A stretch of 64,000 nt of DNA from Roseivivax halodurans JCM 10272. Its GTDB lineage: Bacteria; Pseudomonadota; Alphaproteobacteria; Rhodobacterales; Rhodobacteraceae. This document shows, in pieces, positions 1 through 64,000 of the stretch. The position numbers and the translations under genes are program-made. Position 1 is the first letter of the stretch; every line of letters begins with the position of its first letter. The notes below the pieces were generated by a model, which was not told where the DNA came from, did no database searches, and saw only the letters and a program-made list of their open reading frames with translations. Where the stretch lies: assembly GCF_000521785.1 (NCBI RefSeq), contig NZ_JALZ01000007.1, forward strand, positions 62,001 through 126,000, in the 5' to 3' direction.

Positions 1-361
1 GCAAGGGATCCCAGGCCGCTTCCTGTCTCTCCACGAGTTCGGCCGGCGCGTCGGCGCGGTAGCAGAGAAGGTCACTGTCGCCATAGGCGGCGAGCATGTC
101 GGCCACCTCTCCGTGCTGCGGGCGCACACGGTCGATGGCGGCATTGGCGCCGCGGGTCACGGGCATCGTTCGCGGGTCGATCCGCTCGTCCTGGGCCTGC
201 CATTCCTCGGCGATCGCCTCGGCCATGGCACGCGACGGCACGACGAGCGCGGCCTTCGCCGGCGTCTTCACCGCGCGCCCGTCGAGCCGCACTGCATGCC
301 CGCCCTCGACCTCCTCCGCCGAGGCCGCCGTCCAGAATCGCTTTGCCGCCCACTCGCTCAT
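1..361 (-). CDS. ATP12 family chaperone for F1-ATPase assembly (C-terminus cut by window edge)
   Basis: The visible 120 residues are the N-terminal half of an ATP12-family protein, which binds the free alpha subunit of F1-ATPase during assembly. The family's conserved sequence is seen directly: a DGR..KTP block near residues 27-34, VPS then AxAxEWxAQ near residues 42-57, DPRTMPVTR near residues 61-69, and the Y-G-D-S-D-L-L-C-Y-R block near residues 93-102. The start ATG is the CAT at 359-361, where similarity to the family begins. The gene runs off the left edge, so the rest is not visible. It lies downstream of the HAD phosphatase gene on the same strand, with a dispersed hairpin repeat between them. 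Confidence 0.85.
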   Translation of the reverse strand, partial: MSEWAAKRFWTAASAEEVEGGHAVRLDGRAVKTPAKAALVVPSRAMAEAIAEEWQAQDERIDPRTMPVTRGANAAIDRVRPQHGEVADMLAAYGDSDLLCYRADAPAELVERQEAAWDPL

Positions 362-390
362 CGCGCCTCCACCCCGCGGATCGCCCGCGG

Positions 391-430
391 CTTCTTCTTG
401 GCGAAAATACTCCCGCCGGAGGCTCCGCCA
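391..430. repeat. Dispersed hairpin repeat, copy 1 (short-arm variant)
   Basis: CTTCTTCTTGGCGAAAATAC followed by TCC and a CGGAG/CTCCG hairpin. The same core recurs at about 30606, 37184, 41010, 42392 (inverted), 50625 and 56370 (inverted). Read on the minus strand this copy gives a hairpin and then TATTTT, so it could terminate transcription after the HAD phosphatase gene. Confidence 0.75.
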
Positions 431-461
431 TACGTCACTTGCTCAGGAGCCAGCCCCGCTC

Positions 462-1139
462 TCACGCCGCCTCCCAGAGCGTGTCGAGAAGCGCCGGCAA
501 CTCGGCCGCCTTGTCGATCACGGTATGGGCGGCCCCTAGGCGCGAAACGGGGTGGTAGCCCCAGCTGACGCCGATCCCCGGCAGACCCGCGGCGCGCGCC
601 ATCTCCATGTCGAACTCGGTGTCGCCGATCATCACGGCGCGGGCCGCATCGACCCCGGTGACCGCCACGGCCTCGTGCAGCATCGCCGGATGGGGCTTCG
701 AAGGGTGATCGTCGGCGCATTGCTGCGTGACGAAGAGCTCCCGCAACCCGTGACCGTCGAGCAGCTTGTCGAGCCCCCGGCGCGACTTGCCCGTGGCGAC
801 ACCGAGCAGCGTTTCGGGGCGCGCGTTCAGGGTCTCGAGCACCTCGCGGATCCCGGGATAGAGCGGCGAGGAGAGCTCGACGCCGCCTTCCGCGCGGAGC
901 TCTGTATAGGCCGCCTTGTAGCCCACGACCATCGCATCGAGTTGCGCAGCGTCGGCCTCGGGCGCGAGATGCGCGATGGCCTGGGGCAGGGACAGGCCGA
1001 CGATGCCGAGGATCTCCGGTCGCGACGGCGCGGGCAGGTCCGCGACGGCGAAAGCCGCGCCCATCGCCGAGAGGATGTCGGCCTGACTGTCGACGAGCGT
1101 GCCGTCGACGTCGAAGATCACGAGCCGCAGGTCGGTCAT
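462..1139 (-). CDS. HAD-superfamily phosphatase, phosphoglycolate-phosphatase-like
   Basis: A 225-residue haloacid dehalogenase hydrolase. Motif I is FDVDGTLVDS with nucleophile Asp10 and acid/base Asp12, motif II is the Thr of ATGKS at about 116, motif III is Lys148 in PSKPHP, and motif IV is GDTEFD with Asp173/Asp177. The cap domain sits between motifs I and II (about residues 17-85). Length and motifs fit the Gph/PgmB group, which dephosphorylates phosphoglycolate or small sugar phosphates; the substrate cannot be read from sequence. Its ATG overlaps the stop codon of the pseudouridine synthase gene by four bases (ATGA), so the two are translationally coupled in a crcB-rlu-HAD operon. Confidence 0.88.
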   Translation of the reverse strand: MTDLRLVIFDVDGTLVDSQADILSAMGAAFAVADLPAPSRPEILGIVGLSLPQAIAHLAPEADAAQLDAMVVGYKAAYTELRAEGGVELSSPLYPGIREVLETLNARPETLLGVATGKSRRGLDKLLDGHGLRELFVTQQCADDHPSKPHPAMLHEAVAVTGVDAARAVMIGDTEFDMEMARAAGLPGIGVSWGYHPVSRLGAAHTVIDKAAELPALLDTLWEAA

Positions 1140-2179
1140 GCGTCCTCCGCGAAGGGATCCACGGGAACGTCGCCCTCGGTCCAGCCGAGCGTTTCCCAGG
1201 TGCGCTTCATGTGTTCGGGCAGCGGCGCGGTGATCTGCAGCCGCGCGCCCGTCACCGGATGTGTCAGCGAGAGGTGCCGCGCATGCAGGTGCAGCTTGCG
1301 GCTTATCTCTCCGCCGAGCTGCGCGCCCCAACCGTCGCCGAGGTTCTCCTGCCCCGATCCGCCGTACTTGCCGTCGCCGACGATCGGGTGGCCGAGCTCG
1401 GCCATGTGCGCGCGCAGCTGGTGCGTGCGCCCCGTCACCGGGACGAGCGCGACCCAGGCCGCGCGTTTCGCCAGCGCCGAAAGCACCGCGTAATCGGTCG
1501 TCGCGTTCTTGGCACCCTCGGTCTCGGGCACCGCGTTCGGGTGCAGGCAGAGCATCTTCTCGCCCTCCCCGCCCTTGCCGTGGCCCGGCGCCTTCACGAG
1601 CCCGTAGCGGATCGTGCCCATCTGCGGCGTCGGAACCCCGGCGACCGCGGCCCAGTAGATCTTGCGCGTGTCCCGCGCCCGGAAGGCCGCGGACAGCTGG
1701 TTCGCCACCGCCCGGGTCCGTGCCAGCAGCAGAACGCCCGAAGTGTCCTTGTCGAGCCGGTGCACGAGGCGCGGTTTTTCTTCCGCCCCGAACATCAGCG
1801 CCTCGGAGAGGCCGTCGACATGGCGGGTCTGCTTCGAGCCGCCCTGACTTGGAAGGCCCGGCGGCTTGTTCAGCGCGATGATGTGGTCGTCGCGGTAGAG
1901 CACGCAGCCGCGGATCATCTCCGCATCCTGCCCCGACACGGTCGGCTTGGGACGCGAGGCTACTTCCTCGGGCTCGGGGATCGGCGGGATGCGCACCGCG
2001 GCGCCGGCCTCGAGCCGGTGCGAGCTCTTCACCCGGCCCCCGTCGACGCGCAGCTCGCCCTTCCGACACATCTTCTCGATCCGGCCCTGGGCGAGGTGCG
2101 GGAACTGCCGCTTGAGCCAGCGGTCGAGCCTCTGGTCACTGTCGCCCGGCGCGACGGTGAGTGTCTGGACGCCGCTCAT
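1136..2179 (-). CDS. RluC/RluD-family 23S rRNA pseudouridine synthase
   Basis: A 347-residue RsuA/RluA-family enzyme that isomerises uridine to pseudouridine in rRNA. An S4 RNA-binding domain lies at about residues 15-62 (DQRLDRWLKR). The catalytic domain follows, with the HRLDKDTSG motif in which Asp143 is the expected catalytic aspartate, and GRTHQLRAH further on. The N-terminal S4 domain plus this motif points to the RluC/RluD class (23S rRNA positions 955/2504/2580 or 1911/1915/1917). Sequence alone does not settle which, although RluC is the usual call for this architecture in alphaproteobacteria. The ATG at 2177-2179 overlaps the crcB stop by four bases, and the stop overlaps the HAD start, so this is the middle gene of a three-gene operon. 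Confidence 0.9.
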   Translation of the reverse strand: MSGVQTLTVAPGDSDQRLDRWLKRQFPHLAQGRIEKMCRKGELRVDGGRVKSSHRLEAGAAVRIPPIPEPEEVASRPKPTVSGQDAEMIRGCVLYRDDHIIALNKPPGLPSQGGSKQTRHVDGLSEALMFGAEEKPRLVHRLDKDTSGVLLLARTRAVANQLSAAFRARDTRKIYWAAVAGVPTPQMGTIRYGLVKAPGHGKGGEGEKMLCLHPNAVPETEGAKNATTDYAVLSALAKRAAWVALVPVTGRTHQLRAHMAELGHPIVGDGKYGGSGQENLGDGWGAQLGGEISRKLHLHARHLSLTHPVTGARLQITAPLPEHMKRTWETLGWTEGDVPVDPFAEDA

Positions 2180-2553
2180 GTCAGCGCCCCCCGCCCAGCC
2201 GCAAGGCCCGCGAAGACCGCGAGCAGCGACAGGATCACCGATCCGCCGACATAGGCGCCGGCCAGCGCCAGCTCGCCGCGCTCGTAGAGCGTTGCGGCAT
2301 CGAGCGAAAACGCCGAGAATGTCGTGAAGCCGCCGAGCATGCCCGTGAGCAGGAGCGGCGCGAACCGGTTCGCGTTCCATTCGGCGAGTGCCACGACGAG
2401 AACCCCCATCAGAAAGGAGCCGACGACATTGACGGCGAACGTGCCCCAGGGAAAGCCGTGTCCGATCAGGCGCACGGCGGCGTGGCCTGTCAGATAGCGC
2501 GCGACGGCTCCGGCGGCACCGCCGAGAGCGACCTGGAGAAGGGTGAGGGTCAT
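2176..2553 (-). CDS. crcB: Fluoride ion channel CrcB (Fluc)
   Basis: A 125-residue integral membrane protein with four predicted helices, the length expected of the dimeric Fluc fluoride exporter. Family signatures are visible: GGAAGAVARY at about residues 11-20, GTFAVNVVGSFLMG at about residues 37-50 (the conserved Asn in helix 2), and GGFTTFSAFSLD at about residues 73-84 (the Phe-box and Na-site break). It is the first gene of the crcB-rlu-HAD operon and divergent from the aminotransferase gene at 2681. I saw no fluoride riboswitch in the 127-base spacer. The start is the only ATG that begins just before the first helix; an upstream in-frame extension would add about 95 residues with no membrane character. 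Confidence 0.93.
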   Translation of the reverse strand: MTLTLLQVALGGAAGAVARYLTGHAAVRLIGHGFPWGTFAVNVVGSFLMGVLVVALAEWNANRFAPLLLTGMLGGFTTFSAFSLDAATLYERGELALAGAYVGGSVILSLLAVFAGLAAGRGALT

Positions 2554-2680
2554 GTTTGGGCATGTCGCGTGGCGCGCGCACGGAGTCAAGCGCGAGGGCC
2601 TTGCAACGCACAAGTCCGAGGTGCAGGATTTTATCAAACGGTCAAACATCGGCCCCACCTTGCAGCAGGGATCAATCTTC

Positions 2681-4075
2681 ATGGACGGCAATCTCAGCCC
2701 GAACGACCTTTCGCACATCGTCACCGCCGACAAGGCGCATGTCTGGCACCATCTCAGCCAGCACAAGGCGTGGGAGACCTCGGATCCGAACATCATCATC
2801 GAGGGCAAGGGCATGCGCGTCTGGAACCAGGCGGGCAAGGAGCATCTCGACGCCGTCTCGGGCGCGGTCTGGACCGTGAACGTGGGCTACGGGCGCGAGG
2901 AGATCGCCCGCGCGGTCTACGATCAGCTCTGCAAGATGAACTATTTCGCGGGCGCCTCGGGCAACGTGCCGGGCGCACTCTTCGCCGAGAAGCTGATCTC
3001 GAAGATGCCGGGGATGAGCCGCGTCTACTATTGCAACTCCGGCTCCGAGGCGAACGAGAAGGCGTTCAAGATGGTTCGCCAGATCGCGCACAAGCGTTAC
3101 GGCGGCAAGAAGCACAAGATCCTCTTCCGCGACCGCGACTACCACGGCACCACGATCGGCTGCCTCTCGGCGGGCGGCCAGGACGAGCGCAACGCGCAAT
3201 ACGGGCCCTTCACGCCCGGCTTCGTGCGGGTGCCGCACTGCCTCGAGTATCGCCGCCACGAGCAGGAGGGCGCTCCGGCCGAGAATTACGGCGAATGGGC
3301 CGCCGACCAGATCGAAGAGGTGATCCTGCGCGAGGGACCGGACACCGTGGGCGCGCTCTGCCTCGAGCCGGTGACCGCGGGTGGCGGCGTGATTCCCGCG
3401 CCCGACGGCTACTGGCCGCGGGTGCAGGAGATCTGCCGGAAATACGACATCCTGCTGCATATCGACGAGGTCGTCTGCGGCGTCGGACGGACCGGAACCG
3501 AGTGGTTCGGCTACCAGCATTACGGCGTAAAGCCGGACATGGTGACGATGGCGAAGGGCGTTGCCTCGGGCTACGCCGCGATCGCATGCCTCACGACGAC
3601 CGAGCATGTCTTCGACCTCTTCAAGTCGGACGAGACCGATCCGATGGATTATTTCCGAGACATCTCGACCTTCGGCGGCTGTGCGGCCGGTCCCGCCGCG
3701 GCGATGGAGAACATGCGGATCATCGAGGACGAGGACCTGCTCGAGAACACAACGGCAATGGGCGAGCACATGATGGGTCGCCTCGGCGAGCTCATGGAGA
3801 AGCATCGCGTCATCGGCGATGTGAGGGGCAAGGGTCTCTTTCTCGGCGCGGAACTGGTCTCGGACCGCGACAGCAAGGGGCCGGTGCCGGAAGCCCAGGT
3901 CAAGGCCGTGGTCGGAGACTGCATGAAGCAGGGCGTCATCATCGGAGCGACGAACCGGTCCGTGCCGGGCAAGAACAACACGCTCTGCTTCTCGCCCGCG
4001 TTGATCGCCACGAAGGACGACATCGACGAGATCGTAGCCGCGGTGGACGGCGCTCTGGGCCGCGTCTTCGGCTAG
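2681..4075 (+). CDS. tpa: Class III aminotransferase, probable taurine-pyruvate aminotransferase
   Basis: A 464-residue fold-I PLP enzyme. The PLP lysine is Lys292 in MVTMAKGVASGYAA, preceded by the HIDEVVCGVGRTG block at about 262-274, and GSEANEKA at about 121 binds the cofactor phosphate. The N-terminal region (DKAHVWHHLSQHK) and overall sequence resemble taurine-pyruvate aminotransferases of roseobacters, which transfer the amino group of taurine to pyruvate giving sulfoacetaldehyde and alanine. This is from recall of the family, not a search. A GCAGCAGGGA ribosome site precedes the ATG at 2681. The gene is divergent from crcB and convergent with a BCCT transporter. No sulfoacetaldehyde acetyltransferase (xsc) or tau regulator is nearby, so another omega-amino substrate is possible. 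Confidence 0.65.
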   Translation: MDGNLSPNDLSHIVTADKAHVWHHLSQHKAWETSDPNIIIEGKGMRVWNQAGKEHLDAVSGAVWTVNVGYGREEIARAVYDQLCKMNYFAGASGNVPGALFAEKLISKMPGMSRVYYCNSGSEANEKAFKMVRQIAHKRYGGKKHKILFRDRDYHGTTIGCLSAGGQDERNAQYGPFTPGFVRVPHCLEYRRHEQEGAPAENYGEWAADQIEEVILREGPDTVGALCLEPVTAGGGVIPAPDGYWPRVQEICRKYDILLHIDEVVCGVGRTGTEWFGYQHYGVKPDMVTMAKGVASGYAAIACLTTTEHVFDLFKSDETDPMDYFRDISTFGGCAAGPAAAMENMRIIEDEDLLENTTAMGEHMMGRLGELMEKHRVIGDVRGKGLFLGAELVSDRDSKGPVPEAQVKAVVGDCMKQGVIIGATNRSVPGKNNTLCFSPALIATKDDIDEIVAAVDGALGRVFG

Positions 4076-4105
4076 GCCCACCGGGCACGCGGATGCCTCA
4101 ATCGA

Positions 4106-4136
4106 GAAGGGCCCGGCAATCGCTGCCGGGCCCTTC
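4106..4136. terminator. Bidirectional intrinsic terminator between convergent genes
   Basis: A 13-bp perfect stem (arms 4106-4118 and 4124-4136) with a 5-base loop, followed by GTCGTTTTC. It lies between the convergent aminotransferase and BCCT genes. Confidence 0.85.
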
Positions 4137-4162
4137 GTCGTTTTCGCCTCGGCGTCAGGCGG

Positions 4163-5845
4163 TCATTCCGCCGGAGCGGCCTCGGTGCCGCCGCTGCGCG
4201 CCGTGTCGTAGGAGGACACGGCGTTCTCCTCGGGATGCAGGTCCGAAGGCTGCGGGCGCTTTCCGACGGTGATGTAGTCGATGTCCTCCTCCATGAGCCC
4301 GAGCACCATCGACGGGATCATCATGAAGACGAGGCAGAAGACCGGCAGACCGACCACCGTGATCACCTGCTGCAGCGCGGTCAGACCCGCCTGCCCCGCC
4401 AGCATGATCAGCAGCACCGCGATCGTCCCCTCGGCGACACCCCAGAACACCCGCTGCCGCGACGGGCCGGGATCGGTGTCGCCGGTGCAGAGCATATCCA
4501 CCACAAGCGACGCGGAGTCAGACGAGGTGGCAAAGAAGATCGCCACGATCAGGACCGCGAAGCCTTGGAGCAGCGTCGCCGCGGGGAAGTTCTCGAGGAA
4601 GGCGAACATGGCAAGCGGAATGGAATCCGCCACGGCCTGGCTGAGCTGTCCGGCCTGATCGCCCATCGCCTGCCGCGCCGCCTCGCCGATGCCGTCGAAG
4701 CCCATGGCCTGCCATCCGAAGATCGCGAACCAGACGAGGGTGAAGAGCGACGGCGCCAGAAGGACGCCCATGACGAATTCGCGGATGGTGCGGCCGTAGG
4801 AGATCCGCGCAACGAAGAGGCCCATGAAGGGCGACCACGTCACCGTCCAGGCCCAGTAGAAGACCGTCCAGGATCCCTGCCAGCCCCAGCCGTCGGTCGA
4901 CGGGTCCCGGTCCGCCAGCATGTCGTTCCAGAACGCGAGCCGCGGCAGGTTCGAGAGGTACAGGCCCGCCGTTTCGACGATCCCGCGCAGCAGGAACAGC
5001 GTCGAGCCGGCGATCAGCACGAAGACCATCAGCGCCACGGCCATGCCGATGTTGACGTTCGAGAGGAGCTTCACACCGCTGTCGAGACCGGCGACAATCG
5101 AGGTCACGGCGACCGCGGTCAGCGCCACCACGATCAGAATCTGGATCGTCGGGCCGGTGCCGGTTCCCATCAGTTCGTTGAGACCGGCGGCGACCTGGCT
5201 CGAGCCGAGGCCGAGCGACACCGCGACCCCGAACAGGGTCCCGAGGATCGCGATGACGTCGATGGTCTTGCCGATCGGCCCGTGGATGCCCTCCTTCAGC
5301 AGCGGATAGAAGACCGAGGAGACACGCACCGGCAGGCGGTAGCGGTAGATGAAATAGGCGAAGGCGAGACCGGGAAGCGTGAAGATCGTCCAGGTGTGCA
5401 GACCGAGGTGGTAGAGCGCGATCGAGATCGCATCCTGCGCCGCCTCGCGGGAGTGCGGCTCCACACCGGGAAGGGGCGGTTCGGCGAAATGGCTCATCGG
5501 CTCGGCCACGCCCCAGAACATCAGGATCGTGCCGATGCCGCCCGCGAAGAGCATCGTGAACCAGGAGATGTTGGAATAGTCGGGTCGCGCATCGCGCCCG
5601 CCAAGGCGGATATGGCCGTGGCGGCTGCAGGACACCCAGATCAGGAAACCGAGCCAGACGTTCACGCCCAGTATGAAGAACCACCCCAGATTGGTGACGA
5701 TCCAGGTCCTCGCCGCGGCAAACGCATCGCCGATCGGTCCGGTAAAGACGATCAGAACGAGCGCGAACACGACCATGAAGATCGCGGACGAGAAGAAGAT
5801 GACGGGATCGGTCCGGAGGCCGAGGCGGCGGGCGAGGTCGTCCAT
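4163..5845 (-). CDS. BCCT-family (betaine/carnitine/choline) transporter
   Basis: A 560-residue secondary transporter with about 12 membrane helices. The BCCT signature is visible around residues 345-370 (WAWTVTWSPFMGLFVARISYGRTIREF). The substrate-site segment of helix 3 reads FAGGIGTILMFWGVAEP at about 98-114; the usual Gly-Met-Gly is Gly-Ile-Gly here, which may shift substrate range away from plain betaine. SSDSASLVVDML at about 437-448 is also family-typical. The C-terminal tail (about residues 520-560) is hydrophilic and acidic. A compatible-solute or quaternary-amine substrate is the family expectation; the neighbouring aminotransferase hints at taurine or another amino compound but does not prove it. 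A palindrome upstream may be its operator. Confidence 0.9.
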   Translation of the reverse strand: MDDLARRLGLRTDPVIFFSSAIFMVVFALVLIVFTGPIGDAFAAARTWIVTNLGWFFILGVNVWLGFLIWVSCSRHGHIRLGGRDARPDYSNISWFTMLFAGGIGTILMFWGVAEPMSHFAEPPLPGVEPHSREAAQDAISIALYHLGLHTWTIFTLPGLAFAYFIYRYRLPVRVSSVFYPLLKEGIHGPIGKTIDVIAILGTLFGVAVSLGLGSSQVAAGLNELMGTGTGPTIQILIVVALTAVAVTSIVAGLDSGVKLLSNVNIGMAVALMVFVLIAGSTLFLLRGIVETAGLYLSNLPRLAFWNDMLADRDPSTDGWGWQGSWTVFYWAWTVTWSPFMGLFVARISYGRTIREFVMGVLLAPSLFTLVWFAIFGWQAMGFDGIGEAARQAMGDQAGQLSQAVADSIPLAMFAFLENFPAATLLQGFAVLIVAIFFATSSDSASLVVDMLCTGDTDPGPSRQRVFWGVAEGTIAVLLIMLAGQAGLTALQQVITVVGLPVFCLVFMMIPSMVLGLMEEDIDYITVGKRPQPSDLHPEENAVSSYDTARSGGTEAAPAE

Positions 5846-5956
5846 GTGGTCTCTCCATGCAGCCTGAAAAAGGGCTTGCCGGACCGCGTCGACAGGACCG
5901 GCTTATGAGGGAGGGAACCCGAGGGGGTCGCCGCGGTTCCGCGTCAACATAAAAGA

Positions 5957-5990
5957 GTTCTTCAGAACATGTTCCGCGCAACAATGTTCC
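5957..5990. promoter_or_regulatory. Inverted repeats upstream of the BCCT gene, candidate operator
   Basis: A perfect 10-base palindrome GAACATGTTC (5965-5974) overlaps a second inverted repeat GTTC-TTCA-GAAC (5957-5968), and the half-site ATGTTCC recurs at 5984-5990. The cluster lies about 110-145 bases upstream of the BCCT start codon. The regulator is unknown. Confidence 0.35.
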
Positions 5991-6001
5991 CGGAATGACA
6001 A

Positions 6002-6022
6002 AGGCCGCCCCGTGGGCGGCCT
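6002..6022 (-). terminator. Intrinsic terminator of the HU gene
   Basis: A 9-bp perfect stem (6002-6010 with 6014-6022) and 3-base loop, read on the minus strand into TTTGTC. It begins 27 bases after the HU stop codon. Confidence 0.75.
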
Positions 6023-6049
6023 CTAGAGCATCGTCTCGATGCCAATCGA

Positions 6050-6337
6050 TCAGCCGTTGACGCTGTCTTTCAGTGCCTTCGCCACGGTCACCTTGACCTG
6101 CTTGTCGGCCTCTTTCTTGAACTGTTCGCCGGTCGCAGGGTTGCGCACCATGCGCTCGGGGCGCTCGCGGCAGTAGATCTTGCCGACGCCCGGCAGGGTC
6201 ACGGCGCCGCCGTCTGCAACTTCTTTGGTAATGATCCCGGTCAGCGCGTCGAGCGCCGTGCCGGCGGTCTTCTTGTCGCTGCCCATCTCTTCCGCAAGTG
6301 CAGCGACAAGCTGCGTCTTCGTCATCGCCTTGGCCAT
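6050..6337 (-). CDS. hup: HU-family DNA-binding protein
   Basis: A 95-residue histone-like nucleoid protein of normal HU length. The N-terminal helical dimer region begins MTKTQLVAALAEE, and the DNA-binding arm with R-N-P-x-T-G-E is seen at about residues 65-71 (RNPATGEQ). A Cys in the sheet (GKIYCRERPER) and the Lys-rich end (KEADKQVKVTVAKALKDSV) complete the fold. The ATG at 6335-6337 follows a purine-rich site (AAGGAGACC); the longer upstream reading adds 42 residues unlike HU. It has its own promoter and terminator and so is monocistronic. HU bends DNA and compacts the chromosome. Confidence 0.93.
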   Translation of the reverse strand: MAKAMTKTQLVAALAEEMGSDKKTAGTALDALTGIITKEVADGGAVTLPGVGKIYCRERPERMVRNPATGEQFKKEADKQVKVTVAKALKDSVNG

Positions 6338-6382
6338 TTCATGGTCTCCTTGTCGACCCGCCTGTTGGGTCCAATTGCGCCA

Positions 6383-6411
6383 AATTAACTCTATCTTGAT
6401 TGGAAACACAA
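6383..6411 (-). promoter_or_regulatory. Sigma-70-type promoter for HU
   Basis: On the minus strand TTGTGT (-35, 6411-6406), a 17-base spacer and TTAATT (-10, 6388-6383) lie about 45 bases upstream of the HU start codon. The stretch is unusually AT-rich for this DNA. Confidence 0.5.
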
Positions 6412-6474
6412 GAAATTGCGTTGCACCAGTGTAAATGCGCGTGTCTTTGCCCGATTCCGGCACGTCACGGCCCG

Positions 6475-7959
6475 TCAGAGGAAGGCTGTCTCGTAGAAAC
6501 TGCGCAATTTGCGCGAATGGATACGCTCAAGCGGCATGTCGCGCAATTGCTCCATCGCGCGTATCCCGATCAGGAGATGTCGGGCCACCTGCGTCTTGTA
6601 GAAATCCGACGCCATGCCCGGGAGCTTGAGCTCGCCGTGGAGGGGCTTGTCGGACACGCAGAGCAGCGTTCCGTACGGCACTCGGAAGCGGAAGCCGTTC
6701 GCGGCGATGGTCGCGCTTTCCATGTCGAGCGCGATGGCACGCGACTGCGAAAGGCGCTGCACCGGACCACGGGTGTCGCGCAGTTCCCAGTTGCGGTTGT
6801 CGACGCTGGCGACCGTGCCCGTCCGCATCACCCGCTTGAGGTCGTAGCCCGAAAGCTCTGTTACCTCCGCGACCGAGCTTTCCAGCGCGACCTGAATCTC
6901 GGCCAACGCCGGGATCGGCACCCAGACCGGCAGGTCGTCGTCGAGCACGCGGTCCTCGCGCAGATAGGCATGCGCGAGAACAAAGTCCCCGAGCGACTGC
7001 GAATTCCTGAGGCCCGCGCAATGCCCGACCATGATCCAGGCGTGCGGGCGCAGCACCGCGATGTGGTCCGTCGCCGTCTTGGCGTTGGACGGCCCGACCC
7101 CGATGTTCACGAGCGTGATCCCCGCCCCGCCCTTCCGCTTCAGGTGGTAGGTCGGCATCTGTGGCATCTTGAGGACGGGCTCGATCACCTCGTCGGGCGA
7201 GGTGATCTCGACATTCCCGGTCGAGACGAAGCTGGTGTAGCCGCTCTCGGGATCCGCCAGCGCCTGCCGCGCGAAGGCCTCGAACTCGGTCACGTAGAAC
7301 TGGTAGTTGGTGAAGAGAACGTGGTTCTGGAAATGCTCGGGCGCAGTCGCGGTGTAATGCGCGAGCCGGGCAAGCGAATAGTCGACGCGCTGCGCGGTGA
7401 AGGGCGCCAACGGCTCGGTGCCGTCGGCATCGGGGGCATGGGTGCCGTTGACGATGTCGTCGTTGGTCGAGGTGAGGTCGGGCACGTCGAACACGTCGCG
7501 GAGCGGGAATTCCGCCGCGCCCTCCTGCGGGACGGTCACCTCGGAGCGCGCCGCGACCGCGAAGTGCACCGGGATCGGGGTCGTGGACGGGCCGATCTGG
7601 ACCGGCACCGAATGCGTCGCCATCAGGAGCTGCAGTTGCTGACGCAGATATTCCCGGAAGAGATCGGGGCGCGTGATCGTCGCGGCATGGGTGCCGGGCG
7701 CGGCGACATGACCGAACGACAGACGGCTGTCGAGCTTAGAATGGCTCGTGGTAGTGATGCGCACCTCGGGATAGAAGGCCCGGTAGCGCAGCCAGGGATG
7801 CCCGGTGCGCATCGCCTCCTGGAAGGCCTCGGTCAGAAAGCCGACGGCCTCGTCATAGAGCGCGCAGAGCTGTTCGACCGCGGCATCGGCGTCGTCGAAG
7901 AGCGCGGGCGCCCCTGTTTCGGGGGTCCGGATCTCGAGATTGCCGGGAATGTCCTGCAT
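6475..7959 (-). CDS. amn: AMP nucleosidase
   Basis: A 494-residue enzyme that splits AMP into adenine and ribose 5-phosphate. The N-terminal AMP-binding regulatory domain (about 1-220) is followed by a nucleoside-phosphorylase-like catalytic domain. Recognisable blocks are VNIGVGPSNAKT, IMVGHCAGLRNSQSLGDFVLAHAY, ALDMESATIAANGFRFRVPYG and the purine-binding LCVSDKPLHGE near residue 440. The C-terminus RSFYETAFL is the usual end of the family, so the protein is complete. The start ATG (7957-7959) is the first before family similarity; an upstream extension would run into the divergent topoisomerase gene region. Together with purine salvage it helps control adenylate levels. Confidence 0.93.
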   Translation of the reverse strand: MQDIPGNLEIRTPETGAPALFDDADAAVEQLCALYDEAVGFLTEAFQEAMRTGHPWLRYRAFYPEVRITTTSHSKLDSRLSFGHVAAPGTHAATITRPDLFREYLRQQLQLLMATHSVPVQIGPSTTPIPVHFAVAARSEVTVPQEGAAEFPLRDVFDVPDLTSTNDDIVNGTHAPDADGTEPLAPFTAQRVDYSLARLAHYTATAPEHFQNHVLFTNYQFYVTEFEAFARQALADPESGYTSFVSTGNVEITSPDEVIEPVLKMPQMPTYHLKRKGGAGITLVNIGVGPSNAKTATDHIAVLRPHAWIMVGHCAGLRNSQSLGDFVLAHAYLREDRVLDDDLPVWVPIPALAEIQVALESSVAEVTELSGYDLKRVMRTGTVASVDNRNWELRDTRGPVQRLSQSRAIALDMESATIAANGFRFRVPYGTLLCVSDKPLHGELKLPGMASDFYKTQVARHLLIGIRAMEQLRDMPLERIHSRKLRSFYETAFL

Positions 7960-8091
7960 GAGGGGCCTCGCATCACTGCTCGCGCGCAACGTGACACCTC
8001 CCCCCACCGGCCGCAAGACGAAGGAGGAGGCGCGGCATCCGGTCGCCCTTCGGGCTCCGGAACCGGGGTGCCGGACCGGCGTTCCTCGCCC

Positions 8092-9078
8092 ATGCAGAGC
8101 GTGCAGGATCTCCTTTACTATCCCGACACTTCGCCCGGCATCCGGCGCGAGCGGAAAGGGCGCGGCTGGAGCTATATCGCGCCGGACGGAACGCGCATCT
8201 CCCGCGGCGCGGAGCGCAAGCGGCTCGACGCGCTCGCCGTCCCGCCCGCCTACGAGAATGTCTGGATCTGCCCCGAGCCTCTCGGGCATCTGCAGGCCAC
8301 CGGGCGGGACGCGCGCCGCCGCAAGCAATACCGCTACCATCCCGACTGGACCGCCTTTCGCGCCAAGGCCAAGTTCGATCACCTCGCCGAATTCGGATCG
8401 GCCCTGCCGGCGCTCCGGCGCCGGATCCTGCGGGACCTGCGCGAGGGCGAGGCGGGCGATCACGGCTTTGCCATCGCCGCGATCCTCGCGCTGCTCGACC
8501 GGGCCGGGCTCCGGATCGGCAGCCCCAACTACGCAAAAGAGAACCGCACCTTCGGCGCGACGACGCTTCGCCCCCGACATCTCGACCTCGACGGGGACGC
8601 GATCCGCCTCGCCTTCCCAGGCAAGGGCGGGATGCGGGTTCGCAAGCAGCTCCGGGACCGGACGCTCGAGCGGACATTGTCGCGGCTCGACGACCTGCCC
8701 GGCCCCACATTGGTGTCATGGATCGACGAGAGCGGAGTCGCCCGCAGCGTGACGAGCGGCGAGGTGAACGCCTTTCTCGCCGGACAGACCGGGACCGACG
8801 CGGTCACCGCAAAGACCTTCCGCACCTGGACGGGATCGGTCGCGGCGCTCGAGACCGCGCTCTCCCAGGAGAAACCCACCATCAAGGCGCTGTCCGAGGC
8901 GGCCGCGGAGCGTCTGGCGAACACGCCGACCATCGCTCGAAACTCGTACATCCACCCCGACGTCATCGCCCTGACGGAAGAGACCGCCGATGCGCGCGCG
9001 GCTCTCGCGAGGGATGCCGAAGAAAAGGCGGGCCTCCGGAAGTCGGAGGCCACGCTGATGCGTCTTCTCGGCGGCTAG
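8092..9078 (+). CDS. Bacterial type IB DNA topoisomerase
   Basis: A 328-residue protein related to poxvirus/bacterial topoisomerase IB, which relaxes supercoils through a 3'-phosphotyrosyl intermediate. The N-terminal domain begins DTSPGIRRERKGRGWSY with GRDARRRKQYRYHPDW near residues 72-87, typical of the family. The catalytic core includes RIGSPNYAKENRTFGATTLR (active-site Arg), GKGGMRVRK (active-site Lys), a second Arg in TAKTFRTW, and SYIHP containing Tyr286, the likely nucleophile. ATG 8092 is chosen because the open frame upstream is antisense to AMP nucleosidase and has no similarity. It is divergent from amn and convergent with ilvE. Confidence 0.92.
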   Translation: MQSVQDLLYYPDTSPGIRRERKGRGWSYIAPDGTRISRGAERKRLDALAVPPAYENVWICPEPLGHLQATGRDARRRKQYRYHPDWTAFRAKAKFDHLAEFGSALPALRRRILRDLREGEAGDHGFAIAAILALLDRAGLRIGSPNYAKENRTFGATTLRPRHLDLDGDAIRLAFPGKGGMRVRKQLRDRTLERTLSRLDDLPGPTLVSWIDESGVARSVTSGEVNAFLAGQTGTDAVTAKTFRTWTGSVAALETALSQEKPTIKALSEAAAERLANTPTIARNSYIHPDVIALTEETADARAALARDAEEKAGLRKSEATLMRLLGG

Positions 9079-9132
9079 ATCAGAGCGTCGCGCCCCCAAG
9101 CATAGCCGCGTTGGCCCGCGGGCACCCTAGGC

Positions 9133-10002
9133 TCAGCTGCGGACCTTCGCTTCGTAGGCGTCGGAGATGTCGCGCGTCATGGCGCCGACCTCGAAATTGT
9201 AGTCGCCGATCTGCCGCACGGGTGTCACCTCGGCGGCGGTGCCGGTCAGCCAGCATTGCTCGAAGCTCTCGAGCTCCTCGGGCATGATGTGACGCTCGCG
9301 AACCTTGATCTGGCGCTCCTTCAGCATGCCCAGCACCGTCTGGCGAGTCAGGCCGTTGAGGAAGCAATCGGGCGTCGGCGTGTGCACCTCGCCGTCCTTC
9401 ACGAAGAAGATGTTCGCCCCCGTCGCCTCGGCCACATAGCCGCGATAGTCGAACATGAGCGCATCGCCGCAGCCCTTCGCCTCTGCGGCGTGCTTGGCCA
9501 TGGTGCAGATCATGTAGAGACCGGCGGCCTTGGCGTGGCTCGGCGCGGTCTCGGGAGACGGGCGCTTCCACTTCGAGATGTCGAGCTTTGCGCCGCGGGT
9601 CTTTGCGTCGCCGTAATAGCTGCCCCATTCCCACGCCGCGATGGCGAGCCGCACCGGGTTGCGCAGGGAGGCGACACCCATGTCTTCGCCCGCACCGCGC
9701 CATGCGACGGCCCGGACATAGGCGTCGGTGAAGCCGTTTTCCTTCAGAAGCTGCGCCTTGGCTTCCTCGATCTCGTCGACCGAGAACGGGATCTCGAAGT
9801 CGAGTTGGTTGGCCGAGTAGTGCAGACGCTCGGAATGCTCGCGCGACAGGAAGATCTTGCCGTTATACGCGCGCTCGCCTTCGAAGACGGAGCTGGCATA
9901 GTGCAGGCCGTGGGTGAGGACGTGCACGTTGGCCTGCCGCCAGTCCACGAACTGGCCATCCATCCAGATCTTGCCGTCACGGTCATCATAGGCTCCGGCC
10001 AT
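9133..10002 (-). CDS. ilvE: Branched-chain amino acid aminotransferase
   Basis: A 289-residue fold-type IV PLP aminotransferase. Family features: an N-terminal GxxHYASSVFEGERAYNGKIF block at about 32-51, LRNPVRLAIAAWEWGSYYG at about 113-131, the PLP lysine Lys158 in SHAKAAGLY, and EATGANIFFVKDG, which contacts the cofactor phosphate. It catalyses the final step of Leu, Ile and Val synthesis using glutamate. The start is the ATG at 10000-10002, preceded by GGAGAG; a further in-frame ATG 16 codons upstream gives a basic extension not found in the family. It is divergent from petP. Confidence 0.93.
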   Translation of the reverse strand: MAGAYDDRDGKIWMDGQFVDWRQANVHVLTHGLHYASSVFEGERAYNGKIFLSREHSERLHYSANQLDFEIPFSVDEIEEAKAQLLKENGFTDAYVRAVAWRGAGEDMGVASLRNPVRLAIAAWEWGSYYGDAKTRGAKLDISKWKRPSPETAPSHAKAAGLYMICTMAKHAAEAKGCGDALMFDYRGYVAEATGANIFFVKDGEVHTPTPDCFLNGLTRQTVLGMLKERQIKVRERHIMPEELESFEQCWLTGTAAEVTPVRQIGDYNFEVGAMTRDISDAYEAKVRS

Positions 10003-10175
10003 CGCGTCTCTCCTTGCCTGCCACCAGATTTTCCGTTTATTGCGCCGCATACGTCCGAACCGGACATAAACTGTCGCAAAAACTGCGAGTCGCTACCATC
10101 GGCGCCTTGGAATGTCAACAAAGCTGACTTAAAGTGCCGTCCAGATAGGCAGTCAGCGAAACGCGAGGCGAAGGC
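10003..10175. promoter_or_regulatory. Divergent promoter region ilvE / petP
   Basis: The 173-base spacer holds the promoters of both genes. A short inverted repeat GTCCG-AAC-CGGAC lies at 10053-10065, about 50 bases before ilvE. No consensus -35/-10 pair stands out. Confidence 0.35.
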
Positions 10176-10688
10176 ATGGCGGAGCCCGAACGCGCGACAC
10201 ATCAGGGCGGCGAGTCCCTGCTCTTCCTCACCGACGAGCAGCTGCGGCAGGGTATCGAGGCGATGTTCTTCGCCTATCGCGGCTTCACCGCCGATCCCGA
10301 CCGCATCCTCGAGGAACACGATTACGGGCGCGCTCACCACAGGGCGCTGCATTTCATCCATTGCGCGCCGAGCACCACGGTGAAGAACCTGCTCGCCATT
10401 CTCGGCGTGACCAAGCAGTCGCTCAACCGCGTGCTCCGGCGCTTGATCGCGGACGGGCTAGTGGAAAGCCGGGTCGGGCGCGCCGACAAGCGCGAGCGCC
10501 ATCTCCACCTGACCGAAGCGGGCCGCGCGCTCGAACAGCAGCTGTCGGACGCGCAGCGGGCGCGCATGCGGAAGGCGTATCGCGACGCCGGGCCCGAAGC
10601 CGTGGCGGGCTTCCGCACCGTGCTGGAAGCGATGATGGATTCCGAGCAGCGCCGCCAGTATCATGGCATGAGGAACGGGCGCGCATGA
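10176..10688 (+). CDS. petP: MarR-family regulator PetP
   Basis: A 170-residue winged-helix regulator. The HTH is at about residues 66-95 (TVKNLLAILGVTKQSLNRVLRRLIADGLV) and the wing at about 96-112 (RVGRADKRERHLHLT), which fit the MarR fold. In Rhodobacter capsulatus petP and petR are adjacent and needed for photosynthetic and respiratory growth; the immediate downstream gene here is an OmpR-type regulator with petR features, so I assign petP from the pair. The ATG at 10176 follows GAGGCGAAGG. Unlike R. capsulatus, no cytochrome bc1 genes follow. Confidence 0.8.
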   Translation: MAEPERATHQGGESLLFLTDEQLRQGIEAMFFAYRGFTADPDRILEEHDYGRAHHRALHFIHCAPSTTVKNLLAILGVTKQSLNRVLRRLIADGLVESRVGRADKRERHLHLTEAGRALEQQLSDAQRARMRKAYRDAGPEAVAGFRTVLEAMMDSEQRRQYHGMRNGRA

Positions 10689-10725
10689 GACGCGCCGCAG
10701 GGACAGGCCGCCGGGAGGAACTGGC

Positions 10726-11427
10726 ATGAGCGATCCGGATGCGCATCTGCTCATCGTGGACGACGACGAGCGGATTCGGGGACTGCTGCAGAAGTTTCTC
10801 GCGCGGAACGGCTTTCTCGTCAGCACCGCACGGGATGCGGGACATGCGCGGCGGATCCTGTCGGGTCTCGATTTCGACCTCATCGTTCTCGACGTGATGA
10901 TGCCGGGCGAGGACGGCGTGGCGCTGACGCGCTGGATCCGCGAGGCGCGCACGACGCCGATCCTGCTGCTCACCGCAAAATCCGAGACCGAGGACCGGAT
11001 CGCGGGGCTCGAGGCCGGCGCGGACGATTATCTCAGCAAGCCTTTCGAGCCGAAGGAACTGCTGCTGCGGATCAACAACATCCTCCGCCGGATCCCGGAT
11101 CTCGCCGTCAGCAGCATGGCGCCGAAATTGCTCACGCTGGGTCCCATCCGATACGACATCGAGCGGGGCGAGATGTGGCGCGGGGAGGATCTCGTACGCC
11201 TGACCGCCACCGAGAGCCACCTGATGCGGATCTTCTCGGCGAAACCCGGCGAGGCGCTCAGCCGCACGCAACTGGTCGAGGATCTCGGCCGCGACCGCGG
11301 CCAGAGCCAGGAACGCGCCGTCGACGTGCAGATCACCCGCCTGCGCCGCAAGATCGAGGACGATCCCAAGCAGCCACGCTATCTGCAGACTGTGCGCGGG
11401 GCGGGATACATGCTCTCGCCGGACTGA
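10726..11427 (+). CDS. petR: OmpR-family response regulator PetR
   Basis: A 233-residue two-component response regulator. The receiver domain occupies about 1-120, with acidic pocket Asp12-Asp14, phosphoacceptor Asp56 in IVLDVMMPG, Thr83 and Lys105 in LSKPF. The C-terminal winged-helix DNA-binding domain is at about 135-233 (LTATESHLMRIF, then VDVQITRLRRKIEDDPKQPRYLQTVRGAGY). GGAGGAA sits six bases before the ATG. No sensor kinase is encoded nearby, so the partner kinase lies elsewhere. It is co-transcribed with petP. Confidence 0.82.
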   Translation: MSDPDAHLLIVDDDERIRGLLQKFLARNGFLVSTARDAGHARRILSGLDFDLIVLDVMMPGEDGVALTRWIREARTTPILLLTAKSETEDRIAGLEAGADDYLSKPFEPKELLLRINNILRRIPDLAVSSMAPKLLTLGPIRYDIERGEMWRGEDLVRLTATESHLMRIFSAKPGEALSRTQLVEDLGRDRGQSQERAVDVQITRLRRKIEDDPKQPRYLQTVRGAGYMLSPD

Positions 11428-11434
11428 GCGGCGC

Positions 11435-11453
11435 GGGGGGCGCCCCCCCCCCC
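11435..11453 (+). other. G/C homopolymer hairpin after petR
   Basis: Six G, then CG, then an uninterrupted run of 11 C (11443-11453), 8 bases past the petR stop. It can fold as a G6/C6 hairpin and might weakly terminate transcription, but there is no U tract. Long homopolymers are prone to slippage and to sequencing error. Confidence 0.5.
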
Positions 11454-11489
11454 TGCGGCTCCCCCCGCATTCGCGCTTACCTCGCCGGC

Positions 11490-12413
11490 ATGACAGCCCT
11501 CATCACCCACGCCGATTGCCTGACCCACGTCACGCCCGACGGCCACCCCGAGCGCGCCGCGCGGCTCGATCACCTCCTGCACGCGCTTCAGCCGCTGGAC
11601 CTCGACCGGATCAGTGCACCGCTCTGCACGCCGGACGATCTCCTGCGTTGCCATCCGCAGGATTACATCGACCGCATCCGGGACAAGACTCCCTCGCGCG
11701 GCATCGTTCCGATCGACGAGGATACGTGGCTCTCCTCGGGATCCTGGTCCTCCGCGCTCCGGGCGGTCGGCGGCGCGCTCAAGGCGGTGGACATGGTTCT
11801 CGCCGGCGAAGCCAGGAACGCCTTCTGCGCGACGCGCCCGCCGGGCCACCATGCCGAAACGGCAAAATCCATGGGCTTCTGCCTCTTCGGCACCGCGGCC
11901 ATCGCCGCCAAACACGCGCTCGACTGCCGGGGGCTGTCGCGCGTCGCGGTGGTCGATTTCGACGTCCATCACGGCAACGGGACGCAGGATCTGCTGTGGG
12001 ACGAATCCCGCGCCTTCTTCGTCTCCTCGCACCAGTCGCCGCTCTGGCCCGGCACCGGCGAGAAGGACGAGCGCGGCGCGCATGACCAGATCATGAACGT
12101 GCCGCTGCCTCCGCGCACCACCGGCAATACCATGCGCGACGTCTACGAGGGTGAGGTTCTGCCGCGCCTGCGGGATTTCGCGCCCGAGCTACTGATCATC
12201 TCCGCGGGGTTCGACGCGCATGCCGACGATCCGCTCGCGAACCTCGAATGGGAGACCGACGATTTCCGCTGGCTGACCCGCGAGCTCTGCGAGGTGGCGC
12301 AGGATTGCTGCTCCGGGCGCGTGGTATCGACACTCGAGGGCGGCTATGATCTTGAAGCGCTGAGCGCCGCGGGGCGCGTGCATGTCGAGGAACTCATGGA
12401 GGCCGCGCGATGA
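11490..12413 (+). CDS. Histone deacetylase / acetylpolyamine amidohydrolase family protein
   Basis: A 307-residue zinc hydrolase of the arginase/deacetylase fold. The catalytic His pair is in RPPGHHAE (about residues 112-119). Zinc ligands are in VVDFDVHHGNGTQD (the DVHHGNG loop) and FDAHADDPLA (Asp), and the family's EGGYDLEAL occurs near the end. Bacterial members deacetylate acetylpolyamines or small acetylated amines; the substrate is not set by sequence. The ATG at 11490 opens the conserved N-terminus. The last four bases overlap the xseB start (ATGA), so it heads an operon with xseB, ispA and dxs, a common Rhodobacterales arrangement. Confidence 0.9.
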   Translation: MTALITHADCLTHVTPDGHPERAARLDHLLHALQPLDLDRISAPLCTPDDLLRCHPQDYIDRIRDKTPSRGIVPIDEDTWLSSGSWSSALRAVGGALKAVDMVLAGEARNAFCATRPPGHHAETAKSMGFCLFGTAAIAAKHALDCRGLSRVAVVDFDVHHGNGTQDLLWDESRAFFVSSHQSPLWPGTGEKDERGAHDQIMNVPLPPRTTGNTMRDVYEGEVLPRLRDFAPELLIISAGFDAHADDPLANLEWETDDFRWLTRELCEVAQDCCSGRVVSTLEGGYDLEALSAAGRVHVEELMEAAR

Positions 12414-12658
12414 GCGAGACCGCGAAACCCGTCGAGGAGATGACCTTCGAGGAGGCCATGGCCGAGCTCGAACGCGTGGTCGGCCAACTCGAGCGCGGGG
12501 ACGTGCCGCTCGAGGATTCGATCCTGCTCTACGAGCGCGGCGCTGCCCTGAAGAAGCGCTGCGAGGCCAAGCTGAAGGAAGCCGAGGAGAAGGTCGCCGC
12601 GATCACCCTCGACGCCGACGGACAGCCCACGGGCACGAAGGCCGTCGAAGGGCTCTGA
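12410..12658 (+). CDS. xseB: Exodeoxyribonuclease VII small subunit
   Basis: An 82-residue protein with the XseB pattern: MTFEEAMAELERVVGQLERGDVPLEDSI (about residues 11-38), then YERGAALKKRCEAKLKEAEEKV. This is the small subunit that, in several copies, binds XseA to form the nuclease degrading single-stranded DNA from both ends. It forms an ATGA overlap with the upstream deacetylase-family gene and its TGA shares a base with the ispA ATG, so translation is coupled. xseA is not in the window. Confidence 0.95.
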   Translation: MSETAKPVEEMTFEEAMAELERVVGQLERGDVPLEDSILLYERGAALKKRCEAKLKEAEEKVAAITLDADGQPTGTKAVEGL

Positions 12659-13524
12659 TGGCCTTCGAGGACGACCTCGCCGCGGCACAGGAGCGGATCG
12701 AGGCCGGGTTCGACCGGCTCTTCGCGGCGCACCCGCACACCGACCTTCACGCGGCCATGCGATATGCGGTGAGCGGCGGCAAACGGCTCCGCGGCTACCT
12801 CGTGCTGGAAGGCGCGCGCCTCCATGGCGTCCCCGACGCGCTGAACGCCGCCCTCGCCATCGAAGCCGTGCATGCCTACAGCCTCGTGCACGACGACCTG
12901 CCCGCGATGGACGACGACGACACCCGGCGCGGCCAGCCGACCGTGCATCGCAAATGGGACGACGCGACCGCGATCCTCGCCGGCGACGCCCTGCAGAGCC
13001 TCGCCTTCGAGCTTTGCCTCGCGCCCGGCTGCCATCCCGACGCCGAGGTGCGCGGCGATCTCGCCTTCACGCTCGCGCAAGCCTCGGGCGCGCAGGGCAT
13101 GGTGCTCGGCCAGGCGCTCGACATCGCGGCCGAGACCTCGAACAAGCCATTGGATCTCGAGGCCATCACCCGCCTGCAGGCGGCCAAGACCGGTGCGCTC
13201 ATCACGTGGGCGGGGGAAGCCGGGGCGCGGCTCGCCAGGGCCGATCCGGTTCCGCTCCGGACCTACGCCAATGCGCTCGGGCTTGCCTTCCAGATCGCCG
13301 ACGACCTGCTCGACGTCGAAGGCGACGCCGCCGAAATGGGCAAGGCCGCACGCAAGGACGAAGCGGCGAACAAGGCGACCTTCGTGTCGCTCCTCGGCGT
13401 GGACGGGGCAAAGCGCCGCGCGTCCGACCTTGTCGATACCGCCTGTGCGGCCCTATCTGGGTTCGGAGAGGATGCCGAAGGCTTGAAGCAGGCGGCCCGC
13501 TTCGCTATCGCACGGCGGACCTGA
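12658..13524 (+). CDS. ispA: Farnesyl/geranyl diphosphate synthase (polyprenyl synthetase)
   Basis: A 288-residue all-helical prenyltransferase. The first Asp-rich motif is at about residues 81-89 ([12 protein letters not shown]) and the second is [11 protein letters not shown] at about residue 212. SGGKRLRG at about 39-46 and GQALDIAAE also match IspA. It condenses IPP with DMAPP and GPP to farnesyl diphosphate, feeding quinones, carotenoids and, after elongation, the bacteriochlorophyll tail. Its start shares one base with the xseB stop, and dxs follows 52 bases later. The pairing puts the first isoprenoid step and the chain-building step under one promoter. Confidence 0.93.
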
Positions 13525-13576
13525 TGCCGGCCCCTCCCCATCCAGCCGACGCGCAAAGAGGAGGCGCGAGCCCGAC

Positions 13577-15505
13577 ATGACGAACCGCCCCAAGACCCCA
13601 CTTCTCGACCGGGTCAACACGCCCGCCGACCTCAAGGCCTTCTCCGACATGGAGCTGCGACAGGTCGCCGACGAACTCCGCGCCGAGACGATCTCGGCGG
13701 TGTCCGAGACCGGTGGCCACCTCGGCGCGGGCCTCGGCGTCGTTGAACTAACCGTCGCGCTCCATTCCGTGTTCGATGCCCCGCGCGACAAGATCGTCTG
13801 GGACGTCAGCCACCAGACCTATCCGCACAAGATCCTCACCGGGCGCCGCGACCGCATCCGCACGATCCGCCAGAAGGACGGATTGTCGGGTTTCACCAAG
13901 CGGTCGGAATCGCCCTACGACCCCTTCGGCGCCGCGCATTCCTCGACCTCGATCTCGGCGGCGCTCGGCTTCGCGGTCGCGCGCGATCTCGGTGGCGACA
14001 GCGACACCGGCCACGGCGACGCCATCGCGGTGATCGGCGACGGCGCGATGTCGGCGGGCATGGCCTACGAGGCGATGAACAACGCGGGCCATATGGGCAA
14101 GCGGATGATCATCATCCTCAACGACAACGAGATGTCGATCGCGCCGCCGACCGGGGCAATGTCGTCCTACCTTTCGCGCCTCTACACCGAGGCGCCCTTC
14201 CACACGCTGAAGGACGCGGCCAAGGGCGCCGTATCCTTCCTGCCCGAGCCTTTCCGCGAGGGCGCCAAGCGCGCCAAGGAGATGATCAAGGGCATGGCGA
14301 TGGGCGGCACGCTCTTCGAGGAGCTGGGCTTCAGCTATCTCGGCCCCATCGACGGGCACGACATGACACAGCTTCTGCCGGTACTGCGCGCCATCAAGGC
14401 ACGGGCGCACGGGCCGATCCTGCTGCATGTGCTGACCAAGAAGGGCAAGGGCTACGAACACGCCGAGACACGCCCCGACCGAGGTCACGCGACCGCGAAG
14501 TTCGACGTCGCGTCGGGCGAGCAGAAGAAGTCCACGCCGAACGCTCCGGCCTACACCAAGGTGTTCGCGAACGCGCTGATCCGCGAGGCCGAGGAGGACA
14601 GCCGCATCTGCGCCGTCACCGCGGCGATGCCGGACGGCACGGGGCTCGATCTCTTCGACAAGAAGTTCCCCTCGCGCTGTTTCGACGTGGGCATTGCCGA
14701 ACAGCACGCGGTGACCTTTTCCGCCGGCCTCGCCGCAGGGGGCATGAAGCCTTTCGCCGCGATCTACTCGACCTTCCTGCAGCGCGGCTACGACCAGGTC
14801 GTGCACGATGTCGCGATCCAGCGGCTGCCGGTGCGCTTCGCCATCGACCGCGCGGGCCTCGTCGGCGCCGACGGCGCGACCCATGCCGGCAGCTACGACG
14901 TCGCGTATCTGACGAACCTGCCCGGGTTCACGGTCATGGCGGCGGCGGACGAGGCGGAGCTCGTGCACATGGTTGCCACGGCGGCCGCGCATGACGAGGG
15001 CCCGATCGCGTTCCGCTATCCTCGCGGCGAGGGTGTCGGCGTCGAGATGCCCGAGCGCGGCACGCCGCTGCAGATCGGCAAAGGCCGGACGATCCAGAAG
15101 GGATCGGGCGTAGCGATCCTGTCCTTCGGCACCCGCCTCAAGGAGGTGCAGGAGGCCGCAGAGAAGCTCGAGGCGCGGGGCATACGGCCGACCATCGCCG
15201 ACGCGCGCTTCGCCAAGCCGCTCGACCGCGAGTTGATCCTGCAACTGGCCGAAGAGCACGACGGGCTCATCACCGTCGAGGAAGGCGCCGTCGGAGGCTT
15301 CGGCAGCCATGTCGCGCAGCTTCTGGCCGAGGAAGGCGTGTTCGATGCGGGGCTGAGATATCGCTCGATGGTCCTGCCCGACATCTTCATCGACCAGGCC
15401 TCTCCCGAGGACATGTACGCAGTCGCGAAACTCAACGCCGAGGATATCGAGGCCAAGGTTCTGGACGTGATGGGCATCGCGCGGATGAGCGAGCGCCGGG
15501 CCTGA
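13577..15505 (+). CDS. dxs: 1-deoxy-D-xylulose-5-phosphate synthase
   Basis: A 642-residue thiamine diphosphate enzyme, the full family length. The N-terminal domain has the [16 protein letters not shown] and [15 protein letters not shown] blocks and the ThDP motif [18 protein letters not shown] at about 154-171. The pyrimidine domain has [17 protein letters not shown] at about 371-387. It condenses pyruvate and glyceraldehyde 3-phosphate to DXP, the committed step of the MEP isoprenoid pathway. It is the last gene of the deacetylase-xseB-ispA-dxs operon and ends at a shared terminator with the convergent epimerase gene. Confidence 0.97.
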
Positions 15506-15514
15506 ACCGGTGTG

Positions 15515-15539
15515 CGAGCCCGCCGGTCAGGCGGGCTCG
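15515..15539. terminator. Bidirectional terminator between dxs and the epimerase gene
   Basis: A 10-bp perfect stem (15515-15524 with 15530-15539) and 5-base loop. The stop codon of the minus-strand epimerase gene (15527-15529) lies in the loop, so its last codons form one arm. Confidence 0.7.
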
Positions 15540-16393
15540 GCTTCCAGAAGCGACCGCAGGCCGCTGCGATAATCGGGATAGATCAGCTCGACGCCGAGCT
15601 CGTTCTTCATGCGGTCATTCGCGACGCGCTTGTTCTCGGCGTAAAAGCTCCGCGCCATCGGCGACATCTCGGCCTTGTCGAAAGGGACCTCGGGCGGAAT
15701 CGGAAGCCCGAGCAGTTCCGCGGCATGGGCGATCACGTCCTGCGGCGGCGCGGGATCGTCGTCGCAGACATTGTAGACCGCGCCGGGATTCGGGCGCTCG
15801 ATCGAGGCGTGCAGAACTGCGGCGATGTCGTCCACGTGGATGCGGCTGAAGACCTGGCCGGGCTTGACGATGCGCCGCGCCTTGCCGCTCCGCACCTTCT
15901 CGAAGGGGCCACGGCCGGGGCCGTAGATACCGGCGAGGCGGAAGACATGCAGCGGAAGCTGCGGGATTGTGCCCCATTCGTGTTCCGCCTCGACCCGCTT
16001 CTCGCCCCGCGACGTGGTCGGCAGAAGCGGCGTCGTCTCGTCCACCCAGGCGCCGTGGTGATCTCCGTAGACCCCCGTGGTCGAAAGATAGGCAGCCCAG
16101 TACAGCGCGCTGGCATGCTCTTCGATGGCATCCCGCGCGAGCCGGAGGGATGGATCGCCCTCGTCGTCGGGCCCGACGGAAACGAGAAGATGGGTGGCCT
16201 GCGGCAACGCCGCGGCAATCGCCTCCGATGTGAAGTCGATGGCTTCGACGCCCTCGGCCTCCATCCGCTTTGCCTTGTCGTCATCCCGTGTCGTGCCGAT
16301 GACTCGCCAGCCTTCGGGCAGCAGACGCCGGGCGAGAGCCTCGGCTGAATAGCCGTATCCAAGTGCAAAAAGCGTAGGTTGAGAATCTGTCAT
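15527..16393 (-). CDS. NAD(P)-binding epimerase/dehydratase-like SDR protein
   Basis: A 288-residue extended-SDR-like protein of the YeeZ/UDP-glucose-4-epimerase-related group. An N-terminal dinucleotide fold is suggested by LFALGYGYSAEALARRL (about residues 8-24) with TTRD after beta-2. YLSTTGVYGDHHGAWVDE at about 102-119 resembles the STTGVYG segment of this family, and FRLAGIYGPGRGPFE at about 151-165 is the sugar-nucleotide-epimerase-like block. The usual YxxxK pair is not obvious, so catalytic function is uncertain. It is monocistronic, convergent with dxs. The substrate is unknown. Confidence 0.75.
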   Translation of the reverse strand: MTDSQPTLFALGYGYSAEALARRLLPEGWRVIGTTRDDDKAKRMEAEGVEAIDFTSEAIAAALPQATHLLVSVGPDDEGDPSLRLARDAIEEHASALYWAAYLSTTGVYGDHHGAWVDETTPLLPTTSRGEKRVEAEHEWGTIPQLPLHVFRLAGIYGPGRGPFEKVRSGKARRIVKPGQVFSRIHVDDIAAVLHASIERPNPGAVYNVCDDDPAPPQDVIAHAAELLGLPIPPEVPFDKAEMSPMARSFYAENKRVANDRMKNELGVELIYPDYRSGLRSLLEAEPA

Positions 16394-16562
16394 GGCCTCA
16401 CGATGAGGCTCGGATGCCCGTTTGGCAAGCTATGCGCGAACCGGGTTGCGATAGCGCCATCGGCGGATGGACGCCGACAAAAGGCCTTCCGGCAATCTGA
16501 AGACCACAGATCGAAACTCCGAGGTTATGAGCTTTTCAGGTCCAACTGATCCGGAATGCCCC

Positions 16563-17045
16563 ATGCGCCTGATTTCGACGCTCTGCCTTGTCGCCACGCT
16601 GGGCCTTGCCGCCTGCGGCACCGCCAGCATCAATGCACCGTCGGGAACCGCGAGCTTCGCCGCCGCCCCGCGCCAGATCCCTCTGCATCCGAACGAGACG
16701 CCAGAGCTTCGGGAGCTCATCAACAAGTATGCCGACGGCTACGGCGTGCCGCGCCCGCTGGTACATCAGGTGATCGTTCGCGAAAGCACCCACCGTCCCG
16801 GCGCCCGCAACGGCCCCTATTACGGGTTGATGCAGATCTTGCCCGCGACCGCCCGGGGAATGGGCTTCCGCGGCCAGCCTTCCGACCTCCTCGATGCGGA
16901 GACCAACCTCAGATACGCGGTGAAGTACCTGCGGGGAGCATGGCTCCTCTCGGACAGCTACGACGAGGCGGTCGGCTGGTACGCGCGCGGCTATTACTAC
17001 GAGGCCAAGCGGCAGGGGATGCTCGAGGAAACCGGACTGCGGTGA
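16563..17045 (+). CDS. Lytic transglycosylase-like lipoprotein (SLT domain)
   Basis: A 160-residue outer-envelope lipoprotein. The N-terminus MRLISTLCLVATLGLAACG is a lipoprotein signal with the lipobox L-A-A-Cys19. The mature part carries a goose-lysozyme-like SLT domain at about residues 65-150: catalytic Glu in VRESTHRPGARNGPYYGLMQ, then LPATARGMGF and the N-L-x-Y block (TNLRYAVKYLRGAW). It should cleave peptidoglycan glycan strands to anhydromuropeptides. The start is ATG 16563 because the signal peptide begins there; an in-frame ATG 32 codons upstream lacks one. It is shorter than Slt70-type enzymes, near the size of small accessory transglycosylases. Confidence 0.85.
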   Translation: MRLISTLCLVATLGLAACGTASINAPSGTASFAAAPRQIPLHPNETPELRELINKYADGYGVPRPLVHQVIVRESTHRPGARNGPYYGLMQILPATARGMGFRGQPSDLLDAETNLRYAVKYLRGAWLLSDSYDEAVGWYARGYYYEAKRQGMLEETGLR

Positions 17046-17068
17046 TCGGGCCGTGTGATATGGGGCGC

Positions 17069-18061
17069 TCAGGAGGCAAGACGCACGAGTTCGGGTGACA
17101 CGTCGGTGTAGTCCGGACCGTGATCGACACGCACGCCGAGCGTTTCCATCTGTGCGATCCGGGCAAGGTCCCGCCGGTCCGCTCCCTTACCGGGTTCGCG
17201 CAGGATCACGCGGGCAATGCGGCCCGGATGTCGCTCGGTGGCCGCGAGATAGACCTTCGGGTCGTGCTGGCCGGTATCACCCACCAGCACCGCCGGCAGC
17301 GCGGGATTTGCAGCCAGAAGCGCATCGATCGCCGCGCCCTTGTGATCGCCGTGGGTGCCCGAGATGAACTGCGTCTTCGAGATGCCGAGATCGCGCAGAA
17401 ACATGGGCCCTTTCGGCAGGTCGTGCCGGTCGAAGATCCTGAGCAGGAAGTAATGCAGGTTCCACGGCGAGGACGACACGAAGTAGATCGGCGCGTCCAG
17501 AGCCTCAAAGCCCTTCATGAGCGCGACCGCATCGGGGAAGATCTCGCGCGTCAGCGCGTTGCCGGTCAGCGACGTCCAGAGGTTGCGCAGGAGCGAATAG
17601 GCACCTGTGTGCAGCACGGTGTCGTCGATGTCCGAGATCACCATGAAGGGCGCCGCGGAGGAGGCAACCAGCGCCTCGAGCGTCACGGGATCGCCGCCAT
17701 CGACCGAGACGTCCGCCGAGAACCAGCCTGGCCGGGCATCGCCGCGGGGGACGTGGAGGGTGAAGTACCCCTCGTCGTCGGTGACCGCTGAGTGGTCCCC
17801 GCAGCAGACCGTGCGCTCGGCCACCTCCCGTGTCAGGAAGAGCCCGGCCATCTGTCGCAGATTGACCCACCAGGAGGCCTGCGGCGACGGAGTCGTGCGG
17901 CGCAGGGAGGTCAGGACGCGCCCCCTCAAGAGGATCTCGTCCTCGGTCGCGTAACCGAGATAGGGATCGATCACCACGTTCGTCGGCGCCTGACGTAGAA
18001 ACACCCGGTCGAGGATCCTCTCGACCGGGTGGGCGATGCGGGCAAGCGTCGTCTTCAGCAT
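17069..18061 (-). CDS. APP1-type (DUF2183) phosphatase domain protein
   Basis: A 330-residue protein. An N-terminal region of about 130 residues has a lipid-modification-like beta segment (LLRGRVLTSLRRTTPSP). The APP1 catalytic domain follows with HAD-type DIDDTV at about residues 142-147, IYFVSSSPWNLHYFLLRIF, the GTHGDHKG block and VGDTGQHDPKVY. In yeast the domain is a phosphatidate phosphatase; bacterial members are poorly studied. Its ATG shares a base with the stop of the permease gene upstream (TGATG), so it is the last gene of the ABC transporter operon. Why a lipid-type phosphatase is coupled to an uptake system is unclear. Confidence 0.8.
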   Translation of the reverse strand: MLKTTLARIAHPVERILDRVFLRQAPTNVVIDPYLGYATEDEILLRGRVLTSLRRTTPSPQASWWVNLRQMAGLFLTREVAERTVCCGDHSAVTDDEGYFTLHVPRGDARPGWFSADVSVDGGDPVTLEALVASSAAPFMVISDIDDTVLHTGAYSLLRNLWTSLTGNALTREIFPDAVALMKGFEALDAPIYFVSSSPWNLHYFLLRIFDRHDLPKGPMFLRDLGISKTQFISGTHGDHKGAAIDALLAANPALPAVLVGDTGQHDPKVYLAATERHPGRIARVILREPGKGADRRDLARIAQMETLGVRVDHGPDYTDVSPELVRLAS

Positions 18062-19257
18062 CAGCCGGGGCTCATCCCTCTCATTCTCTCGTTGCGGCGG
18101 CGCAGGACCTCGACCGTCGAGAGTAGCGCGATGGAGATGCCGACAAGGATTGTCGCGACGGCAAGGATGGTCGGCGAGATCTGCTCTCGGAGGCCGGTGA
18201 ACATCTGCCACGGCAGCGTCTGCTGGTTGGCGGAGCCCACGAAGAGCACGATCACCACCTCGTCGAAGGAGGTGATGAAGGCGAAGAGCCCGCCCGAGAT
18301 CACGCCCGGAAGGATGAGCGGCATCTGGACGCGGAAAAACGTGGTGACCGGGTTGGCGCCCATGTTGGCTGCCGCCCGCGTGAGCGACCGGTCGAAGCCG
18401 ACGAGCGTTGCCGTTACCGTGATGATGACGAAGGGAATACCGAGCGCCGCGTGCGCGAGAATGACGCCGAGATAGGTGCCCTGCAGGCCGACGCGCGAGT
18501 AGAAGAAGTACATCCCCGCGGCCGAGATGATCAGCGGCACGATCATCGGCGAGATCAGGATCGCCATGATCACCTGCCGTCCGGGCACGTGCGGCTGGCT
18601 GAGGCCGATCGCCGCAAGCGTGCCGAAGGTCACCGCGAGCAGCGTCGCGATCGGGGCGATGATCAGCGAGTTCTTCAGCGCCTGCTGCCATTCGGAGGAC
18701 TGGAAGAAGTCGCGGTAATGCTTGAGCGAATAGCCCGCCGGATCGAAGGCCAGCATCTCGGGCGTGAAGGTGAAGAAGTTCTCGGCGTTGAAGCTGAGCG
18801 GCATCACCACGAGGATCGGCGTGATCAGGAAGACGAAGATCGCTCCGCAGATCATCCGGAAGGCATAATGCCAGAGCACCTGCCCGCCGGTGAGGTAGGG
18901 CGGCAGCTTCGCGCGGTACCGGCAGCGGCCGATCCAGTAGATGAACCAGCCGAGGAACCAGCCGAAAAGGGTGCCGACGACGAGGCCGGGCAGCCAGCCG
19001 ATCAGCAGCCCCGCCAGCGCGAAGAGCGCGAGCACACCCCACTTGAACGTCCTCTCCTGCGCGGTGCCCATATAGGCCATGGCCGCGTAGGCGAGCCCCG
19101 CGCAGATGAGCGCCCCGATCACGATGCCGGCGAGGCCGGAGCCCTGCGCGGTGCCGACGAAGAGACCGAAGAACGCTCCCGCCGCGCCGACGACGCCGCA
19201 GGTGAAGCCGTAGGGCATGGTGCGCGTTTCGGTGATGACCACGTCCGATGTCGTCAT
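18061..19257 (-). CDS. ABC transporter permease, PotC class, with membrane-embedded N-terminal extension
   Basis: A 398-residue permease of the spermidine/putrescine (PotC) class. The C-terminal 265 residues are a standard permease domain with about six helices and the EAA coupling loop AAANMGANPVTTFFRVQMPLILPG at about residues 303-326. Preceding it is an extension of about 125 residues rich in Gly and Ala with several hydrophobic segments (GAAGAFFGLFVGTAQG; IVIGALICAGLAYAAMAYMG; LFALAGLLIGWLPGLVVG; LFGWFLGWFIYWIG), so three or four extra helices are likely. PotC proteins are usually about 260-290 residues. It forms the translocation pore with the upstream PotB-class permease, and the APP1 protein gene follows with a one-base overlap. 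Confidence 0.85.
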   Translation of the reverse strand: MTTSDVVITETRTMPYGFTCGVVGAAGAFFGLFVGTAQGSGLAGIVIGALICAGLAYAAMAYMGTAQERTFKWGVLALFALAGLLIGWLPGLVVGTLFGWFLGWFIYWIGRCRYRAKLPPYLTGGQVLWHYAFRMICGAIFVFLITPILVVMPLSFNAENFFTFTPEMLAFDPAGYSLKHYRDFFQSSEWQQALKNSLIIAPIATLLAVTFGTLAAIGLSQPHVPGRQVIMAILISPMIVPLIISAAGMYFFYSRVGLQGTYLGVILAHAALGIPFVIITVTATLVGFDRSLTRAAANMGANPVTTFFRVQMPLILPGVISGGLFAFITSFDEVVIVLFVGSANQQTLPWQMFTGLREQISPTILAVATILVGISIALLSTVEVLRRRNERMRGMSPG

Positions 19258-19260
19258 GGC

Positions 19261-20970
19261 TCAGCCCCCCAGCTTGACGTTGTCGATGCCGACGATCCGG
19301 TCGTAGGCCCAGTAGAGGATCAGCACGACCGCCAGCAGGATGGTGCCGAGCGCCGCCGCGAGACCCCAGTTGAGCGAGGACGAGATGTGGTAGGCGATCC
19401 GGTTCGAGATGAACGTGCCGGTGGTGCCGCCGACGATCTCGGGCGTGATGTAGTAGCCGATGGCAAGGATGAAGACGAGGATCGACCCCGCCCCGATGCC
19501 CGGCACCGATTGCGGGAAGTAGACGCGCCGGAAGGCGGTCATGTTGGTTGCGCCGAGCGATCTGGCCGCGCGGACATAGGTTGGCGGGATCGTCGACATC
19601 ACCGAGTACATCGGCAGGATCATGAACGGCAGCAGAATATGCGTCATCGCGACGATCGTGCCGAACTGGTTGTTGATCATGACGAGCCGGCTGCCGTCCC
19701 CGACGAGGCCGAGCCAGACCAGCACGTCGTTGATCACGCCCTGCTGCTGCAGCATCACCTTCCAGGCCGACGTCCGCACCAGCAGCGAGGTCCAGAACGG
19801 CAGCAGCACGAGGATCATCAGAAGGTTTGCCGTCCGCGCCGGCAGGTTCGCCAGAAGGTAGGCGATGGGATAGCCAAGCAGGATGCAGCTGAAGGTGATC
19901 ATGAGCGACATGAACATCGTGCGCTTGAAGAGAAGCCCGTAGATCCGCTCGTCCTCGTTGCGAAGCGCCGCGCCTTCGGGCGTCTTCTGCATGTCGACCG
20001 CGCTCAGGAAGTAGCCGGAGGTGTAGTCGGGCGAGAAGGCCTGGATCGTGCCCCAGAGCTCCGGATCGGCCCAATCGTCGTCGACCGACAGGAAGAACTC
20101 CTTGGTCGTCTGCGTCTCGAAGTCCGGGACGGCGGCGGCGGCCTCCTGCAGAAGCTCGGCATGCGGTCCCGAATAGGCCGAGACGTCGTTGTTCATGAGG
20201 TCGGTGTAAAGCGCGGTATAGACCCGGCTCCACGGCTCCTCGTCGAGCGGGCTCTCCCTGTCCTCGGTCCGGATGAACTCAACGAAGTTGAGGAAGCTGC
20301 GCGTGGTCTCGGGCAGGAGCGCCGCGACGCCTTCGCGGAGTTGGAACCTCGGCAGACGATCGCCCGAGTCCTCGGACCAGGCGCGCTGCGCCTCGAGCCA
20401 TTCGTCCGACCCCATGAGCTCGGCCCAGACGACCTCGTCCTCCCACTGATCGTTCAACTCCTCGAACTGGTCGAGGTACGCCTCGCCCCGATCCTCCACG
20501 TCGCGCCCCGCCTGCCGGAAGAGCGACGACACGCCCGTTAGCTCGTAGTTGAGGCGGGTGCCGAGGCGGGTGTGGTTCTTGTATTCGGCCGCAAGGAAGA
20601 GGTCGTTGTAGAGCGCATCGTAGACCGGCTCGCCGGGGGCCTCGCCGCTCTCGTAATCCCAGTCCTCGAGCGCCTCGACCGTTTCGGGAAGCGTTTCGGA
20701 GACGATCTGGTTTTCGACCGAGCGGAACAGCATGTCCGCGATCGGGGCGATGAAGGTCAGCAGTACGAAGATCAGGAGCGGCGCGATCAGCATCAGCGCA
20801 CGGATCTTCTGGACCCGGAGCGATTTCGCCAGCTGGCGTTTCAGCGGCGTTCCGTCCGCGGCGAGCATCCGGCCCGAGGCGTCGCGATTGTCGAGCGCCT
20901 TGGCCTGCGCCAGAGGATCGTCCGGCGTCGGCGCCTCGACCTTGTTGGGATCGGCGGTGGCGTCACTCAT
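19261..20970 (-). CDS. ABC transporter permease, PotB class, with large insertion after first helix
   Basis: A 569-residue permease, about twice the normal PotB size. A hydrophilic N-terminus (1-50) leads to helix 1 (about 58-78, ALMLIAPLLIFVLLTFIAPI). An acidic, Trp/Asp/Glu-rich region of roughly 260 residues (about 80-340) has no membrane segment. Five or more helices follow from about 345 (MFMSLMITFSCILLGYPIAYLL), with the EAA loop AARSLGATNMTAFRRVYFPQSVPG at about 467-490. By topology the insertion should face the periplasm, comparable in position and idea to the P2 loop of MalF but larger. It pairs with the PotC-class permease three bases downstream. The substrate is inferred, not shown. 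Confidence 0.85.
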   Translation of the reverse strand: MSDATADPNKVEAPTPDDPLAQAKALDNRDASGRMLAADGTPLKRQLAKSLRVQKIRALMLIAPLLIFVLLTFIAPIADMLFRSVENQIVSETLPETVEALEDWDYESGEAPGEPVYDALYNDLFLAAEYKNHTRLGTRLNYELTGVSSLFRQAGRDVEDRGEAYLDQFEELNDQWEDEVVWAELMGSDEWLEAQRAWSEDSGDRLPRFQLREGVAALLPETTRSFLNFVEFIRTEDRESPLDEEPWSRVYTALYTDLMNNDVSAYSGPHAELLQEAAAAVPDFETQTTKEFFLSVDDDWADPELWGTIQAFSPDYTSGYFLSAVDMQKTPEGAALRNEDERIYGLLFKRTMFMSLMITFSCILLGYPIAYLLANLPARTANLLMILVLLPFWTSLLVRTSAWKVMLQQQGVINDVLVWLGLVGDGSRLVMINNQFGTIVAMTHILLPFMILPMYSVMSTIPPTYVRAARSLGATNMTAFRRVYFPQSVPGIGAGSILVFILAIGYYITPEIVGGTTGTFISNRIAYHISSSLNWGLAAALGTILLAVVLILYWAYDRIVGIDNVKLGG

Positions 20971-20973
20971 CTC

Positions 20974-21261
20974 TCAGGTCCCCTCGACCACCAGGATCAC
21001 GGCATCCGCCGTGCGCCGCCGGATCTCGGCGACCTCCTGATATGCCTTGTCATTGTAGGCGGCGAGCGCCGCATCGTAGCTCGGGAACTCGACCACCACG
21101 TGGCGGTCGTGGCTCTCGCCCTCGACCACCTGCCCGCGGCCGCCACGCACGACGAAGCGACCGCCCAGCCCCTCGAGGATCGGCGTGTCCTTCTCTACGT
21201 ACTCGCGGTACCCGTCCGGATCGCGGACGGAAATGTGGGCGATGATGTAGCCCTTCGGCAT
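20974..21261 (-). CDS. DUF1330 domain protein
   Basis: A 95-residue protein that is entirely a DUF1330 ferredoxin-like dimeric alpha/beta-barrel domain: MPKGYIIAHISVRDPDGYREY at the N-terminus (quoted in part: KGYIIAHI, DPDGYREY), then GGRFVVRGG and VVVEFPSYDAALAAYND. Function is unknown for the family; related folds act on small carboxylic or amine compounds. It sits between the binding-protein gene and the permeases, three bases before the PotB-class start, so it belongs to the transport operon and may process or bind the imported solute. Confidence 0.85.
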   Translation of the reverse strand: MPKGYIIAHISVRDPDGYREYVEKDTPILEGLGGRFVVRGGRGQVVEGESHDRHVVVEFPSYDAALAAYNDKAYQEVAEIRRRTADAVILVVEGT

Positions 21262-21316
21262 GGGCCCGTTCCCTGTCGGTCCTGCGCGCGCCGTTTGCCC
21301 GGCGCGTCGTCTGGTT

Positions 21317-21352
21317 GAAGGCGGGGCGGGCGGTGCGCCGCCCTGCCCCTTC
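21317..21352 (-). terminator. GC-rich stem-loop downstream of the binding-protein gene
   Basis: An imperfect stem of about 15 bp (21317-21331 against 21337-21352, one bulge and one G-T pair) begins 37 bases after the solute-binding-protein stop. There is no U tract, so it may act as a partial terminator or mRNA-stabilising stem favouring binding-protein output. Confidence 0.45.
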
Positions 21353-21389
21353 GGTTTGTTCGGGCGAGCTTCCGGGCCCGCCCGTCAGA

Positions 21390-22502
21390 TCACTGCGCCA
21401 GCCAGGACTGGAACTTCGCGTCGATGTCGTCGCGGTAGTCGGCCCACCATTCGTAGTTCTGCACGAAGGAGTTGGCGCTGTTCTCGGGGTTCGTCGGCAT
21501 GTGCGGGGCCATCTCGATCCCGAGCTCGGCATGGGTCGAGACGAGCGGTGCCGAGCTCTGCCGCGCCGGGCCGTAGGAGATGTACTTCGCCTGGTCCGCG
21601 AGGCGCTGCGTGTCCGTCGCGAAGTAGAGGAAGTCGAGCACGCGGTTCAGACGGTCCTCGGGCAGCCCCTCGGGGATCACCCAGCCGTCGATGTCGTAGA
21701 CCTGCGCGTCCCACAGCATCTCGAGCGGCTGGTCCTGCTCGGCGATCGCCGAGAAGAAGCGGCCGTTATAGGACGAGCCGATCACCGCCTCGCCGTCCGC
21801 GAGCGCCTGGATGCTCTCGGCGGCGGAGGTCCACCAGATCGTCTGGTCGCGGATCGTGTCGAGCTTGGCGAGCGCCTGGTCCTGGCCTTCCTCGGTCTCG
21901 AGAGTATCGTAGACCTCCTCGAACGGAACGCCGTCGCAGATGAGGGCCCATTCCATGTTGTTGATCGGCCGGCGCTCGAGCGTCCGGGTGCCGGGGAATT
22001 TCTCGGTGTCGAAGAGCGCGCAGATATCCGACGGCGTCTCGCCGTTCCACTCCTCGACATCGGTGCGGTAGGCGTTAGTGATCGAATAGGCGATCTGCGG
22101 GATGAAGCAGTCCGACACGATCATGTCGCCGAAATCGTCCGATGCCTCGGTGCCGTCGGGGGCCGGGGCGAGGATCTCGTCGTGGTCGACCTCCATGGCG
22201 AGGCCCTCGTCGCAGAGACGCATGGCGTCTGCCGCGGTGACGTCGACGAGGTCCCAGGTGATATTGTTGGCCTCGGCCATCGCGCGCAGCTTGGCGACCG
22301 CCTCGGGCGAGCTCTCGTCCCAGGTGATCGAGACCTCGGGGTGCATCTCGACATACGGATCGGTATAGGCGCTGACCTGGCTCGCCTGGTAGGCGCCACC
22401 CCAGCTCACCAGCGTCATGCTGTCGACCATGTCCTGCGCCGCCACGGCGCCGCCGGCAACGGTCAGCGCGGTGGTGGCCAGAAGCGTTTTCGTCATTTTC
22501 AT
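21390..22502 (-). CDS. Extracellular solute-binding protein (PotD/PotF-like)
   Basis: A 370-residue periplasmic binding protein of the spermidine/putrescine group. The signal peptide is about residues 1-21 (KTLLATTALTVAGGAVA, cut at AVA-AQ). The mature protein begins with LVSWGGAYQASQ, and has DLVDVTAADAMRLCDEGL near residue 90 and RPINNMEWAL near residue 180. GGAGACAAAG precedes the ATG at 22500-22502. Together with the ATPase and permeases it forms a complete importer. PotD-like proteins bind many cationic or zwitterionic amines; the divergent hydrolase genes suggest an ectoine-like or N-acetylated diamine solute, which is inference. Confidence 0.88.
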   Translation of the reverse strand: MKMTKTLLATTALTVAGGAVAAQDMVDSMTLVSWGGAYQASQVSAYTDPYVEMHPEVSITWDESSPEAVAKLRAMAEANNITWDLVDVTAADAMRLCDEGLAMEVDHDEILAPAPDGTEASDDFGDMIVSDCFIPQIAYSITNAYRTDVEEWNGETPSDICALFDTEKFPGTRTLERRPINNMEWALICDGVPFEEVYDTLETEEGQDQALAKLDTIRDQTIWWTSAAESIQALADGEAVIGSSYNGRFFSAIAEQDQPLEMLWDAQVYDIDGWVIPEGLPEDRLNRVLDFLYFATDTQRLADQAKYISYGPARQSSAPLVSTHAELGIEMAPHMPTNPENSANSFVQNYEWWADYRDDIDAKFQSWLAQ

Positions 22503-22582
22503 CTTTGTCTCCCTGTCAGTTTCCCGTTGTCGTGTCGGGCCCGGACCACGGGTCGGATCGTCGGACCCCGACTTCGCCAAAT

Positions 22583-22610
22583 ATGCGCGGCGCGAAAAGG
22601 CGCCGCGCAT
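22583..22610 (-). terminator. Stem-loop between ATPase and binding-protein genes
   Basis: An 11-bp perfect stem (22583-22593 with 22600-22610) and 6-base loop, read on the minus strand into ATATTTGG. It lies 18 bases after the ATPase stop and 80 bases before the binding-protein start, so it could attenuate or process the operon transcript. Confidence 0.6.
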
Positions 22611-22628
22611 GGTCGATCTCTGCGCGGC

Positions 22629-23729
22629 TCAGGAGGCGTCGAGCGCGCGGCAATCTTCGGGCAGCCAGCCGATCGTGATCCGCTCTCCCGGAGAGAAGCG
22701 ATGCTGGTCGGCGCGGTTGCGCGTCTTCACGATGAAGTCGTCGTTCCCCGCCACCGACAGCCGCGTGCGGAAGACGTCCCCCATGTAGATGAATTCCTTC
22801 ACCTCGGCCTTGAGCGTGTGCGCCTCGGGCCCGAGATCGGGATTGAACTCCACCCGCTCGGGGCGGATCGACACCCGCGTCCGGTCGCCCTTGTTCTTCA
22901 CGTTGACCGGGTTGGCGTCGATGATGTCACCGGTATCGAGCCGAACGGTGCAGCGGTTGCCGCCGATCTCCTCGATGCGGCCCTCGAGCGTGTTGTTCTC
23001 GCCGATGAACTGCGCCACGAAGCTGTTCTTCGGCGCCTCGTAGAGCTCGTCCGGCGGAGCCAGCTGCTGGATGCGGCCGTCATCGAAGACCGCGACCCGG
23101 TCCGACATGGTCAGCGCTTCGGTCTGGTCGTGGGTCACGTAGACCACAGTGATCCCGAGGTCGTCCGCGATGCGCTTGATCTCGAACTGCATGTGCTCGC
23201 GGAGCTGCTTGTCGAGCGCGCCGAGCGGCTCATCCATGAGCACCAGCTCGGCCTCGAAGACGAGCGCGCGGGCGAGCGCGATCCGCTGCTGCTGGCCGCC
23301 CGAAAGCTGCGCGGGACGTCGCCCCCCGAACCGCCCCATCTGGACCATCTCGAGCGCGCGTTTGACCTTCTTCTCGCGCTCGGCCTTGCCCATGCCCCGC
23401 ACCTCGAGGGGGAACGAGAGGTTCTCGGCGACCGTCATGTGCGGAAAGAGCGCGTAGTTCTGGAAGACCATGCCGATCCCGCGCTTGTGCGGCGGGATGT
23501 TGTTGATCGATTGCCCGCCGAGCCTGATCTCACCGTGAGTTGCGGTCTCGAAGCCCGCGAGCATCATCAGGCAGGTGGTTTTGCCCGACCCGGACGGCCC
23601 GAGCATCGTCAGGAACTCGCCCTTGGGCATGGCGAGGTTGAGGTCCTTCACGACCAGCGTCTCGCCATCATAACTCTTTTGCACGCGTTCGAATGCGACG
23701 AACGCGTCGTTCTCAGCCGTTTGCGCCAA
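22629..23729 (-). CDS. ABC transporter ATP-binding protein (PotA class)
   Basis: A 366-residue importer ATPase. Walker A GPSGSGKTT is at about residues 44-52, the Q-loop in VFQNYALFPHMTV, the signature LSGGQQQR at about 142-149, and Walker B LVLMDEPLGALD at about 160-171 with the His switch in VTHDQTEA. A C-terminal TOBE/OB regulatory domain (about 250-366) follows. The start codon is TTG (23727-23729) with GGGGAG eight bases upstream; the next in-frame ATG is at residue 34, inside the domain. It is the first gene of the minus-strand transport operon and is divergent from the DoeA-like gene. Confidence 0.9.
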   Translation of the reverse strand: MAQTAENDAFVAFERVQKSYDGETLVVKDLNLAMPKGEFLTMLGPSGSGKTTCLMMLAGFETATHGEIRLGGQSINNIPPHKRGIGMVFQNYALFPHMTVAENLSFPLEVRGMGKAEREKKVKRALEMVQMGRFGGRRPAQLSGGQQQRIALARALVFEAELVLMDEPLGALDKQLREHMQFEIKRIADDLGITVVYVTHDQTEALTMSDRVAVFDDGRIQQLAPPDELYEAPKNSFVAQFIGENNTLEGRIEEIGGNRCTVRLDTGDIIDANPVNVKNKGDRTRVSIRPERVEFNPDLGPEAHTLKAEVKEFIYMGDVFRTRLSVAGNDDFIVKTRNRADQHRFSPGERITIGWLPEDCRALDAS

Positions 23730-24169
23730 AGGCCTGGCTCCCCGTTATGTCTGGCGGAGTTTTCTCCGCTCTTGCTGATGACCGACTAAAGCGCGTGCCC
23801 AAACAGGATGCAACTGTCCAAGTGATAATCGCGATCACGGCGCGCCGATACGGGATAACTGGCCAGAAATGCGGCAGGATCACAGGCGAAACTGCCATCG
23901 AAAATGCCGATATCAGTCGAATCGGTACGTCGCCCGGCATCATCGAGGCGCCGCAGCGAGGTCCCATCCGCTCGACGGGACCTTGCGTCAATCGGCCACT
24001 CCACGTCAGGATGTACACATCTTGCGAACACACTCGGCCATGGAACCGATTTATCGCTTAAAAATTGGTCATATGACGGGGATAGACCCCTAATGTCGTT
24101 TTCCGTCGCGCCCTGATGTACACAAATGGGCAGGACGGAGGAGTGACCCCCCGCCAGGAAAGGTGCGAC
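23730..24169. promoter_or_regulatory. 440-base divergent control region between the transport operon and the hydrolase operon
   Basis: No gene is visible in this stretch, which is less GC-rich than its surroundings. It contains two direct repeats ATGTACACA (24011-24019 and 24116-24124), each with a TGTACA palindrome, and a 10-base palindrome GTCATATGAC at 24068-24077. These are candidate operators for the GntR-family regulator encoded at 26520, which would allow coordinated control of both divergent operons. Confidence 0.5.
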
Positions 24170-25366
24170 ATGCTCTACCATCGCTTCGCCAAGGACCTGC
24201 CATTCTCGGAAGCGGAATATACCCGCCGGCTCGAGAAGACGCGAACCGCGATGGAACGATCCGGCCTCGAAGTGTTGTTCGTGACCGACCCGTCGAACAT
24301 GGCGTGGCTGACGGGGTATGACGGCTGGTCCTTCTACGTGCACCAGGGCGTGATCGTCCTGCCCGACGCCGACCCGATCTGGTGGGGCCGCAACCAGGAC
24401 GCCAACGGCGCCGTCCGGACCGTCTGGATGGGCGATGACCGCGCCATCGGATATGCCGACAATTACGTCCAGTCGACCGAGCGTCACCCGATGGAGGACC
24501 TCGCCCAACGTCTCATCGGCATGGGCCTCGAACGCGCGCGCATCGGTGTCGAGCTCGACAATTACTATTATTCGGCCAAGGCGCATGCGGTCCTGTCCCA
24601 GGAGCTTCCCGACGCGACCCTGCTCGACGCGACCGCTCTGGTGAACTGGCAGCGCGCCATCAAGTCCGAGGAGGAACTCGTCTTCATGCGCCGCGCCGCC
24701 CGGATCTCGGAGCGGATTGTCGACGGCCTCGTGGAGCGGGTCGAGCCGGGTGTGCCGAAGAACGAGGTGGTGGCCGACGTCTATCGGGATGCGCTCACCA
24801 ACCTTGACGGCCACTGGGGCGACTATCCCGCCATCGTGCCGCTGCTCCCGTCGGGCTCGGACGCCGCGGCGCCCCACCTCACCTGGGACGGCGAGCCCTT
24901 CAAGGAAGGCGAGGCGACGTTCTTCGAGATTTCGGGCTGCTACCGGCGTTACCACGCGCCGTTCTGCCGGACGATCTTCCTCGGCCCCCCGTCCGACCTC
25001 TTCCGCCGCGCCGAGGCCGCGCTCGTCGAGGGCCTCGAAGCCGGTCTCGAAGCCGCCCGCGCTGGCAACCGGGCCTGCGACATCGCTAACGCCCTCGCGG
25101 CGCCGCTCGAATCGGCAGGCATCGAACGCGGCGCGCGGTGCGGCTACCCGATCGGCCTGTCCTACCCGCCTGACTGGGGCGAGCGAACGATCTCTTTGCG
25201 CTCCGAGGACGAGACCGTGCTCGAGCCCGGCATGACGTTCCACTTCATGCCCGGCCTCTGGATGGCCGACTGGGGTCTAGAGATCACCGAGTCGATCCTG
25301 ATCAAGGACGACGGCCCGGCCGAGACCTTCTGCAACCGTCCCCGCAAGATGTACGTGAAGGAGTAA
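24170..25366 (+). CDS. doeA: Ectoine hydrolase DoeA/EutD-like M24 (creatinase-family) protein
   Basis: A 398-residue pita-bread-fold hydrolase. The N-terminal creatinase domain carries LFVTDPSNMAWLTGYDGWSF (residues about 38-57) and YVHQG. The C-terminal M24 domain (about 155-390) has PLLPSGSDAAAPHLTW with the catalytic His, and GYPIGLSYPPDWGE. These blocks match ectoine hydrolase, which opens ectoine to N-acetyl-2,4-diaminobutyrate. The usual M24 metal ligand positions are altered (FEISG and HAPFCRT where metalloenzymes have Asp), as in metal-independent creatinase. The start is ATG 24170 with AGGAAAGG upstream. An M20 deacetylase gene follows two bases later. The assignment is from recall; a close paralogue acting on a related cyclic amidine is possible. 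Confidence 0.75.
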   Translation: MLYHRFAKDLPFSEAEYTRRLEKTRTAMERSGLEVLFVTDPSNMAWLTGYDGWSFYVHQGVIVLPDADPIWWGRNQDANGAVRTVWMGDDRAIGYADNYVQSTERHPMEDLAQRLIGMGLERARIGVELDNYYYSAKAHAVLSQELPDATLLDATALVNWQRAIKSEEELVFMRRAARISERIVDGLVERVEPGVPKNEVVADVYRDALTNLDGHWGDYPAIVPLLPSGSDAAAPHLTWDGEPFKEGEATFFEISGCYRRYHAPFCRTIFLGPPSDLFRRAEAALVEGLEAGLEAARAGNRACDIANALAAPLESAGIERGARCGYPIGLSYPPDWGERTISLRSEDETVLEPGMTFHFMPGLWMADWGLEITESILIKDDGPAETFCNRPRKMYVKE

Positions 25367-25368
25367 GG

Positions 25369-26523
25369 ATGCTGGAGCGCACCGAAGCCATCCTGTCGGA
25401 CCTCATCGCGCATCCGACCGTATCCTCTGACCCGAATGCGGCGCTGATCGACCACATGGCGGACCGGCTCGAGAGCGCCGGGGCACGTGTCGAGGTATTC
25501 CGCGACGAGAGCGGACAGAAGGCCAATCTCTGGGGCACGATCGGACCCGAGATGGCCGGCGGCGTGCTGCTCTCTGGCCATTCCGACGTTGTTCCCGTGG
25601 CCGATCAGGACTGGTCGACCGATCCATGGCAGATGACCGAACGGGGCGATCTGCTGATGGGGCGCGGCACCTGCGACATGAAGGGCTTCATCGCCGCCGC
25701 CGTCGCCATGGCGGAGGATTACGCCGCCACCAATCTGCGGCGTCCGGTGCATTTCTGTTTCACCCATGACGAGGAAGTGGGATGCCTCGGGGCCCAATCC
25801 CTCGTTCCGCTCCTCAAGGAGCGCGAGGCCCTGCCCGCCATCGCCATCGTCGGCGAGCCGACCGAGATGCGGATCATCGAGGGCCACAAGGGCTGCTGCG
25901 AATACACCGCGCGGTTCCACGGGCTCGAGGGGCACGGCTCCAATCCCGACCGCGGGGTCAACGCGGTCGCCTATGCCGTCCGCTACGTTACGCGGCTGAT
26001 GGAACTCGCCGAGGAACTGAAGCTGCGGGCCCCGCGCGAATCGCGCTTCGATCCGCCATGGACGACCGTGAACATCGGCAAGCTCGCGGGGGGCGTCGCG
26101 CATAACGTCATCCCCGGCCGTGCCGAGGTCGAATGGGAGATGCGGCCCGTCCAGTACGGCGATGCGGAATTCGTGAAGGAGCAGCTGCGGCACCTGATCG
26201 AGACCGAGCTCCTGCCCGCGATGCGCGCCGTCACGCCCTGGGCCGACATCACCGTCGAGACCATCGGCGAGGTCGTGGGGCTCGAACCGATGGACGACAA
26301 CATGGCGCGCGCGCTGGTCACCCAGCTCACGGGCGGCAACTCGGCCGACGTCGTGCCGTTCGGCACGGAGGCGGGGCTCTTCCAGGAGCTCGGCATGTCG
26401 GTCGTGGTCTGCGGTCCGGGCTCCATCGCCCAGGCGCACAAGCCCGACGAATACGTATCGCGACAGCAGCTGGCGGAATGTCTGACCATGCTCGAGGGAT
26501 TGCGGCGCAACCTCGCCGCATGA
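25369..26523 (+). CDS. M20-family deacetylase, acetylornithine-deacetylase (ArgE)-like
   Basis: A 384-residue zinc amidohydrolase. The first zinc motif LLSGHSDVVPV is at about residues 65-75 and GRGTCDMKGFIA at about 98-109. The catalytic Glu pair is in THDEEVGCLGA at about 132-142, VGEPTEMRIIEGHKG follows, and the C-terminal zinc His is in QAHKPDEYV. The dimerisation lid lies at about 170-290. ArgE removes acetyl from N-acetylornithine. Beside an ectoine-hydrolase-like gene, N-acetyl-2,4-diaminobutyrate, one carbon shorter than acetylornithine, is a sensible substrate, so it may replace DoeB/EutE. That is inference. Start ATG 25369 follows TAAGG, two bases after the doeA-like stop. Confidence 0.85.
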   Translation: MLERTEAILSDLIAHPTVSSDPNAALIDHMADRLESAGARVEVFRDESGQKANLWGTIGPEMAGGVLLSGHSDVVPVADQDWSTDPWQMTERGDLLMGRGTCDMKGFIAAAVAMAEDYAATNLRRPVHFCFTHDEEVGCLGAQSLVPLLKEREALPAIAIVGEPTEMRIIEGHKGCCEYTARFHGLEGHGSNPDRGVNAVAYAVRYVTRLMELAEELKLRAPRESRFDPPWTTVNIGKLAGGVAHNVIPGRAEVEWEMRPVQYGDAEFVKEQLRHLIETELLPAMRAVTPWADITVETIGEVVGLEPMDDNMARALVTQLTGGNSADVVPFGTEAGLFQELGMSVVVCGPGSIAQAHKPDEYVSRQQLAECLTMLEGLRRNLAA

Positions 26524-27164
26524 GCGCGGAGACGCGGCACGAGCGGCTCTATCACGAGCTGCGAAACCGCATCTGCATGCTCGATTATCCCCCCGGCGAA
26601 AAGCTCGGGGAGGAGGCGCTTGCCGCCGAATTCGGGGTCTCCCGCACCCCGCTGCGGCGGGTGCTGGGACGGCTCGCGGACGAAGGCCTCGTCGAGGCGC
26701 GGCACGGGGTCGGAACCATCGTCACCGATGTCGACGCGCGCGAGATGGGGCAGGTCTATGCCTTGCGCGAGGAGCTGGCGCAGCTGTCGGGCACCCTGAC
26801 CCCGGCGCCGGTGACGAGCGCGACGATCGCCGAAGTGCGGCGGTTCATCCACTCCTGCGAGATGCTGGCCGAAGCTCCGGACAGACGGGCCTTCGCCCGG
26901 TTCAACATGGACTGGTTCGCCTTCACGCAAGGGCTGATCGGCAACGAGGCCCTCGCCGAAGTGTCGGAACGGCTCCATTTCCGCACAACCCGCATCTGGC
27001 TGCAGGCCATCGGACGGCTCGACCTCAACGCCGAGATCGCGGCCTTCCGCGAAGAGATCCGCCAGGTCGCGACCGCGCTCGAAGCGGGCGATATGGCCGC
27101 AGTCGGCATGATCCGCCGGGCGCACGTCTCGATGAGCTACAGACGGCTCTCGGCGGTGATGTGA
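26520..27164 (+). CDS. GntR-family transcriptional regulator (FCD-type)
   Basis: A 214-residue regulator. The N-terminal GntR winged helix (about residues 5-70) has LRNRICMLDYPPGEKLGEEALAAEF and the recognition helix SRTPLRRVLGRLADEGLVE, then the wing HGVGTIV. The C-terminal domain (about 80-210) is all-helical, FCD-like (YALREELAQLSG; NEALAEVSERLHFRT). It starts with an ATGA overlap on the M20 gene, so it is made with the two hydrolases. It probably senses the imported solute or a breakdown product and acts on the 440-base divergent region. Confidence 0.88.
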   Translation: MSAETRHERLYHELRNRICMLDYPPGEKLGEEALAAEFGVSRTPLRRVLGRLADEGLVEARHGVGTIVTDVDAREMGQVYALREELAQLSGTLTPAPVTSATIAEVRRFIHSCEMLAEAPDRRAFARFNMDWFAFTQGLIGNEALAEVSERLHFRTTRIWLQAIGRLDLNAEIAAFREEIRQVATALEAGDMAAVGMIRRAHVSMSYRRLSAVM

Positions 27165-27166
27165 TG

Positions 27167-27189
27167 CGGGCAGCCGGGGGCCGCCCGCT
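27167..27189. terminator. Hairpin between convergent GntR and metallo-hydrolase genes
   Basis: A 6-bp outer stem GCGGGC/GCCCGC with a 3-bp inner stem and one mismatch. No clear U tract on either strand. Confidence 0.35.
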
Positions 27190-27201
27190 CCATCGCGCGG
27201 A

Positions 27202-27987
27202 TCAGAGCTCGTCGTTGGCGGGATACCAGTCGGGCATCATGACCTCGGCCGTCTCCACCATCTCCGCGAAGGCCTGCGGATCCTGAGTGCCGCCGTCGCG
27301 GCCGCGGTAATGGTAGGGATAGACGTAGGTCGGGTTGAACGCGTTCACCCCTTCGGCCGCCTGCTCCGCCGACATGGTGAACGGCAGGTTCATGCAGACG
27401 AAGGCGAGGTCGATGTCCTCGAGCGCCTGCATGTCCGGGGTCACCTCGGTGTCGCCGGAAATGTAGACGCGGAAGCCAGCGAAGCCGAGGATGTAGCCGT
27501 TGTCGCGCCCCTCGGGATGGACGTTCTGACGCTCTTCGGTGGTGTTGTAGGCCGGGATCGCCTCGATGGAGAGACCTTCCCATTCTGTGCTCTCGCCGTT
27601 GCCGATCTGCTCGGACATGCCCGCGAGATCCTCGGGCAGCATGTCGCCCACCGCGGGGTTGGTCACGAGGTGAACCCCCTCGCCCACGAGCGCGGAGAGC
27701 GTATCCGCCTCGTAGTGATCGCCGTGTTCGTGCGTGATGAGAATGAGGTCCGGGGCGGGCAGATCCGAATAGGCCTCGGCGCCGCCGACGGGATCGACAT
27801 AGATGACCCCCTTCGGTGTCTCCATGACGAAGGACGCATGGCTCACCGGGTGAACCGTGATCTCACCCTCGTCGGTCTGGAACGTGTTCGACATGTTCGC
27901 CTGGGCCATGGTTGCGTAAGGCAGGACGGTCAGGGCGCCGGCGGCGGCCCCGGTGGTGGCAAGGAAGGCGCGGCGGGTCTGGATCAT
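27202..27987 (-). CDS. Tat-exported metallo-beta-lactamase-fold hydrolase (UlaG-like)
   Basis: A 261-residue protein with a twin-arginine signal at residues 1-30 (TRRAFLATTGAAAGALT, then a cut near TMA-QA). The mature domain is an MBL fold with the metal motif THEHGDHYEADT (HxHxDH) at about residues 86-97, VYISGDTEV (metal Asp) near residue 175, and PYHYRGRD as the last His region. It is shorter than classical MBL nucleases and closest to UlaG-like lactonase-type hydrolases; the substrate is unknown. AGGAAAG precedes the ATG. It is convergent with the GntR gene and lies just outside the photosynthesis block. Confidence 0.85.
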   Translation of the reverse strand: MIQTRRAFLATTGAAAGALTVLPYATMAQANMSNTFQTDEGEITVHPVSHASFVMETPKGVIYVDPVGGAEAYSDLPAPDLILITHEHGDHYEADTLSALVGEGVHLVTNPAVGDMLPEDLAGMSEQIGNGESTEWEGLSIEAIPAYNTTEERQNVHPEGRDNGYILGFAGFRVYISGDTEVTPDMQALEDIDLAFVCMNLPFTMSAEQAAEGVNAFNPTYVYPYHYRGRDGGTQDPQAFAEMVETAEVMMPDWYPANDEL

Positions 27988-28092
27988 CTGGTCTTTCCTC
28001 TCCTGTCGTCTTCGCAGGCAAGGTAGAGCCCCGCCATTCGGCGCCAAATCCCCGTGTTCAATTCGCCGTGGGGGGGGCGGCGCGACGGGGCG

Positions 28093-28497
28093 CTACCGCC
28101 CGAGAGCGTCGAGATAGGCCCAGATATCCGCGGCGCCTGTGCTCTGTCGGAAAGCCATGCGCGCGCGGGCCGCGGGGTCGCCGAGGACGTTCTTTGTGTA
28201 TTGCGTCGGGTTCTCGATATAGGCGGCGAAGTCGTCGGGGGTCCACGTCACCCCCTGCTCCCCGAGCCGGGTCAGCCAGCGCGAATAGTTGAAGCCGGGC
28301 TGGGCTCCGGCCCGTCCGCCGGCCGCGCCATAGAGGTTCGGGCCGGCAAGCCCACCGCCGCGCAGGACCGTGCCGTCCGGTGCCACGATGCGGTGGCACG
28401 CCGTACAATTGGAAAAGAGCGCCTCGCCGCGCGCGACGTCCTGCGCCATTGCCGGCGCGGCGACGGCCCAGAGGGCAACACAAAGAAAACGAACCAT
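28093..28497 (-). CDS. Periplasmic c-type cytochrome next to hemA (cycA position)
   Basis: A 134-residue exported monohaem cytochrome c. The signal peptide is MVRFLCVALWAVAAPAMA (cut before Gln19). The haem site is CTACH at residues 31-35 and the likely axial ligand is Met114 in RMAFR. The mature size, about 116 residues, fits a soluble c551/c552-type electron carrier. In roseobacter photosynthesis clusters a cytochrome gene follows hemA, and a role as electron donor to the reaction centre is plausible but not shown. The start at 28495-28497 has GGAG eight bases upstream; a longer in-frame start would add nine residues and weaken the signal peptide. Confidence 0.85.
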   Translation of the reverse strand: MVRFLCVALWAVAAPAMAQDVARGEALFSNCTACHRIVAPDGTVLRGGGLAGPNLYGAAGGRAGAQPGFNYSRWLTRLGEQGVTWTPDDFAAYIENPTQYTKNVLGDPAARARMAFRQSTGAADIWAYLDALGR

Positions 28498-28584
28498 CGG
28501 GCGCGCTCCGGACAAGACCCACACGCCGAGATAAGTATCCGCGCGCCCAAGGAAAGGTAAAGGCGCGCAAGATCCCGTGTCTCC

Positions 28585-29799
28585 TCAGGCCACCGCCCGG
28601 GCCAGGGCGCATTGCCGCCAGAGCGTTTCGAGGGCACGCACCAGATGATCGATATCGTCGTCCGAATGCAGCGGGCCGGGAGTGAAGCGCAACCGTTCGG
28701 TGCCCTTCGGCACGGTCGGATAGTTGATCGGCTGCACGTAGATCCCGAAATCCTGCATGAGGATATCCGCCAGCATCCGGCACTTCACCGGATCCTGGAT
28801 CATCACCGGGATGATGTGGCTGTCGTTCGGAAGATGCGGGATGCCCATCGCGTCGAGCCGGGCCCGCAGTTTCTTCACCTGCGCACGCTGGCGCATCCGC
28901 TCCATCTCGCTGCGCTTGAGATGCGCGACCGACACCTGAGCCGCCGCGGCCACGGCCGGCGGCAGAGCCGTCGTGAAGATGAAGCCGGAGGCGAAGGACC
29001 GGATGAAATCGCACAGCGCCTCCGATCCGGTGATGTAGCCGCCGACGACGCCGAAGGCCTTGCCGAGCGTGCCCTCGATCAGCGTGATCCGGTCCGCGAG
29101 ACCGCGTTCTTCGGAGACGCCGCCACCGCGGGGCCCGTACATGCCGACCGCGTGCACCTCGTCGAGATAGGTCATCGCGCCGTGCTTCTCCGCGACCTCG
29201 ACGATCTCCTCCATCGGGCAGATGTCTCCGTCCATCGAATAGACACTCTCGAAAGCGACGATGGGCGTCGCCTCCTTCGGAAGGTCCGACAGCTTGGCGT
29301 CGAGATCCTCGGGGTCGTTGTGCCGCCAGATCACCTTGCCTGCACGGGAATGACGGATGCCCTCGATCATGGAGGCGTGGTTCTTCTCGTCCGAGAGGAT
29401 CACCGCATTCGGCAGCCTCGATCCGAGCGTCGAGAGCGCCGCCCAGTTCGACACGTAGCCGGAGGTAAAGAGCAGAGCCCGCTCCTTGCCGTGCAGATCC
29501 GCAAGCTCGGCCTCTAGCAGCGCATGCTGGTGCGTGTTGCCGGAGATGTTGCGGGTGCCGCCGGCGCCGGTGCCGCAGGCCCGCGCGGTCTCGCACATCG
29601 CGTCGATCACGGCGGGGTGCTGACCCATGCCGAGATAATCGTTCGAGCACCAGACCGTCACCTCCTCGGGGGTGGCGGCGGCGTGGCTGATGGCCTTCGG
29701 GAAGGCGCCCGCCTCGCGTTCGAGCTCCGCGAAAATGCGGTAATTGCCTTCTTTCTTCAGTGCCTCCAGAGCGCCTTTGAACATGGCGTCATAATCCAT
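28585..29799 (-). CDS. hemA: 5-aminolevulinate synthase
   Basis: A 404-residue fold-I PLP enzyme condensing glycine and succinyl-CoA to 5-aminolevulinate, the first step of tetrapyrrole synthesis in alphaproteobacteria. Visible features: [12 protein letters not shown] at about 51-62, [17 protein letters not shown] at about 76-92, the [15 protein letters not shown] block at about 213-227 and the PLP lysine Lys247 in [10 protein letters not shown]. It overlaps the puhE stop by 11 bases, so it is translated from the acsF-puhE-hemA message. Placing it in the photosynthesis operon ties precursor supply to pigment demand. Confidence 0.97.
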
Positions 29800-30592
29800 G
29801 AGCGTCCTCCCCCGTCGTCGTGGTGGTGTTGGGCGCGGGCAACATCCAGCGCCAGAGTTTCTCGTCGGGCAGCGGCAGAACCATGAACCAGTGCTCGAGG
29901 AGGGCGAGTGCGGTCATCGCGGCCAGAAGCGCGAAGCCCGCGGCGGCCGCCGGATCGGCCGCGGTGAAGAGAAGCGTCAGCCACACCGCGCAGGCGGAAG
30001 CGAGCGCGGTGACCGAGATCGGGAACAGCCAGTTGACGCTGGTCTTGCGGAAATGGCTCGGCACGTGGGCAAGCGCCGCAGGCATGAACTCGGTGTTGAT
30101 CCGCGGCACGCCGAGAAAGAGGTTCAGTTTCGCCGAGACCCGCGCGAAGAACAGAAGCGCGAAGGTGTAGAAACCGAAGGCGTTGGCGGCGTGCTCGGTC
30201 AGGACCCACAGCGCCAGCAGCGTGCCGGCGAGCAGCATCTCGTGATAGGCGAGCACCCCCCAGGCGCGGATGAACCGCTCCCATTCCGGCAGGTGCCGGG
30301 GGCAGACATGCGCGTTCGGCCCAGTGATCGTGCCGGTGAGGAACGCCATCTCGATCCAGCCCCAGACCGCGAGAGCGGAGAGGAACGCGAGATAGATGCC
30401 GGTGATGCCCGGATCGCCTGCCGAGGCCCAAAGCCCCCAGAGCCCGAACACGAGCATCGGCACCGCGAGCATCGTAGCCCGCGCCCCGGTCCCGGCCCGG
30501 TCCGCGCGGCGCACGACGAGCAGGATCGCCCCGGTGGAGAACCACCAGGCGAAGAGCGCAAAAAGCGCGGCGATCCAGGACGCGTCGTTCAC
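29789..30592 (-). CDS. puhE: Photosynthetic complex assembly protein PuhE
   Basis: A 267-residue membrane protein (DUF3623/PuhE) with about seven predicted helices, the first at residues 6-26 and the last near 220-245. Conserved blocks include [10 protein letters not shown] and the [12 protein letters not shown] segment. In Rhodobacter, puhE loss slows reaction-centre assembly and alters bacteriochlorophyll synthesis. The start codon is GTG (30590-30592); upstream in-frame sequence crosses a dispersed hairpin repeat and has no similarity. The 3' end overlaps hemA by 11 bases. Confidence 0.9.
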
Positions 30593-30605
30593 CGCATCTC
30601 CCCCG

Positions 30606-30652
30606 CTTCTTCTTGACGGAAATATCCCGGGGGTCTGGGGGCAGAGCCCCCA
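30606..30652. repeat. Dispersed hairpin repeat, copy 2 (long-arm variant)
   Basis: CTTCTTCTTGACGGAAATAT, then CCCGGGGGTC and a GGGGGC-AGA-GCCCCC hairpin. It lies between the acsF stop and puhE start. Read on the minus strand it gives a hairpin followed by ATATTTCC, a possible partial terminator after acsF. Confidence 0.8.
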
Positions 30653-30683
30653 GCCTTGGCCTCGATATGTGCCCGGACCACCA

Positions 30684-31823
30684 TCAGTAGGCCGGCTCCA
30701 GCCGTGTGCTCTCGGGCAGCTCGTGCCGATGCGCCGGGATCGTGTAGAGCCGGGCAAAGCACCAAGCCGCCTTGGCCTGGTTGGACCAGGATCTGAGCCG
30801 TCCCGCGACCCCGCCCTCTTTCTTGCCCTTGGCGATCGCGACGTTGGCGCGGCTCAGCCCCTCGAGCGTCGGCTGCCAGGCCGGGTGGTCGATGTCGAGC
30901 GTGATCGGGAAGATCTGCTCGGAGAGGATGCTCGTCTTGCGGAAGACCTCGTGCCCGTACCAGTCGGGATCGACCCCGAGCGCCTTGTGAAAGGCCGGCC
31001 GCTGGTGGTCGCGCACGTACATCGTCGCGAATACCGCCGTCAGGAAGAACTTGATCCACCAGACATTGACGCCCGAGGTCAGCTTGGGGTCGGTCTTCAT
31101 CAGGAGCGCGAAGGCCTCGCCGTGGCGGAACTCGTCGTTGCACCATTCCTCGAACCACTTGAAGATCGGGTGGAACCGGTGCTCGGGGTGGGCCTGCAGG
31201 TGGCGGAAGATCGTGATGTAGCGGGCGTAGCCGATCTTTTCCGACAGGTAGGTCGCATAGTAGATGAATTTTGGCCGGAAGAAGGTGTATTTCTTCTTCT
31301 GCGTCAGGAAGCCGAGATTCACCGCAACGCCCGCCTCGCGCAGCGCGTCGTTGATGAAACCCGCGTGCCGCGCCTCGTCCCGCGCCATCAGCTGGAAGAG
31401 CTGCGTGACGTCCTTGTTGGACCCGCGCCGCTTCATCTCCTTGTAAAGGACGCAGCCCGAGAACTCGGCGGTGCAGGAGGAGATCAGGAAGTCGATGAAC
31501 TCCTTCTTGAGCTGCGGCTCCATCCCCTCCCAGTCGACATGGTCCCAGTCCTCGGTCTTCTTGAAGTGGCCCTTATTGGGATCGGCGACCATCTCGGCGA
31601 TGAGCGCGTCCCAGTCCCGGCGCACCGGGCTGACGTCGATCGCGTCGAGTTGGTCGAAATCCGTCGTGTAGAAGCGCGGCGTCAGCAGCGTGTTCTGCAT
31701 CGCCACATCCGTGGCGAACTTGCTGTCGAGCTTGGCCTGCTCTTCCTGGATGGCGAGCCCTTCCTCGGCGGTCGAGGCGCGGGCGCGGGCGTCTGCGGCG
31801 AGATCGCTGTTCTGCACGTTCAT
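30684..31823 (-). CDS. acsF: Aerobic Mg-protoporphyrin IX monomethyl ester cyclase
   Basis: A 379-residue di-iron monooxygenase that forms ring E of bacteriochlorophyll using oxygen. The ferritin-like ligand set is visible: Glu in CTAEFSGCVLYKE, EARH in MARDEARHAGF, Glu in the FKWFEEWCNDEFRHGEAF block and the second ExxH there. The length is typical of AcsF. Using AcsF rather than the radical-SAM enzyme BchE for this step marks an aerobic phototroph. It overlaps the start of the small upstream gene by four bases (ATGA) and is followed by a hairpin repeat, then puhE and hemA. Confidence 0.96.
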   Translation of the reverse strand: MNVQNSDLAADARARASTAEEGLAIQEEQAKLDSKFATDVAMQNTLLTPRFYTTDFDQLDAIDVSPVRRDWDALIAEMVADPNKGHFKKTEDWDHVDWEGMEPQLKKEFIDFLISSCTAEFSGCVLYKEMKRRGSNKDVTQLFQLMARDEARHAGFINDALREAGVAVNLGFLTQKKKYTFFRPKFIYYATYLSEKIGYARYITIFRHLQAHPEHRFHPIFKWFEEWCNDEFRHGEAFALLMKTDPKLTSGVNVWWIKFFLTAVFATMYVRDHQRPAFHKALGVDPDWYGHEVFRKTSILSEQIFPITLDIDHPAWQPTLEGLSRANVAIAKGKKEGGVAGRLRSWSNQAKAAWCFARLYTIPAHRHELPESTRLEPAY

Positions 31824-32116
31824 GACATCACCTCGTCCGAGAAGGAGAATTCGCAGAGCTCCATGACCTCGAAATCGCCCGTCAGGCGGGTCCAGAGACG
31901 CTCCAGCGCGCTCGCGCGGAAAATCGTCGCCTCGCGCTCCTCGCTCACGACCTCGCCGAACGGGGCCATGATCTCGGGGCCATGCACCTTCACCTCGTCG
32001 CCCGGATAGACCGTGGTCCCGTTGTTGAAGCGCACATGCGCGTGCAGGCTCTCGAAGCAGTGGCTGATCTCGACGGTGCACGGGGCCCGTTCGATGTCCT
32101 TTGTCAGTAATCCCAT
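31820..32116 (-). CDS. Conserved small protein of the puh-acsF operon, function unknown
   Basis: A 98-residue soluble protein with no membrane segment. Visible features are an N-terminal MGLLTKDIERAP, two His residues in ISHCFESLHAHVRF, a VYPGDEVKVHG beta-like stretch and an acidic C-terminus (CEFSFSDEV). GGAGGGAAG lies just before the ATG. It overlaps acsF by four bases, so it is translationally coupled to the oxygen-dependent cyclase. Its position matches the unnamed gene between puhC and acsF in other Rhodobacterales clusters (the puhD position), but I cannot equate it with PuhD. A role in cyclase function or metal supply is possible by context only. Confidence 0.8.
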   Translation of the reverse strand: MGLLTKDIERAPCTVEISHCFESLHAHVRFNNGTTVYPGDEVKVHGPEIMAPFGEVVSEEREATIFRASALERLWTRLTGDFEVMELCEFSFSDEVMS

Positions 32117-32138
32117 GGTTCTTCCCTCCCTATGGGCG

Positions 32139-32594
32139 TTATCGCAGCAGCGTGGCGAAGGCCGCCGCGTTGTCCGCGCCGAACCCCATGAGGTCGGCGC
32201 TCCAGCCGGTGGACGGATCGTGGATCGCCACGCGGCCGTTCTCGGTGCCGACGAGCCGGATCGGCCCGTCGAGCGGAACTCTTGCATTCGTGCGCTTGCG
32301 CTCGAGCACGCGCCACACGCCCGACACGAACCCGCCCTCCTCGGGCGAGAGGTCGGCGATGACGGTCCCGGTTTCGTCCATCACCCGGGCCGCGCCGCTG
32401 AGATCGCCGGACAGGAACAGGATGCGTTCCTCCACGACGGGACTTTGCGGCGGCGTCGCCTCGAGGGGGCGGTCGCTCCAGACGGCGAAGCTCGTGATCG
32501 CGAGGCTGGTCACGACTAGCGCGACGAGCCCCCGCACGAGCGGCACCGGGACCAGCTCTTCACTCGGCTTGCGGAAATCGGTGTTGGTGGTCAT
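32139..32594 (-). CDS. puhC: Photosynthetic complex assembly protein PuhC
   Basis: A 151-residue protein with a cytoplasmic N-terminus, one membrane helix at about residues 20-40 (LVRGLVALVVTSLAITSFAVW) and a periplasmic domain carrying the PuhC-type segment GGFVSGVWRVLERKR near residues 86-100 and the terminal DNAAAFATLLR. In Rhodobacter, PuhC aids organisation of the core photosynthetic complex. The ATG at 32592-32594 is chosen over one nine codons upstream because it matches the operon spacing (13 bases after puhB) and the usual N-terminus. Confidence 0.88.
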   Translation of the reverse strand: MTTNTDFRKPSEELVPVPLVRGLVALVVTSLAITSFAVWSDRPLEATPPQSPVVEERILFLSGDLSGAARVMDETGTVIADLSPEEGGFVSGVWRVLERKRTNARVPLDGPIRLVGTENGRVAIHDPSTGWSADLMGFGADNAAAFATLLR

Positions 32595-32607
32595 CGCTGC
32601 CTCTCCC

Positions 32608-33240
32608 TCATTCCGCCGCAACCGCGGCGGCTTGCGCGACGCGCTCCACCTGCGGTGTCGTGAGCCGGGCCTGCGCGGCGTCGGCGATCATCGCCGCGAC
32701 GCGCCCGGCCTCGGGGATGCAGCGCAGCGCGGGTTGCGGCGATGCGATCTTCCACGGCCGGCAATGCGGCCAGAGGGTGAGATAGGCGAACCGCGGCCCA
32801 CCCTTCAGCTGCAGCGCGATGGTGCCGGTGCCGCGAGGACCGTGGGCAAGGTCGGCCGCGGCGATCTTGGTATAGGGCAGGTTGAGCGTCAGCGTCAGCG
32901 CAGCGCCGACACGCAGCGCGATGCGCCGGTTGGTGACCGTGTAGACGGAACTGCGCGCCTGGATCACGCCGAAGCCGATCAGCAGCGCCAGGACGATCCC
33001 CCCGAGGACGAGGAACGGCACGGCGTAGCCCACGGCAGCGCGCAGCGGGACCAGATCCATCAGCGACACGAACCGCCAGATCGCCAGAAGGGCGAAGTAG
33101 CCGGCAACCCAGGGCAGGCTCAGCGCCTGCCAGCTGAGCGCCCAGGCGTCCGGGCGCCCCTGCCAGAGGATTTGCTCGCCCTCGGGCGGCAGCTCCGGCA
33201 GGCCCTTGATCGGCTCGACTGCAAAATCGTCGTGATCCAT
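32608..33240 (-). CDS. puhB: Reaction-centre assembly protein PuhB
   Basis: A 210-residue membrane protein with about three predicted helices (about residues 40-60, 65-90 and 95-115) and a PH-like cytoplasmic domain: YTVTNRRIALRVG near 98-110 and LPYTKIAAADLA near 121-132 are bPH-2-like blocks. The N-terminus GEQILWQGRPD is typical. PuhB dimerises and helps reaction-centre H subunit and core complex assembly. It follows puhA in the same operon, 62 bases downstream, and precedes puhC. Confidence 0.9.
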   Translation of the reverse strand: MDHDDFAVEPIKGLPELPPEGEQILWQGRPDAWALSWQALSLPWVAGYFALLAIWRFVSLMDLVPLRAAVGYAVPFLVLGGIVLALLIGFGVIQARSSVYTVTNRRIALRVGAALTLTLNLPYTKIAAADLAHGPRGTGTIALQLKGGPRFAYLTLWPHCRPWKIASPQPALRCIPEAGRVAAMIADAAQARLTTPQVERVAQAAAVAAE

Positions 33241-33302
33241 GTCTTTCCCTCCCCTTCGTCGGGCCGCGGCGCGTGGCTGGCGCGCCCGCGGCCCCATTGT
33301 CC

Positions 33303-34073
33303 TCAGAGCCGCGGGATCTCGCGCTTGGCGTCGGCATAGAGAAGACCGCCACCGTAATAGGCCATGATCTTCTCTTCCTCGAGCTTGGTGACCTCGCCCG
33401 GCGCCTTGGTGGTCGGCACCCCGGCGAAATGCTTGCCGTAGATCGAGCGGACCTGGACCTGGCTCGGCCAGATCCGCGCCATGGTCATGGGCACGAGCCG
33501 CTTGCCCCCACCGTGTTCGGGCTCGAGCGAGATCTCGAGATAGCGCACAAGCTGCTCCGGCGCGTCGACCCACATGTCGGAGATCATGCCGACGATGACG
33601 TCGTCACCCGAGACGACCGGCATGCCGCGTGGATCGAACCCGGCCCGGAACGCGAAGCCGCCCGCCGCCATTGGCACGATCTTGGGATGGCCATGCCCGT
33701 CGAGTTCGGGCGCGTCCTCGCGGGGGCACCACGACCCGGGGCCGACGCCGGCCAGCATCGCATCGCCCGTCGGCGCGAAGGGAAAGCCCCCCGCCGCGTT
33801 CGTCGCCTCCATGGCCAGGTCCGTCCGGTCGATGTTCTGGCCCGACGGAACGGCCTTCTCGCCCTTGCCGTGCGGCAGCCGGAACACCTTGTCCGACGGC
33901 ACCGGCCAGATACCGCCCGCATCAGCGCGGGTGCCGTCCTCGTCGACAAGCGGATAGCCCTCACGCTGGTTCTCACGCTGCAGGTAGATGACGAGGCCGA
34001 CGAAGAAGATGAAGAAGATCCAGAGCGAGAGACTCGCCAGATCCAGGTTCCCGAATGGATAATCGTTGATCAT
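33303..34073 (-). CDS. puhA: Photosynthetic reaction centre H subunit
   Basis: A 256-residue H subunit. One N-terminal membrane helix at about residues 12-32 (LASLSLWIFFIFFVGLVIYL) is followed by YLQRENQREGYPL and the cytoplasmic PRC-barrel domain (SGDDVIVGMISDMWVDAPEQLVRYLEI region, about 155-185). It caps the L/M core on the cytoplasmic side and helps proton delivery to QB. It lies 24 bases downstream of lhaA in the bchFNBHLM-lhaA-puhABC superoperon. The puf genes for L, M and LH1 are not in the window. Confidence 0.97.
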   Translation of the reverse strand: MINDYPFGNLDLASLSLWIFFIFFVGLVIYLQRENQREGYPLVDEDGTRADAGGIWPVPSDKVFRLPHGKGEKAVPSGQNIDRTDLAMEATNAAGGFPFAPTGDAMLAGVGPGSWCPREDAPELDGHGHPKIVPMAAGGFAFRAGFDPRGMPVVSGDDVIVGMISDMWVDAPEQLVRYLEISLEPEHGGGKRLVPMTMARIWPSQVQVRSIYGKHFAGVPTTKAPGEVTKLEEEKIMAYYGGGLLYADAKREIPRL

Positions 34074-34097
34074 TGCCCTGGTCCTCCTCGGCCGGGT

Positions 34098-35522
34098 TCA
34101 GGTGGGGAAGTCGGCGAGGCCGAAGCCCCGATCCGACCGGTCCTCGGGCGCGCGGGCGGCTCGCGTGACGAGCGGTCCGAGTGCGACGAGGGTGATGAAG
34201 AGAAGTCCGATTTCCGTGTGGTAGACGACCGAATAGCCGGTCGCGGGCGTCGCCAGCGGCGCGCCGAGGTCTCCGGCCATGGCGTGGACGTTGACCCAGT
34301 CGCGCACGCCACCGCCGATCGCGGTCGAGAGACCCGCCGCCGTCGCCTGCGCCGCGCCCCAGGCGCCGAGCGCGAGACCCCGCCCGGCGATGCCGCTCTC
34401 GGGCATGGTCATCGCGGCAGTAAGCGTCGAGACGGCGAAGTAGCCCCCGCCGAGCCCGATGAGCCCCGCGCCAGCAAAGAAGAGCGCCGGCGACTGCATC
34501 GGCGCCGCGAAGATCACGGTCGAAAACGCCACCACGCCGATGAGAACGCCCGTCGCCGCCATGCGATAGACGTTGGCGCGCCGAGCGAGCGCCTTGGCCG
34601 CGAGCGCGAAGCCGCCAAGCGCGCCGGCCGCCCACATCGCCGTCAGGAGCGTGGTCGAGGACACCGAGAGCCCGAGGATCTCGCCACCGTAAGGCTCGAG
34701 CAGCACGTCCTGCATGTTGAAGGCCATGGTTCCGAGGAACACCACGACCAGCAGCCGGCCCGCCGTACCGCCCGCGGCAAAGTCCGCCCAGGCCTCGGCG
34801 AAGCGCGGCCGCGGCGCCTCGCGCTCCTCGCGGCTCATCGGGCGCACCCGCTCCTGCTTCCAGAGCGCGATCACGTTGAGCACGACCGTCGCGACCGCCG
34901 CCCCCTGCACCACACGGATGAGCGTGAGCGGCGTGAAGTCGCGTAGGAGCCAGCCTATTAGCAGCGCCGAGACGCCCATGCCGATCAGGAACATCACGTA
35001 GAGGAGCGCCACGACCCGCGGCCGCGTCTCCTCGCTCGCGCGGTCCGAGGCGAGCGCCAGCCCCGCCGTCTGGGTCATGTGGAGCCCGAGCCCCGTCATC
35101 AGGAAGGCGAGCGCCGCAAGGACCTCGCCCGCGAAGGGCACCTCGTGCACCACGTCGCCACCAAGGACGAGCAGCGCCATCGGCATCACGGCAAGACCGC
35201 CCATCTGCCAGAGCGTGCCGAACCAGAGGTAGGGCACCCGCTTCCAGCCGATGGCGGAGCGATGGGTGTCGGACCGGAACCCAAGCAGCGCCCGGAACGG
35301 CGCGACGAGCACCGGCAGCGCGATCATCACCGCGACAACCACCGCCGGGACCGAGAGCTCGACGATCATCACGCGGTTGAGCGTGCCGAGCAGCATCACC
35401 GCCGCCATGCCGACCGAGACCTGAAAGAGCGACAGCCGCAGCAGTTCGCGCAGCGGAAGCGCGTCGGAGCCGGCATCCGCGAACGGCAGGAGCCGCCTCG
35501 ATATGCGGGTGAGGCCGCTCAC
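34098..35522 (-). CDS. lhaA: Light-harvesting 1 assembly protein LhaA (PucC-family MFS)
   Basis: A 474-residue, 12-helix membrane protein of the BCD/PucC family. Characteristic blocks are LNRVMIVELSVPA at about 47-59, FRALLGFRSDTHRSAIGWKRVPYLWFG at about 75-101, MQDVLLEPYGG at about 280 and GAWGAAQATAAG near 395. LhaA delivers pigment or assembles LH1 around the reaction centre. The GTG start at 35520-35522 overlaps the bchM stop by four bases. The second PucC-family gene here, at 47634, belongs to the bchG-bchP operon. Confidence 0.93.
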   Translation of the reverse strand: MSGLTRISRRLLPFADAGSDALPLRELLRLSLFQVSVGMAAVMLLGTLNRVMIVELSVPAVVVAVMIALPVLVAPFRALLGFRSDTHRSAIGWKRVPYLWFGTLWQMGGLAVMPMALLVLGGDVVHEVPFAGEVLAALAFLMTGLGLHMTQTAGLALASDRASEETRPRVVALLYVMFLIGMGVSALLIGWLLRDFTPLTLIRVVQGAAVATVVLNVIALWKQERVRPMSREEREAPRPRFAEAWADFAAGGTAGRLLVVVFLGTMAFNMQDVLLEPYGGEILGLSVSSTTLLTAMWAAGALGGFALAAKALARRANVYRMAATGVLIGVVAFSTVIFAAPMQSPALFFAGAGLIGLGGGYFAVSTLTAAMTMPESGIAGRGLALGAWGAAQATAAGLSTAIGGGVRDWVNVHAMAGDLGAPLATPATGYSVVYHTEIGLLFITLVALGPLVTRAARAPEDRSDRGFGLADFPT

Positions 35523-36183
35523 CCCCGCAGCTCCAACGCGTGCGAGATGTAGAAGCCCGAGGTGACCCGCCCGAGATCCCGGACCTCGCCGCCGAGCACC
35601 GCGGCGAGCCGCTCCGGCACGTGCGGCACCATGACAGGCGAGCGGTCCGAGCGCGGGAAGAGCTTGCCCGCGTACCACATCGCCATCAGCGCGCGCGTCC
35701 TCGGCGCGACGGTGAAGACGGCACTGCGGCGCGTGTGCTGCATGAGGCTGTGGAGCCGCGCCGCGATGTCGCCCTCGCGGTAGTAGATCAGGCTGTCCAT
35801 GGCGATCACGTGATCGAAGCGGCCAAGCGCGGGATCTGTCATGTCGCCCGCGGCGAAGGTGACGCGCGCCGTCAGCGCCTCCGGCATGCGCGCCTCGGCC
35901 ACCGACACGAGCTGCGGCGAGAGATCCACCGCCACCACTTCCGCGCCCCGCTCTGCCAGCGCCTGGCTCATCTGACCCGCGCCGCATCCGGCATCGAGCA
36001 CCCGCGCGCCCACCAGATCGCCCGGCAACGCCGCCAGCAGCCGCTCGCGCATCGCGTCGCGCCCGGCGCGGACGGTCGCCCGGATCCGGCTCACCGGCGC
36101 GTCCGAGGTGAGCCGCGCCCAGGTCTCGGTCGCGGTGCGGTCGAAGTAGTCCTCGACGCGGGAACGGGTGGCTTCGTAGCTCA

Positions 36184-36184
<1 letters not shown>
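35519..36184 (-). CDS. bchM: Mg-protoporphyrin IX methyltransferase
   Basis: A 221-residue SAM-dependent methyltransferase. Motif I ARVLDAGCGAGQMS is at about residues 60-73, VVAVDLSP at about 82-89 and DHVIAMDSLIYY at about 124-135. The N-terminus VEDYFDRTATETWARLT is the BchM signature. It methylates the 13-propionate of Mg-protoporphyrin IX, between BchH chelation and AcsF cyclisation. Its ATG shares a base with the bchL stop and its stop overlaps the lhaA start. Confidence 0.96.
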
Positions 36185-40826
<4,642 letters not shown>

Positions 40827-40837
<11 letters not shown>

Positions 40838-42383
40838 AATGGGCCTTCGCCTCGTAGAGGGTCTCGACGCCGATCTCGGTCTCGCCGCGCGAAGCGGCGA
40901 AAGCCTCGGTGTTCCGCCGCGCCTTGCCGCGCACGAAGAACGGGATCTTCTTCAACTCCTGCTCGGCCGCAGGCAGCCAGACGACTTCCACCGCAGCGCC
41001 GACGTTGTCCCTCTTCTTGACGGAAATATCCCGGGGGGTCTGGGGGGCGGAGCCCCCCTCCTCAGGCGACGCATTCGCCGTGCCGTGATGCGAAGGGCCG
41101 GCGGCGTCGTGGAACTCGAAATCCTCGCGGAACATCGTCAGAAGATGCTCCTCGAGTCCCATCACGAGCGGATGCACCAGGGTGTCGAAGAGCACGTTCG
41201 CGCCCTCGATGCCCATGACGGGGGCGTAGCGGGCGGGGAAGTCCTGGACGTGCACCGGCGCCGAGATCACCGCGCAGGGGATGCCGAGGCGCTTGCCGAT
41301 ATGGCGCTCCATCTGCGTGCCGAGGATGAGCTCGGGAGACGCGGCCTCGATCGCCGCCTCCACCTCGAGGTAATCGTCGGTGATCAGCGCGGTCACGCCG
41401 TAATCCTTGGCGAGCACACGGATGGGTCGCGCCATCTCGCGGTTGTAGCAGCCGAGACCCACGACCTCGAAGCCCATCTCGTCGCGGGCGACACGCGCCA
41501 TGGCCGCGACGTGGGTGCCGTCCCCGAAGACGAAGACCCGCTTGCCGGTCAGGTAGGTGCTGTCGACCGACACCGAATACCATGGCAGCCGCAGTCTTTC
41601 CTCGTCGAGGCGGGGTTCCACATCGAGATGCTGCGCCACTTCGGCCACGAAATCGCGCGTCGCGCCCGCGCCGATGGGGACGACCCTGGTGAAGGGAAGG
41701 CCGAGCTCGCACTCCATCCAGCGGCAGGCGCTCTCGCCCGTCTCTGGATACATGAGGACGTTGAGATGCGCCGCACCGAGGCGGGTGATATCCTCCGGGC
41801 TCGCCCCGTAAGGCGCGCAGACATTCACCGCCACGCCCATCTCCGACAGGAGCCGCGTCACTTCGGTGATGTCGTCGCGGTGACGGAAGCCGAGCGCGGT
41901 CGGCCCGATCAGGTTGACGGTCGGGGCCTCTGTCCGCTCGCAGGGTTTCGCGAGGGTGCGGATAATCTGGTAGAGGGTCTCGTCCGCGCCGAAGTTTTCC
42001 TTGCGCTGGTAGGACGGCAACTCGAGCGGGATGACCGGCACCGGCAGGCCGATCGTCGCGGCCATGCCGCCGGGATCGTCCTGGATGAGCTCTGCGGTGC
42101 AGGACGCCCCGACGATCATCGCCTGCGGCCGGAACCGGGCATAGGCCTCCTCGCAGGCGGTGCGGAAGAGATCGGCGGTATCCGAGCCGAGGTCGCGCGC
42201 TTGGAAGGTCGTGTAGGTCACCGGCGGGCGGTGATTGCGGCGCTCGATCATGGTGAAGAGGAGATCGGCGTAGGTATCCCCCTGCGGCGCGTGCAGGACG
42301 TAATGCAGGCCCGTCATCGCGGTCGCGACGCGCATCGCACCCACATGGGGCGGACCCTCGTATGTCCAGACCGAGAGCTTCAT
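40827..42383 (-). CDS. bchB: Dark-operative protochlorophyllide reductase subunit BchB, with repeat-derived linker
   Basis: A 518-residue nitrogenase-like subunit. The N-terminus [20 protein letters not shown] is family-typical, and Asp36 (PQGDTYADL) matches the unusual Asp ligand of the shared 4Fe-4S cluster. The three-domain core runs to about residue 425. A small C-terminal PCP_red domain (about 465-518, [23 protein letters not shown] in part) follows. Between them, residues about 441-458 ([18 protein letters not shown]) are encoded by an in-frame copy of the dispersed hairpin repeat. The reading frame stays open through it and the C-terminal domain is intact. BchB and BchN bind protochlorophyllide and reduce ring D. 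Confidence 0.95.
41010..41064. repeat. Dispersed hairpin repeat, copy 4, translated inside bchB
   Basis: CTCTTCTTGACGGAAATATC, then CCGGGGGGTC and a GGGGGGC-GGA-GCCCCCC hairpin. It lies wholly within bchB and is read on the minus strand as 18 codons with no stop. Confidence 0.85.
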
Positions 42384-42391
42384 GGCGCGCG

Positions 42392-44284
<1,893 letters not shown>

Positions 44285-44375
44285 CTATTCACATCGAAAC
44301 CGCCGAAGCTCACCCAGAATCATGTAAGCTTTTAACATTTAATGCTTTATGCGGAGAGACTGCGTAAAGTAGACT

Positions 44376-44393
44376 TGTCAGATCAAATTGACG
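44376..44393. promoter_or_regulatory. Second PpsR-type box, upstream of ppaA
   Basis: TGTCA-N8-TGACG, one base off the TGTCA-N8-TGACA palindrome and with the usual 12-base inner spacing. It lies 92 bases from the first box, allowing cooperative binding or looping. Confidence 0.6.
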
Positions 44394-44409
44394 CTCGCAC
44401 TGGCGAGCG
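44392..44409 (+). other. Stem-loop in the ppaA leader
   Basis: A 7-bp perfect stem CGCTCGC/GCGAGCG with a 4-base loop, overlapping the edge of the second PpsR-type box and followed by CTTTGCT. It might be an mRNA leader element or part of an operator. Confidence 0.35.
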
Positions 44410-44500
44410 CTTTGCTAAGCTGACACACTCACGTTGACCGGGTCGCGGACGGACCATCGTGCCCGCGACCCCCGGCCACAACCGGCAGAAGGTGATGCGC

Positions 44501-45265
44501 ATGACCCAGATGACGATCGCACCGGACGACCGGGCCGATATTGCCTCGCTCGCCGGGACCGTTGTCTCACTTCTGAACGGGCGCCTCGGCGAGCGCGTCG
44601 TGAAGCGCGAGGGCACGGCGACGCGGTACTTGCTCGAAGCGGCGCGTGCTCCCGGCTTCTCCCCGTCCGACGTGCTGGCGCGCCTGCGGGCCCTCCCGCT
44701 TCCGGATACCTCCCTGCTGGGCACCTGCATTCCGGAGGCGGCAAGGACTCTTGGCGCACTTTGGCTCAGCGACGAGCTCGGCTTTGCGAGCGTCTCGATA
44801 GCGACATCCCGCCTGCAGGGTCTGGTGGCACAGATGGCACCGCCCGCCATATCCGAGACGAGATATGGGACCGAGACTCGCTCCGCCCTCCTCATCCTGC
44901 CGCCGGGAGAGACACATACGCTTGGGATCCATGTCGCTGCGGCGCAATTGCGCCGGCACGGCCTGTCGGTGCGGCTCATGTTCGGCCCCGATGAGGCGAC
45001 GTTCCTGAGCACCCTGCAGAAAGATCCCTATGATCTCATCATGTTCGCCTGCCCTCGGCCCGAGCTCCTTGCCTTCGTGACGCGATTGGTATCAGTGCTG
45101 CGGAACACAAGCGCGTCCGCCGGGTTGACAGTTTTAGGGGGCGCCGTCCTCGACCGTCAGGACAACCTGACACAATTCACAGGCGTGGATCTCGTCACGA
45201 ACGATATCCGGGCCGCCCTGCTTCGGCAGGAGGCGCTCGCCGCCGGAACCATTATGGTGCGATAG
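44501..45265 (+). CDS. ppaA: PpsR antirepressor PpaA/AerR (cobalamin-binding)
   Basis: A protein of about 254 residues. The C-terminal half (about 105-245) is a B12-binding Rossmann-like domain: PPGETHTLGIHVAAAQLRRHGLSVRLMF contains the E-x-H-x-L-G block of the SCHIC/AerR group, and GGAVLDRQDNL follows. In Rhodobacter, PpaA/AerR binds cobalamin and counteracts PpsR/CrtJ in response to light. The start is uncertain: ATG 44501 has AGAAGG at ideal spacing, while ATG 44495 and GTG 44459 are in frame. Its TAG abuts the ppsR ATG with no gap, so the antirepressor and repressor are made together. Confidence 0.9.
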   Translation: MTQMTIAPDDRADIASLAGTVVSLLNGRLGERVVKREGTATRYLLEAARAPGFSPSDVLARLRALPLPDTSLLGTCIPEAARTLGALWLSDELGFASVSIATSRLQGLVAQMAPPAISETRYGTETRSALLILPPGETHTLGIHVAAAQLRRHGLSVRLMFGPDEATFLSTLQKDPYDLIMFACPRPELLAFVTRLVSVLRNTSASAGLTVLGGAVLDRQDNLTQFTGVDLVTNDIRAALLRQEALAAGTIMVR

Positions 45266-46687
45266 ATGAGCAATGCTCCGAAGCCGCGTATGCGCGACAC
45301 AGTCTCAGACGGAATCGATGCGTCCTATCTCGCATCGGTGGTTGCCGCGGCTTCCGACCTTTCGCTGCGCGTTGCGGACGACGGTACCGTGACGGAGATG
45401 ATGGTCACACCCATGCAGGCCGCAGAAATGCGGTTGCCCGACTGTAGCGGACGCCCGGTGGCGGAGAGCCTGACGGGGGAAAGTCAGGCCAAATTCAACG
45501 CCGCGCGATCCGCCCTGATCGACGGAGCGCCGCCGCGCCGTCCGATCGAGCTCAACCATATCCTGCCCCACGGACGCGAGCTGCCGGTCCGATACACTCT
45601 GATACCTCACCCGGAAGGCGGATTCCTCATGCTCGGCCGGGATCTCTCGGCGGTTGCGGAGACGCAGGCACAGCTCGTTCAGGCCCAGATGTCCCTCGAA
45701 CAGGGATACGAGGCCCGGCGCGAATACGATGCACGCTACCGCCTGCTGCTGCGGTCGGTGCACGATCCGATCATCTTCGCCTCCGCATCCGACGGCACGA
45801 TCAGCGATCTCAACGAACCCGCGGCGTCGATCCTCGGCGGCACGCGCGAGAGCCTCGTCGGGCAGGGGCTCGCCGCGGAGTTCGACGATTGCGACCGGGC
45901 CGAGATGATGGACCGCCTGATGGACGCGGCCGGCAGCGACACGGAGCGCAGCCTCAAGATGACGGCCCGCCGATCCGGGCGCGAGGTCGAGCTGTCGGCG
46001 CAGATGTTCCGGGCCGCGGGCGAACGCTCGCTCCTCTGCCGCCTGAACGCACGGGCGGACAGCCTGGAGACGCCGGCCGGCCTCGCCCGAGACCTCGGCG
46101 TGATGTTCGAACGCACCGCCGACGCGATCCTCTTCACCGACCTTCGCGGCGAGATCCTGTCCTGCAACGACGCCTTCCTCGATCTGCTGAACGCCGCCCA
46201 GGTCGCGGAAGTGAAGGCACAGAACATCTCGTCCTATTTCGGCCGCGGGCGTGTCGATCTGAACGTCATCGTGGAAAATGCGCGCCGGGCGGGGCAGATG
46301 CGGCTCTACGCCACCAAGCTTCTGACCGAGCTCGGGGGCGCGACCCCGGTCGAGATCTCGGTGACCTATCTCAACGACCGCTCGAACCCGGTTCTGGCCT
46401 ATCTCATCCGTGACGCGAGCCGGAGCGAAGCGCTGCGCGGCGCGCAACCGAACGGCGCAGCCGACAATGCCCGATCGGTGATGGAGCTGGTCGGATCGGC
46501 CACGCTGAAAGAGATCGTGGCCGAGACTACGGAAGTCGTCGAGAAGATGTGCATCGAGACGGCGGTGAGTCTCACGCGCAACAACCGCGTTGCGGCCGCA
46601 GAGATGCTCGGCCTGTCGCGCCAGAGCCTCTATGTGAAGCTGCGCAAGTACGACCTCCTCGATCGCAACACGGGCACCGAGGCCTGA
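45266..46687 (+). CDS. ppsR: Redox-sensing photosynthesis repressor PpsR/CrtJ
   Basis: A 473-residue repressor. An N-terminal PAS-like domain (about 20-130), a Gln-rich linker helix (AETQAQLVQAQMSLEQ), two PAS domains (about 150-265 and 280-395) and a Fis-type HTH (about 425-470, NNRVAAAEMLGLSRQSLYVKLRKYDL) are visible. Cys258 and Cys429 lie where the two redox-active cysteines of Rhodobacter PpsR are expected. It binds TGT-N12-ACA boxes to repress bch, crt and puc genes under oxygen. It is directly downstream of ppaA and 48 bases upstream of bchG; boxes flank it on both sides. Confidence 0.97.
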   Translation: MSNAPKPRMRDTVSDGIDASYLASVVAAASDLSLRVADDGTVTEMMVTPMQAAEMRLPDCSGRPVAESLTGESQAKFNAARSALIDGAPPRRPIELNHILPHGRELPVRYTLIPHPEGGFLMLGRDLSAVAETQAQLVQAQMSLEQGYEARREYDARYRLLLRSVHDPIIFASASDGTISDLNEPAASILGGTRESLVGQGLAAEFDDCDRAEMMDRLMDAAGSDTERSLKMTARRSGREVELSAQMFRAAGERSLLCRLNARADSLETPAGLARDLGVMFERTADAILFTDLRGEILSCNDAFLDLLNAAQVAEVKAQNISSYFGRGRVDLNVIVENARRAGQMRLYATKLLTELGGATPVEISVTYLNDRSNPVLAYLIRDASRSEALRGAQPNGAADNARSVMELVGSATLKEIVAETTEVVEKMCIETAVSLTRNNRVAAAEMLGLSRQSLYVKLRKYDLLDRNTGTEA

Positions 46688-46720
46688 ACCGCCGAAAGTC
46701 TTGCGCCGACTCGCATTCGT

Positions 46721-46758
46721 GTGTCTAGTTGACACATGAGTGTCAGCTCAAGTTTACA
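46721..46758. promoter_or_regulatory. PpsR box overlapping the bchG start codon region
   Basis: TGTCAGCTCAAGTTTACA (46741-46758) is an exact TGT-N12-ACA site lying within bchG codons 2-8. A perfect inverted repeat GTGTC-N5-GACAC (46721-46735) abuts the ATG at 46736 and supplies further half-sites. Confidence 0.75.
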
Positions 46759-47632
46759 ACCTCGACGGTATCCGGATCCCGCGGCGCTCCTGCGGCTGAT
46801 CAAGCCCGTGACATGGTTTCCCCCCGTCTGGGCCTATCTCTGCGGGGTTGTCGCGTCGAGTGCCTCCCCCCTGTCGGCATGGCCGCTCGTGATCCTCGGC
46901 ATGATCCTCGCCGGGCCCGTGGTCTGCGGGATGAGCCAGGCGGCAAACGACTGGTGCGACCGTCACGTCGACGCGATCAACGAGCCGGACCGCCCGATTC
47001 CGTCGGGCCGCGTCCCCGGGCGATGGGGACTTTGGGTCGCGCTCGCGATGTCGGTGCTGGCGCTGGGGCTCGGCTCGGCGCTCGGCCCGTGGGGGTTCGG
47101 TGCGACCTGTCTCGGCGTGATTGCCGCCTGGGCATATTCCGCGGAACCTGTGCGGCTCAAGCGCTCGGGCGTCTGGGGCCCGGGCCTCGTCGGCCTCTCC
47201 TACGAAACCCTTCCCTGGTTCACCGGGGCGGCCGTTCTGAGCGCCGGAGCCCCCTCCCCGCAGGTCATCCTGATCGCGCTGCTCTACGGGATCGGCGCGC
47301 ACGGGATCATGACCCTCAACGATTTCAAGGCGCTCGAGGGCGACCGCCAGACCGGCGTGAATTCCCTCCCCGTCACGCTCGGTCCCGAACGCGCGGCCCG
47401 CGTGGCATGCATCGTCATGACGCTGCCGCAGCTCGCCGTGATCGCCGCACTGGCGCTCTGGGATCTCCCAGTCCACGCCGCCGCCATCGCATCGCTGCTC
47501 GTGGGCCAAGCCTGGGCGATGCGCGTCATGCTGCGCGATCCGCGCGCCAAGGCGCCATGGTACAACGGCACGGGCGTGCTCTTCTACGTCAGCGGGATGA
47601 TGATCGCCGCTGTCGCGCTGAGGGGGCTCTGA
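46736..47632 (+). CDS. bchG: Bacteriochlorophyll a synthase (prenyltransferase)
   Basis: A 298-residue UbiA-family membrane enzyme with about eight helices. The two Asp-rich motifs are NDWCDRHVDAINEPDRPIP at about 77-95 and LNDFKALEGDRQTG at about 191-204. It esterifies bacteriochlorophyllide with geranylgeranyl or phytyl diphosphate. The start is supported by the family N-terminus (MSVSSSLQPR, close to Rhodobacter BchG), even though this places a PpsR box inside the first codons. It is followed one base later by a PucC-like gene, then bchP. Confidence 0.95.
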   Translation: MSVSSSLQPRRYPDPAALLRLIKPVTWFPPVWAYLCGVVASSASPLSAWPLVILGMILAGPVVCGMSQAANDWCDRHVDAINEPDRPIPSGRVPGRWGLWVALAMSVLALGLGSALGPWGFGATCLGVIAAWAYSAEPVRLKRSGVWGPGLVGLSYETLPWFTGAAVLSAGAPSPQVILIALLYGIGAHGIMTLNDFKALEGDRQTGVNSLPVTLGPERAARVACIVMTLPQLAVIAALALWDLPVHAAAIASLLVGQAWAMRVMLRDPRAKAPWYNGTGVLFYVSGMMIAAVALRGL

Positions 47633-47633
47633 G

Positions 47634-48914
47634 GTGACACTCTCGTGGCTCTCCATCGTCCGGCTCGGCCTCGTCCAGCTCGCCCTCGGCGCGATTGTCG
47701 TCCTCACCACCTCTACGCTCAATCGGCTCATGGTGGTCGAGCTGGCACTACCGGCGACGCTTCCCGGCTTTCTCGTCGCGCTCCACTATGGGGTACAGAT
47801 CACCCGGCCCCATTGGGGCTTCCGCTCCGACACGCTCGGCAACCGGACGGTCTGGATCGTCGGCGGCATGGCGATTCTCGCGCTCGGCGGGATCGGCGCC
47901 GCGCTCGGCGTGGTCGTGCTGAAGACGGCGTTCTGGTCCGGCCTGGTCATATCGATGGGCGCCTACGCCCTGATCGGGCTCGGCGTCGGCGCCTCCGGCA
48001 CATCGCTGCTCGCGCTCCTCGCCACCGCGACGGCACCCCACCGCCGCGCCGCGGCCGCCACGATCACCTGGCTCATGATGATCTTCGGCATCGCCGTCAC
48101 CGCGGGCGTGGTGGGCGGCCTCCTCGATCCCTATTCGCCGTCCCGCCTTCTCACCATCGTCACCGCGACCGGAACGGCGATGCTGGCGCTCACCATCGCC
48201 GCGGTCTGGGGTGTCGAGCGCGGAGTGACCGCAATCCCCGAGGCGCAGCCCCCGCCCTTCTTGGACGCGCTTCGCGACGTGTGGACCGAGCGGAAAGCGC
48301 GCAACTTCACGATCTTCCTCTTCCTGTCGATGATCGCCTATTTTATGCAGGAACTCATTCTCGAGCCCTACGCGGGCCTCGTCTTCGACTTCACGCCGGG
48401 GCAGTCGACACAGCTTGCCGGAGCGCAGAACGGCGGCGTCTTCGCCGGAATGCTGACCGTCGGGATCGTCGCCACCGGCCTGCGCATCGGCAGCCTGCGG
48501 ACATGGGTCGCGGCCGGGTGCCTCGGCTCGGCTGCCGCGCTCCTGATCCTCGCCGGGATCGGGCCGACGGGGCCGGGCGGGCCGATCGTGCCCTCCGCCA
48601 TCATGCTCGGCTTCTTCAACGGCATGTTCGCGGTCTCGGCCATCGGGTCGATGATGCAGCTCGCCGGCGACGGCCGCGAGTCGCGCGAGGGGACACGCAT
48701 GGGCCTCTGGGGCGCGGCGCAGGCAATCGCGGCAGGCGCGGGCGGCCTCACCGGCGCCGCGGCGGTCGACGCGATGCGCAAGATCACCGGCGATGCTTCC
48801 GCCTTCGGAACCGTCTTCACAATCGAGGCGGCGCTCTTCGTCGCCGCCGCCGTCATGGCGCTCGTCATCATGGAAGGGCGGCCCCGCGCCCCCGTCCTGC
48901 AACCGGGAGTTTGA
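47634..48914 (+). CDS. PucC-family BCD transporter between bchG and bchP
   Basis: A 426-residue MFS membrane protein of the BCD/PucC family, with about 12 helices. LVVLTT-like STLNRLMVVELALPATLPG near residues 24-42, the RPHWGFRSDTLGNR segment near 57-70 and FMQELILEPYAGLVFD near 236-251 parallel LhaA. It matches the unnamed gene (orf428 in Rhodobacter) that sits between bchG and bchP and probably helps bacteriochlorophyll delivery or light-harvesting assembly. The start codon is GTG at 47634, preceded by GGGGG, one base after bchG's TGA. It differs from lhaA at 34098 and is not a duplicate of it. Confidence 0.88.
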   Translation: MTLSWLSIVRLGLVQLALGAIVVLTTSTLNRLMVVELALPATLPGFLVALHYGVQITRPHWGFRSDTLGNRTVWIVGGMAILALGGIGAALGVVVLKTAFWSGLVISMGAYALIGLGVGASGTSLLALLATATAPHRRAAAATITWLMMIFGIAVTAGVVGGLLDPYSPSRLLTIVTATGTAMLALTIAAVWGVERGVTAIPEAQPPPFLDALRDVWTERKARNFTIFLFLSMIAYFMQELILEPYAGLVFDFTPGQSTQLAGAQNGGVFAGMLTVGIVATGLRIGSLRTWVAAGCLGSAAALLILAGIGPTGPGGPIVPSAIMLGFFNGMFAVSAIGSMMQLAGDGRESREGTRMGLWGAAQAIAAGAGGLTGAAAVDAMRKITGDASAFGTVFTIEAALFVAAAVMALVIMEGRPRAPVLQPGV

Positions 48915-48916
48915 GC

Positions 48917-50089
48917 ATGTTCGATGTCGTCGTCGTCGGAGGAGGTCCCTGCGGTGCCACCGCAGCCGAGGATCTCGCCCGCTCCGGATACAAGGTCGCG
49001 CTTCTCGACCGCGAGGGCCGGATCAAGCCCTGCGGCGGGGCAATTCCACCGCGCCTGATGCGCGACTTCGACATCGGCGAGGATCAGCTTCTCGCCAAGA
49101 TCACCACCGCCCGCATGGTCTCGCCCTCCGGGCGGCACGTGGACATCCCGGTCGAGAACGGGTTCGTCGGAATGGTCGACCGCAAGGATTTCGACCCGTT
49201 CCTGCGCGCCCGTGCCGAGGCGGCAGGCGTGACGCGGTTCACCGGAACGTTCCTCAGGGTCGATCGGACGCACGGCACCGAGGTCGTCTTCCGCGACAAG
49301 GCGACGGGAGAGGAGGATGCGCTCCCGACGCGGCTGATCGTCGGTGCTGACGGGGCCAATTCCCGTGTCGGCAAGGCCGAGGTTCCGGGCGCCGAGAACA
49401 TCCCTTACGTCTTCGCCTATCACGAGATCATCGCGGCGCCCTCAGCAGCCGGTTACGATCCGGCCCGCTGCGACGTGATCTACGACGGTCGCATCAGCCC
49501 GGATTTCTACGGCTGGGTGTTTCCGCACGGCGACACCGTCAGCGTCGGCATGGGCACCGAGAACCGCGGCATCGACCTCAAGGCCGCGACGGTCGACCTG
49601 CGCCGCCAGACCGGCCTCGCCCAGTGCGAGACGCTGCGCAAGGAAGGCGCGCCGATCCCGCTCCGTCCGCTCGACCGCTGGGACAACGGCCGCGACGTTG
49701 TGCTCGCGGGAGACGCGTCGGGCGTCGTCGCCCCCTCCTCGGGCGAGGGCATCTATTACGCGATGATCGCCGGCCGGGCAGCAGCCTCGGCCTGCGCCGC
49801 CTGCCTGACCACCGGGCGCGCCGCCGACCTCAAGCTGGCGCGCAAGCTCTTCATGAAGGAGCACAAGACCGTGTTCCGGGTTCTGGCCTCCATGCAGAAC
49901 GCCTATTACAGGTCGGACGAACGCCGCGAGCGCTTCGTGTCGCTATGCCACGACGTCGACGTGCAGCGCCTGACCTTCGAGGCCTACATGAACAAGAAAC
50001 TCGTCCGCGCCCGCCCGATGGCGCATCTGAAGATCGGCATGAAGAACATCGCCCACCTGACCGGCCTTGTCTCAGAGACCTACACATGA
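48917..50089 (+). CDS. bchP: Geranylgeranyl reductase
   Basis: A 390-residue FAD-dependent oxidoreductase that reduces the geranylgeranyl tail to phytyl. The FAD motif VVVGGGPCGATAAEDLARSG is at about residues 4-23, KPCGGAIPPRL at about 37-47, and the second FAD block VVLAGDASGVVAPSSGEGIYYAM at about 258-280. All are BchP/ChlP signatures. It starts two bases after the PucC-like stop and overlaps idi by four bases, so it lies in the bchG-orf-bchP-idi operon. Confidence 0.96.
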   Translation: MFDVVVVGGGPCGATAAEDLARSGYKVALLDREGRIKPCGGAIPPRLMRDFDIGEDQLLAKITTARMVSPSGRHVDIPVENGFVGMVDRKDFDPFLRARAEAAGVTRFTGTFLRVDRTHGTEVVFRDKATGEEDALPTRLIVGADGANSRVGKAEVPGAENIPYVFAYHEIIAAPSAAGYDPARCDVIYDGRISPDFYGWVFPHGDTVSVGMGTENRGIDLKAATVDLRRQTGLAQCETLRKEGAPIPLRPLDRWDNGRDVVLAGDASGVVAPSSGEGIYYAMIAGRAAASACAACLTTGRAADLKLARKLFMKEHKTVFRVLASMQNAYYRSDERRERFVSLCHDVDVQRLTFEAYMNKKLVRARPMAHLKIGMKNIAHLTGLVSETYT

Positions 50090-50616
50090 CGATCGCCATC
50101 CCCGCCTGGGTGGACGGCGTCCTCACCCCCGTCGAGAAGCTCGAGGCGCACCAGAAGGGCCTGCGCCACAAGGCGGTGTCTGTCTTCGTGCTCGATGGCG
50201 ACGCCGTGCTTCTGCAGCGACGGGCCGCGGGAAAGTACCACACCCCGGGCCTCTGGGCGAACACTTGCTGCACGCATCCGCACTGGGGTGAAGCGCCCGA
50301 GATCTGCGCGCGCCGTCGGCTCTTCGAGGAGCTCGGGATCGAGGGGCTGCCGCTCACGCACCGGGACATCGTCGAATACCGCGCGCCGGTGGGCGACGGG
50401 CTCATCGAGCACGAGGTGGTTGACCTCTTCACTGCCGATGCGCCCCGCGACCTGAGCCTCGCCCCCGACCCCGCCGAGGTGATGGAGACCGCCTGGATGC
50501 CGCTCGACGACCTCCGCGAGGACGTGGCGCGCAATCCCGCCCCCTACACGCCCTGGCTCCGGATCTACCTCGAGGACCATGCCGCGCGGATCTTTCCCGC
50601 CGGCCTGCTGACCTGA
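50086..50616 (+). CDS. idi: Isopentenyl-diphosphate delta-isomerase, type 1
   Basis: A 176-residue Nudix-fold isomerase. Active-site Cys and His lie in NTCCTHPHWGE (about residues 59-69) and the Nudix helix is RRLFEELGI near 78-86. The catalytic Glu is in HEVVDLF. It interconverts IPP and DMAPP, setting the ratio for prenyl chain synthesis; a dedicated copy in this operon supports tail and carotenoid supply. Its ATG overlaps the bchP stop (ATGA). A dispersed hairpin repeat follows the stop. Confidence 0.95.
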   Translation: MTIAIPAWVDGVLTPVEKLEAHQKGLRHKAVSVFVLDGDAVLLQRRAAGKYHTPGLWANTCCTHPHWGEAPEICARRRLFEELGIEGLPLTHRDIVEYRAPVGDGLIEHEVVDLFTADAPRDLSLAPDPAEVMETAWMPLDDLREDVARNPAPYTPWLRIYLEDHAARIFPAGLLT

Positions 50617-50624
50617 CGGACCGC

Positions 50625-50663
50625 CTCTTCTTCTTGGCGAAAATACTCCCGCCGGAGGCTCCG
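50625..50663. repeat. Dispersed hairpin repeat, copy 6 (short-arm variant)
   Basis: CTCTTCTTCTTGGCGAAAAT, then ACTCCCGCCGGAGGCTCCG, nearly identical to copy 1 at 391. It is in the plus orientation, downstream of idi in a 130-base spacer before eutB, so its A-rich stretch precedes rather than follows the hairpin for idi transcription. Confidence 0.8.
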
Positions 50664-50746
50664 ACGGCATCACCTATCGGGCCGGATGGCAGGAAGTCCC
50701 GCGCGCCGGGTTTCCTTCCGCCCCGGCGCGCCTCATAGTCCCGGGC

Positions 50747-51751
50747 ATGACCGTGACCCTCGCCGACATCCTTTCCGCCGCCAACACCATCCGGGGTCGC
50801 GCCGACGCGACGCCGATGGTGCCGTCCGTCCACATGGAACAAGCCTACGGCCATCCGTTCTGGCTGAAGCTCGAACTCGCCCAGCCGATAGGTGCGTTCA
50901 AGCTGCGCGGCGCGCTCAATGCGGTCGCGAACCTGCCCGAGGGGACACGCGGCGTGACCTGCTGCTCGACCGGCAATCACGGGCGCGGGGTCGCCTTTGC
51001 CGCCCGGGAGAAGGGCATGCGCGCCGTGGTCTGCATGTCGGAACTCGTGCCCGCCCCCAAGGTCGACGGGATCCGCGCGCTCGGCGCCGACGTGCACATT
51101 CACGGCCGCACGCAGGACGCCGCATTTGCCGAAAGCGTCCGGCTCGCCGAGGAGGAGGGATTTGCCATGATCTCGCCCTTCGACGACGCGCATGTCATCG
51201 CGGGTCAGGGCACGATCGGCCTCGAGATGCTGTACCAGCGGCCCGAGCTCGAGGCACTGCTCGTGCCGCTCTCGGGGGGCGGCCTCGCTGCGGGCATCGC
51301 GGCGGCGGCGAAGGCAATCAAGCCGGACATCCGCGTGATCGGGATCTCGATGGACCGGGGCGCGGCGATGTATGCCAGCCTTCAGGCCGGTCACCCGGTC
51401 GAGATCGAGGAGCCCGAGAGCCTCGCGGACAGCCTCGGTGGCGGGATCGGCATGGACAACCGGTTCAGCTTCCCGATGTGCCGCGACCTGCTGGACGACG
51501 TCATCCTCGTCTCCGAAGCGGAAGTCTACCGCGCGCTCCAGACGCTCTACTACGAGGAACGGATGGTGGCCGAGGGCGCCTGCGTCGTCGGGATCGCGGC
51601 CGTCGAGAGCGGCAAGCTGGACCTCACCGGCCCGACCGGCACAATCCTCACTGGCCGCAATCTCGACATGCGCGTTCTGGCGCAGGTGATTTCGGGACGG
51701 GACGTGCAGCTCGGCGACACGCATATCGAGGGACACAAGTATGGCACATGA
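50747..51751 (+). CDS. eutB: Hydroxyectoine utilisation dehydratase EutB-like (threonine dehydratase fold)
   Basis: A 334-residue fold-II PLP enzyme. The PLP lysine is Lys52 in GAFKLRGALN, the Asn/Gly block is STGNHGRGVAFAA near 74-86, and the phosphate-binding glycine loop LSGGGLAAGIAAA near 180-192. It resembles threonine/serine dehydratases, and its coupling to an ornithine cyclodeaminase-like gene and an AsnC regulator is the eutB-eutC-doeX arrangement of ectoine catabolism. EutB and EutC are thought to convert hydroxyectoine toward ectoine. The overlap with eutC is 11 bases. No eutA, eutD or eutE is adjacent. Confidence 0.8.
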   Translation: MTVTLADILSAANTIRGRADATPMVPSVHMEQAYGHPFWLKLELAQPIGAFKLRGALNAVANLPEGTRGVTCCSTGNHGRGVAFAAREKGMRAVVCMSELVPAPKVDGIRALGADVHIHGRTQDAAFAESVRLAEEEGFAMISPFDDAHVIAGQGTIGLEMLYQRPELEALLVPLSGGGLAAGIAAAAKAIKPDIRVIGISMDRGAAMYASLQAGHPVEIEEPESLADSLGGGIGMDNRFSFPMCRDLLDDVILVSEAEVYRALQTLYYEERMVAEGACVVGIAAVESGKLDLTGPTGTILTGRNLDMRVLAQVISGRDVQLGDTHIEGHKYGT

Positions 51752-52721
51752 CATCCGCATCCTGACCGAGGCCGAACTGCGCGAGGTGGTCTCGCTCGAC
51801 ACCGCGCTCGTGGACGTCATCGAGCAGGCCTTCGTCGCCCTTGCGGGTGGTGAGGTGGTCATGCCGCCGGTTCTGTCCATGGCGCTCGAGCAGGTGAACG
51901 GCGAGGTGGACGTCAAGACGGCCTACATTCCCGGCTTCGACGGGTTCGCCATCAAGGTCTCGCCGGGCTTCTTCGACAACCCGTCGCTCGGACTGCCCTC
52001 CCTCAATGGCCTCATGATCCTGTTCTCGGCCAGGACCGGCCTTGTTCAGGCGGTGTTCCTCGACAATGGCTACCTGACCGACATCCGCACCGCCGCTGCC
52101 GGGGCGGTCGCCGCGCGCCACCTCGCGCCGTCCGAGGTTACCACGGCTGGCGTCATCGGCACTGGCGTTCAGGCCCGGCTCCAGATGCAGGCAGCGCATC
52201 TCGTGCGACCCTTCGAGCGCGTGCTGGTTTGGGGCCGCGACCCCGAAAAGGCAGCCTCCTGCGCAGCCGATTTGAAAGCCGCGCTCGGCGTCGAGGCCGA
52301 GATCTGCACGGGTCCCGAGACGCTGGTCGCGCGCTCGCAACTCGTCGTCACCACCACGCCCGCGCGCGAGCCAATCATTCAGGCGGAGTGGCTGCATCCC
52401 GAGTTGCACATCACCGCGATGGGCTCCGATCAGGAAGGCAAGAACGAGATCGCGCCCGAGGCGCTCGCCCGCGCCGACCTCTACGTCGCCGACCGGGTAA
52501 GCCAGACCGAGATCCTCGGGGAGCTTCGTGCCGCCCGAGCCGCAGGCCTCATGACCGGGACGCCACCGGAGCTCGGCGAGATCGTCACCGGCGCGAAGGG
52601 GCGCAACGGCCCCTCCGACATAACCATCGCCGACCTTACCGGCACGGGCGCGCAGGACACGGCGATCGCGTCCCATGTCGCGGCGCGGCTCGGCGATGCC
52701 GGCACGCTCGTGAAGGCTTGA
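51741..52721 (+). CDS. eutC: Ornithine cyclodeaminase-family protein EutC-like
   Basis: A 326-residue OCD/mu-crystallin protein. The N-terminal half has VKTAYIPGFDGFAIKVSPGFFDNP near 58-81, and the Rossmann half has the NAD motif VIGTGVQARLQMQA near 138-151, VWGRDPEK, and TTTPAREPII. ITAMGSDQEGKNE near 226-238 is also family-typical. Read with eutB, its role is in the hydroxyectoine branch of ectoine breakdown; exact chemistry is not shown. It starts inside the eutB 3' end and ends eight bases before the AsnC-type gene. Confidence 0.8.
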   Translation: MAHDIRILTEAELREVVSLDTALVDVIEQAFVALAGGEVVMPPVLSMALEQVNGEVDVKTAYIPGFDGFAIKVSPGFFDNPSLGLPSLNGLMILFSARTGLVQAVFLDNGYLTDIRTAAAGAVAARHLAPSEVTTAGVIGTGVQARLQMQAAHLVRPFERVLVWGRDPEKAASCAADLKAALGVEAEICTGPETLVARSQLVVTTTPAREPIIQAEWLHPELHITAMGSDQEGKNEIAPEALARADLYVADRVSQTEILGELRAARAAGLMTGTPPELGEIVTGAKGRNGPSDITIADLTGTGAQDTAIASHVAARLGDAGTLVKA

Positions 52722-52728
52722 CTGTAAG

Positions 52729-53211
52729 ATGCTCCGCCTCGACGCGCGCGACCTCGAGATCTTGCGGACGCTGTCGGCGGAGGGGCGTATCACAAAGGCG
52801 GAGTTGGCGGCCCGCGTAGGCCTCTCGCCGACTCCCTGCTGGGAGCGACTCAAGAAGCTCGAGAAGGCCGGCATCATCGAAGGCTATGGCGCACGGATCT
52901 CGCTGCGCGCCTTCGGCGCCCATGTCACCGTCTTCGTCGCGGTGGAGCTCGACACCCACAAGGCGTCCGATTTCCGGGTCTTCGAGGAGGCCGTTCAGGC
53001 GCACGAGGAGATCACCTGGGTCTGGGCGCTCGGCGGCGGCTTCGATTATCTCATGCAGGTGATCGCCCGGGATATCGACGCCTATCAGCGCCTGATCGAC
53101 CACCTTCTCGAGGCGCGGATCGGGCTCTCGCGCTACTACACCTACATCGTCACGAAACGGGTGAAGGAGGCACACGGCCTGCCGATCTCGCTCCTTGCGC
53201 AAGACGGCTGA
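52729..53211 (+). CDS. doeX: AsnC/Lrp-family regulator, DoeX-like
   Basis: A 160-residue Lrp/AsnC regulator. The N-terminal HTH is at about residues 4-55 (DARDLEILRTLSAEGRITKAELAARVGLSPTPCWERLKKLE in part). The C-terminal RAM effector domain (about 65-155) includes VFVAVELDTHKASDF and WVWALGGGFDYLMQV. Its place between eutC and the aldehyde dehydrogenase matches the asnC/doeX gene of ectoine clusters, where it binds upstream of the catabolic genes. A degradation intermediate is the likely effector, by analogy only. Confidence 0.8.
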   Translation: MLRLDARDLEILRTLSAEGRITKAELAARVGLSPTPCWERLKKLEKAGIIEGYGARISLRAFGAHVTVFVAVELDTHKASDFRVFEEAVQAHEEITWVWALGGGFDYLMQVIARDIDAYQRLIDHLLEARIGLSRYYTYIVTKRVKEAHGLPISLLAQDG

Positions 53212-53389
53212 GCCCGAAACATCGTCTGCCGGCGCGCTCGTCCGAGAATGCCCACCCTTGCGAAACAGGCGATCCGGTCTGCCGGACGCGGCAAAGCCAG
53301 AGGATTCCACTGCGGGCGACCCGATCTTTGGTCCCCTTCGCTGGCCGCGACGCGTCATATGTCGGGCAGCAGCGCACACGGAGGATCGC

Positions 53390-54874
53390 ATGACCATGCA
53401 CCGCACCTTCCCGAAATCCCCCCTCTCGGATCTCGAGGATCCGCGGCTCGTTCGCAACTTCTCCTACGTGAACGGAAAGTGGCAGGGCGCCGCATCGGGA
53501 GAGGCCTTTGCCGTCACCAACCCCGCCGACGGCGAATGGCTGGGCGAAGTCGCGCAGCTCTCGGGCGAGGAATCCCGCGCCGCGGTCGACGCCGCGCACG
53601 AGGCCTTCGGAAGCTGGTCGCAAAGCCTGCCGCAAGAGCGCGCGCGGCTTCTCCGCCGCTGGTACGAGCTGATGAAGGAGCACAAGGAAGACCTCGCGCG
53701 GATTATGGTGCTCGAGCAGGGCAAGCCGATCTCCGAGGCGCGCGGCGAGATCGACTACGCCGCCGATTTCATAGAGTTCTACGCCGAGGAAACCCGCCGT
53801 CCGAACATCGAGGGCGTGACATCACACCTGCCCGACGCGGAGGTCGAGCTTTGGCGCGAGCCGATGGGCGTCGCGGCGCTGATCACGCCTTGGAACTTCC
53901 CCGCCGCGATGCTGACCCGCAAGGCCGCCGCAGCGCTCGCTGCCGGCTGCACCGTGGTCGCGCATCCCTCGGCCGAGACGCCGTTCTCGGCGCTGGCACT
54001 CGCCGAGCTGGCCGAGCGTGCCGGGCTGCCGCCGGGCGTCTTCAACGTCGTCACCGGCATCGCTCCCGAGATCGTCGAGCCCTGGACGCAGGACGCGCGC
54101 GTCCGGGCGCTGTCCTTCACCGGCTCCACCGAAGTCGGCCGGCTTCTCTACAAGCAATGCGCAGGTACCGTGAAGGCGCTGATCATGGAACTTGGCGGCC
54201 ACGCACCTGTCATCGTCTTCAAGGGCGCGGACATGGAGAAGGCGGTCGTCGAGACGATGAAGGCCAAGTTCGCCACGTCCGGGCAGGATTGCCTCGGTGC
54301 CAACCGTATCTTCATCGAGCGCGCGGTCTACGACGGCTTCGTCGAGAAATTCGCCGAAGCCACCAAGGCGCTGAGCGTCGGCATCGGGATGGACGACCCC
54401 GACATCGGCCCGCTGATGAACGAAAAGGCGGTGGCCAAGCAGGAAGAGCACGTGAAGGACGCGCTCGACAAGGGTGCGCGCCTTCTCTGCGGCGGCAAGC
54501 GCCATGCGGCAGGCTCGCTTTTCTTTCAACCCACCGTTCTGGCGGACGTACCCGAGGGTGCGGCGATCCTTCACGAGGAGACCTTCGGCCCGGTCGCGGC
54601 GCTCGTGCCCTTCGACACCGAGGAAGAGGTCCTGCGCCGCGCGAACGACACCGAGTACGGCCTCGTCGCCTACGTGCACAGCAAGGACCCCAAGCGGATC
54701 TACCGCGCGACCAAGGCCCTCAACTTCGGCATGGTGGCGGTGAACCGCACCAAGGTGACCGGCGCGCCGATCCCGTTCGGCGGCATGAAGCAGTCGGGCC
54801 TCGGCCGCGAAGGCGCGCGCCAGGGCCTCGAGGCCTTCACCGAGATCAAGTACGTGTGCCGCGACTGGGGCTGA
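53390..54874 (+). CDS. NAD(P)-dependent aldehyde dehydrogenase (succinate/aspartate-semialdehyde type, DoeC position)
   Basis: A 494-residue aldehyde dehydrogenase. General base Glu267 is in MELGGHAP, nucleophile Cys301 in TSGQDCLGANR, the oxyanion Asn in ITPWNFPAAM near 165-174, and GGMKQSGLGREG near the end. The conserved cofactor lysine of the KPSxxTP motif reads His192 (VAHPSAETPFSA), unlike typical members. It resembles GabD/Ssd enzymes; in this cluster it would oxidise aspartate semialdehyde to aspartate. ATG 53390 follows GGAGG; a 178-base spacer separates it from doeX, enough for its own promoter. Confidence 0.85.
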   Translation: MTMHRTFPKSPLSDLEDPRLVRNFSYVNGKWQGAASGEAFAVTNPADGEWLGEVAQLSGEESRAAVDAAHEAFGSWSQSLPQERARLLRRWYELMKEHKEDLARIMVLEQGKPISEARGEIDYAADFIEFYAEETRRPNIEGVTSHLPDAEVELWREPMGVAALITPWNFPAAMLTRKAAAALAAGCTVVAHPSAETPFSALALAELAERAGLPPGVFNVVTGIAPEIVEPWTQDARVRALSFTGSTEVGRLLYKQCAGTVKALIMELGGHAPVIVFKGADMEKAVVETMKAKFATSGQDCLGANRIFIERAVYDGFVEKFAEATKALSVGIGMDDPDIGPLMNEKAVAKQEEHVKDALDKGARLLCGGKRHAAGSLFFQPTVLADVPEGAAILHEETFGPVAALVPFDTEEEVLRRANDTEYGLVAYVHSKDPKRIYRATKALNFGMVAVNRTKVTGAPIPFGGMKQSGLGREGARQGLEAFTEIKYVCRDWG

Positions 54875-54954
54875 CCGCCCGCCGCGTCCATGACCCCTAG
54901 CCCCTCACCGCCGCTCGTGGCGGAGGCACCGGACAATAGGAAGGAGTTTGAGCG

Positions 54955-56331
54955 ATGCTCAAGAACGACATGCTCGAAGAATGGGACCGGGAGAACTTCT
55001 TCCACCCCTCGACCCACCTCGCCGAATTCGCGCGCGGCAACGCCCCGCAGCGCGTGATCCAGACCGGTGACGGCTGCCATATAGAGACCCGCGACGGCAC
55101 GAAGCTGCTCGACGCCTTCGCCGGCCTCTACTGCGTCAATGTGGGCTACGGCCGCCAGGAGATCGCCGAGGCGATCGCCGACCAGGCCCGGGAGCTCGCC
55201 TATTACCACGCCTATGTGGGCCACGGCACCGAGGCGTCGATCACGCTGTCGAAGATGATCCTCGACCGCGCGCCCTCGAACATGTCGAAAGTCTATTTCG
55301 GCCTCTCGGGCTCGGACGCGAACGAGACCAACATCAAGCTGGTCTGGTACTACAACAACATCCTCGGACGCCCCGAGAAGAAGAAGATCATCTCGCGCTG
55401 GCGCGGCTATCACGGCTCGGGCCTGATGTCGGGCTCGCTCACCGGCCTGCACCTCTTCCACCAGAAGTTCGACCTGCCGCTGAACCAGGTGATCCACACC
55501 GAGGCGCCCTATTATTTCCGCCGCGACGACCTCTCGATGAGCGAGGACGACTTCGTCCAGCACTGCGCATCGGAACTCGAAGCGCTGATCGAGCGCGAGG
55601 GCGCCGACACCATCGCCGCCTTCATCGGCGAGCCGGTGCTCGGCACCGGGGGCATCGTGCCGCCGCCCGCCGGCTACTGGGACGCGATCCAGAAGGTGCT
55701 CGACAAGCACGACATCCTGCTGATCGCCGACGAAGTCGTCACCGGCTTCGGGCGAACGGGCTCGATGTTCGGCTCGGACCATTACGGCATCAAGCCGGAC
55801 ATCATGACGATCGCAAAGGGCCTCACATCGGCTTACGCGCCTCTTTCCGGCTCAATCATCTCGGACAAGGTGTGGGCGGTGCTCGAGCAGGGCACGGATG
55901 AGAACGGGCCCATCGGTCACGGCTGGACCTACTCGGCGCACCCGATCGGGGCTGCGGCGGGCGTCGCGAACCTCAAGCTGCTCGACACGCTCGATCTCGT
56001 GACCAATGCGGGCAAAACCGGGGCCTATCTCAACAAGGTCATGGGCGAGGCGCTGGCGGACCATCCGCATGTGGGCGAGGTCCGCGGCGAGGGCATGCTC
56101 TGCGCGGTCGAGTTCGTGAAGGACCGCGAGACCCGCGAGTTCTTCGACGCCTCCGACAAGATCGGCGCTCTGCTCTCGGGGCTCCTGCTCGACGACGGCA
56201 TCATCGCGCGGGCCATGCCGCAGGGCGATATCCTCGGCTTCGCCCCGCCCTTCTGCCTGACCGAAGGCGAGGCGGACGAGATCGCCGAGAAGACCGCCAA
56301 GGCGGCATCGAAGCTGTTCGACTGGTCATGA
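54955..56331 (+). CDS. doeD: Class III aminotransferase, DoeD/Atf-like
   Basis: A 458-residue fold-I PLP enzyme. The PLP lysine is Lys288 in MTIAKGLTSAYAPLSG, the Asp contact is in IADEVVTGFGRTG near 254-266, and GLSGSDANETN near 115 binds phosphate. WRGYHGSG near residue 145 and FIGEPVLGTGGIVPPPAGYW near 222-241 are omega-transaminase blocks. In ectoine breakdown it would convert 2,4-diaminobutyrate to aspartate semialdehyde. It lies 80 bases after the aldehyde dehydrogenase and ends at two stem-loops. It is not closely similar to the other class III enzyme at 2681. Confidence 0.8.
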   Translation: MLKNDMLEEWDRENFFHPSTHLAEFARGNAPQRVIQTGDGCHIETRDGTKLLDAFAGLYCVNVGYGRQEIAEAIADQARELAYYHAYVGHGTEASITLSKMILDRAPSNMSKVYFGLSGSDANETNIKLVWYYNNILGRPEKKKIISRWRGYHGSGLMSGSLTGLHLFHQKFDLPLNQVIHTEAPYYFRRDDLSMSEDDFVQHCASELEALIEREGADTIAAFIGEPVLGTGGIVPPPAGYWDAIQKVLDKHDILLIADEVVTGFGRTGSMFGSDHYGIKPDIMTIAKGLTSAYAPLSGSIISDKVWAVLEQGTDENGPIGHGWTYSAHPIGAAAGVANLKLLDTLDLVTNAGKTGAYLNKVMGEALADHPHVGEVRGEGMLCAVEFVKDRETREFFDASDKIGALLSGLLLDDGIIARAMPQGDILGFAPPFCLTEGEADEIAEKTAKAASKLFDWS

Positions 56332-56338
56332 GACCTGC

Positions 56339-56365
56339 GCCGGCCCGCTCTCGCGGCGGGCCGGC
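56339..56365. terminator. Stem-loop after the doeD-like gene
   Basis: A 10-bp perfect stem (56339-56348 with 56356-56365) and 7-base loop, 7 bases past the stop codon and upstream of repeat copy 7. Confidence 0.65.
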
Positions 56366-56369
56366 GGAT

Positions 56370-56420
56370 GCGAGGGGCCAGCCCCTCGCGCTCCCCGGAG
56401 TATTTTTGCCAAGAAGAAGG
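56370..56420. repeat. Dispersed hairpin repeat, copy 7 (inverted)
   Basis: A GCGAGGGGC/GCCCCTCGC stem, then GCTCCCCGGAGTATTTTTGCC and AAGAAGAAGG, the family consensus in reverse. In the plus direction it reads hairpin then TATTTTT and could terminate doeD transcription; glpK is convergent. Confidence 0.8.
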
Positions 56421-56431
56421 AGGCGAGGCGG

Positions 56432-57919
56432 TCAGAAGACCTGCGCTGCCTCGACCGCGCGTTTCCACGCCGTGTATTTCCTGTCGCGCGTGTCGTCGTC
56501 CATCGCGGGCCTGAATTCGCGCTCCCGCTCCCACATGTCCGCAAAGCCGTCCATATCCGGATAGACACCGGCCTTCATCCCTGCGAGCCAGGCGGCGCCC
56601 ATCGCCGTCGTCTCGAGCACCCTCGGCCGGTCCACCGGCGCGCCGATGATGTCCGACAGGAACTGCATCGCGTAATCCGAGGCGCTCATGCCGCCGTCGA
56701 CGCGCAGGGTCCGCTCGCCGCCCTCCGTGGTCCAGTCCGCATGCATCGCCTCGATGAGGTCGCGTGTCTGGAACCCGACGCTTTCGAGCGCGGCCTTGGC
56801 GAATTCCTCGGGTCCCGAATTGCGCGTGAGGCCGAAGATCGCGCCGCGGCATTCAGCGTTCCAGTAAGGCGCGCCGAGGCCGGTGAAGGCGGGCACAAGA
56901 ACGACGTTCTGTCCCTCGTCCGCCCGTTCCGCCAGCGGCTGCGTTTCCTGCGCCTCGCGGATGATCCGCAATCCGTCACGGAGCCATTGCACGACGGCGC
57001 CGGCGACGAAGATCGATCCCTCGAGGGCATAGGTCGGTCTGCCGTCCATCTGGTAGGCGATCGTGGTCAGGAGGCGGTTCTCCGAGCGTACGGGTTTCGA
57101 TCCGATATTGAGAAGTGCAAAGCATCCCGTTCCGTAGGTCGATTTCAGCATGCCCGGCTGGAAGCAGGCCTGACCGATGGTGGCCGCCTGCTGATCGCCG
57201 GCGACGCCGAGGATCGGGATCTCGCGGCCGAAGAGGTCCGGGCGCGTCGTCCCGAACTCCGAGGCGCAATCGCGCACCTCGGGCAGCATCTCCATGGGGA
57301 TGTCCAGAAGCTCCGCAATCGAGCTCGACCAGCGCCCCTTGTGGATGTCGTAAAGCATCGTGCGGCAAGCGTTGGTCGCGTCGGTGACATGGCTCTCACC
57401 GCCAGTGAGCTTCCAAATCAGGAAACTGTCCACCGTGCCGAAGAGCAGCTTGCCCTCGCGCGCCTTCTCGCGGGCGCCCTCCGTCTCGTCGAGGATCCAT
57501 TTGAGCTTCGAGCCCGAGAAGTAGGGATCGAGAAGAAGGCCGGTGCGGTCGGTCACCATGTCCTCGTGACCGTCTTCCTTCAGCGCGTTTGTGATGGGCG
57601 CCGTGCGGCGGTCCTGCCATACGATGGCGCGGCGCACCGGCTGGCCGGTCTCGCGGTCCCAGACGCAGACCGTCTCGCGCTGGTTGGTGATGCCGATGGA
57701 GGCGATGTCCGAGGGACGGATGCCCGCCTTCTCGATCACGCCGCGGCAGGTTGCGGCGACGGTCGTCCAGAGGTCCGAGATGTCGTGCTCGACCCAGCCG
57801 CTTGCCGGATAGTGCTGGGCGAATTCCTCCTGCGCGACGGCCGTGATGGCCAGATTCTCGTCGAACAGGATCGCCCGGCTCGACGTGGTGCCCTGATCGA
57901 TGGCGAGGACGTATCGCAT
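56432..57919 (-). CDS. glpK: Glycerol kinase
   Basis: A 495-residue FGGY kinase of normal GlpK length. N-terminal ATP-phosphate motif [15 protein letters not shown] is at residues 6-20, the first FGGY signature region is [12 protein letters not shown] near 262-273, and [14 protein letters not shown] near 302-315 and [18 protein letters not shown] near 354-371 follow. [17 protein letters not shown] near 406-422 is the second signature. It phosphorylates glycerol to glycerol 3-phosphate. glpD is 37 bases upstream on the same strand, so the two form a glycerol catabolic operon. No glycerol facilitator or GlpR is in the window. Confidence 0.97.
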
Positions 57920-57956
57920 CGGCTCTCCTCCCTTTTGGTCCCTTGATATTCGGGCC

Positions 57957-59549
57957 TTACTGCGCGGCGTTCGCGCGCGCAGCCCCGCGAGCATCCTGCA
58001 TCCAAGTTCCCAGAGCCGCAATCTCGGCCTCGGACATGCGGATGCCGAGCCGCGTCCGGCGGAAGACGACATCCTCCGCCGTCTCAGCCCATTCGCGGTC
58101 CATGAGCCAGGCCACTTCCGCCTCGGTCAGGGTGTGACCGAAGTCCCGGCCAAGATCGTCGGCAGAGGTCGCATCACCTAGGATGTCCCACGCCTCGGTG
58201 CCATAGTGGCGGATGAGCCGGGTTGCCCACTTCTCGCCGAGGAAGGGGTAATCCGAGGCGAGGCCGTCGATCTTGGCGGCTGCCTCCTGAACCTCGAAAT
58301 CGCCGCCGGGCAGGGTGACGCCGGCCGTCCACGGACCCTCGAGGCCGTCGAAATAGGGCGAGATCTTCTCGAGCGCGCTTTCGGCGAGCCGGCGATAGGT
58401 CGTGATCTTGCCGCCGAAGATGTTGAGAACCGGCGCGCCGCCGGCATCGTCGACCTTGAGCGTGTAGTCGCGCGTCGCCGCCGTCGCCGACCCGCCACCC
58501 TCGTCGTAGAGCGGCCGGACGCCGGAATAGGACCAGACGACGTCGTCCGCGGTCAGCTCCCGCTTGAAATAGTTGTTCGCGAAGTTCAGCAGGTAGTCGC
58601 GCTCCTCGGGCGTGCATTCGGGACGGCGGTCGGGATCGTCCTGCTCGCTGTCGGTGGTGCCGATCAGCGTGAAGTCCTGCTCGTAAGGGATCGAGAAGAT
58701 GATCCGGCCGTCCGTGCCCTGGAAGAAATAGCACTTGTCGTGATCGTAGAGTTTCCGGGTCACGATGTGGCTACCGCGGACAAGGCGAACGCTCTCGGTC
58801 GAGTTCGATCGGATCTTGGTGCGGATCACGTCGCCCGCCCAGGGGCCCGAGGCGTTCACCAGCATCCTGGCACTGACGGTCCGCGTCTCCCCGCTCGACC
58901 GGTCCTCGAGCTCGATGCGCCACCCCTCGCCGTCTCGCTCGGCGGAAATCACCTTCGTGCGCGTCATGATCGTCGCGCCGCGGGCTTCGGCATCGCGGGC
59001 GTTGAGAACGACCAGACGGCTGTCCTGAACCCAGCAATCGCTGTATTCGAACGCCTTCTCGAACTTGTCCTTCAGCGGCGCGCCTTCAGGGGCGTGGCGG
59101 AGATCGAGGGTCTTCGTTCCCGGCAGGATCTTCCGGCCGCCGAGATTGTCGTACATGAGAAGCCCGAGACGGATCAGCCATGCGGGACGGCGACCCTTCA
59201 TCCACGGCATGACGGTGTTCAGGATCCGCGAGGTGGGCGTCGAGCTCTCGAACCGCATGGAGGGATGGAACGGGAGGACGAACCGCATCGGCCACGAGAT
59301 GTGCGGCATGGCGCGCATGAGGGTCTCGCGTTCGATCAGGCTTTCCCGCACGAGGCGGACCTCGAAATACTCGAGATACCGCAGGCCACCGTGGAAAAGC
59401 TTTGTCGAGGCCGAGGATGTCGCCGACGCGAGATCGTTCATTTCCGCGAGCCCGACATTCAGGCCCCGGCCCTGAGCGTCGCGGGCGATGCCGCAGCCGT
59501 TGATCCCGCCGCCGATGACGAAGAGGTCGAACTCCGTTTCATGTGCCAT
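57957..59549 (-). CDS. glpD: Aerobic glycerol-3-phosphate dehydrogenase
   Basis: A 530-residue membrane-associated flavoenzyme. The FAD motif [21 protein letters not shown] is at about residues 10-30, the family block [21 protein letters not shown] near 51-71, and [17 protein letters not shown] near 374-390. A C-terminal domain (about 400-530) completes the family length. It oxidises glycerol 3-phosphate to dihydroxyacetone phosphate and passes electrons to ubiquinone. It is upstream of glpK; the 102-base spacer to fliP probably holds the operon promoter. Confidence 0.96.
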
Positions 59550-59651
59550 GATCGTCCCCGCTCAAGTCTGACGTCGCGCGTGGGATACGAGCATAGGGCG
59601 TGCGGTGAAAGGGCAAGCGCGGAAAGGCGCGCATAGATTGACGGTAAGGGC

Positions 59652-60512
59652 TCAGAAATAGCTGCGCACGAGGCTTCCGGCGAGCAGGGACCAGCCGTCG
59701 GCGAGCACGAAGAAGGCCAGCTTGAAGGGCAGCGACACGATGGCGGGCGGGACCATCATCATGCCCATCGCCATCAGCACGGCCGCGACGACGAGATCGA
59801 TGATCAGGAACGGCATGAAGACCAGAAAGCCGATCTGGAAGGCGCGGGCGATCTCGGAGAGCATGAAGCTCGGGATCAGGACCGACAGCGGCGCCTCCGG
59901 CGTGAGCGCGAGGCCGGCGGCGTCGGGGCGGAGCTCTGCCATCGCCGTGAACGTACCCGGATCGACGCGCCCGGCCATGAAATCGCGGAACGGACCGAGC
60001 GCGGCCTCTATCGCCTCCGCGACGGCCATGTCGTCGGCGAGCAGCGGCGCGATACCTGCGTTGTAGGCCTCGGTGAACACCGGCTCCATCACGAAATAGG
60101 TCAGGAACAGCGCCAGGCTGACAATGAGCATCGAGGGCGGCGATTGCTGCAATCCGATCGCCTGCCGCAGGATCGCAAGCACGGTCACCATAAACGGAAA
60201 ACAGGTGATCATGATCGCGATGCCGGGCGCGAGGCTCAGCAGGGTGACAAGCGCGAGGAGCTGAAGTGTCGTTCCGGCGACCGAGCCTCCGCCGCCGAGA
60301 TCGATCGAGATTTCCTGTGCCGTTGCAGGCAACGCACCGGCCATCAGCAACAGCGCCGCTAGCAAGACACCAGCGATTGGGCCGGCGGCGCTCCCTGCAC
60401 CGAAGCTCCGCTTCAACGCGCCCGCGGGTTCTGGGACGCAGCTCTTCGGCGCGACGGTAGAGCGGCTCTCTTTGACCCTGGCCAACACGGATCCGCCGAT
60501 CCGGTGCAGCAT
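59652..60512 (-). CDS. fliP: Flagellar export apparatus protein FliP
   Basis: A 286-residue membrane protein. About 40 N-terminal residues precede the signal-peptide-like helix (residues 42-66, AGVLLAALLLMAGALPATAQ), longer than usual for FliP. The core has MITCFPFMVTVLAILRQAIGLQQSPP near 100-125, MLSEIARAFQIGFLVFMPFLIIDLVVAAVLMAMGMMMVPP near 210-250 (split across two family signatures), and the C-terminal LPFKLAFFVLADGW. It forms the export gate with FliQ and FliR. No internal Met offers a later start before the signal, so the long N-terminus stands. It begins two bases after the fliN stop. Confidence 0.93.
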   Translation of the reverse strand: MLHRIGGSVLARVKESRSTVAPKSCVPEPAGALKRSFGAGSAAGPIAGVLLAALLLMAGALPATAQEISIDLGGGGSVAGTTLQLLALVTLLSLAPGIAIMITCFPFMVTVLAILRQAIGLQQSPPSMLIVSLALFLTYFVMEPVFTEAYNAGIAPLLADDMAVAEAIEAALGPFRDFMAGRVDPGTFTAMAELRPDAAGLALTPEAPLSVLIPSFMLSEIARAFQIGFLVFMPFLIIDLVVAAVLMAMGMMMVPPAIVSLPFKLAFFVLADGWSLLAGSLVRSYF

Positions 60513-60514
60513 GA

Positions 60515-60817
60515 TCAGACCGGAGCCTTGAGGTCCGCGACCTCGGTCAGGCGCACGGCGAGACGGCTCTGGCCATTCTCCTCGACCACCTCGAGAGCCC
60601 CGATCCCGATCATGCGATCCCCGACGTAAAGCTCCACGGGGTCGTCGAGCTGACGGTCGAGAACGAGGACCGATCCTTCGTCGAGCTGGAGGAGGTCGCG
60701 GATCAGGGGCCGCGCCCGTCCCACCGCGACGGTGATCTCGATCGGCACCGCGGCAAGCGGGTTGGTGTCGGCGCGGGGTACCGCGGAAAGCGTGGCGGCT
60801 GCGGTCGCGTCATCCAT
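60515..60817 (-). CDS. fliN: Flagellar motor switch protein FliN
   Basis: A 100-residue FliN/SpoA-domain protein. The SpoA domain is at about residues 23-95: VPIEITVAVGRARPLIRDLLQLDEGSVLVLDR and VELYVGDRMIGIGALEVVEE are the family pattern. It is shorter than many FliN proteins because the variable N-terminus is brief. It forms the lower C-ring, where CheY acts and export substrates dock. The ATG at 60815-60817 overlaps the fliH stop by eight bases; a TTG two codons upstream is possible. Confidence 0.9.
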   Translation of the reverse strand: MDDATAAATLSAVPRADTNPLAAVPIEITVAVGRARPLIRDLLQLDEGSVLVLDRQLDDPVELYVGDRMIGIGALEVVEENGQSRLAVRLTEVADLKAPV

Positions 60818-61424
60818 GGGCAAAGCGTCCTTCGCTGGTCAATGTGCCGGCATTCGCAAGTGTCGCGACTGCGGCGCGGATCCCGTCGGCGATGTCGGAC
60901 AGGTCGATGCGCTCCTCGCTGTCGGCCAGACGGATGTCGGCCTGCCCCTCGGAAAGCGCTCCATCGGCGATCACGTCCACCGCAAAACCCACGTCGCGCA
61001 GAACCAACGGCTCGACCAGCGGGAGCTGTTCGGGCGCCACGGCGATGGTAACGGACATTGCGCCGAGCGTGCCCGCCCTCGCCTGAAGTTCCGAAACGAC
61101 ATGCGCGGCGAGCCCGTCGCCCAGCGCCGCGGGAACCACCTTGTCGACGATATCCTCGAGAAGCGGCGTCATGGCGCGCAGGACGTGGCTATACGCCTCG
61201 TGATAGGTGAAGGAGAGGTCCCGGAGATTTTGCGCGACCTCGGCGGTCAGCCGCTTTCCATCCGCGCTTTGGGCGTCGACCGCATCGGACCAACCGGCGC
61301 GATAGCCCTGTTCGTAGGCCTTCGCTTCCCGAGCTTCCAACACCGCGTCGTCGATCGCCGGACCCGCGGTTCGATCGGACTGCGCCGCACCGAAATCGGG
61401 CATGAAAGACGCAAGGCCACTCAT
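60810..61424 (-). CDS. fliH: FliH-like flagellar export ATPase regulator
   Basis: A 204-residue protein with a helical N-terminal half containing AYEQGYRAGW (FliH-type GxxxG-like segment, about residues 36-45) and a C-terminal globular half (about 90-200) with VVPAALGDGLAAHVV, the SVTIAVAPEQLP block and DIRLADSEERIDLS. Order and size fit FliH, which holds the ATPase FliI and links it to the C-ring; the sequence is divergent, as in other Rhodobacterales. It overlaps the fliF stop by four bases and the fliN start by eight. fliI is not in the window. Confidence 0.8.
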   Translation of the reverse strand: MSGLASFMPDFGAAQSDRTAGPAIDDAVLEAREAKAYEQGYRAGWSDAVDAQSADGKRLTAEVAQNLRDLSFTYHEAYSHVLRAMTPLLEDIVDKVVPAALGDGLAAHVVSELQARAGTLGAMSVTIAVAPEQLPLVEPLVLRDVGFAVDVIADGALSEGQADIRLADSEERIDLSDIADGIRAAVATLANAGTLTSEGRFAHG

Positions 61425-63054
61425 TCGACCCGCTCCGGTTCGTCGAGCCAGCTTCTGAGGATCTGCACGGCCTCGTCGCGTCGCTCGTCAATGAGACCAC
61501 GCAAGCGCTCGACGGGATCCTCGCCGCCGATGTCCGCCGGAATCTCGAAGCCGCCCGTCCCACCGGAGGCAAGCGCCGGCAGCCCCGGAAAGCCGGGCGC
61601 GTCGTCGACCACACCGGTGAGCGCTTCGGCAACCGCGAAGCTGGGCAGATCGTCGTCCGCCGGCCCGGGGGCCGGAAGGGCGGCGACGCCGCCGCCTGCC
61701 AGAACCGGCCGGACGACGAAGAGACCGAGGATCAGTGCCACCACCGCGAGGACCGAAAGCTGGATGAGCTGCATCGGATCCAGGCGGACCGCAGCGAAGA
61801 GGCCTGGCGCTTCGGCAGCCGTGCCGAGCCCGTCCGGCCGCTCGAAGGGCAGCGAGCGCAAGGTGATCGTGTCCCCGCGCGCCTCGTCGAAGCCGACCGC
61901 CGACGCGACGAGTTCGCGGAGCGCCGTCTGCTGCTCCTCGGGGAGCGGAACGAAGGTCGACGTGCCGTCGGCAGCTGTCTCGAAAGTTCCGTTCACGAGA
62001 ACCGCGACGCTCAGGCGCTTGACCGCGCCGGCTGCGCGAACGATCTGGCGTGTGGTCTCGGACACCTCGTAGTTTACCCGCTCCCGCGTGGTGTTCTCGC
62101 TCGATTTCGAACTGTCTCCACCTCCGGCTTCGCCATCGGGCAGGTTCGAGGCGACGGTCACGTCACCTGCGCCTTGCTCCTCGTTCTGTTCGATCCGCTC
62201 TTCGGTGTCCGAACTGATAGCCACCCGGCCTTCCGGATCGAAGCTGCGCTCACGGATCTCCTCGCTGTCGGTTTCCGTCTCTACGCTGACCTCGACCACG
62301 GCGTTGCCCATTCCGACCCGCGCCTCGACGAGCCGCTGCACCCGTTCGCGCAGCGCCGCCGCCCGATCCTCCGCCCCGGCTCCGACACCCTCGCCCTCGA
62401 CGCCCAGAAGGCCATCCCGGCTGTCGATCACGGCGACGTCATCGGGTCCCAGACCCGGAACCGCCGATGCCACAAGATAGCGGATCGCGCGCGCCTGGGC
62501 GGCATTGAGCGCTCCGGTCTCGCCGGTGACGGAGACGGAGGCGGATGTGTTGCCTCCCGGCGGAACGGATTGGCGCTGCTGGTCGCGATGTGAACCCGGG
62601 CCGCGGCCACATGCGGGGCCGCGACGATCGTGCGGGCAAGCTCGCCCTCCTTTGCGCGCCAATACGCGGCGTCGAACATCTGCGATGTTGTCCCGAAGCC
62701 GGTCAGCCCGTCGAGCAATTCGTAGCCCGCCGCGCCATTGGCCGGGAGCCCCTCTCCGGCGAGGGTCATGCGCAGCGCGTCCCGTTCGGCGGCCGGCACG
62801 AAGATCGCGCCCCCGCGCACCTCGTACTGCACGCCGCGCGCCTCGAGCGCCTCGACGACCTCTCCGGAAGCCGGGGCGTCGAGGCCAGCGTAGAGCAGAT
62901 CCATCGCGGGTGAAGCGGCCATGCGGGACAGCGCCAGCACGGCGCCGAACATCACCAGTGTGGCCGCCGTCACGACAATGCGGCGCTGCAGACTGAGCGC
63001 GTTCCAAACAGACAGAAGGTGCTGCAAAAGTGCCCCCGAATCTTGCGCCGGCAT
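61421..63054 (-). pseudogene. fliF: Flagellar MS-ring protein FliF, frameshifted by one base
   Basis: A FliF gene in two frames. Residues 1-174 (from the ATG at 63052-63054) give the N-terminal helix (IVVTAATLVMFGAVLALS), the YEVRGGAIFVPAAERDALRMTLAGEGLP block and VAAARVHIATSSANPFRR. The rest, in the next frame, begins GGNTSASVSVTG and continues through AIRYLVASAVPGLGPDDVAVID, a low-complexity periplasmic region, the second helix (LIQLSVLAVVALILGLFVV) and a C-terminal tail that binds FliG. Restoring one G in the G-run at 62556-62558 (CCC on the plus strand) joins them into about 544 residues, a normal FliF length. The downstream fli genes are intact, so a sequencing error or a very recent mutation is likely. 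Confidence 0.85.
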
Positions 63055-63088
63055 TCTGCGGCGTGAGCGGACTTTGGGACGAACGCGT

Positions 63089-63103
63089 TTAAGAAACGGT
63101 TAG
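63089..63103. promoter_or_regulatory. CtrA-like site between fliF and fliL
   Basis: TTAA-N7-TTAG, one base from the CtrA consensus TTAA-N7-TTAA, in the 96-base spacer between the divergent fliF and fliL genes. CtrA controls flagellar genes in many alphaproteobacteria. Confidence 0.5.
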
Positions 63104-63150
63104 CTGGTTTGGGTTTATGACCCCGGTGCACCGACACGGGGAGTGAAACG

Positions 63151-63717
63151 ATGAGCGACGCGACCGCCGAGGCCGAAGCTCCGCGGAAGGCATCGAAGAT
63201 GCCCTTGATCCTGGGACTCGTCCTGGCGCTGGCCGGCGGCGGCGGTGGCTATTTCGCGGTGAGCTCGGGGATGCTGCTGTCCGGGGGCGACGGGGGTCAG
63301 AAGGCCGGCGAAACGCACGGAAGTGACGGTCACGACACGCCTGCGAAGGACGACGGACACGCGACCGATGCAGGCCATGGCGACGCTCACGCCGGGAGCG
63401 GTCCGGTGACGTTGGGTGAGTTCGCCTTTGTCGAACTTCCGCCGCTGGTGATTTCCATGATTCCCGGCGCCCAGACCACACATCTGCGGTTCCGCGCCAC
63501 GCTCGAGGTTCCCGCGCAATATGCGGAAGAGGTGTCTGCCATGACCCCGCGGGTGCTCGACGCCATGAACGGCTACCTGCGCGCGCTTTCGGCCTCGGAC
63601 ATAGAGGCGCGAGACGCGCTGCTCGTGATCCGCGCCCAATTGACCCGCCGGGTGCAACTGGTGCTCGGCCGCGAGAAGATGCGCGACCTGCTCGTGCTGG
63701 AATTCGTTCTGACCTGA
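63151..63717 (+). CDS. fliL: Flagellar basal body-associated protein FliL
   Basis: A 188-residue inner-membrane protein. A short cytoplasmic N-terminus, one helix at about residues 18-40 (PLILGLVLALAGGGGGYFAV), a Gly/His/Asp-rich periplasmic linker (about 44-82) and the FliL domain (about 85-188) with FVELPPLVISMI near 92-103 and the C-terminal LLVLEFVLT. FliL stabilises the stators around the rotor. Its ATG follows GGGAGTGAAACG. It is divergent from fliF and is followed nine bases later by a partial gene. Confidence 0.92.
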   Translation: MSDATAEAEAPRKASKMPLILGLVLALAGGGGGYFAVSSGMLLSGGDGGQKAGETHGSDGHDTPAKDDGHATDAGHGDAHAGSGPVTLGEFAFVELPPLVISMIPGAQTTHLRFRATLEVPAQYAEEVSAMTPRVLDAMNGYLRALSASDIEARDALLVIRAQLTRRVQLVLGREKMRDLLVLEFVLT

Positions 63718-63726
63718 GGAGGCGTC

Positions 63727-64000
63727 ATGGATCTGATCGCAGACATTCTGCTGGTGACCGGTGCGCTCGGCGCAGGCTTTTACTGCTTCGTGCTGGCGCG
63801 CCGCCTGACCCGCTTTACCGATCTCGAGAACGGCGTCGGCGGCGCCGTGGCGGTGCTCTCCGCGCAGGTGGACGATCTGTCCAGGACATTGTCCGCAGCG
63901 CGCGAGGCCGCCGGCACGTCGGAAAGTTCGCTCGAGGAACTGACCGGGCGTGCCGAAGACGTCGCGCGGCGGCTCGAGCTGCTGGTGGCGTCCATGCACG
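63727..64000 (+). CDS. Small membrane-anchored coiled-coil protein downstream of fliL (partial, cut by window edge)
   Basis: The visible 91 residues have an N-terminal membrane helix (about 4-24, IADILLVTGALGAGFYCFVLA) followed by RRLTRFTDLENGVGGAVAVL and a charged helical, coiled-coil-like region (DDLSRTLSAAREAAGTSESS). It resembles the small DUF6468-type protein that follows fliL in Rhodobacterales and precedes MotE-like genes. Function is unknown; a structural role near the motor is inferred from position. The 3' end lies outside the window. Confidence 0.7.
   Translation, partial: MDLIADILLVTGALGAGFYCFVLARRLTRFTDLENGVGGAVAVLSAQVDDLSRTLSAAREAAGTSESSLEELTGRAEDVARRLELLVASMH

Follow-up and report, generated by a model that had tools for sequence, protein, structure and literature searches.

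A resident hairpin repeat family appears to supply the interdomain linker of BchB in many Rhodobacterales lineages

Palindromic repeats inside coding sequences are familiar chiefly from Rickettsia and Wolbachia, whose genomes are decaying. A stretch of 64,000 nucleotides from Roseivivax halodurans JCM 10272, here called the window, raises the question of how such a repeat can sit inside a conserved gene and what keeps it there. A sequence-only reading of the window had placed a hairpin repeat, seen elsewhere in its spacers, in frame within bchB, which encodes subunit B of the light-independent protochlorophyllide reductase, and took it for a non-coding element domesticated as a protein linker.

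The repeat copy is indeed in bchB, at window positions 41013-41060 (Table 1). Its core TTCTTGACGGAAATATCC has three exact matches in the window, at 30610(+), 41014(+) and 42418(-), where only 0.01 matches at up to 3 mismatches are expected by chance. Genome-wide, this core is matched 45 times at up to 2 mismatches and a degenerate core, CTTCTTGNNNNAAATAYYCC, 107 times, the reversed-pattern control giving 0 in each case. On the strand read by bchB, the unit runs as a G/C hairpin, CCCCC, GGGATATTT or GGAGTATTT, 4 variable bases and CAAGAAGAAG. Its conserved extent is about 45-75 bp, with the hairpin internal and the 3′ box outside the hairpin.

We examined 105 copies, which are not every core match in the genome (100 of the 107 degenerate-core matches were listed). 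The G/C-hairpin tail is found in 77 of them and a short tail, GCCGGAGGC, in 28. The covariance models of Rfam 15 gave no match with an E value up to 1 in window positions 36000-46000.

Table 1. Genes and repeat copies discussed in the text; positions are those of the window unless a contig is named.
Feature	Position	Strand	Basis or place
bchB, light-independent protochlorophyllide reductase subunit B, 518 aa	40827..42383	-	ORF list, Pfam, solved relatives
In-frame bchB copy, encodes about 16 residues	41013..41060	-	core match, copy survey
Hairpin of the bchB copy, followed on the coding strand by CCCCCC, the GGGATATTT core and 3′ box CCGTCAAGAAG	41042..41058		hairpin from RNAfold prediction
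bchN-bchB junction copy, orientation opposite to the bchB copy	42392..42439	+	core match
Copy between bchH and the next downstream gene (36184-37104)	37187..37228	-	spacer
Copy between two minus-strand genes	30609..30653	-	spacer
Short-tail copy (CGCCGGAGGC)	50630..50659	-	spacer
Copy between convergent genes	56371..56416	+	spacer
Short-tail copy near the window start	394..423	-	spacer
DUF4130-uracil-DNA-glycosylase (UDG) fusion gene with in-frame copy	L207 714..2196	-	also L231-L235

The family is normally non-coding, as had been supposed. By gene calls from a home-made codon score, 101 of the 105 copies are intergenic, one overlaps the end of bchN and three fall in called ORFs, and clear intragenic copies are rare, numbering 2. 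At least one gene 3′ end adjoins 97 of the 101 intergenic copies, which lie in 37 convergent, 60 tandem and 4 divergent spacers. The window's own spacers of at least 60 nt (n = 26) comprise 2 convergent, 19 tandem and 5 divergent ones. Against this baseline, the copies are enriched in convergent spacers (Fisher p 0.004) and depleted in divergent ones (p 0.018). In tandem spacers, the two orientations occur 35 and 25 times, so the repeat is no strict one-way terminator and an orientation-specific terminator role is weak.

One copy lies at the bchN-bchB junction. This junction copy contains the bchN stop codon TGA (42429-42431), and its hairpin ends 8 nt upstream of the bchB ATG, at the expected place of the ribosome-binding site. 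It is also present in L032 and L033 and is not recognisable in L037. In L032 and L033, bchN appears to terminate earlier than here, where the TGA falls inside the repeat. Positions 41012-41045 and 42404-42437 form 34-nt inverted arms, 91% complementary and 1358 nt apart, that flank most of bchB; they could pair in the mRNA or support an inversion.

The protein is undisturbed on both sides of the copy, and its frame is open, as the sequence-only reading had it. Pfam places Oxidored_nitro (PF00148) at residues 12-406 and PCP_red (PF08369) at 469-513, both intact, so the element sits between two intact domains. The solved relatives 9buo, 8vqi and 3aek match BchB along its full length. Residues 441-458 are an 18-residue peptide encoded by the minus strand of 41010-41063, which agrees to one base with the span given in the sequence-only reading; the element proper covers about 41013-41060, so the ends of the peptide are flank. 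AlphaFold predicts the linker (residues 423-467) without secondary structure and scores residues 421-460 at pLDDT 32-37, in a model that is itself mediocre (mean pLDDT 68) and low at residues 376-423 too. A BchB protein with an element-derived linker is presumably made.

Is this copy peculiar to R. halodurans? We compared 98 BchB linkers, 18 from a search for relatives and 80 from genome contigs (the best 80 of 572), leaving out the incomplete L048. These linkers are G/C-rich and hypervariable, with lengths of 37-81 aa. Compared with the core words, 21 of them match at up to 2 mismatches on the sense strand and three more at 3; on the antisense strand, none of the 98 matches at up to 3. All 21 share one orientation and one frame, which yields [DS]-I-S or something close to it. 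Among the three weaker linkers, L127 and L137 use another frame, that of the DUF4130 gene, and weak or decayed copies are discerned by eye in L070, L091, L098 and L117. A repeat unique to this species is ruled out by these relatives, and the bchB copy is no one-off event of this lineage.

A gap at residues 441-458 had been expected in relatives, and no clean gap is found there. In the genus, the linkers of four element-free members measure 40-51 aa and those of four members with the element 53-62 aa. The element-bearing linkers are thus longer by less than the element itself, and simple insertion is not displayed. The sequence at the element position is unrelated in the four element-free members, and the BchB linkers compared include no clean empty site.

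A different hairpin-like piece, encoding GGSMPP, recurs in the BchB linkers L065, L106, L111, L115, L116, L122 and L123; some of these BchB are Cereibacter-like or Roseinatronobacter-like. In the solved chains 9buo and 8vqi, the linker carries GGSIPPEA. The GGSMPP piece may represent half of a second type of repeat, namely its hairpin.

The linker element is accompanied by its family. Of 149 family genomes, 35 contain the core in its CWTCTTG form, a pattern with 0 matches in G186, G189, G190 and G192 although their BchB has the element. Hairpin-side patterns recovered the family in these four genomes, with other 3′ boxes. A linker element in a distant relative lacking the family would speak against a repeat insertion. 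Distant relatives do have the linker element, but all 21 element-bearing genomes searched (a search without the three further element or weak-element lineages L096, L109 and L137) carry the family elsewhere too, an outcome in favour of the repeat reading. Across the genus, genomes whose BchB carries the element hold 47-107 copies (four genomes, one clade on the BchB tree), and the four whose BchB lacks it hold 0-6.

The 3′ boxes tell more, being lineage-specific, for example GAAACGAAGAAG, GAACATGGGAAG and GGATCAATGGAAG. They were read from 40 hairpin-side copies; 6 of these, being the bchB copy itself, did not enter the comparison. For 12 of 13 lineages, the BchB box resembles the dispersed copies of the host genome more than those of any other (0 of 20000 permutations); the sole exception, G191, had one comparison copy, and several other lineages only one or two. 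The mean score is 10.3 for the own genome and 5.6 for other genomes. This is our strongest result: the BchB linker element belongs to the current local repeat family. The linker has thus been filled from the resident family, either by repeated insertion or by an old insertion followed by gene conversion.

The second clear in-frame copy is in a gene for a DUF4130-uracil-DNA-glycosylase fusion, in this genome and four congeners. There the element lies in the N-terminal part, ahead of the DUF4130 match, and is read in a frame different from that of bchB (PRTPEYFRQEE). It is present in five of nine genus genomes (G000, G001, G002, G003 and G007) and absent from G004, G005, G006 and G008; the five with it hold 36-107 family copies and the four without it 0, 0, 6 and 0. 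A single genus thus ranges from 36-107 copies (G000-G003, G007) to none (G004, G005, G008), and this contrast is a good setting to date the spread or loss of the family.

The remaining copy in a called ORF is in bchY (L170 1-1554; L263), at the N terminus. We set it aside as an intragenic case, since the gene's start is not certain and the repeat may instead belong to the bchX-bchY spacer. If an upstream ATG is used, BchY could gain an N-terminal extension from the repeat.

What history and what role do these copies point to? A mere likeness of G/C-rich, Pro/Gly-rich linkers to the repeat could be imagined from their composition and hypervariability. It is ruled out by codon-shuffled linkers: among 2940 of them, sense-strand matches number 0 at up to 2 mismatches and 7 at 3, against 21 of the 98 real ones at up to 2. 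The lineage-by-lineage agreement of the 3′ boxes also speaks against it, and we give it practically no weight. Far more credible is one ancient in-frame insertion that predates the divergence of most of the order and was then passed down by vertical descent, gene-converted to the dispersed copies and often lost. Place, strand and frame are identical in the 21 linkers, the decayed copies fit, and gene conversion would renew the 3′ box without shifting the copy or its frame. However, on a quick BchB tree of 96 rows, built with the linker excluded and without L050 (partial) and L135 (same genome as L045), the element requires 14-15 changes, 6 of them forced by strongly supported branches. A single gain then needs 29-30 losses, while 15 gains suffice if no loss is allowed. 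Moreover, the element is read in a different frame in L127 and L137 and takes different forms in the sister rows L099 and L101. The tree counts and the L099 and L101 forms favour turnover at the linker site, and we rate the single ancient insertion as a serious contender, at somewhat less than even chances.

The element could alternatively be kept for a job in RNA or DNA, as a translation-coupled attenuator or an mRNA-stability hairpin setting bchB against the downstream bchH, with the peptide as by-product. In bchB and the DUF4130-UDG gene alike, the hairpin falls on the sense strand. GAT/AGT and ATT account for 39 of 40 codons at the D/S and I residues, where each gene's own usage would lead one to expect 9.8, and linkers chosen by the peptide [DS]IS alone still show GAT/AGT in 18/18 and ATT in 17/18. 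Between the bchB element's own copy and that of G003, the codon is kept at 14/14 shared residues, against 308/439 elsewhere (p 0.007). Such conservation is, however, predicted alike by recent arrival, by conversion and by an RNA-level role. In the DUF4130-UDG gene, it is clear for L231-L233 (14/14 in the element against 252/363) but not for L231-L232 (10/14 against 243/371). The tandem orientation of 35 to 25 and the C that breaks the T run in bchB copies are further points against the RNA or DNA job, which we regard as unlikely.

That C bears on the peptide. Intergenic copies are open in most frames (96, 94 and 99 of 102 in frames A, B and C, and 97, 96 and 55 on the antisense strand), so stop codons alone are insufficient to explain the frame used in BchB. 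A C follows TATTT in 20/22 frame-A bchB copies, against 36/102 intergenic copies of this genome and 4/34 of other lineages (pooled, 20/22 coding and 40/136 intergenic, p 5e-8), with the core words that picked the linkers ending in C and hence slightly biased toward it, though 2 mismatches were allowed. In the coding frame, this C yields a serine codon, and with the other bases the codon would be one for Phe, Leu, Cys, Trp, Tyr or a stop. The bias suggests a filter on the encoded peptide, and it also shortens the T run.

We prefer an explanation from tolerance. A small Rhodobacterales repeat family, with a G/C hairpin, a GGGATATTT/GGAGTATTT core and a lineage-specific 3′ box, resides mainly just past stop codons. 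Its copies would enter, or by gene conversion overwrite, the unstructured linker between the nitrogenase-like core and PCP_red, where a copy would be translated as about 15-25 residues. The copy would survive because this linker tolerates nearly any soluble sequence, given an open frame and an acceptable peptide.

That the resident family supplies the BchB linker as such a tolerated, translated copy is, in our judgement, highly probable as a whole. The site would be refilled by insertion or conversion rather than retained for function, and a tolerated filler under a frame and peptide filter seems the likeliest state. Improbable to us is a standing acceptor site in the Rhodobacterales bchB linker, which the current hairpin family of each genome refills repeatedly in one orientation and frame, with coding copies tuned by the serine codon and the DNA serving as both linker peptide and hairpin signal in the bch operon mRNA.

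Several known systems resemble the family in part. Like the Rickettsia palindromic elements (RPE) and the Wolbachia coding palindromes, it is a hairpin repeat that occurs between genes and in frame in conserved proteins, here those of bchB and the DUF4130-UDG gene, and is usually tolerated. RPE, as described in PMC2229807, measure 105-146 bp, have 12-bp terminal inverted repeats and occur in 19 reading frames, and the gmk product is active. Compared with RPE, the unit here is shorter at about 45-75 bp and is without the 12-bp terminal inverted repeats. Unlike RPE, its intragenic copies are rare, and a single interdomain linker hosts the repeat in many lineages, in each case as the local family version. 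The likeness to Rickettsia drawn in the sequence-only reading holds by analogy for the way the repeat works, which resembles RPE, while RPE membership is not supported and the selected function implied by domestication is conjectural.

The family also shares with REP, BIME and REPIN sequences the short intergenic hairpins, the more than 100 copies per genome and, here, the depletion between divergent genes (for REP, PMC3733652). In contrast to REP, neither a GTAG nor a CGTC tag is conserved: GTAG occurs in 5/105 copies, and CGTC in 33/105 only via a variable spacer, which has 29 variants. No RAYT transposase gene (Y1_Tnp, PF01797) is found in this genome by a search that finds it in 5 of 14 control genomes.

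ERIC/RU-1 and Correia/NEMIS are MITE-like bacterial repeats whose open frames are fused in frame to proteins (PMC2229807). They measure 107-168 bp with TA ends and target duplications, whereas none of these features is seen here. As in intrinsic terminators, a G/C hairpin is followed by TATTT, mostly just past stop codons; unlike in them, there are few Ts in the run, conservation extends past it through the 3′ box, and the tandem orientations are mixed, as counted above. A literature search that covered few subscription papers found no paper naming the repeat or an in-frame repeat in bchB.

In summary, the case is broader than first described, and the sequences indicate that a resident hairpin family supplies the BchB interdomain linker in many lineages. 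The tolerance of coding repeats in Rickettsia and Wolbachia is easily blamed on weak selection; here, the hosts are free-living phototrophs and the protein is a key pigment enzyme. About 20 lineages stand as replicates, each with its own version of the repeat. These replicates allow the copies to be dated, insertion to be told from conversion, and the linker amino acids to be weighed against the mRNA hairpin as the target of selection.
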